Assembly: GCA_001600055.1 (NCBI GenBank)
Contig: BCIV01000002.1
Location: 66,287 to 130,286 of the forward strand
Source: Filobasidium wieringae
Lineage: Eukaryota > Basidiomycota > Tremellomycetes > Filobasidiales > Filobasidiaceae
DNA: 64,000 nt
Reading direction: 5' to 3'
Shown: positions 1 through 64,000 of the stretch, one piece after another
How the letters are laid out: every line of letters starts with the position of its first letter
Position numbering within the stretch: the stretch's first letter is position 1
The notes under the pieces: generated by a model
Databases searched by the model: none
Seen by the model: only the letters and a program-made list of their open reading frames with translations
Told to the model about the DNA's origin: nothing
Made by a program: the position numbers and the translations under genes

Positions 1-1667
1 AAGCGCACGCCCATTCGCCAACCTATCAGATATCGCTCGTTCGCTGAGGATACGACACGCCGATGAGTATAAGACGAGAAATCACTTACAATGCAATTCT
101 GCGCAACAAATGATTGGTCAGCTTCTACCTATTCCGGTTTGGGCGATTCAACTTACAGTCCCCATACTTCGAAGGAACACAAGGTCGTCTCCGATATTGG
201 AGTTGATCACGTCGATTGCAACTCCATTAGCGAATTCTCCCCAGAGGTAGTCTTTTCAGAGCGGGATGAGTTCGATCCGATGAACAACAGAGATAGCGCG
301 CGCAACATACATAGATGCCAATCAAGAACGAAGAATTTCTCCTTTCTGCCCTTGTCTTGAATCCAATTCGCCCAATAGGCACCTTCATTCCGGAACCCCG
401 CCCAGATATAGATGGGGTACTTTTCACCGGCTATAGCTTGGATTTCCTGTGCCGTCTGCGAATCTGATCGTCATGGCACTCGACCACCTCAGCTGAAGTG
501 TGTGTAGAAAAAGGGAGGCAGACTCACACCATCCGTCCAGAAGGGTGACATCCTCCGTCGCCTCGTTGAGGAGTTCGATACCGATAACATGATCCATATC
601 CTTTACTTGATTGACGACCCATTTGATGACTTCCTGCGTGGCTGCGGTGTTCGTAGGATTGTTGATGAAACCGCTGCTACCTACCTCCCCCGAATGCTCT
701 ACAAAACGCACCACGTTAGTAGAACATCCGCCAGTCCGATTTCTAATCATGCTCACCCCAGGTATTCTGCCCACTATAAATCAGACGTGACATGAATCAG
801 CTACATGACTCGCCCAAGTGAACGAAAGACTTGCCCTTGAGCCGCATGAAAATCGATCAAAACGCCTAGATCCAATTCCTTTGCCCACTGTAAAAGCTGC
901 ATCACGTAACCCCAAGCGTTCTCGTACTTGTCCATCTGATCCCAGATCTCGCTCTGTTCACAATGACAATTATCTTTCCCCACTGTCCAGAAGCCGATCT
1001 GAGAGGGGAAAGCGATTAGCGGGCAGACGGAAAAGGAAGAGCTTGAGAGGAAAGGGGACGGACGGGTAGACGGAGTGTGTTTATACCGCGGTCAGATAGT
1101 TGACGGAGATGATCTTGGGTTACGAAACTAAACTCCCAAACTCGGAGTTAATCCTTCGGCAGCCTCTACGACTGAAAGAGGGATTGACTCACACGCTCCA
1201 ACTATGCTCTAGATCTTCCTATTTCCATCCCATCCTGGTCAACCTCAACAAAACGCTCACTCCCGGAAACGAAAACTAACCTTCTTACAGCCATCAGCCC
1301 GAGCGAGCATAAACTCTCCCCCAGTCTTCCCAGTATCTCCAGTACAATCAAACTTGCTCGGATCGAGCCAACGTTCACTGACCATCCATCCTCCAATATT
1401 GACCGCCGCTTGAGCGCGATAGCGGAACCATTTCTGACGATCGCTGATGCTCGTGGCGAGAGGTTGGGGTGGGGTGTAGGTGCTATAGAATCCGGTGGAT
1501 TCGCCCGGTACAGCTTGACGCGGGATGATCCGGGTTGGGTGGAGGTTCGAGGAAGTTGGATTGGGTCGGAGAGAGGTGGGTGTGGGTTGGGAGAGGGGGG
1601 TGGCGTTTGCTGGGTCGAGGACCGTCGTGAAGGCCGCACAGAGTAGCGAGAAAGTACCTAGTTTCAT
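1..1667 (-). CDS. GH5-family beta-glucanase (exo-1,3-beta-glucanase-like), C-terminus cut by window edge
   Basis: Secreted glycoside hydrolase family 5 enzyme, probably acting on cell-wall beta-1,3-glucan. Translation starts at 1667 with a signal peptide (MKLGTFSLLCAAFTTVLDPA). Family features in order: NIGGWMVSERW near residue 90; LRLP followed by IGFWTVGKDN; LIDFHAAQGQN (the His/Asn-bearing strand of GH5); GIELLNEATED, whose NE contains the general acid; then a segment with IWAGFRNEG and VLDWHLY. Seven or more exons were assembled by frame, including exons of 26 nt (1193-1218) and 10 nt (757-766). The last part near 1-120 is ambiguous: an open frame reaches the window edge, but a GTAAGT...CAG pair could also remove part of it. 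The second catalytic Glu was not located with certainty. GH5 membership is well supported; exo-1,3-glucanase over another GH5 activity is inference from GGW...EPW-like similarity. Confidence 0.8.
757..766 (-). other. 10-nt internal exon of the GH5 gene
   Basis: Between a CAG acceptor (reverse complement of 767-769) and a GTGAGC donor (751-756) lie ten bases reading AATACCTGGG. Joining the upstream ...GQ codons to this exon and then to the next gives GQNTWEHSGE, matching the conserved G-x-Q-N stretch of GH5. Using the alternative TATAG acceptor seven bases upstream gives a stop in the next exon. The exon is therefore forced by frame, given the flanking GH5 segments. Confidence 0.65.
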
Positions 1668-2538
1668 GTTTGCTTTACGAATAGTGAAGTAGAGGTTAAA
1701 GGGAAGAGGCAGTTTCTTTGAAAACCTTTCCTGAGATGGTGGTATGGCGGATCACGAAACGACCGTGCGAGTAGATATACCTACTAAGAGTGTGGACTAG
1801 CTGAACAAACTAGTCAGGTAAACGGGGTTCTGCATAGCCTGTATAGCAAGCGAGTAGAGATATGTATTTATGGCGAATATTATGAAAGGGATGCTTCAAG
1901 GGGGATTGTTTCGACCGAACTGAAACACGCGCTTCGCAAGGCAAAGCTGTGTGTCTTAACGGCAAGGTCCATCCTTTCAAAACCTTTGAAGCCGTGATGT
2001 TCTCGCTTTGTGTAGCTGTAGAATCTTTCCGGTAAGCTAGAAAGAGAACGTTGCTGGTCCGAAAGAACATTGTTGACGCTGATCAACAAATGATCGAAGT
2101 CAAGGTGAAACACGTAGTCGCTCTGAAACATGGTGACACACAGAAGATGACAACGCATATTCACTATCGCCCCGATCGGCCTAAATCGGCCCGTATCGGC
2201 CATGCTGAACGCGTGAGAAAGCGGGAATGGCAGCGAAAAAAGCGATAGCGAGCGGATGTTGCTTCCTCGCGCGCGGGGACAGCAAGCCAGCGTATTTGTA
2301 CTCCAACACTCTCATTCCATTCAGACCGCTGTCCCTGATCCGACCCCTCCTCTCTCAAGATTCGGTTTACTGTCTCTCGTTAATCCTTTTAGGTGAAAAG
2401 CACTGGAAAAAGGAGTGAGTGGGCACTCTCTTTGGCTGGGCTCGTCTGGATGTCGAAACGGGGGAGATGAAGACGAGCCAGCGAGGTGGTCAGACGACAA
2501 CAAAGCTGACCTCGACTTGTTCCGATCTTTAGAGCAAA
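1668..2538. promoter_or_regulatory. Divergent intergenic region between the GH5 gene and the ADP/ATP carrier gene
   Basis: This region holds the promoters of two divergent genes. No convincing coding exon was seen. The notable element is three copies of ATCGGCC at 2175, 2185 and 2195, exactly 10 bp apart and in the same orientation, about 340 bp before the carrier start codon. Confidence 0.5.
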
Positions 2539-3896
2539 ATGGCCGCCGCTACTCAACCCCGTGATGTTGTCAAGAAGCCAAAGGACCTCAAGTCCTTCAC
2601 CAGTAAGTAGCCTTCATCGATTTCCCGTTGTTTCCATCAACTTATCATGTTTCCTCTTTTTTCCCGCAGTGTAAGCTATTTTATCTGCACGTCTGACAAG
2701 ACATGCCATCTCAACGTATCTTTCCGTTTCAGCGATTTCATGATGGGAGGTGTCTCTGCTGCTGTCGCCAAGACCGCCGCTGCCCCTATTGAGCGTATCA
2801 AGCTCTTGGTCCAGAACCAGGACGAGATGTATGTTTGACCCCTTTTTCTCCTCTCTGTCGATACCAACCGCTCACCTCCTGCTTTCCCTCGAACAGGATC
2901 AAGCAGGGACGTCTTGCTACCCCTTACAAGGGTATCTCTGACTGTTTCAAGAGGACTTACGCCGATGAGGGTCTCGTCTCCCTTTGGAGAGGAAACACCG
3001 CCAACGTCATCAGGTACTTCCCCACCCAGGCTTTGAACTTCGCTTTCAAGGACTACTTCAGTGAGTCGACCAAACTGGACGGGAACTTGATCCGAACTTC
3101 CAGCTGAACATCCCACACCCTCGCAGAGTCCATGTTCAACTTCAAGAAGTCCGACTCTTACGCCAAGTGGTTCGCTGGTAACATCGCTTCCGGTGGAGCT
3201 GCCGGTGCCTCTTCTTTGCTCTTTGTTTACTCTTTGGATTACGCTCGTACTCGATTGGCCAACGACAACAAGTCTGCCAAGAAGGGTGGATCTCGTCAGT
3301 TTAACGGATTGGTTGATGGTATGTCGTCTTCATCTTGTCCTGTTGGTGATCGGATCAGATCCCTGACGGGTTTGTCTCGCTTCTATAGTTTACAGGAAGA
3401 CCTTGGCTACCGACGGTATTGCTGGTCTTTACCGTGGTTTCGTTCCTTCCGTTGTTGGTATCATTGTCTACCGTGGTCTCTACTTCGGTCTTTGTGAGTA
3501 CAGCCCTGTCACGCCACACTTGGCCAAGCGATCTGACACCATCCCCGCACTGCAGACGACTCTTTGAAGCCCGCCGTTCTCCAGGGACCTCTTGAGGGAT
3601 CCTTCGCTGCCTCTTTCTTGCTCGGTTGGGGAGTTACCACCGGAGCCGGTCTCGCTTCTTACCCTCTCGACACCATCCGAAGGCGTATGATGATGACTTC
3701 CGGAGGTTCCGGTCCCCACTACAAGGGTATGGCCGATGCTGCTGGAAAGATCGTTGCCGCCGAGGGTGTCAAGTCCTTGTTCAAGGGAGCTGGTGCCAAC
3801 ATTCTCCGAGGAGTCGCCGGTGCCGGAGTCTTGTCCTTGTACGACAAGATGCAGGAGCTCATGTTCGGAAAGGTCTACTCTGGTGGATCCGGTTAA
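2539..3896 (+). CDS. AAC: Mitochondrial ADP/ATP carrier (adenine nucleotide translocase)
   Basis: Exchanges cytosolic ADP for matrix ATP across the mitochondrial inner membrane. The three mitochondrial-carrier repeats are present: [11 protein letters not shown] in repeat 1 (PxD/E-x-x-K/R signature), [14 protein letters not shown] in repeat 2 and [16 protein letters not shown] in repeat 3; RRRMMM is the family-specific ADP/ATP carrier signature. Exons: 2539-2602, 2670, 2733-2828, 2897-3060, 3127-3318, 3389-3493 and 3556-3896. They sum to 963 nt, giving a 320-residue protein, the usual length for fungal AACs. The second exon is a single T, needed to make the Ile codon of FTIDFMMGG. All introns are GT-AG. 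It is convergent with MTG1 downstream. Identification is secure; the one-base exon is the odd part. Confidence 0.96.
2670..2670 (+). other. AAC: One-nucleotide exon of the ADP/ATP carrier gene
   Basis: Intron 1 (2603-2669) begins GTAAGTAG and ends CCCGCAG. A single T follows, then intron 2 (2671-2732) begins GTAAGC, contains CTGAC (about 2693-2697) and ends TTTCAG. Exon 1 ends ACC A and exon 3 begins C GAT TTC ATG, so A+T+C makes Ile and keeps the DFMMGG frame. Joining exon 1 straight to exon 3 hits TGA after four codons, and retaining intron 2 gives ATG TAA. Confidence 0.85.
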
Positions 3897-4738
3897 ACGC
3901 GATTGCTTCTCGTTTGACAGTGAATGTGACGGGGTGTGCAAGTGTGGAGAGGGATTGTACATTCGTTCCGATCGCGCTTGTACGCTTTGCGACAGTATTA
4001 TATATGCCGAATCCTTTAGACTTGAGAACAGTTCAGTCCAGTTGTGCTTGGGTGAACACCTTGGGTAGAGTTGCGTGTCTAATTAATGGCCAGCGACCAG
4101 TTCGGGCGAATGATATAGAGGACACCCGCACTCCAGAAGGAAAGTGAAGTTGCCAGTTCGCCCCCATCGATTCACGTAAACCGTGGTTTTTGGACGTTGG
4201 TCGTGTAGGTCAAACACGACGCTAATTGGAGTCTGATAAGAGGAACGGGGGAAGATAAAGCATGAGGATAATCACATGATCGAAGGGAGAGCCGAATGGG
4301 ATCTTGATATCAGCATGTGCCAACTGGCTCATAGGTACTTGCAAATCTCGAATCAGAGCATCCCGCGCGGCGCCAGATGAAGATGGCCACATGGATCGAT
4401 TGGGTGTGGATTGAGGACACTTGATTTCGATCGTCTATCGTTGCGACGTTGCAACCTGACTCAATACTAATCGCCGATGTGCAGAAGGGAGCATGTTTAG
4501 ATCTTACCGAAGACCAATCGAACTCCCTTAGTCGGTGTCCTTGTCTTCTAGATTGAATCTGTAGACGAATCACTTCTGCACAGAGCAAGGATTTTTGTTT
4601 CAAATAGCTCGATGTAGGTAATATCTGATGTCGGATCGTATCATGAGCATAGCAGGGTACCTTTAAATACCATTATGAATATAGTAGACACCAGTTTATT
4701 GATGAATGCTGCGCTCGCTCTGCATGATTCTGACTGAA
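3897..4738. other. Convergent 3' intergenic region (AAC / MTG1)
   Basis: This stretch contains the two 3' UTRs. A 97-codon open frame on the minus strand (4310-4603) has no recognisable domain and an amino-acid mix typical of noncoding DNA. No RNA gene was seen. Confidence 0.4.
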
Positions 4739-6195
4739 CTACCTCCGACTTTTGTTCTTCCCCGTTGCCGCCGTTCCTCCATCCCCCGGAGCTCTGACCA
4801 TTTTAGCTTCCCATTTCTTCTTCCTCTCTTCAACTGCCGCTCGTCTGGCCTTCTTTTTCTCTTGACTCAGACTCTCTGGAACTCCGTCTAGTCGCAACGT
4901 GCGCTGATCGGCCTGTTCTTGCAGGAACAGGGAGACCGTCCGATCCACAGCTGAGTTAACGTCTACTTGTTCGCCTTCAGCTTCCTCGGCCGTTTGTCGA
5001 TATCGTAACAGATCGTCCAAAGTCCAACGTCCTAGTTTGCCTTCCCCGAAGCTCTTCAACAAGTATCGTTGAGCTGCATCTACATCCGGTATTCCCCCGA
5101 CCATCAAGGTTCCAAGCCGTTGTGCTAGCGGATTCAATAGCTCGTGCAAGACGTTTGTTCGGTCCGTGAAAGTTGGGGGCAGAGGTAAGCCAGGATAGGG
5201 GGATTCGGCTGTTCCTGGCCGGAGATTCATTCGGTATAACAGATAGTCGGCCAGGATTTCGGATTCGAACAAGCTTTCCTTGATCCCCGCTGCTCGTGTT
5301 TTGTACGTCAATATTACCTCCTCTTGGGACAATCAGACTGTACACTCACACGTCAGACCCAATTTGAGACCTCGTTCCATACCCTCCTGCCCCTTGCCAA
5401 GGTAGGGTACCATGATCCCCGGCATGTCGTAGACATAAACGGGAGGTGTTTCATGCACCTTGACCGTTCCCGTGTATTTCCGTGTGAGACCGGGAAGTGA
5501 GGATGTTCGAAACGCTTTGCCTGAATGAGTTACCCAGTAAATCAGTCGTCTATAATCCCTCTACTCCTAATCCGGCTCACCTTTTCTTACACCCACTCGT
5601 CTTAATGCATTTAGGAGAGAAGATTTCCCGACATTAGGCATACCCACCACCAGTACTTTCAGCTCGTGCATTGGGTCGAAATTCCGCTTGGAAAGGTCTA
5701 TAAGAGGTATTCTTTCAGCTTAGTTTCCGCATATTCAATCGCAAAATTACCTACCTACCGCATGTTGTAGCACTTTACGAACATCCTTGTCCGATCTGGT
5801 GTCTGCAAAGATGACGCTCTGTTTTGCGTGTTTCTGGAATGCTCGTTTCAAAGGCTACGACTGACTATATTATCAGCCAGAAGAAGGCAGATCTCAAGGG
5901 AGGAGGGACTCACCGCCTCGAAACGCTCTTCCGCCTGATCTCTTTTCGTATAAACGACTACCTTCTCTTTTCCTTTCGTAGATCCTGTTCCCAGCTTGCC
6001 CCAACATTGCTCGAGAGCTTCTTCTAAAGCAGGATTCACGCTCGTAAGAGGAAGACGAGCGTCCCTTGCTTCAATTACCATATCGATGTCTCGAAGAATC
6101 ACCGGGAGCTTGTTCAAGGTTCTTGACATGTGTCCTGCGAACCATGATGGGGTGTTGCCTGGAAAGGGAAAGTGCGCTCTGGGGATGAATGACAT
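4739..6195 (-). CDS. MTG1: Mitochondrial ribosome-associated GTPase Mtg1 (YlqF/RbgA family)
   Basis: Circularly permuted GTPase that helps assemble the mitochondrial large ribosomal subunit at the inner membrane. Motif order is the permuted one: SWFAGHMSRTL near the N-terminus, G4 as VVVYTKRD, a FADTRSDKDV segment (G5 region), G1 as VVGMPNVGKSSLLNAL, then G3 as YDMPGIM (DMPG instead of the common DTPG). A C-terminal helical domain beginning GIKESLFESEILADYLLYRM matches MTG1 relatives. Introns were placed at about 5340-5282, 5583-5520, 5754-5696 and 5913-5860. The first ATG is at 6195 (MSFIPRAHF); a longer in-frame GTG at 6246 is not a credible fungal start. It is divergent from the TOG gene, with a 574-bp gap. 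Confidence 0.9.
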
Positions 6196-6769
6196 TCTGG
6201 TGATAGTATCCGTTTCTAAGGATCCTCTTCTACGAGCTGATTTCACAAGTGATGCTGGAAGTCTGCCGACAACTCCCTCAATAATCTAGATCTCAAAAGT
6301 CCATAACAATACGGCATGCTTTTGGCGACATATTTCTACTCTTTTGAGCCATATTTTTACTTCTTGACCTAATTTTACTGCAGAAATTCACTCCTTATAC
6401 CAACTTTTTAAGCAAAAGCTTTGAGGCGCGCTTTTCTGAGACCGTAATCGAGCGGTCATGCGTTCGAAATCGTGCGGCCCCTCGTGTTTTTGCCCGGTTT
6501 CCCGAATTCGCGCTTTCGTAATTCTTGTCAACAGAATAAACAAAACATAAACATCACATTCCACATACTCGACCACACACAGAATCATATTCCCCAAGGT
6601 CACCACAGCTCGACTAGGACCCTTTCAAGCCATCTGTCAACCAACCAACTGCCTCAGGATAGGAACATCTTGGCAGCAACAACTCTCGTCGACCAGCAAG
6701 AACCGAGCTCGATAAACGCAGAATAGACTCGACCTAGCTGATTGAGCTTCCAGGCAGGAGTTGTAAACA
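6196..6769. promoter_or_regulatory. Divergent promoter region MTG1 / TOG-protein gene
   Basis: This 574-bp gap should carry both promoters. It is AT-richer than its flanks around 6300-6420. No coding exon or recognised motif was seen. Confidence 0.4.
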
Positions 6770-9700
6770 ATGGACGAAGCACCGGCGGCTGAGCCGGATT
6801 TCACTCAAATACCACTACTGGAAAGATGTGTAGATAAAGTGCGTCCGTTTCGCTGCAATACAGAGTTCTTCGACGCTCCTGCTGATTATACGGTTATCTG
6901 ACGATCTACAGAACTGGAAAGCTCGTGTATCAGCCTACACAGATCTCGTTGTCAAGTTCTCAAAAACCTCAGGAGATGACGACCCATTCTTCCGACCGTA
7001 CCTGAACGGAGACCTACTCAAGAAGTGGGCTGTGGATACAAATGCTGCTGCTCAAGAGAAAGGTCTGGAAGCATTAGGAGGTTTGATCAAGGATAGCGGA
7101 GAAAATAGTGCTCGGTAAGTCTCCCTTTGCCTCCTGAGATGCCGCCTTAACCCCTTCCTCAACCACACGATGAACATCTTAGGACACGGCTAGAAGTACT
7201 CCCTTCTATAGTGGATAAGTGCTTCATCTCGATGCGAGCGGGAACGAAAGCGAAAGCTATTGAGGTTGCCTTGCTCTACGTCGAGGTAGAGAATGGCGGA
7301 GAAGGCGTGGTCGTAAGTAGGGTCTCAGGGTGGTTTTAGGTATATTATCATTGACACATATCTATAGAACGATGTGATAAAAGGATTGGACGCTAAACAA
7401 CCGAAATTAGTGGCCACTACCGTTGTCTGTCTCAGAGAGCTGGTCAAGTGAGCGTTCAAGAAGTTGCTGCTTCTGGTCTCACTCGCTGACTATTCTCCGA
7501 GCATTACAGCAACTTTGGAGTAAAACCACTAGGAGACGTCAAGTTACTGATCAACTCGGTCATAAAAGCGTTCAACCATAATGACAAGGCCGTACGATCA
7601 GAGGTACACATACTACGGGTGTTGAGACTGTTTGAACGCGGACTTATGATATGCTCTCTAGGGTACACTTCTCGCTCAAGCATTATACCGATACCTAGGG
7701 GACGCCCTAGTCAATTTCTTGGCGGATCTAAAGCCTGTTCAGCTTAAGGAATTGGGCGAGGGGTTCGCAGCTCTCGATGCAGCCGGAGAGGGAAAGGGAA
7801 CTGGGAAAGCAACCAGGTTTACGAGGAAGGCACAGCGAGAGCGAGAATCGGCTGGTAATGATCAAGCTGCGGCGGCACAGGAAGGTTGGTCCTGAATTCG
7901 TTGTTCACCTTTGTATGCACTTGACTGATTAATGTCTTGACGACCTATAGAACCGGAAGAGACGAATCTTGCGGATCTGCTGGAAGCAGAAGATATTCTC
8001 CCATTATGGCCCGCGAACTTTCACGAAGCGATAGGATCGCCGAAATGGAAAGACAAAGTCGAGCTATTAGCGGAATGCCAGAAGATCCTGGAAAAGACTC
8101 CTAAAATCAAGGATAACCCAGCTTTGGGCGAGATCGCTTCTGCTCTGGGCAAGAGGATGACAGATACCAATGTGAACGTTGTCAGTTCTGCTGCAGGAGT
8201 AATAGCAGCCTTGGCTGCACAGATAGAGGGTAAGGGTTTCGGTAAACATAAAGCTAGTGTGGTACCCCCTATTCTCGATCGATTAAAGGAGAAGAAGACG
8301 GCCGACGCGCTAGGTAAAGCTTTGGATGCGGTCTTCTTAACGGTAAGAACTTTCCGGGACTTCATATTTAGGAACGAGTCACTGACCTGGTGCCGGTATT
8401 CTAGGTCAATTTTGCCGACATCCGAGATGACTGCGTTGCTGCATTGCAGAATAAGAATCCCATGGTCAGACAAGGCACTTTATCTTTCTTGGCTCGATCG
8501 CTACAGACCAGTAGACAAGCACCAACGAAAGCCGACCTCGATGTTCTGGCCCCTGCAATGGTGGGGCAGCTAGGCGACTCGCAAGAACCGATCAGGAGCG
8601 CTGCCGCAGACGGGGTAGGCACATTCTTGAACATCTTTGGGGAACGGCCTATGAACGCATACCTTGAAAACGTTTCTCCACCTCACATGGCGAAAGTCAA
8701 GGAAGCGAGCGAGAAGGTTACGGTCCAAAGCAAAATGACCAAAGCTGCTCCACCCGCTGCTAAACCTAAAAGAGAACCGGTAGCACCTCCTAAACCCGAG
8801 GGCCCAAAAATCCCAGCTCGATTAGCAGCAAGGTTTGGAGCAGCGAAAACGGCAGCGGCAGAACCTAAATCAGATGAACTACCAGAGGCACTGCCAGAAA
8901 AACCAGCACCAAGACCCGCTTCCGTCGCATCAGCAGCTGCATCTCAGGCTGCCTCAGCGCCGTCGCCTGATATTCCGGATGAATCTGCATTCGCTCCGGT
9001 AAAGAAGCCAGCGGGTATGCCTGCAAGGTTGATGGCTCGAGCTGCTCCCGTGAGTGGTGAAAGATCGTACCTGGCAGACGCGCGAGCTCTACTGACAACA
9101 CCGACAATACATAGGCTGCAAAGAAACCCACACCTCCAGCGCCCAAACCAGCTGCGTCTAAAGGTGTAGGATCAAAACCTGCGGGTCCTTCAGCACCAGC
9201 ATCGTTTGAAATCAAATATCGCTACAGTCCCGAAGACGCCGAGGCAAAGGCATTGGAAGTCATACCATCAGACATCCAAGCGGGGCTAGCTGATTCTCAA
9301 TGGAAGGAGAGATTAGCCTCCGCAGAAAGGCTTCAAGAGTGGGTTACCACTGGTGAAGGAGCCGCTCAAGAAAGCGAGGTACTGTTCCGGTTCATGGGCA
9401 AGACTCCGGGGTGGAATGAGAAGAATTTCCAGGTGAGTCACCAGTGTATCTGACGTTTACGTGAGCTTTTCTAAAACAATGAGTGACAGGTTTCAAGTAA
9501 GATCTTCGCGACGATGAGCGCTATCGCTAGCAGCTCTGGTTCTTTCGGGAAATCTTCGGCTGCACAGGCAATCGGGCCATTAACGGACAAGTTGGGAGAT
9601 CTGAAGTTAAAAAAGCCAGCAGGGGATGCGCTGATCGTATTTGCCGAAAAGACTTCGCTTGGATTCGTGCTCTCGCAAGGTGAGACCAGCGCCTGCCACA

Positions 9701-12700
9701 GCCGGCATTTTCGGAACTCATTTAGACGCCTCTTTCAGGGTATGAATCAATGACGAAGCAGAAGGCTCCCAAAGCTCAGGCAGATGCATTGACGTGGATC
9801 AAGCAAGCTATCATCGATTTTGGCCTACGCGGTATCGGCCTGAAAGACCTGATCAACTTTCTAAAGGTTGGGTTACAAAGCTCAAACGCCACAGTACGGT
9901 CCAGCGCCACGTCAACCCTTGTCACAGTCAAATTGTTCGTTCAAGCAGGTATGTAATGCGAAGTTCCGGTTGATTGAAGTATCAGAACTTAGTGTCTTGC
10001 TGTATCAGACTTGTCAACATTCCTGGAAGATCTAAACCCAGCTCTGGTTAATACGATCAATGGAGAGTTTGATAAAGTGGCCACTCAGACCGCACCTGAA
10101 CCCACTCGAGAAAGTGCTGAATGGGCCGAGATCGATCAAGCATCGGGAGGAGCGGCTGGCGGCAGCGACGCGCTAGACGAACTCAACCCTAGAATGGATC
10201 TCAACAAGATCGTGGCTTCAACCACAGTACTAAAGGATGCCAAAAGCGACAGTTGGAAGGAGCGAAAGGCTGCATTCGAAGCTCTCAACGCTGAGTTGGA
10301 GAGGAATTCACGGTTGAAGCCAGAAATGGGTGAGTTGTATGAACGAAGTCGTATGGTCGACCGCCTACTCAAGTCAGCCTAATGCTTTTCTAGGGGAAAT
10401 CGGTAACGCACTCCGCGTGCACCTGGATGACTCTAACTTAATGGTCAAATTACTGTGTCTTCAAATTGTCAGCAAGATAGCTGTTGGAATGGGTCAGCCT
10501 TTCCAAAACCATGCTCGAAACCTCGCCACCGCTGTGGCAGCCGTATGTGCCGACCAAAAGGTCACAACCCGGACTGCAGCTCTGGAAACTCTAGCTGTGA
10601 TGTCAGAGACGTGTCAAGGATTGGACTGCATGGTACCTGCTTTAGCTGCTGCCATTGAAAAACCAAATCCCGTTCTACGGGGCTCCGTTCTCGGGCTCAT
10701 AGCAGCACAGTTCGAGCGATATGCGCCAAAAGCCGATCTGACTCCATTGATGCCTGCGACACTATCATCTCTCGAGGACCGAAACGGGGACGTCCGAAAA
10801 GCTGCACAGGCGGTCTTGCCTTTCGTTGTCAACAGTGTGGGCTTCGACCACGTAATGAATTCAGTTTCAAAACTGAAGCCTGCGTCTAAGTCGGCTATCG
10901 CTCCCATGGTACAGGCCGTTCGAATGTCGGCCGTTTCAACACCGGCCTCGTCGACTGCGGAACCCACAAGAACAGCCCACTCTGCAGAAACAAAGCCTTC
11001 ATTGGCAAAATCTGCTACGAAAGCTGCCGTCAACGTGCCAGCGGCGTCAGTCCCTATCAAGCCAGAAGTTCCAGAGGTCACAAAGCCGAGGGGTATGTCA
11101 ATGAAGAGCAACGCTTTGAGAACAACTTCGAGCGACGTTGCGGAACACCGTCTTCCAGCTGGTGCATCCCGAACCACCATCCCCGGGATATCAGCTGTAA
11201 AGAGCAGGCTAGCCATTAAGAGACCAGTAGCTACTACCGTTGAGCCCGCACGTGACACGACGTCAGCTGCTCCATTTCATACATCTGACATGGGACCGAA
11301 AAGTTCTCGAGAAAAGCGCGATCTCGCCCGATGGTCCTATGATGTTACCAATGTCGCACCGCAGTTGGAATACCTACAAAAGCAAATGAATGACCATGCC
11401 TCGCCGGAATTGATAGGATTGTTGTTCAGTAGCGATCGATTTGCTGAGAAGGACCATCTCGCCGGTCTTGCTCTTTTGGACGAATTATACGCCGCCGATG
11501 CCGATAGCTCGCCCTTCGGCTTGACGGCAGACCAAGCTGATACGCTGCAGGTGGCCAATATGGATTTGGTGCTCAAATACGTTGGCGTGAGATTACACGA
11601 TGGCAGCACTCAGATGATACTCAAATGCTTGGACTTAGTCCAGCGCGTCATAGAGATTGTTGACCGTGGTAGAGGAGGTTTCAGTGAAGGGGAGAGCAAC
11701 GTGATACTTCCTGCTTTGATATACCGAGTGAGTAACAACCCTTCGGGTTATCCATATCTCATTTGACATGTGGACATCTCATAACAGCTCGGAGACAATA
11801 AATACAAAGACAAGCTGGTGGCCATCTTCGGATTGATTGACCGCACTATGCCGGGAAGCAAGGTTATGCAATTCTACGTCGAATATGGTATAACCTCGTC
11901 CAGCGCAAAGACGCGGGCTGCCGCTATGGAACAACTCGCACAGCTTATCAGGCGACGAGGAGATGTTGTGGCGTCCGGTGCAACAGTTGCAAAAACCTAC
12001 AAACGGATTGCCGAGTTTATCTCCTCTCCTGACAGTGCGACTCGAAGCGCAGCACTTGACTGCATAGCGTATATGTATCATCATACAGGAGATTCTGTGT
12101 TGACGACTATTGGGGAATTGAAGCCCAAGGAAAGAGACTTGCTTAAAAACAGGATCGACAAGTTGTCGAGCGGATCTCTCTCCGCTCCCCTCAAGTCGGC
12201 GACGTCTTCCAGCGAGTCTCCAAGATCGCCTCGCCAGTCCACATCGCGAGCTGCCACCACGCCAGACCGTACAAGTGATAGTCCTTCGAGTATAGGTTCG
12301 CCAGTACCGCAACGGAAAGCAGGGCAGCCGATGCTATCGACTATACCCGCTATTCGCCAAGCCGTGCCACGTCGTCTGCAATCGATGACAGTCGACTCTC
12401 AAAAGGAAGATAGAGATGACATCCAGCAATCGACCTCTCAGCAACCACGTTTCAAGCAGTCCAATCACATCTTCGATGCATCCGAGCCGTCCATGATCGA
12501 AAGCAGTGAGACTAGAGTTGGCCTTGCCATCAAAGCGATTCAGAGCAATCAGCCGGATGCTAGTGTAGATGCACTGAAAAAGATCCAGCGAACCTTGATG
12601 AGCTCGCCAGGCGATATGCTTCGCTACAGCAATGCTCTTATTAATGCAATCGCCACCAGACTTGAAACCATCTTCTCAAACGCTACCAGGATTACGGACC

Positions 12701-14221
12701 CACCGACATTCCGTCTCACCAAGCATCTCATTCAAACCCTGAGCAATTTCTGCGATCATTCGCAACTCGTCGAGACTGTCTCTGGAGATGGCTTGAAGGA
12801 TCTGATTGGACAACTGAGTCTGGGGCTGTTGATGACAGACAATTCAGACGGAGAGTTGAAGGACATGTCCCGGTTCATGAACATGTCCATTCTCAGACTG
12901 TTTGCGACTGGACCCCGCATCACTATTTATGAGTTAGTTTTCTCCCTACCGATACATCTCGCTTTGTGCTGAACCTTTCACACAGTGCTCTTTTCAAACT
13001 CCTGCGATCATTGGTAGTCGACTTCACAGAGGCTGATTCAGAACAAGATCTCAAAGCAAGGCATGCAGAATTGATCCTGAAATGCATATGGAAACGGTCT
13101 CGAACGGCTCCGGAAGACTTCAAAACTGGAGTCCTTGCTGAGCAGGACTTGTTCACGATTATTGAAGAATTCCTCCAGGTAATCTCTCCAAAAGAGTGGA
13201 GGATACGAGCGGCGAAGCGGGTACCACTAGGGGATATGCCATTACGTACGGTCAAGGTCCTCATTCAACACGCCGTTAGTGAGTAGGACATGACATAAAA
13301 TAGATACGAACGAAGCTGATAAATCCGCTGCCGCGAAAAGCTGGTGTGGGCAGAGACGCTGTGTTTGATTGTTTGCAAAGCATATATGGGGATTTAATGG
13401 AATCGACATTCGTCTATGAATATGTGTTCCGTATAGGTGAGCTCTTCCGCGTTGTCGATATCACAACCTAATGACTGACTTGATGGTTAAGCAGCCGCTG
13501 GAGACGGAACTCCCAGTGCAGCTCCTGTTAGTGCTGTATCTGCTCAATCTTCTTCCAAATCTCCTACGCCATCTCATATGAACGGACTTGGTCAGGATGA
13601 GCTCGCCGCTAAGCAAGTTAGACCGGTGATTGCACCGCAACAAGAGGAGGCTAGTGAACCCGCTGCTCAGCCGCACAAAGAGAAGCCTGCGCGATCGCAT
13701 CTTATTGAGGACGATCTCGACCGGGATCTAGAAGAATTGATTAAACTAGCGTCTCGGCCGGGCGGGTCCAAAGAGCCGGTTTGTCCTGATTACGGTTCAT
13801 CTATTGAGATCTCCTACTGATCCTGTATCATTACACAGACACAAAACCTGGCCGCATTCCTCAAGATCAATCCTCTTAAGCAGGCTAAGTTTGAGCAACT
13901 GCTTGACGCGACGTTAGGAACTTCTCCCTTCAAGATGTTCATCAAGCGGTCCGTCAACCGATACCTACAGGGAGCACAGCCAGGTTAGTTCCTCTATATC
14001 TCTTACAGCCACGCAAGACCCCTGAACGTGGCTCGACCTTATGAACAGAACCTACCGCATCTGCCATAAAATCCCCTGAAAAAGTACCAAATAAGCGGCA
14101 GTCTCTTGCACCGGGACCGCCCATACCAGTCAATGCGGACGACGACACGCAGCTAGCGATGTTGAAAGACAAACTTCGTTTCTTTGCTAATGCAGGAGCT
14201 TCGGAGGCTCCTGACCCTTGA
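6770..14221 (+). CDS. Multi-TOG microtubule polymerase, XMAP215/Stu2/Alp14 family
   Basis: Processive microtubule plus-end polymerase acting at kinetochores, spindle poles and plus ends. HEAT-like TOG arrays read in order: TOG1 (NWKARVSAYTDLV, KWAVDTNAAAQEKGLEAL, IEVALLYVE), TOG2 (SPKWKDKVELLAECQ, VVSSAAGVIAALA), a Pro/Ala-rich basic linker (8740-9110), TOG3 (DSQWKERLASAERLQEW), TOG4 (SDSWKERKAAFEALNAELE), another basic linker (10920-11290) and a C-terminal TOG-like block (SREKRDLARWSYD, then DNKYKDKLVAIFGLID, YRYL-type helix YEYVFRI), ending in a short tail with KLRFFANAG. About 18 short introns leave roughly 2,100 residues. One intron (13275-13315) is only 41 nt. Yeast relatives Stu2 and Alp14 have two TOGs, so this is the long, animal-like architecture. 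Family assignment is firm; the exact number of TOGs needs a profile search. Confidence 0.9.
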
Positions 14222-14952
14222 AATCTTCGAGAAACGGCCTCATATACCCGGACACAGTCATTGTAGTTGTATTTTCACTTGCATGCATGTTGCTCGAACC
14301 ACATCGTAATCGTACTTCGAAGATCTTGTCATGTACTATAGAGTGATCAATCGATCCATATCCACGTATGTACTCCTGAGGGGTTGCAAGGCTATGAAAC
14401 AGTAGCCTGGGATACTCATCACAACCAAAACGATTCATAAGACTCGGCACAAGTCAAACATCCGACATTTCGGCTGCGCTCGAGACGTTCGGAACCTCGG
14501 TATTGATCTACAGATCTCTCGGGTTCATCGAAAGGAACGGCGGCGGTATAAGTACCATACTTCGATCGAATAAGCGGATCGTGCCAACAAGGGATGTTAC
14601 ATCCCTGATTTCTAGGGTAGTAGATAGCATCATTGCGAATAAAAGGATCTTCACTCGCAAGCTTCATTCCCATGACGTACTGGTTGGTCGTAATCACGAG
14701 ACGAATGCAGTGAAGAGGTCGGCTGACGAGCGTCACATAGCTTGATCAGATGGTATATAGGTTCGGAGTGTTCGTCCCGTCAGCCTGTCTTTGACTTTCC
14801 TCCATATCTTCCCATCACCGCAAACACACTTTTGATCTTGAACGAATCAGAAATAACCTCTTCAACCACATACAAATTTAACTCGTACGTAGGTGAATCA
14901 CTCATGGCAGTCTGCGGTGGCTGAACCTGATCCGTTTCGTTCATCCAGAAGC
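14222..14952. other. Intergenic region downstream of the TOG gene
   Basis: This region contains the TOG-gene 3' UTR and the promoter of the SMP-domain gene. Open frames of 80 codons (14503-14745, +) and 105 codons (14419-14736, -) overlap each other and show no domain. I do not call either. Confidence 0.4.
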
Positions 14953-15153
14953 ATGTCCGGCAAAATGACCCAAGATGACGCTTCCCGTATCGCCTCTACT
15001 CAGGCGCAGGGAGGAAAGGACATGTCATCCGGAGACTTCGCTGCCAGAGCTCAGAGTGCTGGGGATACCAACGCGAACGAAGCTAGCAGTGGAAACGGAG
15101 GACAGGGAGCTGAGCAGGGCGGTCAGGGGAAGAAGTCAACGATATCGACTTAA
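14953..15153 (+). CDS. Small SMP-domain (seed-maturation-protein-like) protein
   Basis: Intronless gene of 66 residues. The central part, DDASRIASTQAQGGKD followed by DFAARAQSAGD, fits the SMP motif (D-A-x-R-I-Q-S-x...A-x-R-A-Q-S-A-x-D) known from plant late-embryogenesis proteins and small fungal proteins. The rest is Gly/Gln-rich and hydrophilic, with no signal peptide or membrane segment, so it is probably an intrinsically disordered cytosolic or nuclear protein. The start at 14953 (MSGKM) was chosen because the motif follows directly; an in-frame ATG at 14893 would add 20 unrelated residues. A role in desiccation or stationary-phase survival is inference from the plant family. Confidence 0.7.
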   Translation: MSGKMTQDDASRIASTQAQGGKDMSSGDFAARAQSAGDTNANEASSGNGGQGAEQGGQGKKSTIST

Positions 15154-15510
15154 CCGGTGTGATCAGATGTATCGTACGCGGTGTCTTTATCTGGGACTTG
15201 TCTTCTGTTCGACTGATGGTGGAGCGATGTACGGCTTGCGAGCGAAATGATGAAAGAGAAATGATGGCTTCACGCTGAAACTCGTCCGATGTACTGTTTG
15301 ACCAATATGAAACGCCGGTTTTACGCGGGATTGAGCGGGTGTTGGGCGGACTTGTCGCAGGCAGCGGACATATCGATACGCGACATGTCCGTCAACCTAT
15401 CCGACAACATCCACTTCGACCTCTTGGGATTTCTTGGAATGATCAACACCATCCGTCCGGTAATCTAGTCCTTCTGTCTCTGTCCCCACCAGTCTCTGTC
15501 CCCTATCATC
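15154..15510. promoter_or_regulatory. Intergenic region upstream of LSC1
   Basis: This gap holds the 3' end of the SMP-domain transcript and the LSC1 promoter, ending in a CT-rich leader just before the ATG. No other feature was seen. Confidence 0.4.
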
Positions 15511-16796
15511 ATGTTCAAGCAAGCCCTCCGAAAGACCGCTCAGGTCACTTCCTGCAAGTGTTCATTCCGTCGTCCGGGTATCAAGTCTCATCACCGAGCT
15601 AACCTTTGTGTGCTCAATTTGGCTTTGATTGTTTTTAGCCCAGCGAACTTTCGCTACCTCTTCCATCTCCCGAGCCGGATATGAAGATACCATCAAGAAC
15701 TTGATCATCAACTCTGATACCAAGGTCATGGTCCAGGGATTCACTGGAAAGACCGGTACTTTCCACTCTCGACAAGCTTTGGAGTTTGGTTCCAAGTACG
15801 TTTGTGGTGTTAGCCCTTCCGTAAGTAACGCTTGTCTGCTTCGTGATACGAAAGTGTGCTAACCGAGCTTGTATCATTGCGCTCTTGTAGAAAGCCGGTA
15901 CGGAACACCTCGGTCTCCCCGTCTACGCTTCCGTAGCGGAAGCCAAATCTGCCCAGAACCCCGACGCAACCGTCATCTACGTCCCACCCCCATTCGCTGC
16001 CGGAGCCATCTTGGAAGCCATCGAGTCTGAAATCCCTCTCATCGTCACCATCACTGAAGGAATCCCCCAGAGGGATCAGTTGATGATCTACAACGCGCTC
16101 AGGAGTCAGAACAAGACGAGGATGGTCGGAGGAAACTGTCCTGGTATGATCGCTGAGAAGTGTAAGATGGGAATCATGCCTGGGCACATTTTCCAAGAGG
16201 GACGAATTGGAATCGTCTCCAGGTCTGGAACGTGAGTTGGCTGTTTCTCATATAGATGGGGGTGCTGGAAACTGATCGATGTCCATCTTGTACAATTAGT
16301 TTGACTTACGAGGCTGTCAAGTGAGTTTCGTTGTTTGCATATCTCAGACAAAGGATTCGACTCAGACTTCCTTTTTATCAACAGCCAAACCACCCTTGCT
16401 GGTCTCGGTCAAACTTTGACCGTCGGAATCGGTGGTGACCCCTTCCCCGGAACCCAGCACATTGACGTCGTCAAGGTCCTCCTTGAAGACCCCAAGACCG
16501 AGGGTATTGTTCTTATCGGTGAGATTGGAGGTACCATGGAGGAGGAGGCCGCCGCCTATCTCGAGCAGTACAACAAGACCCGAGCGAACCCCAAGCCCGT
16601 CGTCTCCTTTATCGCCGGTGCCACCGCTCCTCCCGGTAGGAGAATGGGTCACGCTGGTGCCATCATTTCGGGAGGGAAAGGAACTGCCAGCGCAAAGGTC
16701 GAGGCTTTGGAGAAGGCCGGAGCGAGGATCGCTACCTCCCCCGCTCAGATTGGTGGTTTGATGTTGCAGGCTATGAAGGAGGCTGGTCTCGCTTGA
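15511..16796 (+). CDS. LSC1: Succinyl-CoA ligase alpha subunit, mitochondrial
   Basis: Alpha subunit of succinyl-CoA synthetase, the citric-acid-cycle step that makes ATP or GTP from succinyl-CoA in the matrix. Exons are 15511-15577, 15639-15820, 15891-16231, 16300-16320 and 16385-16796. They sum to 1,023 nt, giving 340 residues, the usual size. The N-terminus [11 protein letters not shown] with following Arg/Ser residues is a typical matrix presequence. CoA-binding Rossmann motifs are seen as [19 protein letters not shown] and [23 protein letters not shown] is conserved, and the phospho-histidine lies in [17 protein letters not shown]. The fourth exon is only 21 nt (encoding LTYEAV). The partner beta subunit is not in this window. 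Confidence 0.96.
16300..16320 (+). other. LSC1: 21-nt internal exon of LSC1
   Basis: This exon is bounded by an ATTAG acceptor and a GTGAGT donor. With the preceding AC and following C it reads T-L-T-Y-E-A-V-N, the conserved link between RSGT and QTTLAGLGQ in the alpha subunit. The two flanking introns are about 68 and 64 nt. Confidence 0.85.
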
Positions 16797-17214
16797 AGAG
16801 TTGGATATAGAAAGGAGTAATAACGATACGATTTGTACGATTTGGGATGCTGATGAAATCGTTTACAAAGTGTGACGAGACGCATGGACCAGGTGTCGAA
16901 GTTACCAGACAATTTTGTTATCCGTCGTTATCCGTCTTCTCGTGACTTCTTGAGAAGCAGTAGTGTAATTACAAAACAGCTCCAATAGGTCTTCTTGAGC
17001 ACCCGATTCAGCCTTGAACAGATGTGCAGGTTAGCTACCTGTTTGCTCTAAATGGCCTGACAAAACCTGAAACACCGCGAAATCTACGTGGTCACGTGAT
17101 CGTCGCCTGACTTGCCAAAAGTTGAACAAGCTCATATCAGCAATTCATCGTTGTTATCGTTCTTCACCTAGAAACCCCGATCATTCAAACGTTGCTATAG
17201 AATCATATTGAATC
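16797..17214. promoter_or_regulatory. Intergenic region LSC1 to NOC2
   Basis: This region contains the LSC1 3' UTR and the NOC2 promoter. It includes an E-box, GGTCACGTGATC, at 17090-17101, and a repeated TTATCCGTC near 16917-16934. Confidence 0.45.
17090..17101. promoter_or_regulatory. CACGTG E-box (Cbf1-type) upstream of NOC2
   Basis: GGTCACGTGATC lies about 115 bp before the NOC2 start codon. TCACGTGA is the classical binding site of Cbf1-like bHLH proteins. The same 12-mer occurs in the ILV2/YTA12 divergent promoter. Function is inferred from motif and position only. Confidence 0.4.
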
Positions 17215-19943
17215 ATGGCTAAAGCTACCAAACAGACCAAGAAGTTTGTTTCTTCTGGTAAACTCAAGCAGGAAATCGATAAGCGAAGAAAACACCAAGC
17301 TATCAAGCGAAAGACGGCTGGACGTGAAGCGACCAAGTTGAGGAAAGAGCGAAAAGGAAAGGGGAAGCATGCGGATGAAGATAGTGATGATGATGAAGAG
17401 GATGACGAAGAGGATATCGATGCTCTAACTGGAGGTAATGAAAAGTCCAAGGGTAAAGGCAAGGTCGAGGTAGATATGAAGGCCCTTGCAGGAGTAAGTT
17501 TCTTTTGACAAAGCATCCTACGATAACACGAGCTAAATGTAGCAAATTTAGGCCGACAATGACGAAGGATCAGAAGCAGATCTTTCGGAAGAATTCTCTG
17601 ACCTGGAAGAGGAAGATGACGACGTTGAAGATGAGGCAGCTCTCGCTGCGGATGAGGCCGCCATGGCTAAATCTCTAGCGGAACTCGCCAAGAAGGATCC
17701 CGAATTCTTCAAGTATCTAAAGGAGAACGATGCGGAATTGTTGGATTTCGAAGGTGGAGATGATGACGAGGATGATGAGCCAATTCCCAAGAAGAGCAAG
17801 AAAGCGGCTAAGGCTGAGAAGAAGGCTGATGCTAAAGGCAAGGCTAAGGAACAGGTGGACGATGATATGATGGAATACGATGCTGGCAGTGACGACGAGG
17901 AAGAGCCAGAGTTTGGTGAACCAGAAGAGGAGAAGGAGGTCGAGAAGGTTTCCGTTAACATGAGGATGCTTAGATCTTGGCAACGAGCCATGATTGAGCA
18001 CCAATCGCTCCGATCACTGAGGAAGACCATCTTGGCTTTCCGAGCGGCAGCTCACATGAATCAGGACGATGAAGATGAGATCGAGACGAGATACAAGATT
18101 GACAGTGCTCAAGGTATGTTGGTCTCCCGTATATCCCTAACGATTGCTTGCTGATCTATTGATTGTGTAGTTTTCAACAAGCTTATCCTGACTGCTCTTA
18201 AATACACCCCTGTCGTCCTTGGAAAGCACATGCCTGCCAAAGAACTCCCATCCGGAAAATTGTACGCAATGTAATTCTCCGGATCTCGATATACTGCTAA
18301 CGATTCAGCGGACTATACAGCAAAACGCAACCTCCCCCTGCCGCCCACGCTACTCTCCCTCGATTCGCTCTCTCTCACTTCACCACCATCATGTACCTCA
18401 TCAAGTCCCTTCCTTCATCCCCTGCAGCTGGTGATGGTGAAGATCAGGCAGACGGACTTCTGTACACCGTTATTACGGAGAGTACCAAGATGCTACCCTG
18501 GGTTATGGACGGAAAGAGGCAGATCAAGGCTTATTTGAAGGTGAGATCAAAAGTTCTTTGGATCCGAAGTCTCAGCTAAACACCATTGCTTTCACCTCAG
18601 CTGTTGCTCGATCTCTGGTCTTCTGCCAGTGATAACGTTAGGATCGCATGTTTCTTGGCTTCTAGGAAAGTCTACGTGGCTGGAGATGAAACGATCAAGG
18701 AGTTGTGCTTGAAGGTTAGTGTATTTCTATCGTCCGGACCAAGTGTGCATCTAGCTAATCCCCGCTCTCCTCTTGCGAAGAACATCTACTCTGCTCTTCT
18801 CCCACCTCTGCGACTCACCTCAGCCCACACCTTGCCTTCGCTCAACCTGATGAAGAACTCGGCTGCTGAGCTCTACCAGATCAATCCAACGGTATCATAC
18901 CAGCACGCCTTTGGATACATCCGTTCGCTTGCCATCCATTTGCGACAAGTCGTGCGTTCCGGCCAGGCCGACACCGAAGCTTTCCGTGCTGTTTACAACT
19001 GGCAGTTCGTGCACTGTATCGATTTCTGGAGTTTGGTTCTGAGCGGAGCATGTGACAAGGAGAAGGTTATTGAGAGCGGTGGACTCGCCAGTCCCCTTGA
19101 GCCCTTGATCTTCCCTCTCGTTCAGATTGCCCTCGGTGTCATTCGGTAAGTCGATCCAGCAGATACTAGGGCGATCAAGCGCTGATGAGTGGTATCATAT
19201 AGATTGGTTCCTACATCCCGATTCTTCCCTCTCCGATTCCATGTTCTCCACTCCATGCTCCGAATCATCGGACGAACCGGGACCTACATCCCTCTCGCTC
19301 CTTTCCTGCTCGAAATCCTTGACTCTGCCGAGTTCAAGAAATCGAATCCCAAAGCTACCTCTCTCAAACCTCTCGATCCAGAATACGTCATCCGCGCACC
19401 CAACTCGTACCTCAAGTCCCGAGTCTACCAAGAAACCTTGGCGGACGAGTTGACGTATATCATGGGGGAGTTCTTTGCCCTCATGAGCAGGAACGTCTCG
19501 TTCCCAGAGATGACCATTCCCGTCCTGTCCAATTTGCGACGATTCTTGAAGAAGGGTGCGGGTTCTGGTAAATCAAAGGCACAGATCAAGACTGTCGTCG
19601 AAAAGATCGAGGCAACTAGGCTTTGGGTCGAGAAGAAAAGGCGAGGGGTAAACTTTGCTCCTAATGAGAGACAAGAGGTCGAGGCGTTCATGGAGGGAGT
19701 CCGTGTGGAAGAGAGCCCAATCGGAAGTTGGATGCGTCTTCAGAAGAAGGTCAGGGATCAACGAAGACAGGAAGTTGAAGCTGTGAGTGCTGTTCTTGAC
19801 AAGCTGTATGCCTTGCAAGCGCTGACTATCGTGTATGTGCTTGTCAGGCTCAACGTGAGGAGCGAAACGATCGCGAAGTCGAATCTGACGATGATGAGGA
19901 AGATAGCGACGTCGAGATGGACTCTGAAGGTGATGAGGAGTAG
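17215..19943 (+). CDS. NOC2: Nucleolar complex protein 2 (Noc2), 60S ribosome biogenesis
   Basis: Nucleolar and nucleoplasmic factor that pairs with Noc1 or Noc3 to mature and export pre-60S particles. The N-terminus is a basic nuclear-localising stretch (KQEIDKRRKHQAIKRKT) followed by long acidic runs. The conserved Noc2 domain covers the second half: FFKYLKENDAELLDF, RSWQRAMIEHQSLRSLRK, ALKYTPVVLGKHMPAKELPSG, LPSLNLMKNSAAELYQINP, YQHAFGYIRSLAIHLRQVV and YNWQFVHCIDFWSLVLSGA. The C-terminus is again acidic (SDDDEEDSDVEMDSEGDEE). About eight introns were seen; one uses a GTTAGT donor at 18716. The stop TAG is at 19941-19943 after a final short exon. Identification is secure. Confidence 0.93.
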
Positions 19944-21195
19944 TGTATCCGGTGTACCCTTCTGAATCCAACATGTTTGTACCCTATATACTGTGCTATT
20001 TTGTGACTGGACCTACGATCACACCGATGTCGTTTGCGATGGCCTGACAGTGACACATTGCCACGCTAGATTCCCAACATTTCATCATTTCCGCGCATAC
20101 CCCTAATCGAACATTTCCGCTTTTTTTGAATAAGCGAACAAAGCAGAGGCCATTATGATCTATTCGTTTACACGTCGTCCTTTGCTGTCAGTTACGGTCC
20201 ATCCTCACTCACCGGTGTGATGGCTGTAGACGCTAAAACGACAATGGAGCGGGTTTTATATTCTGGCTTCGCACACACGGACGCACCCGTTGACACTTCT
20301 GAGGGTGGATCACTTCCATGACCTATCAAACCCCTCAAGATATGAAGATGAAAGGGCTCGATCAAAGATTTCGAACGCAAATAGATGGGGCTTCCTGCAC
20401 GCTGCTCTCTCCTCAAAACGATGAGCCTTGGCCAGAAAAATGGACCATTTGAACGACCTCCTGAAAAATGTAACGGGACGGGTCTTGTAACGAAAAAGGA
20501 TAGCAGTTGGAAGGTACAGCTTGCTTGCTGGAAGGGGCACATGATTTCGAATCATATCGAGATCTTGCCTCAAGCACTTCGTCCTGACGCTGTGGTTTCT
20601 GCGGAGAAGGAAGTGCGCGTGATATCGATCAGATGACCACAGAGAACTTAGCAAAGATGTACCAAAAGACTAACGAGTAGGGGTAATTGCGAGAAGCGAA
20701 GAGATGAAGAAAGCCAATGCCTATCAACGGATCAATGGACAACCTTGTCATTGGGTGACTAGCTATGTAAGGTGAGTTTGTTCGAAGGCTCAGCTGATGA
20801 TATGTATGTCTCATGCGATCAAGAACACTAGGTCAAGTTGACGGTGCTGCTGATTCTTCCGGTCAACTCTATTTGGGGGTAACGTGGAAGTGTATATTCC
20901 ATGATTAGATCACTCGATCGCTGTACAGGAATTCAACGGAGTCAGTAGGTAGAGGCAAGGTCATATCTCTGTAGTACATCCAGTGCGGTCGATGATCACT
21001 CTCGCCTGACGCTCGCCCTTTTACATCTCATTTCCTATCACTCGTCATTCAACGCTCACCCTTGTTCGCTTCTTGAAGAAGGTTCTGACGGTGTCAAGAT
21101 TCGGCTGCTATGGCTCGTGAACGTCAGCAATTGACCAATTGGGAGTGCATGAATCTGGCTTCACTATCGTCAAACAAAGTCGGGCAAAAAGATAT
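19944..21195. other. Intergenic region NOC2 to tRNA
   Basis: This 1.25-kb stretch has no gene I can support. Overlapping open frames at 20192-20654 on both strands have compositions expected by chance. A run of T near 20121 and 3' UTR sequence follow NOC2. Nothing else was recognised. Confidence 0.4.
21191..21195 (-). terminator. Pol III terminator region of tRNA-Glu
   Basis: On the minus strand the tRNA 3' end is followed within about six bases by a TTTTT run (complement of AAAAA at 21186-21190), the standard RNA polymerase III stop. Confidence 0.6.
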
Positions 21196-21288
21196 TTTCC
21201 TACCGGGGAATCGAACCCCGCCCTCGCGCGTTTAAAGAAGTGTTGAATCAATGAGAGGCGCGCATCCTAGCCGATAGACGAGTAAGAA
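21196..21288 (-). tRNA. tRNA-Glu(CTC) with a 21-nt intron
   Basis: On the minus strand the acceptor 5' strand TTCTTAC pairs with 3' GTAGGAA (one G-T wobble). The D-arm GTCT...GGAT matches eukaryotic tRNA-Glu. The anticodon stem CGCGC/GCGCG encloses loop CTCTCA-(intron)-C with anticodon CTC. The T-arm is CGGGG-TTCGATT-CCCCG. The intron, 21231-21251 on the plus strand, sits canonically one base 3' of the anticodon. Box A and B sequences are present, and ATATCTTTTT just downstream provides a Pol III terminator. The mature tRNA is 72 nt before CCA addition. Confidence 0.9.
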
Positions 21289-21546
21289 GATCAATGTTTG
21301 ACTCTTCAATGAAACAATCTATCGATATCATGCCAATGGCCTTATTCGATGGTGATGTGCAGAGACCTAATAACATTTTCATCAGACCATAAGTATGTAC
21401 TCCGGTAAAAGTGGGAAAACTATGCTTTTACGCGGCCATGGGCGAGTAAGGACTAAACTATCTAGTCAAACTATGTCATCGCTGGCTGATATTCACTCGT
21501 CCAACCGACGTTGAACCTCTTGATCATGATTATTTCATATCACTCC

Positions 21547-24324
21547 TCAATCCTCCTCGTCCGACTCGTCCGAGTCCGCATAGGTGGGCCATGCGGGAGC
21601 TACGGGCTGTATCATCTGAGCCGGCGCCTGCGCTCCCAATTCGAACCCATCCTCCGCGTCCCCGTCCGCGTCCTCTTCTTCATCGCTATCATGATCGACC
21701 TGATGGTTGGGAGAGTCGAGGTTGATCGGTCCTGATCCCGGGTGTATATCGTGTTGTTCATCATCCTCGTCCTCGTCGTCGTCGTCGTCGTCGTCGTCCC
21801 CTTCCGCATCGATATCATGATCCTGACCACCGGGTGTATCTGCCGGAAGGCTAGCCTCTTGGGCTTCTTCATTAGCAAAGATCTGGTCCCAATCGTCTTC
21901 CTCTTCCTGATCATCCCGTTGTTCCTGTGAGCGTCCGATCAGTTCAAGGTCAAGTCGAGCCCGACCTCCCTTCTCGTACTCACCTCTTCACCCTGCCCAT
22001 CCTCCTCTCCCTCCTCCCCATCCTCCTCCTCCTCCTCATCGCCAAACAACCCATCATAATCGTCTTCCTCCTTCCTCCCCTCCACCTCTCCCTCGCCCTC
22101 GCCCTCGACCTCCCTCGCCTTGTCCTTGGCTTCCACCTTGGCATCGATCCTAGTCTGATTCTCATCCCTCGCCTTGATCTTCCCAGCCAAATCCGCTTGG
22201 TATTTCGTAACGTCTCGTTGGATCCGCATCTGTGTGTGTCGAAACGAAACATCCCTTTTCAACAACGTCTCTCCCCGGGGGAGTGTTCGGGTACGAGAAA
22301 GGACCGACCTTTATCATGGCGGAGACGTTCTGCATCTCCCTAGTCTTCTTGGCGACCATCTCTTCCAGAGCGGCGACCTCTTGTTCCAACAACCGTTGTT
22401 GAGAACGAAGATCCACAATCTCCTCGTCTTCCTCTTCCTCCTCCGCTTCGTCATCATCATCGTCGCCTTCCTAGGGAAAGCAAAAGGGAAGGAAAAAACC
22501 ACACACGCGCCCATGAACCCCTCCGTTTCCCCCCTTCCCTCCGACCCGCACGCAAACTCACCTCCTCATCCTCATCCTCCTCACTCCCCACCTCCTCGTC
22601 CTGATTGAGCGCGGCCTCCAGGTCCATATCCATATCCCCATCCAAACTAGCCAAATCCGTCCGATCGTCCTGAAAATCACCCAGCATGCTTCCCTCCCCC
22701 CCCTCCCCGTCGGCGTCCTCAAAACCATCCCCGTCCCCGTCCCCGTCCGCGTCTGCGTCTGCGTTTAGGGACCATGGGGTTCCTTGCTGACGAGCCGGAT
22801 CGGGGACGGACCCGCTCGACCCTTCCCGGACGACGTGGGAGGGGGAGGTATGAGAATGATCCGATCGATCGGATAAGATCCCCGAGTGTAGTTCCAGTAG
22901 GTCTATATGCGAGCGGGGGTGGTGAGTTTGGTCGTCAAGAAGTGAGCGGGGAAAAGCCCTTGGGGGGTGGGGGGGACGAACCGAAGGAGGAAGATTTCGA
23001 TTCCTTATCCAGCGCCAATAACCGATCTACTTCCGCCTTGACCTAGTCCGTCCCAAACGCAACGCATCGCATCAGCCCATCAGCGCACCATTCCCCACCT
23101 CCCCACCTCCCCACCTCCCCACTCCCCACTCCCAAACACCCCTCGACGGCCACTCACAAGATCCCCATCCCTCTTCCTCCTCCACCTCCGCTCCCTGACG
23201 TACCGCATAGGAGGGGTGAGTCCGTGTGGCCATACGTATTCTGCCGGGTCCAGGTCCTGGTCGGGGTCCGGGTTGGGGTTGGGGTGTCCTTGAGCGAGTT
23301 GCGCGGATGGGAGTGGGTCTGGGTCTATTACTAGCATCTGTTAAGAGGGGGAGCGGGAGCGGGAGTAGAGAGGGGGGAGGGAGGAGGAAAGAGATCAAAA
23401 GAGATCAAGAGTAGGAGAGAGAGAAGAGAGAAGAGAGAAGAGAGAGAAAGACAGGAAGAGAGAAGAGAAAACGGGAAACGAAAAGAACCAAGATCAACGT
23501 CCCTCCCCCAATGTATCCATCCCCGGTCCTCGCGCACCTGAGAAACATCGGCGACCTTGAAGAGTCTCTTCCTATCGAGCGTCTTCTGCGCCTCTACGAT
23601 ACAAGGCAGGTCGACGAGTTTGGCCGTGTACTCTGTTCCTCCGTGCGTGAAGGTGGCTCGTCTTTGGTCTGCGGTAGGAGGTTCGAGGTTGGAGATGGGA
23701 GATTCGAGATTGGAGATTCGAAGTTGGGGGTTGAGAGGATTGAGAGGATTCGCGATTGAGAGGATTCAGTTTTGTGGGAAATAAGAGGACGAGGGAAAAC
23801 CTGACGGACGGACGACTCGACGTACCCTTGAAAGTGAAACTGGCATTCCCCACCTCCTTCTTCTCCTCCAGCAGCGTCCTTATCCCCTTGATCCCCCTCT
23901 CCTTATCCCCCCTAGCGACCCTGTCCGGTACCCTCAGCACGAACTGTTCCTCAAAGACCAACCCCTCCTCCCTCTCCCCCTCCTCATCGGCCTCCCTCGA
24001 ATAATCCCCCAAGAAGCTCGTCAGGTGAGAGTGAGACCCATGTGCCTTCCTCACCTCCCCCTTCTCGCTGAATTTGAGCTTGAGGCGGCTGACTTGGGGT
24101 CGGTTGGAGGAGCGGGTGGAGCGTTGACCGGTGGGGGGGAGTGGTTTCGATCCCTGATCTGGGGCGTTGGACTGGGCGGGTCGGAGCGGACGTGTGGAAC
24201 GTTTGGAAGGGGCTTTCTGACCGACGGCAGGTCCCGGTGGAGCGAGGGATTGGTAGTTGGACGGTCCAGGGACGTTGCCAGCGTCGACGGCGGCGAGGTC
24301 GCTGATCGGTTTTTCCATTTTCAT
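21547..24324 (-). CDS. TAF7: TFIID subunit 7 (Taf7, TAFII55 family)
   Basis: Subunit of the general transcription factor TFIID that binds Taf1. After a low-complexity N-terminus, the TAFII55 domain starts at EEQFVLRVPDRVARGDKERGI and continues through FTHGGTEYTAKLVDLPCIVEA, QKTLDRKRLFKVADVSQ, MLVIDPDPLPS and EYVWPHGLTPPMRYVRERRWRR, all hallmark Taf7 sequence. The C-terminal half is strongly acidic and ends WPTYADSDESDEED at a TGA (21547-21549). Introns include a pyrimidine-rich one (about 23338-23538) and one carrying a G-run array (about 23047-23157). The start at 24324 is the first ATG (MKMEKPISD). The gene is divergent from the unknown gene at 24603 across a 278-bp promoter with a 41-bp repeat. 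Confidence 0.92.
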
Positions 24325-24389
24325 CGTTTCTGGCGAATTCGACGAATCGTCAGCGACGAAGAATCAGTCACAGAGCGATATCACTGGTA

Positions 24390-24519
24390 ATCAGGTCAGA
24401 CCTGATACTCCCCGTTCACCCCAGATCAGCTTCCGCTCAGACCTGATCCTTCCAGTCGACGTGAGATCCGCATCCGCCCAGACCTGATCCCCGTAGAGGA
24501 CCATCAGTTTGCATCCGCC
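24390..24519. repeat. Three degenerate 41-bp tandem repeats with a perfect palindrome in a divergent promoter
   Basis: CAGACCTGAT occurs at 24397, 24438 and 24479, exactly 41 bp apart. Units two and three also share their last nine bases, GCATCCGCC. The first copy forms a perfect 17-bp palindrome, ATCAGGTCAGACCTGAT (24390-24406). The array lies between the TAF7 start (24324, -) and the start at 24603 (+). Confidence 0.75.
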
Positions 24520-24602
24520 GTTCCCGAGTAATCATCGGATCGACCTCCACTTTTCCACCATCTCTCTCCTTTCACCGTCCAAACCAGCGACTCGAACCGC
24601 CA

Positions 24603-25743
24603 ATGTCTCGTCTGCGTTCCCTCCAATCCCCTTCCGTCCGTAACCCCACGTCCTCCCCCTCCCCCTCCAAGTCATCCAAACACCCGCCCCGGAACACCGC
24701 CACCCCCTTCCCGCAGGACGTGACGACATGGCACCGCAAGCTCCGGTTGTTGGTGAACGAGCTCAGGGGGTTGATGGACGGGTGGGACGAGGCGGTGAGG
24801 GATACGTTCGATGAGCTCGTCGGCCTCGTCAATGAGGGCACGGAGATGGAGTGAGTGAGTCTCTGTGCTCGCCCGCTCTGGGTGCCGTCGTGTTGATCGT
24901 TATCGTTCGTGATGGGGTAGCAATATCATAGATACCCCCGCGAACGGATCAAGACCGCTCTTAGCCCCGCACTACAAGTCATACCACCAACACATCTCCT
25001 CCCTAACCTCCCACCTCGCCCGACTCGTACGTCATACGTCCCTCTCAATTCTCAAATAGATGATTCCCTCTCAATCCTCAAACGGATCTCTACTAAATCT
25101 TCTCACCGATTTTCACTCGCAGAACAAGATCTTGCCCAAACTGAGGGCGATACAAGAGACGGCCCGTTCGCTCTTGTCCGATTCGCTCGCACTTCGACCG
25201 GTCGAGTTTAGTTTGGTCCTGCCTCTTTACTCTGGAGGACCACCGGGAGGAGGGGGGACCTGGACGTTGGAGAATTTCGGTACGTCTTTCAACACTCGAT
25301 CAGGGCAACGTCACACGACAATGGGATTACGATGACGATGGGGGATGGGGATTGATCGAAATTCCATTCCATTCCATTCCATGACAGTCGACTCGCTAGA
25401 TCCGGTCGCAAAGTACCACTCCCTTCACCTGCACGCGCTTCAAGCTCAAATCCAGCTCGTCCTTCACCCGCACTCCCAATCCGCCCACTCCCCTCACTCC
25501 CCCTCGCACTCCTCGAGCACGATATTCGAAACCCAAAAACACGCGCTAGAGTCGTTCAGGGACCAGATGTCCCGTTCCCCCAAACAACAGTGGAGGATCG
25601 AATGGGAGGAACTGGTACTTCTCGAGATGTCCGGGGGAGCGGGGTTGGATGGGGAGCAGGACGAGGATGAAGAGGAGGAGGATTATGAGCCGGGGAGCAG
25701 GAATTCAAGGAGGGGCAGGGGAGGGAGCGTGGGTTTGGATTAG
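24603..25743 (+). CDS. Unrecognised protein, five exons, acidic C-terminal tail
   Basis: I do not recognise this family. Exons join in frame with GT-AG introns at about 24853-24921, 25029-25121, 25280-25387 and possibly one more. The product has about 285 residues. It has a Ser/Pro-rich N-terminus, then predicted amphipathic helices (WHRKLRLLVNELRGLMDGWDE; HISSLTSHLARL; LPKLRAIQETARSLLSDSL), a Gly-rich turn (YSGGPPGGGGTW), then LHLHALQAQIQLVL and a C-terminal acidic tail (QDEDEEEEDYEP) ending Gly/Arg-rich. There is no signal peptide or membrane segment. The third intron holds four CATTC repeats just before its acceptor. It might be a lineage-specific coiled-coil protein. Coding status is supported by frame continuity across introns. 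Confidence 0.6.
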
Positions 25744-26038
25744 ATGTGATGTCCGATGAAATACGATGATGTGATGTCCGTCGTGTGTATTTGCTGTGTG
25801 ATTGATTACGTAACGCTCGACCTCGACCTCGAGATTCGACGTTTGTTCACCTGGAAAAGAGGTCGATTCGATTGGATTCAATTGCGAACAGATCCAAATG
25901 ATATTCGACTCGACGTAGCGACGTAGTCACCTGCTCATCTTCCATCGCACATCCCCTTTTTTTTTTCAGAATCGAAAACGACCCATCCCCCGCTTGTACC
26001 GCACCCCCTAGACGACCGGACCGGGCACGGGCCTCACG
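25744..26038. other. Short intergenic spacer
   Basis: This 295-bp gap between two same-strand genes carries a T10 run near 25959. No other feature was seen. Confidence 0.35.
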
Positions 26039-29032
26039 ATGAAGTCGACCAACTCGGCTTCCAAAGAGGTCTCCGCTCTCACCGTCCTGCTCAAGAAACC
26101 TAGCACCACGGGGGACCTCGCTGTGGATGCGATTGTCGAGTTCATATGGGCTAGGAGGAGGAACGGCTGGAGTTTGTATGATGTTACGTTGAGTCTGATC
26201 GAGCTTATGCAGGAGGTGCGTGAAGGAGGGGTGGTCTGCGTGCTTGGTAGGGTAACGTCGAGCTGATAGAAAGCGCTGTACGGACTAGGCACCGCCATCA
26301 CTGGACGAATCGTTCGATCATGCGAGGAAATTGACTTTCTTACCTCATCATACCGACCTCACCCCTTCCCTCGGTCCGTTCTCGCTCTCACGGTCTTCTT
26401 CCCGTCAACAGGTCGCGGCGACACTATCACGTTGTCCCTCGGAGATCCCGGTGGAACATGCAAGGGAGGTCGTCTTGGAATGGAGCCTCGCGATGGAGAA
26501 TAAATTGGCTCTCCAGACGATGGCGGCGACCACGACGGCGACGACGACGACGGAACCCTCGAGTTCTTCCTCCGGACATATCAATCCCACCTCCACCACC
26601 CCCTCTTCCCCACTCCACTCGACATCGTCGGAAAACTTCCTCTCCGGCCACGGCATCGGCGGTAAAGGTTCCCTCGGTTCAAACACATTCGCCGAACTGG
26701 CGCATAAACATCTCACCATGATCTCCCTCATCCCTCATCCGCACCCCTCCGTCCTGGCCCTGGCGTTGAGCGTACGGATGAGTCTGGGGTATATGAACTT
26801 GGACGAGGTGGGCGGGGCGTTGGGAGCGAGTTGGTTGGGGTTGAGAGAGGGGGAGGAGGTGCTTAGGATTTGGGTTAGGAGGAGGGTGGAGGGGGACGGG
26901 AGGTGGGGCGTGGGGAAGAGTTTGGAGGCGTTGGAGAATAGGGTGAGTGGGGGGGGGTCGTACTCTATCGTGAGGAGGTTGATGAATTGACACGCCTTCT
27001 CCTTCTACATGCGCAGTTCGAGAAGACGAGACCGGCCTTGAAATCGGTCATCAGAATGGTCAAGCGCAAATTCCTACTCCCCTCTTCTCCGACCTACCGC
27101 ATCCCCCTTCCCGCACCTAACAAATCCAAATCCCTAGCTCTTCTCCAGCAAGCCATCTCTTCCTCCTCCTCCCAAACCCCTCACCTCTCCTCCCTCCCCT
27201 CCGAACCCCCCAGCCCGACCTCCACTCGCCTACCCCATTCTCAATCGGACCTCGCGGCGTACGCTTTGGAACTGATCTCAGAGTACGTGACGAGGGAAAA
27301 GAGGGATCATATGCGTTTGGAAAGATGGATCAAGTCGGGCAGGAAACAGCTCAGTAAGGAGCTGGACGAGATGGAGGACAAGGTTTGTTTCCCCCTCGGT
27401 CGACCGGGTGGGGGAGGGAAGAAGAGGTCCGTCTCGTCCAGCAACACTGGACTGGGGCTCGGACAGGGACAGGGAGGGACCCATAACGACGTCCTGTTAC
27501 CCGTCTTCGAAGTCGTCAGGCGGGTACACGCACTTCAAGGTCCTCCCGGTGACGAACCTTGCGGTTTCACCCCCCTCACCGTCCTGGACGAAGGGGAGAA
27601 ATACGCCCCCCCGACCGTTCAGACGATCACTAGCGCTCTTTACGTTCACCCCAGGTTGGACACGGACGAGGCGGTAGGGATCATCATGGAGTTGGTCGAT
27701 CATGAGAAGGACATCAGGTTGTCCGCCGTGAGAGGGGCCATGAGGAGGGAAGGGGCGGGGGAGGATATGGGGATGGGAGAGGAGAGGAGGGGGAGTGAGG
27801 ATACCGTCTTGGGTGCTTTAGCGTGGGGGCCTGTGGAGAGGGCGAGGATGGGGAAGGTCTTGGGCTCGATCGAACGAAGAGTGAGTGGACGTCGGGTCGT
27901 CGTTTCGCTCGATTCGGAATGCTAACGTGCGCGGAAATACCGACGTCGATAGTTCCCGGATGGGGAGTACAGGGAAGCGTTCGACGCTGTACGGTCGAAG
28001 AATAACGAAGGCGCTAACCTCGGAAGAGCGCCTTCGTATACCACCATCGCCAGTGTCAAAACGGAACAGAGGACGAACACGTTCCTGAATGGGACCAGCC
28101 ATCGACCTTTGGGAGGGATCCCACCGTTACCCACACTCTCATCCCCCATCGAGACGCGGCAAGAACCGTCCCTCTCGACCAGTCCGACCGGGGTAGAGGT
28201 CCTTGACGACTCTTCCCCTAGAAGAGGTACTTTCGAGCGGATGAACAGCGCGCCGAGCGATAGGATACCTGGGATGCTGGGAAACGCGATAAGGAAGATG
28301 TCCATCTCTAACCGAGAATTGAGCAGTATCGCCACGGGGGAGACGACGTATGATAAACCTCAAAGCCCGGTCTCCCCTTCCGCTTGGCGTGGACGAGTTT
28401 CAGAGTCCTTGGGGGGAGTCGCGATGACGACGAGCGATAGTCAGACTAGTATGGGAACGGAGGGGACGCTGGACGATATTTATTCGGGTTATGGGCAAGA
28501 GGCCATTCAACCGCGTGAACAATCCGAGTCACCTGTTCAGACGATGCCCTCTTTCACCACCGAACAACCGCTCGCAAGCCCCAGTTTCAGTCGAGGATCG
28601 CCAGTCGTCATGCCGATCAAGAAACCGATGCCGACGCCACCTCCTGATCTCACGCCTACACCAGCACCATCTAAACGCAAGGTCTCCATCTTACGTCGAC
28701 CGGGTTTCCTAGGAGGATCTAGAAGCGATAAACAGAATAACGACAATGGAAAGCAATCGAAGAGTAATATGCATCGAGCTACCGCTAGCCTGAGCACCAT
28801 ACCTCAAGGCGATCGCTCCTCTGGACAAAACACACCTGCGAGAAGGATCAACCAGAATCCACCAGCTAGCGAACAACCTTCCCCTATGACTTCCTCGCCC
28901 GCCAGCTGGAGAGCCGAGTTTAGCAACATGAACAACGGGATGGGCATGCTGAGACCTTCTCCCCGTCACGTATCGAGTTCGAGTTTGAGTGGTCTCACGG
29001 GACAGCAATCGACGAGGACGACACCGAGATGA
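26039..29032 (+). CDS. Large unrecognised protein with disordered Ser/Pro-rich C-terminal half
   Basis: I do not recognise the family. The N-terminal 60 residues (VDAIVEFIWARRRNGWSLYD) look helical. They are followed by EIPVEHAREVVLEWSLAMENKLALQ, FAELAHKHLTMISLIPHPHPS, SLEALENR, a basic FEKTRPALKSVIRMVKRKF, LERWIKSGRKQLSKELDEMEDK and PRLDTDEAVGIIMELVDHEKD. From about 27960 to the TGA at 29030-29032 the product is Ser/Thr/Pro-rich with SP and TP sites. The product is near 850-900 residues. The second intron (around 26290-26411) is uncertain because acceptable donors are weak. It is cytosolic by composition. The helical repeat-like first half resembles scaffold proteins, but I give no function. 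Confidence 0.65.
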
Positions 29033-29402
29033 AAAGAAACGACCATTTATATACAGGCCACAGGCTAGGTGTGAAGTCCTACATATACACGACAACAGAG
29101 GCAGATATACGAACGCCCTGGATACGATGGATGATCGGATGAGAAGTATCGGTTGTGCATCTCTTGTAACTCTTAGCATGTATCCATATGAAGGAAGGGC
29201 CATCCCAGTTGTTTGTTTCGCACCGGTTCCCCTTTATGCACCGCTTCTACGTTCGACATAGCCAGCCAGCGCGTGCACGACCAACTGACTCATGGCACGG
29301 CACATTCACAACAAACGCAACGAGACCATTTCATCGGCCACTCTCACATCGACAGCCTAATCCTCCAGACTACTCTATCGGAACAATCTGGGATTCTTCA
29401 AG
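29033..29402. promoter_or_regulatory. Intergenic region upstream of ERV46
   Basis: This gap holds a 3' UTR and the ERV46 promoter. No recognised motif was seen. Confidence 0.35.
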
Positions 29403-31447
29403 ATGGGTAGGAATGGATTCATGGGAAACATCTCCGGGCTGGATGCCTTTGGGAAGGTCTGTCGACTGATGCTAGTGCTTTGCACACAACGGTCAAGCTG
29501 ATCCTGAAGCGTGTAGACAATGGAGGATGTGAAGATCAAGACAAGGACAGGAGCTTTGCGTGAGCTTGAAACCCTCTAAAGAGATGTATCCTACTTGCTA
29601 ACCGCCTACTCTGGTCCTGTACGCAGTCACGTTCATCTCATTCTCCATCATCGTAATCTCCACGCTTCTGGAATTTATCGATTATCGGAGAATACACCTG
29701 GAACCTGCCATCATGGTAGATCGCTCTAGAGGAGAGAAGATGATTGTAGATATGGATATCACTTTCCCAAGGGTACCATGTTATCGTACGTCATCAGATT
29801 CACATGCTCATGTTAGCGATAGGTAGCTCACGCCTCGGGATGCGGTGTGCAGTGCTCTCGATGGACGTGATGGATATCTCTGGAGAACATCAATTGGATC
29901 TTCAACATTCCGTATCTAAAACCAGACTGGACAAGTCGGGCAACGTTCTCGCTTCGATCAAGGATGCTCGTGAGCTAAACCTATCGCTTCTTTGACCTTC
30001 TGATACTTAACTGTCTCCCCATGATCCTGGAACAGAACTTCAGGGAGAAGTACAGCGAGCCGTTGCTAACAAGGATCCTAACTACTGTGGAAGCTGTTAC
30101 GGAGGTACGCCTGGTGCTTCCGGATGCTGTAACACTTGTGACGAGGTTCGAGAGGCGTATGTCAGGAAGGGATGGAGCTTCAACAACCCCGATAACATCG
30201 AGCAGGCAAGTTTATCGTTGCCGGGAAAGTGGGATACCATCTAATCAATCTATCGATACGACTCATAGTGTGTCAAAGAGGGATGGTCAGAGAAGATCGC
30301 AGAGCAAAACACTGAAGGTTGTCAGATTGCCGGACGAATCCGAGTGAACAAGGTAGATTCGGCTGTCACGAGCATACCTTGTCTTTGCTCACACAACAGC
30401 GCACTCTGATCTCTCTAGGTCATTGGAAACTTCCATTTCAGTCACGGTCGTTCTTTCCAAACCCACAATATGCACGTGCAAGATCTCGTCCCTTACCTCA
30501 AGGACAACAATCATCATGATTTCGGTCACGTTATCAACAAGTTCCAGTTCGAAGCGGATAATTCTGGATCTACCGACGATCATGGGATTGAAGAATTGAC
30601 TAAATCGGTCAAAAAGAGGTTGGAGATCACTAATCCTCTTGATGGAGCTGTTGTGCATCCTGAAGTTTGTGAGTCGATCCAGTCGGAGCTGAAGAGTGAA
30701 ACGGAGCGGCCAGCTGACAAGGCTACGTTTGAACCGATCAGCCGATTACATGTATCAATGTGAGTATGCCTGTACTTCGACATTTGACCGGTTCGATGCT
30801 GATACGCGCTTCGACAGACTTCTTGAAAGTTGTGTCGACTACTTTCAATCTGATCGATGGCCGTGCCATCCAATCCCAACAATATAGTGTCACTCAGTTT
30901 GAAAGAGATATCAAGGAAGGTAACGCTCCCGGTCGAGAGGGACACGGACGTGAGTCACCAGATCTGGGCAAACAAGGGCAATCTAATCTAGTGCTGATAT
31001 CGCTGTAAGAGATCAGATTTTACTAGTCATAGTACGGCCGCCATTCCAGGTGTTTATATCAAGTGAGTTAGTTTCCAGCTCTTCAATCACAATTTCCGAG
31101 ACTGATATCGAGATCGCTGCAGCTACGAGATCTCTCCCATGAAGGTGGTCCATACGGAAACCCGTCAAAGTTTTGCTCATTTCGTCACCTCGTGAGTCGT
31201 TGTTGCGGCCGGAATTGAGCGACATGTTTTCATCTCTCTCTCTCTTGTAGTGCTTGTGCTATCATTGGAGGGGTCTTGACTGTCGCAGGACTGCTTGATT
31301 CCATGATCTTCTCTAGCCGTAAGAGATTGGCGGGTACGAATGGTGCAGAAGGATTTGGTTCGCGCGAGGGAAAGATGGTCAGTGATAACATATTCCAGTA
31401 GAGAACTTTAGGAAACTAATCATGTTACTGCCGTTTTCTAGATGTAA
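29403..31447 (+). CDS. ERV46: COPII vesicle cargo receptor Erv46 (ERGIC-3)
   Basis: Membrane protein that cycles between ER and Golgi, partnering Erv41 in retrieval and cargo sorting. N-terminal cytosolic MGRNGFMGNISGLDAFGK then KTRTGALLTF leads into a transmembrane helix (FISFSIIVISTLLEFIDY). The luminal domain shows PCYLLSMDVMDISGEHQ, the diagnostic YCGSCYGG and CCNTCDEVREAYVRKGW cysteine clusters, and GNFHFSHGRS. A second membrane helix, ACAIIGGVLTVAGLLDSMIF, follows YEISPMKV near the C-terminus. About 12 introns occur; one is GC-AG (30207-30268) and one exon is 18 nt (30742-30759). The end is either a read-through TAG at 31399-31401 or, with a final weak intron, TAA at 31445-31447. Partner Erv41 is not here. 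Confidence 0.92.
30207..30268 (+). other. ERV46: GC-AG intron in ERV46
   Basis: The donor is GCAAGT. The upstream exon ends ATC GAG CAG and the next begins TGT GTC AAA GAG, giving NIEQCVKEGW as in ERGIC-3. The only nearby GT would put the next exon out of frame. Confidence 0.8.
30742..30759 (+). other. ERV46: 18-nt internal exon of ERV46
   Basis: Eighteen bases lie between GATCAG and GTGAGT. In frame with neighbours they encode most of SDYMYQYFLKVVSTTF, the conserved luminal stretch of ERGIC-3 proteins. Dropping the exon would keep frame but delete six residues, so it could also be an optional exon. Confidence 0.75.
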
Positions 31448-31826
31448 GGAAGATGATTCCCTGTATATAGCATCATGAAACTGCATGATTTATCGCATAG
31501 CCTTCAGAGAATAGTTTTTTGACACGTCACTGCAATTGATTTGCTTGATACAGCACTGGGTCTTCCCTTTCTGCTTGATGCCGACTACCACTCAGGGAAT
31601 ACAACTCGAATGCTCGACCTTTCATTTCTCCAACACGCATCCTCAATCTCACTGACCCTCCCCTCAACGTTATATCTCACACTGTACCTAGTACATCCAG
31701 TAGAGTCCTCATGTTCGTGTTCAGGAATTGGCCGCGTCCGGGACTTGTATCGCTCATATAACGTTTCGCAATTTTGTAGCCTAATCGCATATATCAGAAA
31801 CAAAGCAACACATCTCTTCGAAGACA
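31448..31826. promoter_or_regulatory. Intergenic region upstream of the CPSF6-like gene
   Basis: This region contains the 3' UTR of ERV46 and the promoter of the next gene. Nothing else was recognised. Confidence 0.35.
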
Positions 31827-33487
31827 ATGCCTGGAGACGACGATTATGGTGTATGTACCTGGATTCGCAACTTGTACCGAGATCTAGGCTGCCGAGCTAG
31901 CGACCTGTACTACCCTTGCTTCGAAACCGCTTGTACTGATAACCATTCTATTCTTTCGTCCTTCTCTTCATGTCTGTGCATCTTCCTTCGGATATGCCTC
32001 GATCGACTACTTCACGTCGTTTGTGGCTCATCTTACTATCATGAAACGGCATTCAGGACTTGTACGATTTTGGCGATGTCGATAATGGCGGTGGAAACCT
32101 TGTACGCCGACGTTCCCGTTTCGGACTGATTTATCTGCGACTCTTTCCTGATCATGCAACTCGTCGAATCGCATAGGGCAACAACGCTGGACCAAGTCAA
32201 TACGAAGATGTGAAACCTAATGTCGGTAGTGCAATTCAGTCCGTCACTTCGGACAACAATCAGGCGCAGTCCAATAGTCAGTTCGTGAACACCAATACGA
32301 GCTATGGAGGTGCCAGACAAATGGGCCAAGCTGGTGGTTCGGGCGGAGACGATGATGTTGTGTATCTCTCAGAGTTGAACTGGGTAAGCTCATATCACGT
32401 CTCTTGGAAACGGAATGCGACTGATACTCAGGTTTCTTCTTTAGTGGACCAATGACGAGCATCTGCGTGAAGCCGCAGCACAGGCTGGCGTAACGATCAA
32501 GATCGACGACGTCACTTTCTCCGAACACAAGGTCAACGGGAAATCTAAGGGGTGAGTAATCTTGCTGTTAGCACCCAGACCGTGTCTGACACGGTGCGAC
32601 GAATTAGTCTTGCCTATGTCTACTGCTACAACCCATCGAACGCTCAAGCGTTCAAGACTTGGTTCGAGCATAAGTGAGTTTGCACGTGGCGCTCTATCTG
32701 CCGCAAGTGACTTATATGCTATTTCTCTATCTTTATCAGCCTTTTCCAGGGCAAAAGCATTACTGTGAACTTGGGTTCGAGTTCCGCCGGTAACCCGTAC
32801 AAGATTCCGCCTAAGGGTAAGTCAGCCTCTCGGTTCAGTCTAGGACCTCGCATCTGATACCCTACGCCAATAATTCAACAGAACCTAACCGAATCAAAGG
32901 AAGAGAAGGTGGACCTCCTGAGGGCGGTCGTGGCGGTTACGGAGGAGGTATGGGAGGCATGGGTGGCGGACGAGGTCGAGGCGGATACAACCCTCGAGGA
33001 GGTCCTGGTGGTGGAAGAGGAGGTTACGTACCAAGAGGTGGTGGTATGAGTGGAGGAATGGGAATGGGAGGCGGAGGCGGTATGGGTTCTAGTGGGAATG
33101 CCATGGGAGCTATGCCTACTGCTACTGGGATGATGAACCCAATGATGCGTGAGTAAATTTTCACATTCAGCAACGAGATCGTCGAATTCATGGTGTTCCA
33201 TTGCAGCAATGATGAACCCTATGATGAACCCTGCCATGATGCAGCAAATGATGCAGATGATGCAAGGTGGAGGCATGACTGGTGGAGCAGCTGGTGGAGG
33301 TCAGGGTGGTAAGTCGTGTCGTCCCGACGGCACCGTTAGATCCTTAACCGACTTTTACTTTCCAGGCTTCAACCCACCTACCGGGCCCCGAGCTGGCGTT
33401 GATCCCCGTGATCCGCCGACTGGACCGAGCGGAGGTGGACAGACTGACGAATTCGGACGTGCATTGAAGCGAAGCCGACAAGACTAG
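31827..33487 (+). CDS. CPSF6/CFIm68-like RRM protein with glycine-rich C-terminus
   Basis: Probably a pre-mRNA 3'-end processing or mRNP factor in the nucleus. The short N-terminus MPGDDDYG plus [12 protein letters not shown] resembles the acidic start of CPSF6. The RRM reads [22 protein letters not shown], then [31 protein letters not shown]. The WWTNDEHL and NGKSKG signatures are typical of CFIm68/59 rather than ordinary hnRNP RRMs. A glycine/arginine-rich region follows ([18 protein letters not shown]), then a Met-rich low-complexity stretch ([18 protein letters not shown]) and a basic end, ALKRSRQD, at 33487. Eight or so introns are present; the second exon boundary (GTACGC near 32103) is less certain. 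It is convergent with the SAP18-family gene, with 82 bp between stop codons. Confidence 0.8.
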
Positions 33488-33568
33488 ACGTGGAAACATG
33501 CCATGCTTAGATTCCATGTAGTAGGTAAAGAGGTACAAGGTTTGCGAATGGCAGGCTGGATGAATGAT

Positions 33569-35670
33569 CTACTCTGGTCCTCCTACATCATCTCCTACCC
33601 CCTCGTCCGCTTCATCCCCCAGGTTGCCATCCCCGTCCTCATCTTGTCCACCTGAAGCATATAGTCCGCCTCGTCGTGCACTACTTCCGTCCTGAATCCT
33701 CTGAGACATAGCCATCATTCCTCTAGCCTCTTCCACGTCTTCTTCAACGTCTTCGTTTATCCTCATCAATCCACCGGGTAGATCATCGCCCAGTCCACTT
33801 CTAAACCCAAACCCTTCTGGCGTTTCGCTTCCGCCTCGAAGAGGTGCCCAACTACTCGCTCGAGCCTTTTCTTTCCACTCTTCATCCTCGTCTTCTGCTT
33901 CATCATCGTCATCCCCGAAAGGTGTCGCATCCCTGAACAACGGCGTTTCACTCCTCCCATCTCTTGCCATCGGTGTCTCGCTCCTCAGCCTGGAAGGTAC
34001 AGCAGGCGGTCCCATACTCCCTGTAGCAGCAGCATTACGACTGCTAGGTCCGGGTGTTCCTCTCCCATAAGAACCAGCAGGTGTGGCAGACCACCTTCCA
34101 TACCCCCCTGGTCCGGGTGTAGCTGTCGGTCGATCTAGAACGCTTGTTCCACCTCTTCTTGAATTAGGTACCAGAGGGGTTTCTCCGCGAGAAGGTTCGT
34201 TATCGATATCGATTGTGGATTCTCGACCAGTCTGACGGGTCATCGAGCGGGAATAGAGGGATCGGGAACGAGAACTAGATTTCGTGAGATTTTGAAGGGG
34301 AGGCCAAGGTTCTACTATGAGGACTAGATGTCTTGATGAAATGGAGAAACCTAGAAGAGAAAGGTAGCGATCTTAGTGATAGCCTGAGCAGCTCGAGAAC
34401 GACTTGTACCCACCTGTATAGCTCAGCCGAGTAACAGGCTTGTATTCCTTCCCGTCCTCTCCGACCTCCACATCAGCCGTATCCTCCATTCCCTCATCCT
34501 CTCTCGTGCCTGGTGAGCCGGCCGTAGTCTCCTCGTCTTCAGCCTGAGGATCATCCAAACCCGTTCCCAAATCAGTACGATGAGTAGACCCCATCGCTCC
34601 TTCTCTCATAGCTTGTAGTTCTCCTGGGTCTCTTGTAGGAAGATGAGGTGCGCCCTCGATCGGTTCCATCATATCCGGCTGAATCGTAGCTAATTCTTCC
34701 TCCTCATCATCAAGAGGTTCTTCTTTCACTCGGATCTCCTCCTCCTCCTCTGCAGGAGCGAACAAGGGGGTTTCTTCCCTCAATATCGAACCTGAGCCTT
34801 CATTCAGTGCCGCATCCAGATCGGGTTGTTCAGAGTAAGAAACGTCTCTCCTCTGTCTCCCTGATCTTCGAACTTCTTCCTCCTGCTCCGGCTGGGGTGT
34901 CATCTCCGGGACAACCGATTCAGCCTGTCTGGTTCTGGATCTCCGGTCCCGAGGAAGAACGCTTGATTGTTCTCGTTTCCGTTTCCCTCCTCCTCCACCA
35001 TATTTTGGAACTAATGTTGCGGGTCTGACGGTTCGTCCGGCTTGATTACGGATGCTCTTCTTGGTCATATGGAATTCCCGGTTCTATCGATTCCACAAAC
35101 GAAAATACCCGAATCAGTGCTACGGTCTCTATCTCGAATAAGGGCAACTCACTTTGAGGAGGACAACATGGCGGGAATCTGTCTTGCGGAAAAAGAATGC
35201 GAATTGATAGGAAGCTGCATCGGATGTATGATAATTAGCTGAACGATATCGAATCCGTACTTGCGACCGAACTTACATCCCCTGTGAACTTCTACGGTTG
35301 ATTTCTTGTTCGGATCTTCAGAATGAAACTTTCCTGCTATCCTAAAAGAACAAGAAGGGTATGTCTTCAGTTCAGCTCTAGTCGGGAATTCGAAACACGG
35401 TAATACGTACTTCGGTCGAAGATCTGCTAGGACTTCTTGTAGCGTTCGATCTGTCATCCAGTCGACCTACAAGACAAGTTGAACGACCATGCATACGAGG
35501 ATTTAACTATCACCAGCTTACATGTCGTTCATCGAGGTAGAGGTATAGTGGTACTGCAATCACAAACAAGCACATCAGATACTGTATCTGGTGGACTTGC
35601 CCGGATCGCACTCACGGACAGTCCACGAGCTGATCCTAAGATAGAAGGCATTTCTTGTCGAGAACGGCAT
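33569..35670 (-). CDS. SAP18-family (Sin3-associated / splicing-linked ubiquitin-like fold) protein with a large acidic insertion
   Basis: Assembled across seven exons, starting at the ATG at 35670 (an in-frame stop lies just upstream). The N-terminal half follows SAP18: FYLRISS, LPLYLYLDERH, DWMTDRTLQEVLADLRPK (compare the TWMDATLKEL helix of SAP18), then SYQFAFFFRKTDSRHVVLLK. Instead of the usual short loop there is a basic then highly acidic stretch of about 240 residues, after which LSYTGFSISSRHLVLIVEPWP matches the last SAP18 strand. A long disordered C-terminal tail follows, rich in Arg/Ser then acidic, ending DDVGGPE. SAP18 works in histone-deacetylase and exon-junction/ASAP complexes; which applies here is unknown. 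Exon joins keep frame throughout. Homology is inferred from motif order, not a search. Confidence 0.65.
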
Positions 35671-35910
35671 GATATGAGGAGCTATGCCTTTACCTGCTAC
35701 CCGAAGCTGTGGACCTAGCGAAGGGATTGTGTGGTTCCCCTATTGCAACTCGACTCTCGATTCTGGATATTTGGGTGATGACGACAGATCAAACAATAAT
35801 TCCGAGAGCAGATACGCGAAATGTTCACTCAACGATATCTTTACTTCTCTACCTGTTCAGCTCGCAACTGGACCATCCCCCTTCCCTCTGCACACCTGCT
35901 ACCCTCAACA

Positions 35911-37408
35911 ATGTCAGCTTCGATAGTACAGAATTCGATCAAGTCAGCATTGACAAAGCTCCCTTCCAAATTCCTCAATGCGAGGAAAACAGGAGCTCTA
36001 TACTTCTTTGAGAGCGAAGTGAAGAACGTCGAGGAACATGAGAAACGAGCAAGTTGATGCCCTCTCCATCACGTATATTCCGCTCTGACTTGTTTGATAT
36101 ACTATAGTTTGAGGTCAGAGTATGTCCAGCTTTACAGGATAAAGCCAAAGCCAAGCAAGAAGCCGATGCGAAAGTAGGGAAATCGTCCGATGATGAAGCA
36201 GAATCAAAGAAGTCTTCGCCCTTCGAGCCGCCTTACATTGAAGACCTTTTCGTGGGAGACGTAGAAGGAACAGAGGGGGAGGAAGGAATGGCCATGCTGG
36301 TAAGTCGGGGTAGTCTAGTTCATCTACTGTAATCTATATGCTGATCATCTTTCGGTTTACAGCTAAACAAGGTATATTGAGTCCTTGTACCGCAGGCCAC
36401 AATCCCGTTTTACTCATAACGTTCACACATACGGCATAGTATTCCATCATCCCCGAACACCTCCTCCTCTGCTCTAAAAGTACGTCCTCCTCCCGCTCTT
36501 TCCGCCGAGCCCAAGCTCATTAACAACCCGCATCCGCAGCCCAACAACCACAATCAATGCCCCCAACCCCATCTCAACTCCTCTCCGCCTACCTGACGAT
36601 CCACGCTGCCAGCAAGATCCAAAAGAAACGAATGCTCGCCTTTTACAACGGTGGAGAGAACGCCGGGGCGAGTCAGAGTTGGAGACATCTACAGGTCGTA
36701 GGGGTCGACAAGGACGATGGGATTCCTATGGATGAATGGATGGAGGGTCTAGAGGTGGAAAGGAAGGGTGAGTGGTCTAGAAACTGAAATTGCCGAGCAA
36801 TCGTAAACCCCCAAACTGATCTGCATCATCGCGTTGTGCTACCAGATAAACCATTCGTCGTAGCTAGTCTACCACACTTGCAATTCAGCCATCACCTCCC
36901 ACCCATCCGTAACCTCCCTGCGACATGGACGGAGGATTCGCTAGATCGAATGGAAGCTGCTCTAGCTCGGTGTCTCATGGGATTACTGGACTGCATGTTT
37001 CAAGCGCTCAGGATGAACGATGGGGATACTCAGGGAGGATGGAATCTGCTCATGACCTTGTAAGTTAGGGCGAATCGTGTGGATATGATAACGCTTGCTG
37101 ACGGACAAGCCCATGATGATGATAGGGATTACCTTCACTTGATTCCTCGATCGAAGCCCAACTACCCCTTGCCGAGCGGGTCCAAGCTGGAAGTCAACTC
37201 GATGGCTTTCGCCGGTATGCTCCTCGTCAAATCGGAAGAAGAGTTCGAGGCGCTACAAAATTACACTTCTAGCGCGGAGAGCGATGTTGCAGGGGATGAA
37301 GAGGAGACCAAGGGGTTGATGAAGGTGCTCAAGTACTGTGGAGTACCTAGAGCATGGGGCGAGTGGCAGGAAGGCCCTGAGGGACCGTTAGCGGGAAGCG
37401 AGGATTAG
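35911..37408 (+). CDS. APA2: Ap4A phosphorylase (ATP adenylyltransferase, Apa1/Apa2 family)
   Basis: Cleaves diadenosine tetraphosphate by phosphorolysis to ATP plus ADP. Exons are 35911-36048, 36108-36299, 36363-36371, 36440-36479, 36540-36767, 36846-37059 and 37126-37408; total 1,104 nt, 367 residues. Family segments: FEVRVCPALQDK, LLNKYSIIPEHLLL (motif that follows the acidic linker), QLLSAYLTIHAA, FYNGGENAGASQ, HLQVVGV, and DYLHLIPRSK at the C-terminal side. The active-site motif of the family is HxHxQ; here the sequence is WRHLQ, so the first His is Trp while the presumed nucleophilic His and the Gln remain. Intron 1 is GC-AG and exon 3 is only nine bases. It is divergent from the SAP18-family gene (241 bp). 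Confidence 0.9.
36049..36107 (+). other. APA2: GC-AG intron in APA2
   Basis: The 59-nt intron starts GCAAGT, contains CTGAC and ends ATAG. HEKR joins FEVRVCPAL in frame. The GT three bases later would shift the next exon into a stop. Confidence 0.8.
36363..36371 (+). other. APA2: 9-nt internal exon of APA2
   Basis: CTAAACAAG lies between a TTTACAG acceptor and a GTATAT donor. It encodes LNK of the conserved LLNKYSIIPEH motif; without it that motif is broken although the frame is kept. The neighbouring introns are 63 and 68 nt. Confidence 0.8.
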
Positions 37409-37731
37409 GTTTGTATACCGTTAGTGTCCCGACGTCACTGTGTCTCCGAGAATAATGCATGAATAGATAGAGAAAAACAGTCGCAATTACAAGCACCAGC
37501 ACCTGCTACTCGTGAAATTGTTCCCAGAATATTTTTGCGTCGATGGAAAACCGGCCGCCTTCGACTCCTCCACATGCCGAGAAGATTTCCGAACGATCGA
37601 TTTGGTTTGTGTTTGTTTTTTTCTTGTCATCGGTTCCTCCCTCAAGCCCACGACGCAAGACTCAAGAAAGACCGAGCGGCAGAGTCGTATGTAAACGCTC
37701 TGTCCATGGGTCTGTGACCTGGACGATCCGC
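37409..37731. other. Convergent 3' intergenic region (APA2 / STM1-like)
   Basis: This gap contains only 3' UTRs as far as I can see. Short overlapping frames here are not supported as genes. Confidence 0.4.
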
Positions 37732-39275
37732 TTAAGCTCCCAAAGCGGGGAAAGCAGACTCGTCGGTGACGGAGGGGGTAGGACCGTTAGAGTTGGCGTT
37801 ACGAGCACCTCCACGGGCACCACCTCGGGCGGCACCACGGGGTCGGTCGGAACCGCGGTCTCCACGGAATCCACCACGACCTCCACGAGCACCTCCTCGT
37901 CCACCCTCACGTCCCTCACCTCGGGAAGGAGGAGCGAACTTGCCCTCGACCTCGAGAAAGACCTTCTCCTTCCTCTCCTTCTCCTTCTTGGCGGCAGCGG
38001 CCTTCTCCTTCTGTTGTTCGGCAAAACATGAAGACCCAAATCAGTATAACCATATAAGCTGATCGCAATTGTCTATTACTAACCTTGGGTCCGGAGAAGA
38101 ACTCCTCCTCCTCCTTCCTTTGGAAGACGGAACCGACAAAGTCGCTGGTTCCCTCGACGGTACGTCCCTCCAACTTTCCGAGCTCGGCCTTCTGGGCAGC
38201 CTTGCGCTCAGCAAGGTACTCCTCGTAGGACTTGGTGTTGTCCTCCTCCTCCTCGGGCTTCTTCTCAGCAGCGGTCTCCTCGACGGCAGGGGCGGTCTCG
38301 CCGGTAGGGGTCTGGGGCTCGGCAGCCTCCTTGTTGGCGTCAACGGCACCCTCGACCTCAGCTGTAGTGAATGAATAGTTTTACGATCAGCCAACCGAGT
38401 TCGTCCTGAATATACAGCGTACTACTAACCGGTCAACTCGGCGGTGCCGTCCTCAGCTCCCCAACCGGAAGCGACCCTCTTCTCAGAGTCGGGGTGAGCG
38501 TGAGCGGATCGACGTCCGTCGTTTCGCCTCTCACCACCGTTGAGACCTCCAGCCTGACCTCCTCGGCCTCGGGGAGTTCGGGTAGCACGGCCTCGGCCGG
38601 ATCCCTCACCGTGTCCACGGGGACGGGCCTGACCACGCTCGTTCTTGCCGGGGGCTAAGGGAAAAGGATGATGGAGATCAACACCTGGTTGCTAGGTCAT
38701 TAGGCATCTTCCTAGCGACCCACCTCTTCGCTCTCCCTCGAAACCAGATTCAGGGTCAACGGTGGTAGTCTCAGCATCGGTAGCGGGCTTGGACTTGTCT
38801 CCCTTCAAGACGTTTCTGGCTCCTCCACGGGGGTAGTAACCTGCTCGTCCTCCACGGGTGGCATCGGAAGACTTGTTGTTGTTGGCAGGGGCCTTGGATC
38901 CGGGGACCTCACGAGCGGCCTTGGGGGCAGCAGGGGTGGCCTTGGGAGCAGGGGCGGGGGCGGCAGGGGTCTCACCACCCTCTGTGGATAGGAAAAGAAA
39001 AGAGAAAGTCCATGATCAACCTTTGCCGTTCTCATATCAAAGCGCAGTCATCTTCTAGCATCTCGTCATCTGCTTGCTGTGTTGAATTTGTTTTGAATAG
39101 CTTGTATCTTGCGTGACGTATCTTCTGCTTCTCCAGCTTGAGCTCGATCTATGCTCCCCTGACTATCCCCTTCTTTCCCCCAAACATCCTTGTCGGCTGA
39201 TATAACGAACGAAAGAAAAGACTAACCTCCGAGCAAGTCGAAGGGGTTCCTGGAGATGACTTGAGTGGTGCTCAT
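37732..39275 (-). CDS. STM1: Stm1/SERBP1-like ribosome-associated mRNA-binding protein (HABP4 family)
   Basis: Binds idle 80S ribosomes and mRNA, preserving ribosomes in starvation. It starts MSTTQVISRNPFDLLGG (39275), the typical N-terminal peptide with an NxFxxL core. An Ala/Pro/Lys stretch (APAPKATPAAPKAAR) and several RGG/Gly-Arg tracts follow (GRAGYYPRGG; RGRATRTPRGRGG). The HABP4/PAI-RBP1 domain is marked by the KSYEEYLAERKA motif, then a charged KKEKERKEKV helix, a second RGG tract, and the end SVTDESAFPALGA, a common C-terminal signature. Five exons; the first intron has a GTTAGT donor. GC-rich third positions generate long meaningless frames on the opposite strand. Confidence 0.88.
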
Positions 39276-40143
39276 CTTGATTCCTTGATAGACTCCTGAA
39301 AGACTCGTGTGGCTAGACGGTCTTCCTGTTTGGAGATTCTACCAGACGATTCTTATTAAATCGACAAAGGTTTGGTGTAAGTTAGACCTGGAAGGGGGCA
39401 GGGTGATTAAGGTCAGACGTTAGCTTGCGGTGCTTGCAGAGCGGGTTTCTTCGCGTCCTTGATTTCCGGAATGACGGGAGGTTATACTCACTAGGATAAG
39501 TCTAAGTTATGGCAACGAGAAAGTCAGGTCAGGTCGATTGCGAACGACGTTGTGTGAGGTTGGATCAAGTCGTCATCTGCAGCCAACCAGGATGCGGCAT
39601 CGGGCGAGACCCCCCTGGGCCCACGCTCACAGCGCTCAGAGCGGCTCAGAGAGCCAAAGCTGGTTGCAGCAGACAGTCACGAGGGGAATCATGGAAGCGC
39701 GCGCCCGGCCTTGTCGCCTTAAATCAGGACCCTCAAGCCAGGTAGAAACCGCTAAGCGCAGTAAACCCCGACGATGGGGATCTTGTATCTATCTCTCGAG
39801 TCATGTATATCGGCAACGTCTCTGATATCAGTCTCTGGATGAGATTGAGAGAACGAAATGTGTGTTCGTATGGATCAGGTGTACCTTTGAAGCCCCAGTG
39901 GTCTCGTTCCAACGATCCGATCAAAGTCATTTACAATCTTGACAGGCTTCGCGCGGGACGTTTCACCTTGTCCTTGTACCTGCATTCGCATTGACAGCTT
40001 GACGGTGGTATATGTATGACATTTCTCATCATGCTCAACAGTTCACGATTATATAAATCCTAACCTCCTTGGCCGAAGTGACCCCAACGAAACCCCTCCT
40101 GCAGTCCCTACAATGAAGCTCTAGTCGTGCGCTCCTTTTTTTT
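39276..40143. other. Intergenic region between the STM1-like gene and the amino-acid permease
   Basis: This region holds the STM1-like promoter and the permease 3' UTR (39276-40143). A short region with inverted GCGCTC/GAGCGG motifs lies at 39624-39655. No tRNA or snoRNA fold that I could confirm was found. Confidence 0.4.
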
Positions 40144-42257
40144 CTAGTTACTGAACAACAATCGGTAGATCCTGATGTAAAGGGGAGCGGCCTTTCGTTC
40201 GGCCCTCCAGATCCTCATTTCCTCGACGGTGAGGAAAGATTTTCGACCGGAATCGATATCGATCTCGTGAGCTCGGTAAGGTCGGGTCCTCTTCCAGAAG
40301 AATCCGACAGCGTAGAAGATGATGACGATAGGCAGAGCGAGCCAGACCTCTGAAAAGGAGCACAAACGAAATAACCGGTCAGTCGCCCGGTCGAACGAAA
40401 AGGGATCGGTATGCATGCGGTACTCACGGAAGAACCCGATGACACGTTCATTGACGGACAACTCCTTGAACCCGATGGGCCAAACGGCGACGTAAAACTG
40501 AGCGACGAGCACCAAAGCGAGCAACCCGAATCCGAACCAAGAACCGTAGACACCTCCAGCAGCGCGGAAAGGAAGTTCCTCGACAGAGTGTCCCTGAACC
40601 TTCCAAGCCCTTCGGAATCGGATATGACACAGACAGATGCTCATCCAGGTGAAGATTGTAGAAAGACCGGAGAGGGCGATCAACCAGTTGAACACCTGTC
40701 CACCGACCGAGGCGACGTTGACATAGGCGATAGGGCCGAACGCCAAAATGGCAATGACGGACCAAAGAGGTCGTCCAGACTTGTCGACGTAGGTGAAGAA
40801 CCTGGGAGCGTACCCGGTCTCCGCCAAGGCGGTAAGGGTACGGGAACCGGCGTAGACACAAGAGAGACCGATGGAGAGGACGGAAATACAGATGGTAGCG
40901 TTGACGAGATGATCCAGACCCTTCACGTTGGCATAGTTGAAAGCCAGGACGAAGGGGGAAGCGGCAGCGTCGTAGGAAGAAGTACCACTCAACAACCTCT
41001 CATCGTTGTAAGGGATCAACAACCCGATCAAAGTCAAGGAAGTGATGTAGATCAAAGTGATACGCCAGAAAGTGTTCTTGACCGCACTTGGCATGGTCTT
41101 CCTTGGGTTAGGAGTCTCGGAAGCGGCCAATCCGACCAACTCGGTTCCGGCGAAAGAGAAAGCGGCGGTGACGAATACCGAACAGACTCCCTTGAATCCG
41201 TTACCGAAAGCGCCAGGATCGCTGTAGTATCGTCCTCCAACGTACGAGTCGTATCGACTTCCGGAAGGTCCTCCTCCACAGACGAAGACGATACCGGAGA
41301 TGACGAAGATGACGGTGACGAGGAGTTTCAAGCATGATGACCAGACTAGAGAAGCAAGGCGGGGTGGATGAGTACGATTGACGTGTTAGCGTTTGATAGA
41401 TGCTCATCACTCACACTCTTCCTCGGCGTAACCGAGAGTACCAAAGATGTTCACGGCGACAATAGCGAGGAAAAAGACAGTGATCCAAACGGCGACATTG
41501 ACGCTCGTCGTCCAATACTGCAACGTGATGGCCGCGGCGGTGATTTCGAGAGGTAGAACGGCAGCCCATTGAAAAACGTAATTCCAACCCATGGCGAAAC
41601 CCCAAGAAGGGTCCAAGAAACGAACGGCAAGAGTATAGAAACCACCAGAAACGGGATAGACGATGGCCATTTCACCCAAAGCCTGAGTGACGTTGATCAA
41701 CATGATTCCCATTCTGAAACATCACCAGAAAAGGACGTCTCTGATCAGTGGGCCGCTTTGGAACGTTAGCGCGCGTAAAAGGACTCACAAGATCCAAGCG
41801 ATGAGGATCCCCCCCGGTCCTCCAGTCGCCAACGCGCTACCCGAACCGATAAAGAGACCCGTCCCGATCGACCCACCGACCGCGATCATCTGTAAATGAC
41901 GAGGTTTCATGGATTGCTGAAGCATGGGCGAGTCTTCCAGTCGAGCCTGCATGACCGCTGGATCATCGTCGTTTCCTCCGGCGATAAATTGACCTCTGAT
42001 CGTATGAATCGCAGTGGCATGAGTACGTGACAGGGCGACGGGTATCACACGACCATTACTCACCCGGTACGACCTGGAGCTCGTTTGTAACTCTCAAAGT
42101 TCAGACCAGCTCGGGTCCAGAAAGATTCTTTAGACGGATCATAGTTTTCCGTTCGCTCGATGTTGTAGTCCTTTTCGGTGGTGGGGGCGACGATGGCGGC
42201 ATCGTCGTTGGCATAATAATGACCGTCCTTCTCGGCCTTGTCGAACTTTGTCGACAT
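40144..42257 (-). CDS. General amino-acid permease (APC superfamily, YAT family, Gap1-like)
   Basis: Proton-coupled amino-acid importer of the plasma membrane with 12 predicted transmembrane helices. The cytosolic N-terminus ([19 protein letters not shown]) is Lys- and Asp-rich, as in endocytosed permeases. TM1 begins [21 protein letters not shown] (the substrate-binding GSIGTG bend). Other family segments: [45 protein letters not shown] (consensus amphipathic loop), [13 protein letters not shown], and [21 protein letters not shown]. It ends with [11 protein letters not shown]. Introns lie near 41346-41414, 41713-41788, 41994-42062 and 40355-40425. Substrate range cannot be told from sequence. 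Confidence 0.92.
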
Positions 42258-44236
42258 GATGAAAAGTGTGTGATCGAGTGAGAGTCGAGTCGAATGCGAT
42301 TAGAAGAGAGAGAGGCAAGGGGGTGGATGGGAAGAGAAGTGAGATGGAGGAGCGTATCTAGGTATATATGCTCCAAGGGATGTGCGACGGTGAGATAAGA
42401 GGAAGAGCGAGTTTAGCCGGTACGGTACTGCCGCTTGTAGGTTCGCCTAGGGAAATGAAGCGATGTGACTGGCTGCAAAGCGTGAGGATGAGCGGTCGAG
42501 CGATCGTTGGCTCGGTTGAGACATCTTGGCCTCCACACTGCCACTACTGCCACACCGCCAGTGCCCCGGTTCCCTTGGCCGAAGTGCTTGGACTCGCTTG
42601 GACGGTTTCCCTCTTCTTTGAGCGAGAGGAGATTTCTAAAAAGGAGATCAACAAGGAGACTTTGCGTCATCGCTGGGCACCGACAGGCGGTATTCGGTAC
42701 CTGATCATGTGGATTACGTTGTCACACTCCGACCGATGGCTTGGCGTTAGCTCGCGCGATCAACCTGGAGCGATCCCACTCGTTTGCCCAGCCAGCACCG
42801 AGAGCCTGCCAGCGGATTCACGTGGATGGATCCGTCGTTGCTCCGGACAATGGAGGATTTCTCGGGACCAACATCCAAGATCAAATGCCATCGAAAAACA
42901 ATCAACAACGCACAACGCAACAACAAAGATCTAGGTCGACTAGGTCACAGCTCTCGACCTCTTCTCACAGATTGTAACTAGTGCTCCTCAAATAACTCAT
43001 CATCTACCGCAACCGATGACCCAAAATTGACCGACCCAGAAGCCATCCTGAAGCAGCAGTACCTTTCGATCCCTTATCTCCCTCGCTTTATCTCCCACAG
43101 GGCGACAGGGATGATCGGCTCGTAGCCGCTTATCTATCTGTCCACGAGTTTCGTGCTTGAGCTTATCACTTGCGGTGACTTGTTGATCGAACCATCAGCT
43201 GTCAACTACTACTGCTATCTGCTATATCTGCTATGCTGTGCTCTTGACGAACATGACGAAGGGAGCTAGGATGACGGGTTTGTTCAATTTGTTCGCTGCT
43301 TCCGGTATAGTCATACTCGGTATACAAAGCATGCGATGTTCGGAAACGGGTTGAAACGCCTAGAACTGCAAGCCATGTAAGAAAAGTTCCAACCATATCG
43401 AACGCTCTCCCTGCAATGATCATGCTGTTTCTCATTCTCAAGTCGACCCCGGCAATAATAGGTTTCGCCCTCATTTTCAAACTTCATACTATTTCTGATT
43501 AGGGACAATTCCTCCCTGGCTATCGTACATACCAAACTGATCATGATAGACGAGGTCTACAATTGCCACTCCAGTTCAACAGTAGTGAAGCGAGATTACC
43601 CTAGAGCCCAGACTTAAAGTGTGGTATTCTGGTCGTTCGTCAATGCATACAATCGTCGTAGGAGATCGTAGATCTTGATCCTTTCTATCACGGTACTCTT
43701 GTAGGGAGATGAGCGTTCATTGATCACCGAAACAATTACAGTCCCTCATGGCTGCATGTATGATTACTTTTACCTTCCCGTGTGCCGCTCGATGGTTGAA
43801 CCATACAATAAGCTCTGCAAGCTGAGTAGGTCCGGGTGGAAGTTGATTTTGATGCTCGGTCATTTCGTGTGCACACAGTGGTCAGGGCATTGGCTGTATG
43901 TTCGAATCGTCTGGTTTGCTTTGTTCGATCATTTCCTCCATTGATACCTTATCTAAGTGATCTAGAAGTACGAAGTACAAAGGTTCTGATAGCTTTACGA
44001 TTTAGAGGCATGAATCATAACATATGTCCCCCAACTTCCGGTCGGATGCAAAACGGACAATCCCACTTCATGCCCTTTCAACCAAGAATCACCCGATGTC
44101 CGTTCACTCGTGTGTTTGATTTGTGCAATGTCCGTGAATTCTTTGGATCTTGAGCGTCTTCATCGTTCTAGGTATTCCTCCTATTCACCTTCGCCGCTGT
44201 TCTCCCCGAGATACCCACCACATCACTCCAGGAACT
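42258..44236. other. Long intergenic region between the permease and MPP10
   Basis: A nearly 2-kb gap carrying the permease promoter and the MPP10 promoter. Several open frames of 60-190 codons occur, mainly at 42368-42934, but they overlap across strands and show no domain. A small CTGCTAT cluster is present at 43211-43235. Permeases often have long regulated promoters; that is inference. Confidence 0.4.
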
Positions 44237-46935
44237 ATGGCCAGATCTCCAAAGGCTGTGAAAGCCCGTGAGGCACATCCACCACCGTCCGACCTGGTTG
44301 CTTCTCTGGGTGCATTCGCACGCTTGTTGCAGCAGAAGGAACATGTTTTAGCCACCCTCGAAGGGGATGAGGAGTTGGCTAGTAAGGCTTTGAGCGTAAC
44401 GAAAGATGTTTTTGATATCGGTACGTCTTCATCAATAAAAGAAACGCTCGACCTGATGTGAGCGAATCTGATATCGAATTCGATTGATTGTGGATCGTAT
44501 AGCTTTGCAGAAAGAACAAACCTCCCACCCCTTGATTCACAATGTCATCACTTCCCTCCTAACCCCCGCCTACCCTATCCGTCAGACGCGACAATCCCAC
44601 GCCCAAAAGTCTAGCTACGCCGAATCCCCCAGCTCCCTCTTACCCTCCACGCCTCTCGGTGAACTCTATGTCGATGGAATGGAAGAACCAGCTATCTGGG
44701 CTCAGATGGATCTAAGGGAAAAGAAAGTCACAGAGACGCTCAAGGTTTTGGAAATCGGATTACCTTTACCGGTAGATTTGGAGGATGAGAAGTTGGAATT
44801 GCCTGAAGAGGAGGAGGGGAGTGATGAGGAGATGACGCCTGAGGAGATGAAGAAGTTTGAGGATATGCTCGCTTCCAACCCCGAGATGTTTAGGGAATGG
44901 GAGGAGATGCAGGGTGAGGAGGATACTGATGAAGAGGACGAGGAGGAGGGGTCGGAAGAGGAAGACGATGAAGAAGATGAAGAGGAATCGAACTCTTCTG
45001 AGATGGATGTGGATGAAGACGAGAATGAATTAAGCATGGAAGATGATGAGGACCTTATCGCATCAGACGAGGAGTTGGACGACGAGGAGTTGGATATGGA
45101 GGACGATCTTATGGAAGATGACGAGGAGGAAGAGGAAGATGAGGATGAAGAAGATCTTCCCGGTCCTAGCCGATCGAAACCCAAGTAAGTTCGAAATTCT
45201 AGTTACTCGTCAATCGATCTCCTGACCCTACATTCAATCCTCTTAGCCACCCAACTCTGGACGATCAATTCTTCTCGATCGACGCATTCAACAAGTTCAC
45301 AGAGGAATCTGAAGCGTCCAACCTTTCTTCTGGGAAATTGGGTGGTTCTAAGAAACCTTCGAAAGGGAAGGGAAAGAGAAAGGGTTTGCTACCTGGCGTA
45401 GAAGAGGAGGAGGAAGAGGATGATGACGACGAGGAAGACGAGGTCGGGCTGGATGATGAAGTTGGTGATCTTTTCGGGGGGGATATCCTGAACCAGGCTG
45501 GGGATGAAGGTGATAGTAAGTCTTTGTCCGATAGCTTCAATACGGACGAGGGTGTTGATGATCCACGATTCATTTGCTGTTAGACATGATGTACTCTGAC
45601 TTTTTCGCTCCTCCTCGAGAATGGACGCGGGAAAAGCCAGGCTCGAAGAAAGACCCCAAGAAGGAAAAGGCTAAAGGAAAGGGCAAGGCTGCCGATTCCA
45701 AGAAACCCAAACCGACCGAACCTGCTCCTGCGGAGGACATAAGGGATACCATGTCCCGAGTTCGAACCGATTTGTTCGCAGATGACGACGAAGCGGAGGA
45801 ATCCGCTCCTACCGCTCAACTATCTTCCCATGAGAAACGTCAACTCGCCTTGCAAGAACAGATTGCTATTCTTGAGCAAGAGAACGTCGGGAAGAAGGAT
45901 TGGACGCTGCTGGGAGAGGCGAAATCCAAGGATAGGCCTCAGAACAGTTTGTTGGAGGAGGATCTGGACTTTGAACAGATGGGTAAAGTTGTGCCCATCG
46001 TTACGGAGGACAAGGTTATGGGATTGGAGGAGATCATCAAGAGGAGGATTTTGGATGTGAGTTTCAGGCTGAGACTCAACGGGAAAACTTGAGACTGATG
46101 CGGTTCCGGCGGTAACAGGACAACTTTGACGACGTCGTACGGAGAAGAGAATTGGACGACAAGGCATTCATCCCCTCGAGATACTTTGAGTTGGAAAACT
46201 CTGAATCCTCTCGATCGCTCGCTCAAATCTACGAGGACGAGTACAAGAACGCTGCTGGGGATGGAACCGTCAAGGATGTCAGGGACGTCAAGCTGGCTAA
46301 AGATCACGACGAGATTGATAAGCTTTGGGGAGAGATTTGTTACAAGCTCGATGCTTTGAGTAACCTGAACTTCACTCCTAAGCAGGTGAGCCGAGTTCGA
46401 AATGCTTGTGATCGAGCATGCAGCTGATAATTTGTTTATGAATCCAGCCTAAAGCCGCTATCACCACCCTCTCGAACGTTGCCACCGCCTCCATGGAGAA
46501 CGCCCTCCCTACCACCCAGTCGACCTCCACAATGCTTGCACCCGAGGAACTCTTTGCTCCCGCATCGAAATCTGATCTTGTCGCCCGATCAGAATTGGAT
46601 CCTTTGGCAAAGAAGCGAATGAGGCAGAAGGACAGGAAGACCAGGATGAGACAGAGACAGGCTTTGGACAGTGCTGTTGACAAGTACGCCGGGAAAGCTG
46701 GAGGAGGCGGGAAGGCTAGGGGAGGGGTGAAGAGTCAGAAGGATAGAGCATTGAAGGAGCTTGTCAAGACGGGCAAGGGGGTGAGTCTTAGCAAATGCAA
46801 TTCGCACGGGAACATCATGCTAATCAGTTCTTGCTACGTCAGGTCACTGTCGTTGGGAAAGAATCAGTCAAGAAGCCTCGAGGCAAGGGAGAACCGAGAG
46901 AAAGTATCAGTCAGAGCTCTACCCTCAAGCTATAA
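44237..46935 (+). CDS. MPP10: U3 snoRNP protein Mpp10 (SSU processome)
   Basis: Nucleolar component of the small-subunit processome, binding Imp3 and Imp4 for 18S rRNA processing. The N-terminal part contains DLVASLGAFARLLQQKE and IWAQMDLREKKV. The middle is a very acidic region, with long E/D runs (44805-45180), typical of Mpp10. Then come the conserved core blocks HPTLDDQFFSIDAFNKFTEE, MMYSDFFAPP, LSSHEKRQLALQEQIAILE, KKDWTLLGEAKSKDRPQNSL, DDKAFIPSRYFELENSES, IDKLWGEICYKLDALSNLNF, and APEELFAPASK. A basic C-terminus follows (KKRMRQKDRKTRMRQRQ), ending SQSSTLKL. Introns are short GT-AG. The acidic region reads as a Ser-rich frame on the other strand, which is not a gene. Confidence 0.94.
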
Positions 46936-47095
46936 ATCAACCCGACTTGATAGAGGACTGCATTCATCATGTATTACGGGTGTATAATTGTCTTACATGT
47001 ACCAATCGCGACGGACGATCGCTCAGCTATTATACATATATCCACGACCAGAAACCATCGTCATCATCACTCGTGATCTGCGATCAACGCATCAA

Positions 47096-48372
47096 TCATC
47101 TCTTCCCACCAGCCCTCTTCAACCTCTCGGTGTTCTTGAGAATAGCCAGATCGAGAGTCCCGGTCTTATCGTTGATCCCAACCAACCTCTGGTTATGGGT
47201 ATCAATCTCCTCCCCGGCAGCCATAGCCAACCTCTTGAGCGTCCTCGTTACTTCCAAAGTCTCGTTCAAGTTCTCATCGATCTCATCTTCGAGCTCATCA
47301 TCGCTCTCCGTCGCTTCAAATTGGTAACGCGATCGAGCCTTCTTACGAGCCTCGATGGCTCCGGGCTTAGGACCCGTGTCTTGACGTTCCCCGAGGGCAG
47401 CACCGTTGAGACGTCGATGAGTATCTTGGATATCCGCTCGAGCCTTTTCACGATCCTCTCGTTCTTTGAGATGACGATCGAGAATCCGTTCTTCTTGAGC
47501 TTGTCGTTTCCCTTCCTAAACGATCACAGAATCGGACGACCGTTAGCGATGTTGTAAGGTGGTCAGACAAAGGGGTGCACTTACTTTGTTCCAGGTGATA
47601 GCGGGTTTGAAGATACTTCGATTAAGTACTTTAAGCTCATTGGCTTTGTCTTCCGCACGTTGGTTGTTGGCTTTAGCGATATCTAGATGTCTTTCAGTAT
47701 TGGCGATACGTTCTGTAAAAAGAGAGTTAGAATGGGGCAGGAGCCGAAATGGTTAGCTTCAAACCACGATGATTATAGGGAGAGAGATCAAGTACCTGAC
47801 TGATCTCCTAGTCGGCCTAAGGTCCCTCGAGCGGTATCTTCTGCCTCACGGGCAATTCGGATTGCATTTCTAAGGAAAGAAAGTAACGAAACACAGCCTT
47901 TCATCAGCACCTTCCTCCTCACCACGAAAACGATCCAGACTAACCGACTACTAGCTAAACTCTCCTGCTTCAAACCTCTCATCTCCTGTTTGATCCCCTC
48001 GATCTCCTCTTCCTCATCGAAATCGTCTTCCATCTCTCTCCCCTCGTACCCATACTTTCTATCCTTGGGCACATCCGTCTTGGGCTGGAATCCTCCCAAC
48101 AGCTCGTTACGCTGATCAGAGGCTTTCCCATCCCCATAAGGATCCCCGGCGTTCGTGTGGTAAGAAGGAGGAGCTCTTTCAAGCGCAGGCGCATAAGGAT
48201 CTTGGGCGTTGCTACGAGGTGCAGGTGAGTTGGAACCGTTGCCCCTGCTGAAGAGCTGATTACGAGCTGCACCGTTGTCGCTGGGTGGAACAGCTTGAGG
48301 CTCTGAACCGGGAGGTGGTCCGACAGGAGGGATCAGGGATGCGTTCTGGTTCTTGCGTCTGAAGAATGACAT
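47096..48372 (-). CDS. SEC9: Plasma-membrane t-SNARE Sec9 (SNAP-25 family, Qbc)
   Basis: Supplies the Qb and Qc helices for exocytic vesicle fusion at the plasma membrane. The N-terminus is long, Pro/Asn/Ser-rich and disordered (MSFFRRKNQNASLIPP). The Qb SNARE helix runs EDTARGTLGRLGDQSERIANTER, with its ionic-layer Gln in GDQ. A basic linker follows, then the Qc helix NETLEVTRTLKRLAMAAGEE joined to EIDTHNQRL, ending KNTERLKRAGGKR. At the Qc ionic layer SNAP-25 has IDTQN; here it is IDTHN, codon CAT. No Cys palmitoylation cluster is visible, as in yeast Sec9. It is divergent from the 63-aa gene at 48633 across 260 bp. Confidence 0.9.
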
Positions 48373-48632
48373 GGTGTGGTGTGGTGTGTTTGTGAGAGAG
48401 TGTGTGTGTATTATTCGAGCAATGTTGACTATGACGACAACGAATCTGAGCAAGTGCGAGGTGAACCGAGGTGGAGCATTCAAGGTGGAAATAGAGCAAT
48501 CTCCGTGTTTCCGCTCCGCGTTTCACCTTGATAACACAGGAAGCCGCATGTAAGAGGGATGGTGCATTATCCAGAAGAGAAGACACCAAATGTAAGCTCA
48601 TAACTAAAAAGGATTCAAGGCGGCACTTGATC

Positions 48633-49020
48633 ATGGCAATCGACACGAACAGCGTGTGAGCATATATCCATCGGCTGCGATATCCTCCGCCACCGACTAA
48701 AGCCCTTTGTTCATGTAGTTTCTGGCGCGAATGGAGTCACAGAAACAAAGAAGATTACTGGGGTACGCCTAGTAAAGATGACAAGTAAGTCCAATCGGTC
48801 TCAAGACTCTGTAATGGACAGAGGAATGACGAGACCGCTTGTGGTATGGTAGGAAACAAGCGGAAGCGGTGGTGAAGAAGGCTTATCTATGGATCATTGC
48901 GCAGGGGGAATCGCCTGAGGAGTAGGTTGGCAATGATCATACATATGGATGATCTTGATGATAACCTAACTCTATGTTTTCTACAGAGTCGCAAAGACTA
49001 TGGCGGCAATGGGAGAATAG
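48633..49020 (+). CDS. Small four-exon gene, 63-residue product of unknown function
   Basis: Each exon is too short to appear as a long open frame. Exons: 48633-48655, 48719-48784, 48853-48921 and 48987-49020, total 192 nt. All introns are GT-AG with branch-like motifs (CGACTAA in intron 1, CCTAAC in intron 3). The product begins MAIDTNSVFWREWSHRNKED, has WGTPSKDDKKQAEAVVKKAY in the middle and ends SPEEVAKTMAAMGE. It is hydrophilic and helical, with four Trp residues and no signal peptide or clear membrane segment. The consistent phase of all three introns and a final stop argue for a real gene. I do not recognise the family. Confidence 0.7.
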
Positions 49021-49177
49021 AAGATAAAACTGATCATACGAGGGATGGCAGGGTGAAGCAATGATGGACATCGTGGCGATAGACTATGAATACTAGTTTT
49101 TACCAGGTTACGATTACGTCTTGCTGATTCTTGTAATACTATCGATAAAGCTTGTTGGAACTTGAAATATTATTAGT

Positions 49178-49546
49178 TTACCCCGATCTGCGACGTATTT
49201 CTGTTGACATCAAGCCCTGACCTACCTGAAGAAGCGCCTCGGTAGCTTGAGCAAGCTGTATTTTTGTTACTTCCTTCTTGCGTGAGACTTCCATCATTGT
49301 AATCCTCACATTCGTCCCGCGATATCTTATCGTAATCATCATCCAAATTATCGTCCTGGAGGACCGGCTTCGGAGGTCCATTCTTTCCAACTTATCGAAC
49401 TTTCTCAGCAGGTCTTGTAACTCGGGAGTCTTTACCTCAGATGGTTTTGTGGTTGCTTCAGCGAGTGCGGCTGCTAGTTCAGGCTTATTCTTGAATGCTC
49501 CTTTCATGGTTTTGATTTGCTCAGGTTTAAAGCAAGGTCCAGACAT
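49178..49546 (-). CDS. Small unknown ORF, 122 codons
   Basis: Convergent with the 63-aa gene. The N-terminal 55 residues (FKPEQIKTMKGAFKNKPEL; PELQDLLRKFDKLE) look like genuine helical protein. After that the open frame becomes Ile/Met/Arg-rich and unlike the start, whereas another frame of the same bases reads NGPPKPVLQDDNLDDDYDK, which is more protein-like. Either an intron, a frame change or a sequencing error separates them. The last part, KIQLAQATEALLQ, is again plausible in the original frame. Coding status is likely, structure uncertain. Confidence 0.45.
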   Translation of the reverse strand: MSGPCFKPEQIKTMKGAFKNKPELAAALAEATTKPSEVKTPELQDLLRKFDKLERMDLRSRSSRTIIWMMITIRYRGTNVRITMMEVSRKKEVTKIQLAQATEALLQVGQGLMSTEIRRRSG

Positions 49547-49965
49547 TATGAGATTTGAATTGTATCACAGAACCGCGCTCTCTTGATCAGATTGCATTTC
49601 ATGATAAAGGCCAGTATATGTAAGATCATGTCTTCCGTCAGTGACTGAAAACTTTCCGACCTCAGCTGAAAGGAATGGCTCTCGGTTGCGTGCGATGGGG
49701 GTTTTGTCATCATCAGCTTCCTGTTCTCCCTGATTCCTCAGACTTTTGACTAGGCAAGCGAATACAAAGGAAGTTCAACATCGGGCAGCTCTCTTGAATA
49801 CGCTCTCGTCCAGTGTGTCATTCCGTTTGGTTACAGCTATTTTGCTTATGATATCGTCGTTCGATAGCAGGCCTGACTTGTCTTTGGCTACGTGACATCA
49901 TGCATCATTTGAGTAGTATCTAATTACAAGGTCGACGAAGCTACAAATTCCGTAAACAAATCATA

Positions 49966-50946
49966 TCAAGGATGCCTGATCGAACGTCTTCTCCCGATCT
50001 TAGGGTTAGCCGCACCAGGCATTCTCCCGTCCTTCCATCCAAACGATTGCCTTGATCGCCTTTTATGAGCGGCGATGGCGGAAGAGCGATGCTCTCGAGC
50101 AAAGTTGAGAGCGCGGGAGATCAGCCTAGGTGGCATGGGGGTGAGGTCTGGAAGGGGGGTGGATGAGGGGAGAGGAGCGATTGGTGTGGCGTTTGATAAG
50201 TCGGTAAGTTGTTCAGGTGGGGTGATAGGAAAAGAGTCGGAGGATTCAGGGGCTAAGAGATCGGCTGGAACCGAGGTGTCGTCGACCGGTAAGTCTACTT
50301 CGGTCGGGAGGATAGAGGCACTGTTCGTCGTCTCAACTACGGGTGGATCCTGTGTTGTCGAAACGAAGGTGGTGTTCAGATCATTGACGAGTGCTGGATT
50401 GGTGACATTCAATAGCGGATTTGATATCACCATGGTATCGTTCGAGATGAAAGTGGTATTAGCGGTCTCGAGGTAAGGCAGTGATTCCGTCCCAGAGAGA
50501 TCTGTGGTGTTGCTCGACTCTAGTACAGGTAAAGTTTCCGTGGTGGAGATGAAGGTGATGTTCGAAATGTTGGTAGGGGGCAAACTGTCTGTAGTCGCGT
50601 TGATAACGGTAGAAGTATTGCCGAGGAAGATGTTTGGTAGGCGAGTAGTCTCGTTTTTAGGGTGGAAATGAGCCGTACTGTGAGGATAAAGCGTTCCGAT
50701 CTTGGTGTAACGCCAGGTATCCGTGCAGTCCCCGCACCAAGCCGGTTCGTCCTTCTTCTCCAGTATCGAAGCCGCTTCCCGCCCAGAATGAGCTGTAACA
50801 GCAGTGCTGATGAGTGTCGAGTGGCTTATGGTAGAAGTTGGTACGGTATCGGTCGAGTGACGATTGTTGTTCGCGAACTCGATCGGAACGCTCCTGATCA
50901 CGGGCGAGATTGCAATCAGCGTGAGAATGATACGAAGGGAAAACAT
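49966..50946 (-). CDS. Secreted, heavily N-glycosylated Ser/Thr-rich protein
   Basis: Intronless gene encoding 326 residues. The N-terminus MFSLRIILTLIAISPVIRSV is a signal peptide. A single Cys pair occurs in EPAWCGDCTDTWRY. The middle contains imperfect repeats of about 20 residues built on TFIS...ETLPVLE...NTT, with roughly a dozen N-x-S/T sequons. The C-terminal 50 residues are very basic (AAHKRRSRQSF; KIGRRRSIRHP) and contain dibasic sites that a Kex2-type protease could cut. There is no GPI-signal-like hydrophobic tail. Possible roles (cell-wall protein or precursor of a secreted basic peptide) are inference; I do not recognise a family. Confidence 0.7.
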   Translation of the reverse strand: MFSLRIILTLIAISPVIRSVPIEFANNNRHSTDTVPTSTISHSTLISTAVTAHSGREAASILEKKDEPAWCGDCTDTWRYTKIGTLYPHSTAHFHPKNETTRLPNIFLGNTSTVINATTDSLPPTNISNITFISTTETLPVLESSNTTDLSGTESLPYLETANTTFISNDTMVISNPLLNVTNPALVNDLNTTFVSTTQDPPVVETTNSASILPTEVDLPVDDTSVPADLLAPESSDSFPITPPEQLTDLSNATPIAPLPSSTPLPDLTPMPPRLISRALNFAREHRSSAIAAHKRRSRQSFGWKDGRMPGAANPKIGRRRSIRHP

Positions 50947-52738
50947 CGCCGGGACGTTTGGTTTGATTGGTATAGAGGTATGGAGGTATCGCTTGCGAAG
51001 GTATTGAGAGTATTCTTTGAATGAACTCTGGGTGACGCTGGACGAAAAGGGAAGGGAAAAAACATTGATGAGTTGATTTGATCACGCTTCAGAGAGGAGG
51101 TTGTGACGGCATCTTACCCGGGTGAGTACAAGTGATTATGAATTAGCTACTGATCGAACCTGCGATGTTTGGCTTAGAGAAGGGGAGTTCTTGACTTGAA
51201 GAAACAGGAAATGATGATTGAGTGAGAAAAGCGATCAACAAGGATTTGTTGATGTTATATGGGCAGAAGGACAGAGTGCGGAAGCAGTGATAATCTGGAT
51301 CTGGCGCGTCATTGATCAAGCTAGTGCGATCAATGATGCATATTGCATAGGCGGTTGAAATTTCCTATTGAGGCCATGCTATCATTTCCGGTTCATGCAA
51401 ACAAAGACCTGAGGTTTGTGTCCATCTTAGGCCCTGCTGTTCATGACACGCCAAGGGCTACTTCGACCTTGTCATTCGTACGCAGTGTATTTCTACAAAG
51501 ACGCGCTAGTCACGGTGGTGGTGTGAGGCGGGTTGCCCCGTTTACTGTATATCGTTCTGTCCAGCGACATACCCATGCGAAAGTTGGGTTCCTAATAGGT
51601 TGGGAAGGTTACAAATGTCTCTGCCCTTCTGCTATGAGCTTGAACCATTACCTGTTTGACGGTAAGGTCGATGTCTAAGACATACTCTTTCGTTCAGCAA
51701 GGCTAATTTATAATGTTCACTGATTGGGATGAATCCCTTTAGCTACTTTTCTGCCCGAGTCCTGCTATCTTATGGTGGGACGTCTATATATGCATAGTAG
51801 GGAACGTCTTTCCCCGCAGTCCTATAGGACCTCTCCCTCGGCCTCAAGACAATAAAGGGCAAATGCCATAGACTTTGGTAACCAGTATCGACCTTCCAAA
51901 CAAGATGAACATGTCAAGAGTCAATTGACTATAGATCCTGTCCAAAGAACCTGTCCAGTTGTACATAGTTAGCCAAATCGGGGTTTTACTCGATAGGTCT
52001 TTCCGTACCACCTCTGGTACGTGTTCAAGCTTCATCAGCCACTGTCGTCTCGCTGTACGTCTTCCCGCCCCTTGAGCTACACATCCGAAAAAAAATACAT
52101 CAAGTACAGCGATAGTAATCAATCTCAATTCTGCTCTGGGAAGGATTGTCTGGGCCGCTTACTGCAAGGGAGGATCTGCCATGAGATGTCTCCTAAACAA
52201 CGTATCGTTCTTTCCGTCACCGCTCTAACATCCTTCTCGTGCTCCTTTACGGACGCCAGCTTGACGGTAGTCCATTGAAATACTCTGAATGTCATGCTCC
52301 TACCCATGCTGACAAAATTCTTGGAGCAGGAGGTAGATGTTTGGGCCAACTCGAGCATCAAGCGGAATGTTCCCGTGAACCGTAGGTTGAAAGATGGTAT
52401 TAATCTCCGTCTGCGGAGACGTTCCGGTATCAACGCTCTTCCTTTCGAACGATAGGGTGTTTGTATGAAGGACGAAGGCGAACCCGAAGCAGACCGACCA
52501 ACCAACCGTTTCAAGAAGGAAGACTCGATCGAAAGGCGTATCGCCATGAAGTAAAGATAGTAATCATATGATCGTACGCTCGAGGAAAATCTCGGAGTCT
52601 CATAAAAGGTCGTGAGCTAAAAGATACAAACGAGTGATAACCCCGCCCCAAGAAGAAAAAACCCGAAATCCCAGGCTACATGTTCAAGATCGTGTTCAAG
52701 ACTGCCACGAACGCGTCGTCCAAGGTCGATCGCTCGGA
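50947..52738. other. Long intergenic region between the secreted protein and the chitinase
   Basis: This 1.8-kb region has a promoter for the secreted protein and the 3' UTR of the chitinase. Open frames at 51343-51678 (+), 51844-52128 (-) and 52125-52547 (-) lack domains and splice support. No RNA gene was seen. Confidence 0.4.
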
Positions 52739-55298
52739 TCACCCCACGACGGCCAAGATGGTGCCCACGGCCGTACTATCGTATTCCCAATACATGACCC
52801 CCGCGTTCCAACCCTTCGCCTTGGCCTGATTGACACAACCGTTAAGGGTCGCAGCGTCCATGTACCCATTGGCGGCCGCTCCGGCATTGATGGGTTTCCC
52901 GATGACGAGTTTCTCGAGCGGGACCCCACTGACGGTATGAGTCTGGAAGACGGAGCTGTCCGGGAACGAACTCCCCGAATCGAACAACAAGTTTTCACAA
53001 GTGTTGTACTGGTCGTCTCCTTGGTTATAGTATTGGATCTAAAAATGGTGCCGGACGAGGAATCAACGATCCCCTCTCAACAACAAAAAAAAAACAGACC
53101 CCCGCGATAACCCCTATTTCCCTCGCGCGAACGAGACTCACGTTGTAGAAATCGATCCCATCCCCGCATTCGTCGTGGATCTTGACATACCCCCCGCCCC
53201 ACTTGTCGGCCGAGGTGAACCAAGGTGCCTGAGGGGCATGGGAGATCAAATAAGGCTGAGGCAGTTGTTTCCTCAATTCCTTCTGAAAAGCTAATAACCC
53301 AGCGGGGAAAAAGAAAGGAACCGACCGGCTCAGCCCGACTCGTCCTCTCCATCGCTGGAAAAAAGCAATCGCATGCGTCGCTCGGACTCACTGACGACCC
53401 AATCGATGAACTGCCCATTGTTCATGGCGGTGTTATCTTCCAGATCGATATCCACCCCGGCCATGTTATTACTGATGACCCAGCTAGCCAAAGCCTGAGC
53501 CACCTCCGTCGGATCCCTCCCATCCGTGATCGGATGATCTACCGCATCCGTCCGCAAAAAAAAAAGGATCTAAGCAATTTCATCACGACCGAAACCCTCA
53601 CGGTTGGGACTCACCGGTCGATCCGAAAGCGGAAACCATGAGCGTGATCCCGGCGTCCTTGTAAGCCTCGACGACCGTCTTCTGTTCCTCCCCACTCAAG
53701 CTTTCCCAGAACGCCGCGTTATCCGCCGCGCCCCTGTCCGATAACCAAAAGGCGAGGATGAACTTGTTATACCCCTGGACGGCCGAGGTTTGGGGCATAT
53801 CGACCAACCAAGCGTCAGAGTATATGACGTAGTGTGCCGAAGAGCCTAGGGCGGGGGAAGGGGTGGAACTGGCCGTGGGGATTAGGGTGGAGAGGTCGTG
53901 TGAGATGGAACCGGTCGCGAGGGTCGTCGTTGCGGTCCATGGGTCGGTCGATGTCGACGTTGTCGAGGTTGTCGAGGTTGTCGAGGTCGTCGAGGTTGTC
54001 GATTCCCAATCCGTGCCTGAGGACGAAGCCGAGGAGGTAGAGGTAGAATGATGTTTCCCCTTCTTATGAGTCCAAGAACCCCAGACGTCGATACTCTCCA
54101 CGCTAGCCGAATCGGTGGCCGTAGCGGTAGCGGAGGCGTAGGCCGTCCCGGTTCCCGCCCCTGAGGAAGTAGACGACTCGGTCCATCCCGCAGTGGATGG
54201 GGACCAAGTAGACCCGTCCGTCCTCACCCACTGATCTCCCAGTCCCGAAGATCCCGTCGCGCTCGCCGTGGCGGTGGTGGTGATAGCAGCATCCGAACCC
54301 CAACCGGAACTCGACCCGGTGTACCAAGGCGCGACCGAAATAGTCGAACTTGCCACCACCGTCCCGGCCGCACTCGCCTGGGCCGACTGGGTGTTGACCT
54401 CAGTGGGACCCTCAGTGGGGACCTCAGTGGAGCTCACGGTGGGGCTCACGGTAGGGGTAGGGGAGGGGATAACAAAGCTTTCCACCCCTGCGGCAGCTAC
54501 TACAGTTCCGATCGCGGCCGTCCCTTGCCCTTGCCCTTGCCCTTGCCCCGAATCAGAAGAACCCGCAAGAGCCTCCGAAGAACCCTGCCAAGCCCAAACA
54601 CACCCGGTCATCGTAGGATCGGTGGAGCATACCATCCCTTCCGTCCCGCACGTCCGGAGGGTGTTGAACGTTCCGCCGAAACAACCTGTTCGGGGAGCGG
54701 GGGTTGTCAGTCAGGCAATCAGGGTTCATCAAGGGAGAGAGAAGGGAGAAGAGAGAAGGGAGAAGGGAGAAGAGAGAAGGGAGAAGAGAGAAGGGAGAAG
54801 GGAGAAGGGAGAAGAGAAAAGAGAGAAAAGAGAGGGAGAGAGCAGGGAGAAGAGGAATGAAAGAACAAAGAAACGAGGGAATAGGGAGGGAGAAGCGGAA
54901 ATCAGAAAAGAAGGGGCCATCACTAACGTTGCAATTCCAACCCAAAACACCTCCACGACCCATACTCGCACCCGTCCCTCCTGCTCTTTTTGATTTTCCC
55001 AAACGACCCCCCTTCCCGCTCTGTCACGCCTGCATCCCGGGTCCCTTGCTGGTCCTCCGAAATGTCGGGAGAAAGACGTCGGGCGGGTTTGGAATGATGT
55101 CTCCTCCTCGGCTGGAGGTTATGGTTATGGTTGGCTATCGAGTTCCCCGTCCGAGCGTCAGGATCGCGGTCGGGAAGTCGGATTGCGACGAGGCACAAGG
55201 GGTTGGGAATGGGATGAGGACTTACAGGCTGAGACTAGGTTTAGGATGAGGAGGATCGCTACCAGAGCTGAGAGTGGGGTTCGGGTGGGGGAGAACAT
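52739..55298 (-). CDS. Secreted GH18 chitinase with Cys-rich N-terminus and Ser/Thr linker
   Basis: Hydrolyses chitin in the cell wall or environment. It starts MFSPTRTPLSALVAILLILN (signal peptide), followed by a 540-nt intron (54686-55225) and a Cys-containing segment CCFGGTFNTLRTCGTEGMVC. A long Ser/Thr/Gly region (with a run of STT repeats near 53960) looks like an O-glycosylated linker. The catalytic domain follows: YVIYSDAWLVDMPQTSAVQGYN, FILAFWLSD, GITLMVSAFGST, MAGVDIDLEDN, PYLISHAPQAPWFT, GIDFYNV, QYYNQG, and GVMYWEYD near the end. The DxDxE core (D-I-D-L-E) is intact; the Asp before the Gly in the usual DGxDxDxE is Ala here. Four or more introns. Identification as GH18 is firm. Confidence 0.88.
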
Positions 55299-56075
55299 GG
55301 TGTGTGTATATGAGTGATGAGATGAGATGGAGATGGAGGAGAGGTGGACGAGGGGGAATACGGGGTGGAGGATGAGAAGGTGTTCTTGGTTCTTGAACCT
55401 TTACCGTTCGAATTCAATTCAATTGAAAGCTGCAACAAAGAGAGGATCATCGATCTGTTGTTCACCAATAAGCCAGGGGCAAGTTCACTAACCGAACGCG
55501 TTTCAGTCCAGATCGAGACCGAAGTGTTTCCTCTTTGTTCGTGGACCGGTCCTGTTGACGACTCGCGACTCGTCACTAGATCAAGAGTGAACGATGTTGA
55601 GGTGCTTGAGATGGATCAGGGACGATTTTATGTGCGCAACACTGTCGAAAGGACAGGGAAAGGAGGCTCGAGAGTGATTGTTGGATTTGATGGGTTGGTT
55701 GATGGGTGTTGATTCGAGCGGAGTAGAATGGAGATACGGGTGAGAAGGTAAAGATCGACCTGCGATCGAGAAAGAGCTGTAGAGGTCACCGGTCACCTGT
55801 CACTGAGAGAGAGTGGATTGAGCGTGGAGAGCGGAGTATCTGAAGGAAATTCACCTCCCTCACATCGACTCGTCCCCTTTGATCGCGTTCACCTTGTCCC
55901 GTCATTTGCATCCGATCACCCCCTGCGGTACCTTTTACGCGACCACGGTCTCGGCTGTATCACGTCACGTCATATTCCCGTAAACCCGTTGGGCGCGGGT
56001 TATTCCGAGATCGCCTTGGGTATTCATGGATCTGCGTCTTCCCAGCTCGCCGCTCATGCCGCTCAGCTGGTACAT

Positions 56076-56112
56076 GACACCCAACACCCAACACTCAACA
56101 CCCAACACCCCA
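56076..56112. repeat. Tandem CCCAACA-type 7-bp repeat, about five copies
   Basis: The 7-base unit CCCAACA recurs about five times with one or two substitutions. It is within 260 bp of three other short tandem arrays in the chitinase upstream region. Confidence 0.8.
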
Positions 56113-56152
56113 CTACCTGATCCCATCACCTGGCCTGTAGCACATGAATTTA

Positions 56153-56187
56153 CCCGAAGGACGGCCGAAGGACGGCCGAAGGACGGC
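56153..56187. repeat. Tandem CCGAAGGACGG 11-bp repeat, three copies
   Basis: Three consecutive perfect copies of an 11-base unit were read directly. Confidence 0.85.
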
Positions 56188-56236
56188 TCATCCCCCCTCA
56201 AACGCGCCGAGTCTCACGGTGAAACGCCAACCATCG

Positions 56237-56266
56237 GGTCTGCGGTCTGCGGTCTGCGGTCTGCGG
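56237..56266. repeat. Tandem GGTCTGC 7-bp repeat, four copies
   Basis: Four copies of GGTCTGC were read directly, followed by a looser TGCGTTC-rich stretch to about 56320. Confidence 0.85.
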
Positions 56267-56974
56267 ATCGGGCTGCGGTGCGTTCCCTGCGTTCCGTTCT
56301 TTGCGTTCTGTGCGTTCTGAGACTTCGTCGACTACACTCACTACTGCGAGCGAGCATATCTTTCGTTTCTATACCCGGGGATCGTCCCGTTCAACGAACC
56401 ATCTCATGATTCCCGATGACGCCCACTTCCCACTTCAGACCCAAACCATACGGTCGTTCACGCGGCGTTGGTGATCTTGATCGGGAACGCGGTAGACGTT
56501 ATAGACGTTATAGGCCAGAGGGACATTTCGAATATTCAAAAGCAGCCAAGGAGCCACAGGTCCCCAGAAACTCAACCCAACTCCTAAACCCAATGCTGCG
56601 CTGCATGTCTGATCGTGATGATATGGAAAGAAGGCGAGATACAATGTGTAAAGACGGACTCGAAAAAGCACACGGGGCGTTCCTTTTTTTGGTAGAGGAT
56701 GTGATATGACGCGGGGGGGGCGGGATGGGGTGAGAGAATCAGAGGATGAGAGGATGAGAGGGAACGTGGGGGAGGGTATGAGAGGGTCTGTACGATGAGG
56801 ACGGGAGAGTCAGGTTGGGTGTCGTTGGGTCGACGGCTGACGTGCTCACCTTGAGCGGGATGCTCTTTTTCTGGACGACCTTACGATCGGGGCATGGTGA
56901 TACCTTTTGCTTTCAGTTCAGCTACGACGGTAGGATGAAGCTGTCCAACAGAAAAACGAGGGGGGGAGGACGAA

Positions 56975-59396
56975 TCAGTCCACATGTCCTCCCATCTGAC
57001 GGATCACATCATCTACGACACTCACGACAGGCTGATGAAGCGCATGACCGGCGGGGATCATGGGGAACACGTGTTCCCCCTTGTCGACCCAACATTCGAG
57101 CAGGACGGGTCTACTCCCATCATACTCCAAAAACTCCTTCATCTTCGCCGGCAAGTCCTCGAGCTTCTCGCATCGCATCCCCTTGACGTTCATCGATTCG
57201 GCCAGTTTCACGAAATCGGGGTTCGTCATCTGGGTATGGGAGTAACGTTTCTCGTAGAACAGGTCTGTCGAGTGGAGGGGAGGGACGAAAAGAGGGGTCA
57301 GCTGGGACGCTCCCGGCGGACCGATCACGCTCGCTCACCTTGCCATTGCAAGACCATCCCCTGAAACTCGTTGTTCAGTACCAAGATCTTACATCCAATG
57401 TTGTACTGCGCGGCGGTGGCCATCTCCATGGCGGTCATGGAGAAACTGGCGTCCCCGTCGATATCGACGACGACCTTTTCGGGCGCGGCGACCTTTGCCC
57501 CGATGGCCGAGGGTAGACCGTACCCCATCGTGCCCAACCCTCCGGAAGAGACCCAGGACCGAGGTTGAGTCCATCGGTAATGTTGACAGGCCCACATCTG
57601 ATGCTGTCCCACCCCGGTCGTGACGATCACGTTCTCCTTCCCGATCGCTTCACACTGACGATCCAACTCCTCCACGACCTCCTGAGGTTTCATCCTCGCC
57701 CCCGGTTCAGAGGGCGTGAAGGTGAACGGGTAATTCTCCTTCCATCCCTTGACCTTGCCCATCCATTCCTTCCTCTCCCTAAACTCGATCTGCGGCAAAA
57801 GTTCGCCCATGGAGGCGACGACGTCACCTAGGACGGGGATGTTGGCCTGGACGACCTTGTTGATGTTCTTGGGTTGGATCTCGAAATGGATGATCCCTCC
57901 CTTTCCTTCCAACGCGGCCGCTCGGGCACTGGGAGCGAACCCCTTGACCGTCCCCGTCACTCGATCGTCGAATCGAGCTCCGAGGGCGATAATCACGTCG
58001 GCCTCCTGCATCGCGAAATTGGCATAAGCAGACCCGTGCATTCCCAACATGTGTAGACTCTTCTCGTCGTGCTCATTAAAGGCTCCTAATCCTTGAAGCG
58101 TGGTGGTCACGGGGATGTTCCCGTTGGCCGAGATCTGAGCGAGCAGTTGAGGTCCTTCGGGGGAAGACAAGATCCCCGCTCCGGCATAGATGACGGGTTG
58201 TTTAGCCCCGTTGATCATCCTCGCGGCGGCTTCGATCAGTTCGGAATCCCCCGCCTGAGGCGCTCGTTTCTCCTCCATCGATGATCCAGGGACCCTCGGG
58301 TTGCTAGGTAGATAAGGAGAGACTCCGGGGAGTACGGACTTCTTGGGGATCGGTTGGCGGAGGATGGCAGCGGTCACGTCCTTAGGAAGATCGACGAGGA
58401 CGGGTCCGGGTCTTCCACTGGTGGCGATCTTGAAAGCCTCGTTGATCCGTCGAGGCAGTTCCGCGATATCCTTGACCATGACGTTCCACTTTGTACAACT
58501 CCTCGAGATACCTACCATATCCGCCTCCTGAAACGCGTCGCTCCCGATCGCACTGGTCGCGACTTGTCCACAGAAGACGACCATGGGGATCCCATCCGAG
58601 AGAGCGTCCTGCATGGGGGTGATCACGTTGGTAGCACCCGGTCCGGAAGTGACGAGGACGATCCCGGGTTTACCGGTTATTCGGGCGTACCCTTCGGCCA
58701 TATGACCGGCTCCTTGTTCGTGTCGAGGAAGGATGAAATCGAAATGGGGGGAATTGTAAATGGCGTCAAAGACGGGTAAGATGGCTCCCTAGGATCGTAT
58801 CATCGAGTTTCCCCCCGCACGTCAGCCCGAGTGATTCAGAGGCTAGCACCGTTCGAACGACGTGAAGACTCACACCGGGGTATCCGAAAACATGCTTGAC
58901 ATCGTGCCTGAGCATCATCTCATGGAAGATCTGACCACCACTCTGACCGACAAACGTGTAATCGAGTCCGTCGTCCGTTGCGGAACCCGAGCGCGTTCGG
59001 AGCGGGTCGACGTAGGGGAGTTGACCTGGCGCTGGGTTTGAGGGCTGGAAGGATGGGGCTGGGGTCGGTCGGCTGGTGCGTACAGCGTGTAGAGAAGGAG
59101 GTCGATATGAAGATTAAAGATGATGTATGGAAGGATCAGAATCGACCCATTCTATTCCTCGATTCAAGACCACCGCCGACTCACGCAACACCAGCCACCG
59201 CACCGGTCTGAGCACTGGTTTGGATCCTCCGAGCATGTTCCCTGACCCTAGCCTTGGCTTCAAAGTTGATGACGTTGTTCTCGACCTGGGTGGATTTCGA
59301 TCGTCTTGCCCCGGCGATGGAAGTGCATGGGGAGAGGGTGCTTGTGGAGGGTGATGGGGTGGTACGTAGGAACGTACGGGCGTGTCTCGATAGCAT
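56975..59396 (-). CDS. ILV2: Acetolactate synthase catalytic subunit, mitochondrial
   Basis: First common enzyme of valine, leucine and isoleucine synthesis; ThDP-, FAD- and Mg-dependent. The start at 59396 (MLSRHARTFLRTTPSPSTST) is a classic Arg/Ser/Thr matrix presequence. Conserved blocks: DYTFVGQSGGQIFHEMM, VFGYPGGAILPVFDAI, ILPRHEQGAGHMAEGYAR (catalytic Glu), GIVLVTSGPGATNVITPMQDA, PVLVDLPKDV, ALGARFDDRVTG, ThDP site GDASFSMTAMEMATAAQYNI with NNEFQGMVLQWQ, and the C-terminal LECWVDKGEHVFPMIP. Five exons join in frame; the intron after GVA (starting about 59208) separates presequence from enzyme. The protein ends QMGGHVD. It is divergent from the m-AAA protease gene. Confidence 0.96.
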
Positions 59397-59849
59397 GGCG
59401 GGCGAGTGGGGTGTGGGTAGTTGGGGAGTATCGAGTAGGAAATCGGGGCAACGTTCAGAACGTTTCGAGTGAGAGATCGAGTTTGCTGTTTCTCTTTATT
59501 CGACGCTCGTCGCCTCACTTTCACCCGAAAACGAGTCATCTTCTGGTTCAGCGCGCGGATGTATACCGCTTGTGAGGGGAGGGGTCACGTGATCCGAGTC
59601 GAGCGGTAGACACAACGAGTGATCCGCGGTACATGATTCTTATGCGTTATCATCTGACGTACGATGCGATATCAACTCGGTGTAAACGCTGAGTGAGCTT
59701 TGGTTGATCGTCGATCGATCGTCACTTTCTCGACTTTCTCACTTAAATTCAACTCGACATCGTTCCAATCTCATCGCCACCAACAACCTCACCACCAGTG
59801 ACCACCACACCACACCCACAACGAACACACAACCTCGCCACACGCCATC
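59397..59849. promoter_or_regulatory. Divergent promoter between ILV2 and YTA12-like
   Basis: This 453-bp shared region serves two mitochondrial-protein genes. It contains the E-box GGTCACGTGATC at 59583-59594, the same 12-mer as in the NOC2 promoter, and a CA/ACC-rich leader just before the protease start. Confidence 0.5.
59583..59594. promoter_or_regulatory. CACGTG E-box in the ILV2/YTA12 divergent promoter
   Basis: GGTCACGTGATC lies about 190 bp from the ILV2 ATG and 256 bp from the protease ATG. It matches the Cbf1 consensus TCACGTGA. Function is inferred. Confidence 0.4.
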
Positions 59850-62849
59850 ATGTCCTACAGGACGACCTCCTCTCTCCTCCGTCGCCTCCCCCTAACCCGA
59901 CCTCTCTACACCCCCTACCGCCTCCTCCACTCATCCCCATACACACTAAACAAACCCGCCCCCAAAGCTCTCTCCGGCCTGTTCGGTAACCCCAGCGGGC
60001 CAGATCTCAAACCCCCCTCCCCTCCAAGTGTAGGAGGAACCGACCTGAACCCACCCAGCGTCCCCGAACCCGCACGGGATGGTGGGGATATGCGATTACC
60101 GACACCTCCCACTGGAGGTCCTTCCGAACCCGATTTGAACCCACCCAAGACGCCCGGAGGTGTTGGAGGATCGGACATGCCTACCCCTAAACCACCTGGG
60201 ACCGCTCAGGGGGAGAACGGCGGGTCTCAAGCTTACCCTGAACCCGGACAGGGACAGGAGGAGGGGGGGAGTCTGAAAGATAGACGTCCTAAGCTTTCGG
60301 ACAAGGGGGCGGGGAGTAGGGTTGGGTTTGGAGGAGGTGGAAGTGGTGGGAGTGGTGGCGAAGGTGGACAGGGTGGTTCGCCCGGGGGCGGGTTTGGAGG
60401 GATGAGTCCCAATCAGTTGATGTTCTTGGTCGTCTCGTAAGTGATCCCTTGGTACTCAGAGTGGAGGTCACGAGACGAGTACTGATCAGGTCGCGATGGA
60501 TAGGTCTTACCTCTTGTACACCATCTCTCAACCCAGCGGAGCGGGCAACTCGAGGGAAATCACTTGGCAAGAATTGTACGTCGTCACTCCTCTCTCCTTC
60601 AACCCTTACCTCGCATTCAAACTAACCACATTACGCTCTCCTACTCAGCCGAAACTCTCTTCTAGCAAGAGGACTCGTTTCTTCCCTAGAAGTGATCAAC
60701 CGTACCAAAGTTCGAGTTCACTTGCATTCCCCCATCCCTCCTTCCTCATCCGTCAACCCTGGGTCGGACATCAACACCGGTTCAGCCGGTACCCTCCCTT
60801 CACCCAACCACGGCCCCGCTCCCTACACCTTCTCCATCGGATCGGTCGAAGCGTTCGAGAGCTTGTTGTTGCAGAGTCAGGACGAGCTCGGTATCCCTCC
60901 TGAGGAGAGGATCCCGGTCAGTTATCGGGAAGAGATCTCTACCTTCCAGACCATCTTGCATTTCGCTCCGACGTTGCTCATCGGGGGGTTGATACTCTAC
61001 ATGGCTCGACGAGGGGCTTCGGGCGCGGGGGGACCTGGGGGTGGGATTTTCGGAGTGGGGAAGAGCAAGGCCAAGATGTTCAACAAGGAGGAAGATATCA
61101 GCATGAGGTTCAGGGATGTGGCCGGGATGGACGAGGCCAAGGAGGAGATCATGGAGTTTGTGAAATTCTTAAAGGAGCCGGCAAAGTATGAGAAACTCGG
61201 TGCCAAGATCCCTAGAGGGGCGATCCTGAGTGGACCTCCTGGAACGGGAAAGACCTTGTTGGCGAAAGCGACCGCGGGGGAAGCTCAGGTACCTTTCCTC
61301 TCCGTCTCCGGATCGGAATTCGTCGAGATGTTTGTCGGAGTGGGACCTTCCCGTGTCCGAGACTTGTTCGCGAACGCCAAGAAACACGCTCCCTGTATCA
61401 TCTTTGTCGACGAGATCGACGCGATCGGAAAGTCTCGTGGAAAGGGGGGCGGATTCGGGGGGAACGATGAGCGTGAATCCACACTGAATCAGCTTTTGGT
61501 GGAGATGGATGGGTTCGGGACGAGGGAACATGTCGTCGTCCTCGCAGGAACGAACCGACCGGACGTGCTCGATCCGGCTCTCATGAGGCCTGGAAGGTTC
61601 GATAGGCACATCGCCATCGACCGACCGGATATCGGAGGAAGGCAACAGATCTTCAAGGTCCACCTGGGCCCTCTTACGCTCAGTACCAAGCTCTCTATGA
61701 ACAGGATCGCCGAAAAGTTGGCTCTCCTCACTCCTGGGTTCTCCGGAGCGGATATCGCAAACGTCTGTAACGAAGCCGCTTTACGTGCCGCCCGAAGGTC
61801 AGGGGAGGACGTGACCGAGGCCGATTTCGATGGGGCCATCGAACGTGTCATTGCCGGATTGGAGAGAAAGTCGAGGGTGCTCGGCATCGAGGAGAAGACC
61901 ACCGTCGCTTACCACGAGGCTGGACATGCCGTTTGTGGTTGGTTCTTGGAACATGCCGATCCTCTTTTGAAGGTTTCCATCATCCCCCGAGGTGTCGGCG
62001 CTTTGGGTTACGCTCAGGTGAGTAATTGGGCGCTTGTCGAGATGTCGTTTACGATCAGGGAGACTGACGAGTAGCTCGTTTTGATTCTAGTACCTCCCCA
62101 AGGAGAGGTTCTTGTTCACCACCGAGCAATTGCAAGATCGAATGTGCATGACTTTGGGCGGTAGATGTTCCGAAGAGATCTTCTTTGGAAAGATCACTAC
62201 CGGAGCTCAGGACGATTTGCAAAAGATCACCAAGATGGCTTTCGAGATCTGTGCTAATTACGGTATGGACCCTGCCATCGGACCTATCAGTGAGTGTTTT
62301 GTCACGAGAGGCATCGTCTGTCCGGATGTACTGACCCGAGCTTCGTACGTCTCAGGTTACGGTGGACGTGAAGCTCAGGGAGAACAATTCCAAAAACCAT
62401 TCTCCGAGGCGACCGCTCAGGCCCTAGACCATGCCGTCAAGAAGATGGTCACCGACGCTCACGCCAAGACTAAAAAGCTATTGACGGAGAAAAAGGCAGA
62501 GGTCGAAAAGGTCGCTCAGCTGTTGCTCAAGAAGGAAGTCATTACGCGTGAGGATATGAGGAACTGTTAGTCTTGCTTTCGTGCACTCGTGTTCTGTACT
62601 GTACACTGAACCCTCGCTCGAATCAGTGCTCGGTCGACGACCTTTCGCCACCGCTGACGAGATGGACAAGTACATCGAGGAGAAGCTGGATGACGAGAAG
62701 CAGCAGGAGAAGGGTTCTGCGTAAGTCGTTCGATCGTAATGCACCGTTCAGAACATCCCCACTGACCCGATCGTTCGCCGACTGATAGTACTGGTGGATC
62801 TGCACCCGGAGCCGAACCTCTCCTCGCTTCGAAGGAAGTTCAACTTTAA
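59850..62849 (+). CDS. YTA12: Mitochondrial inner-membrane m-AAA protease subunit (Yta12/Afg3, FtsH family)
   Basis: ATP-dependent metalloprotease of the inner membrane, degrading misfolded membrane proteins and maturing MrpL32. It starts [20 protein letters not shown] (matrix presequence), then a Pro/Gly-rich segment. First TM near [16 protein letters not shown]; intermembrane domain [43 protein letters not shown]; second [25 protein letters not shown] domain: Walker A GPPGTGKT, Walker [31 protein letters not shown]. Protease site HEAGH in [13 protein letters not shown], then [22 protein letters not shown]. The end [10 protein letters not shown] resembles Yta12 more than Afg3. Seven or more exons; stop TAA 62847-62849. 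Confidence 0.93.
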
Positions 62850-63185
62850 TCTTTATATAATGAGGTCTTGCCGTGTCAGTCGTGGTTTATCGAAGTAGAA
62901 CAAACAAGTCGGATCAATCGTGTATCATAATTACATCAGTCATCAACAATGTAGATGAAACGCATCACTTTGCTCGTACCAATTCCTTCTCGTGATAAGC
63001 TCAAATAAAGGCAGTCGATACAAAAGTCACTTTCTGGGTGTGTAGGGCTGGGACGGCCGTGGGTGAGTTTACGATGGTGAGATTGCGTTGTACACAACGC
63101 ACCTTCTGGTGAACGAGATGATGGTTCTGAAGCGCGGGCATTGCTCGGAAGTTGAAATGCAACTCACATCGTCGCCACCGTCTAC
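62850..63185. other. Intergenic region downstream of YTA12
   Basis: This gap contains the protease 3' UTR. A 103-codon minus-strand frame (63001-63312) overlaps the doubtful gene to the right in another frame and shows no domain. Confidence 0.35.
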
Positions 63186-63604
63186 ATGACGGAATAATCA
63201 AGCACTCTTCAGTCAACATGTACCTCTCAAAACAGATAGTCTCTACCGTATGGCCTTTCGACTGCCAATCGTATAGTCGTTGAGGAGTAGCCCTTGAGTT
63301 GCGCAACCACATTTACCACTTCTCTGAACAAGAGGTTGTACAAAGCATATGTTTGACACCATCAAGTAAGAAATGCACCTGTTGAAGTGTCAAACAAGAT
63401 CTTGTGCCTCTCTTGTGGTACACCCTCAATAGCCTGCTTGAGTACCAGTTGGAAGTGAATCGAGGTAGCACTGTCATCTGCTTGTTGACAATCTCTGGAT
63501 GCGACAATGCTGGGCTGCTGTAGTATGTTTGGGTGATGTGACATCTGTATTAGGTCGGGAATCTCTACAATATACTTGCCATTGAGGAGCTGTGAAAGAA
63601 TCAT
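63186..63604 (-). CDS. Possible short multi-exon gene, unknown
   Basis: The first exon begins at 63604 with MILSQLLNGKYIVEIPDLIQ and runs through HFQLVLKQAIEGVPQERHK. A candidate intron (GTGCAT...TTCAGAG) would join TSTE to VVNVVAQLKGYSSTTIRLAV; a second weak intron would lead to a stop near 63186. The joined product has about 115 residues. The amino-acid pattern is protein-like, but both introns are weak and no family is recognised. It could be a decayed gene. Confidence 0.3.
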
Positions 63605-64000
63605 CAGTTGGATGGTCTAGAATCGAGACTCATTGTCCAAAGTCAGTTCTCCTGGTCCATACTCCCCCTTCCACATAGGTCCCTGGTAGCAGCGGAAGTG
63701 CGAGTAGATGTCCATCATACCTTCCATAAAGCATGTGCTATACTTGATGAGGATGTGACCAGGACGACACGCAGCCATCGATCGATCAGCAACAAGCTCA
63801 TGACGATGAAAAGTTCGATCGTGTCGTCTGGTGGAGAGCTATCCCGATCGTCCAGACTGATGTCGCCGGAGTACCAGGATTCAGAACAAGTTCACGAAAC
63901 GTGAGACGGGACCACAGTAGGCAACCGGAAAACCCGGACACCAATGCTTATCGTTATAGTCTGTTTTTCATTATGTAGTTTCGTCTCCTACAACCATCTG
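63605..64000. other. Right-edge sequence
   Basis: A 98-codon plus-strand open frame (63608-63904) begins three bases from the start codon of the doubtful minus-strand gene and shows no domain. Nothing else is supported before the window edge. Confidence 0.3.

Follow-up and report, generated by a model that had tools for sequence, protein, structure and literature searches.

Nuclear exons of a single nucleotide have been published for APC11 (PMC4674806) and VPS55 (PMC8831610) of plants and for CYP621A (PMC12940212) of Fusarium, and organellar ones for placozoan cox1 (PMC5436844) and fungal mitochondrial rnl (PMC12308204). Nelson and Syed 2026 call CYP621A the second reported case (PMC12940212), apparently with VPS55 uncounted. 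In the openly licensed literature searched, no one-base exon was found in an ADP/ATP carrier or in a basidiomycete nuclear gene. The ADP/ATP carrier (AAC) gene of Filobasidium wieringae described here would, if its lone T at position 2670 (T2670) is a real exon, be the fourth nameable nuclear gene with this rare arrangement, the kind being already published. The initial annotation of this DNA had named Arabidopsis APC11 as a known case; APC11 is indeed published, but VPS55 (PMC8831610) and CYP621A (PMC12940212) have to be added to it.

Like AAC, CYP621A is a fungal nuclear gene in which one base forms the middle position of a codon within a conserved motif, and two short introns (139 nt together in CYP621A) adjoin there, the first in phase 1 and the second in phase 2 (PMC12940212). 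The base itself is G (AG-G-GT) in CYP621A and T in AAC, and the former gene encodes an ascomycete P450 whereas the latter encodes a basidiomycete carrier. The Fusarium exon is documented by 20 orthologues and by RNA reads, whereas the AAC exon is predicted from the sequence of one genome.

Arabidopsis APC11 (Guo and Liu 2015, PMC4674806) likewise has a base needed for the frame between two complete introns, for which its authors propose intron definition together with recursive splicing. It differs in being a plant gene with a 422-nt interval and in having been proven by cDNA and by mutant constructs in protoplasts. The 1-nt microexon of plant VPS55 (PMC8831610) is also nuclear and followed by a strong donor (GTRAGT in VPS55, GTAAGC in AAC); it has been observed in RNA and is conserved throughout the land plants, with present and absent forms in some lineages. 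Fungal stwintrons (PMC6616335, PMC12403724) share with AAC the occurrence of two introns at one place and their consecutive excision, but in the examples described one intron interrupts the splice site of the other, whereas AAC has two complete introns separated by an exon base.

We assign a probability of roughly 0.87 to T2670 being a genuine exon of one nucleotide in a functional nuclear gene for the ADP/ATP carrier. Support for this arrangement, proposed in the initial annotation, is good and comes from the conservation of the protein, the splice signals and the controls for chance, from which we infer that the cell uses this splice pattern.

Structure of the gene

The window is the whole stretch of 64,000 nucleotides that was analysed, from a genome of 33 contigs and 19.76 Mb. 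The features of the AAC gene are collected in Table 1. In the gene model the seven exons total 963 nt, corresponding to 320 residues and the stop, and the six introns are all GT-AG and 62-70 nt long. These totals and the Ile of FTIDFMMGG formed by A+T+C confirm what had been annotated, and the boundaries (2603-2669, T2670 and 2671-2732) agree exactly. At 2665-2676 the DNA reads CGCAG-T-GTAAGC, with one base between the AG and the GT of two complete introns, and the joint predicted with the one-base exon is ...TTCACC-ATC-GATTTC....

Table 1. Positions in the window of the AAC gene, its exons and introns, and an alternative donor
Feature	Position	Strand	Description	Basis
AAC gene, coding part	2539..3896	+	ATG to stop, 7 exons, 320 residues	gene model; three PF00153 stretches; matches to solved AAC structures
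Exon 1	2539..2602	+	64 nt, 3' end ...TTC ACC A	gene model
Intron 1	2603..2669	+	67 nt, GTAAGT...CGCAG, phase 1	gene model, splice-signal scoring
Exon 2 (candidate one-base exon)	2670..2670	+	lone T, middle base of ATC (Ile 22)	gene model, splice signals, homologue conservation
Intron 2	2671..2732	+	62 nt, GTAAGC...TTCAG, phase 2, CTGAC branch-like site	gene model, splice-signal scoring
Exon 3	2733..2828	+	96 nt, 5' start C GAT TTC ATG ATG GGA	gene model
Intron 3	2829..2896	+	68 nt	gene model, spliced aligner
Exon 4	2897..3060	+	164 nt	gene model
Intron 4	3061..3126	+	66 nt	gene model, spliced aligner
Exon 5	3127..3318	+	192 nt	gene model
Intron 5	3319..3388	+	70 nt	gene model, spliced aligner
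Exon 6	3389..3493	+	105 nt	gene model
Intron 6	3494..3555	+	62 nt	gene model, spliced aligner
Exon 7	3556..3896	+	341 nt including the stop	gene model
Poor donor of the alternative single intron 2607-2732	2607..2612	+	GTAGCC	spliced aligner, splice-matrix score

The translated protein matched PF00153 (Mito_carr) with 227.4 bits in three stretches, corresponding to the three repeats, and also matched the solved AAC structures 6gci, 4c9g, 4c9j and 1okc. It contains RRRMMM, which we take to be the signature of the ADP/ATP carrier family. On this sequence evidence the gene product is an ADP/ATP carrier, the protein exporting ATP from mitochondria, the exchange of ADP for ATP being assigned by homology only. 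Upstream of the coding part, a possible 118-nt intron in the 5' UTR (window 2415-2532, forward strand, GTGAGT...TCTTTAG), noticed by eye, ends just before GCAAAATGG.

Reading frame and conservation of the joint

The final A of exon 1, T2670 and the initial C of exon 3 make ATC, which encodes the Ile in SFTIDFMMGG, a string close to where the first carrier repeat begins. Skipping of T2670 gives ...SFTTIS and a stop after three more residues, and retention of intron 2 gives ...SFTM and a stop after one; that the protein is truncated in both cases had been correctly foreseen. Retention of intron 1 leads to ...SFTSK and a stop after two more residues.

The homologues were counted among 120 listed, from 7,999 scored. 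The stretch SFTIDFMMGG was found in 16 of the 120 and Ile at the position of the T2670 codon in 48, and the spacing F..[DN]F.MGG was kept in 117, a spacing one residue longer occurring in none. The remaining three (P0080, P0082 and P0110) are without this stretch or without the sequence preceding it. The closest named relatives of the protein among those listed are mostly fungi such as Naganishia and Kwoniella, presumably Tremellomycetes. The nearest homologue over the full length among the matches listed is P0002 (93%), whose sequence is probably derived from RNA because its 1,133-base source holds a frame of 321 residues. No related carrier locus was found in the viral and prokaryotic sequence collections.

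The claim that the base is required stands for the conserved product and fails for an open frame as such, because a single intron of 126 nt at 2607-2732, overlooked in the initial annotation, also gives an in-frame protein, of 321 residues. If this intron were spliced, its donor GT at 2607 would lie inside GTAAGTAG, the predicted joint in the mRNA would be ...ACCAGTAAC-GATTTC and the protein would read SFT-SN-DFMMGG (SFTSNDFMMGG), with one extra residue, the inner CAG-T-GTAAG being coincidental. Such an intron is GT-AG, in frame and open to the stop, and the Mito_carr score of its product is 226.4 bits against 227.4 for the form with the one-base exon; it would, however, insert a residue into the spacing kept in all 117 homologues that have the stretch, and it is in this sense that T2670 is needed for the conserved product.

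The two forms were also separated by the cost given to an intron. At a flat intron cost of 8 the spliced aligner chose the one-base exon; when the flat cost was 15 or 20 it chose the 126-nt intron, whichever of two query proteins was used, a pitfall for annotation in which a residue is inserted into the carrier. When splice signals were given our own weighting, the near relatives P0002 and P0006 picked the one-base exon at all three costs. Among more distant queries, P0010 gave the one-base exon at the lowest of the three costs only and 2607-2732 at the two higher ones, P0048 took 2603-2732 together with a start that is out of frame with the gene model, and P0083 placed an intron nowhere at the joint.

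Splice signals

Splice matrices were obtained from 119 seed introns in 239 kb of the same genome, the AAC gene being left out, with a GTRNGY donor, a YAG acceptor, a length of 50-80 nt and coding flanks. An earlier coding-score threshold for the seeds had passed 3 introns only, and matrices re-trained in rounds drifted, so that the set without re-training was used. An intron scan allowing 40-129 nt at a threshold of 2 gave 178 introns in the real sequence, with a peak at 58-75 nt, and 29 in shuffled sequence, without that peak.

On these matrices, which the choice of seeds by GTRNGY/YAG biases toward the donors of introns 1 and 2, the total splice signal of intron 1 lies at the 46th percentile of the seed introns and that of intron 2 at the 71st. 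Intron 1 is without a perfect CTRAY, its best branch-like site being CTTAT; a perfect CTRAY is present in 56 of the 119 seed introns and missing in the other 63. Among 77 in-frame two-intron solutions with a middle exon of 1-40 nt, the one using T2670 was the best with 41.6 bits, the second (28.5 bits) used the same T with a very poor first donor, and the best in which the middle exon was not one base reached 7.3 bits.

The donor of the 126-nt intron, GTAGCC, scored -2.9 bits against 9.5 for the GTAAGT four bases upstream, that is 12.4 bits lower. An Rfam U1 search gave no match in this genome or in the control genomes, and an assumed 5' end of U1 was therefore used to calculate pairing, which was -4.0 for the donor at 2607, weaker than the -7.2 of the donor at 2603. 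The donor at 2607 lacks a G at +5, a base that 23 of the 24 donors found with both of the query proteins possess, and at 126 nt the intron would be longer than all those of this set (53-112 nt). The set leaves out introns near the ends of ILV2 and AFG3 placed by one query only, and also AAC2 1167-1209 (donor GTGCAT, no G at +5), which was placed by both queries and dismissed as an artefact of linear gap costing; if it is counted, G at +5 occurs in 23 of 25. The AFG3 donor 737 was counted though its acceptor varies between queries (53 or 67 nt), and the AAC2 introns flanking a 12-nt exon were placed by one query at an intron cost of 9 and by both at a cost of 5.

Chance controls and further candidates

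The 130-nt interval was subjected to 20,000 dinucleotide shuffles in which six end bases were kept on each side. Bare AG-N-GT appeared in 7.8% of the shuffles, YAG-N-GTRNGY so placed that both introns would be usable in 0.12%, and the same motif equally strong on both splice matrices in 0.015%. From the rates in the 239 kb, both strands, the numbers expected per 40 positions were 0.0027 for YAG-N-GTRNGY and 0.0003 for an equally strong one. An origin of the arrangement at T2670 by chance is thus unlikely.

The single intron 2607-2732 leaves the inner motif (0.12% of shuffles) without explanation and, its poor donor, its length and the altered spacing being taken together with its open frame, we regard it as very unlikely. 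The same coincidence of an internal acceptor and donor, at the same frequency in the shuffles, would have to be accepted if the assembly were one base short or one base long near the joint, the true gene having one 130-nt intron, 2603-2732. An extra base in exon 1 or in exon 3 would indeed mend the frame; against such an error, 130 nt is above the 53-112 nt of the 24 compared introns and the remaining AAC exons are intact, which makes it highly improbable.

A scan for one-base exons in 239 kb of the 19.76 Mb, both strands, gave 39 AG-N-GT sites above the splice thresholds, of which four had an open joined frame, T2670 ranking first with 57.9. The second-ranked candidate (46.6; locus L031, minus strand, about 7333-7454) was rejected as a false positive because its supposed first intron, as judged by eye, is a 57-nt stretch of the open coding sequence in a transporter-like gene; it is a warning for automatic searches for one-base exons. 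The third and fourth open-frame sites (29.0 and 28.1) had little coding support.

Order of splicing

The need for adjacent introns to be removed in turn recalls the fungal stwintrons (PMC6616335, PMC12403724). Were the AAC joint such a nested twin intron, a splice site of one intron would be split by the other, and no T would remain in the mature mRNA. Both AAC introns are complete and canonical, and in neither is the donor or acceptor broken by the other intron. Ten nested combinations were listed in which an inner GT-AG intron, 40 nt or longer, divides the GT of a donor or the AG of an acceptor; two were in frame and none of the ten kept DFMMGG, so that a stwintron at this place has a negligible probability.

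With T2670 as an exon between two complete introns, the manner of their removal may be considered. With AG and GT one base apart, the factors that recognise the 3' splice site would overlap with U1 bound to the donor that follows. Exon definition across T2670 is very unlikely because of this overlap, and the intron 1 acceptor could not plausibly be occupied at the same time as the intron 2 donor; being one base apart, the two sites would require the introns to be removed one after the other. Each intron would probably be recognised across its own length, by intron definition, and the two would then be excised in turn; the initial annotation, which proposed intron definition or stepwise (recursive) splicing, was reasonable in this.

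Either order leaves a usable site, CAT/GTAAGC when intron 1 goes first and CGCAG/TCGATT when intron 2 does. The matrix score of the second donor rises from 7.0 to 7.9 on removal of intron 1, whereas its U1 pairing (with the assumed 5' end) changes from -5.3 to -4.4; the two measures disagree on whether the donor gains, and neither fixes the order. For the 9-nt exon of potato invertase, the second intron is removed first, as cited by Guo and Liu (PMC4674806).

Origin of the joint and a paralogue

The likeness between introns 1 and 2 gave p = 0.148, which leaves a tandem duplication unsupported; the lowest value of the 15 AAC intron pairs was p = 0.035, for introns 1 and 5. In a genome search that skipped very common words, neither intron had a copy elsewhere, each matching only itself, and an origin from a repeated intron was likewise unsupported. 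Nelson and Syed suggest that a one-base exon can rescue the frame after loss of a base at a joint in a conserved motif (PMC12940212), and such a frame rescue could apply to the AAC joint.

A divergent ADP/ATP carrier paralogue lies on contig 20 (L017, G000:C20:121000-124500) at about 955-2617 and has at least 12 introns, among them a GC-AG intron at 2022-2096; it is seemingly without a stretch matching NQDEMIKQG. Its intron nearest to the one-base joint of AAC is three codons further on. A 12-nt exon at 2097-2108 was placed in it by the aligner, and a 19-nt exon at 1085-1103 is probable by eye; because of these two, tiny exons seem to be tolerated in this lineage.

Elsewhere in the window, an acetolactate synthase exon at 57325-58701 (minus strand) encodes a protein 100% identical to P0121, from a 20,834-base JGI contig. 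Because of this identity the same or a very near species appears to be present in an environmental data set, which might also hold the carrier locus. Two long open frames overlap on opposite strands at 40144-41331 (minus) and 40411-41337 (plus); by eye the former resembles an amino-acid permease, and the latter is probably spurious.

Significance

It may be speculated that the AAC joint is an obligate two-step (recursive) site. Since a fault in either step leads to a premature stop, carrier output would then be set, by way of nonsense-mediated decay, by how fast or how accurately the second step proceeds, and the one-base exon would be a control point for the export of mitochondrial ATP, a role that we consider distinctly unlikely. 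If T2670 is a true exon, this housekeeping gene, in a fungus whose introns are short, would be a tractable one for measuring in what order and how faithfully splicing proceeds around such an exon.
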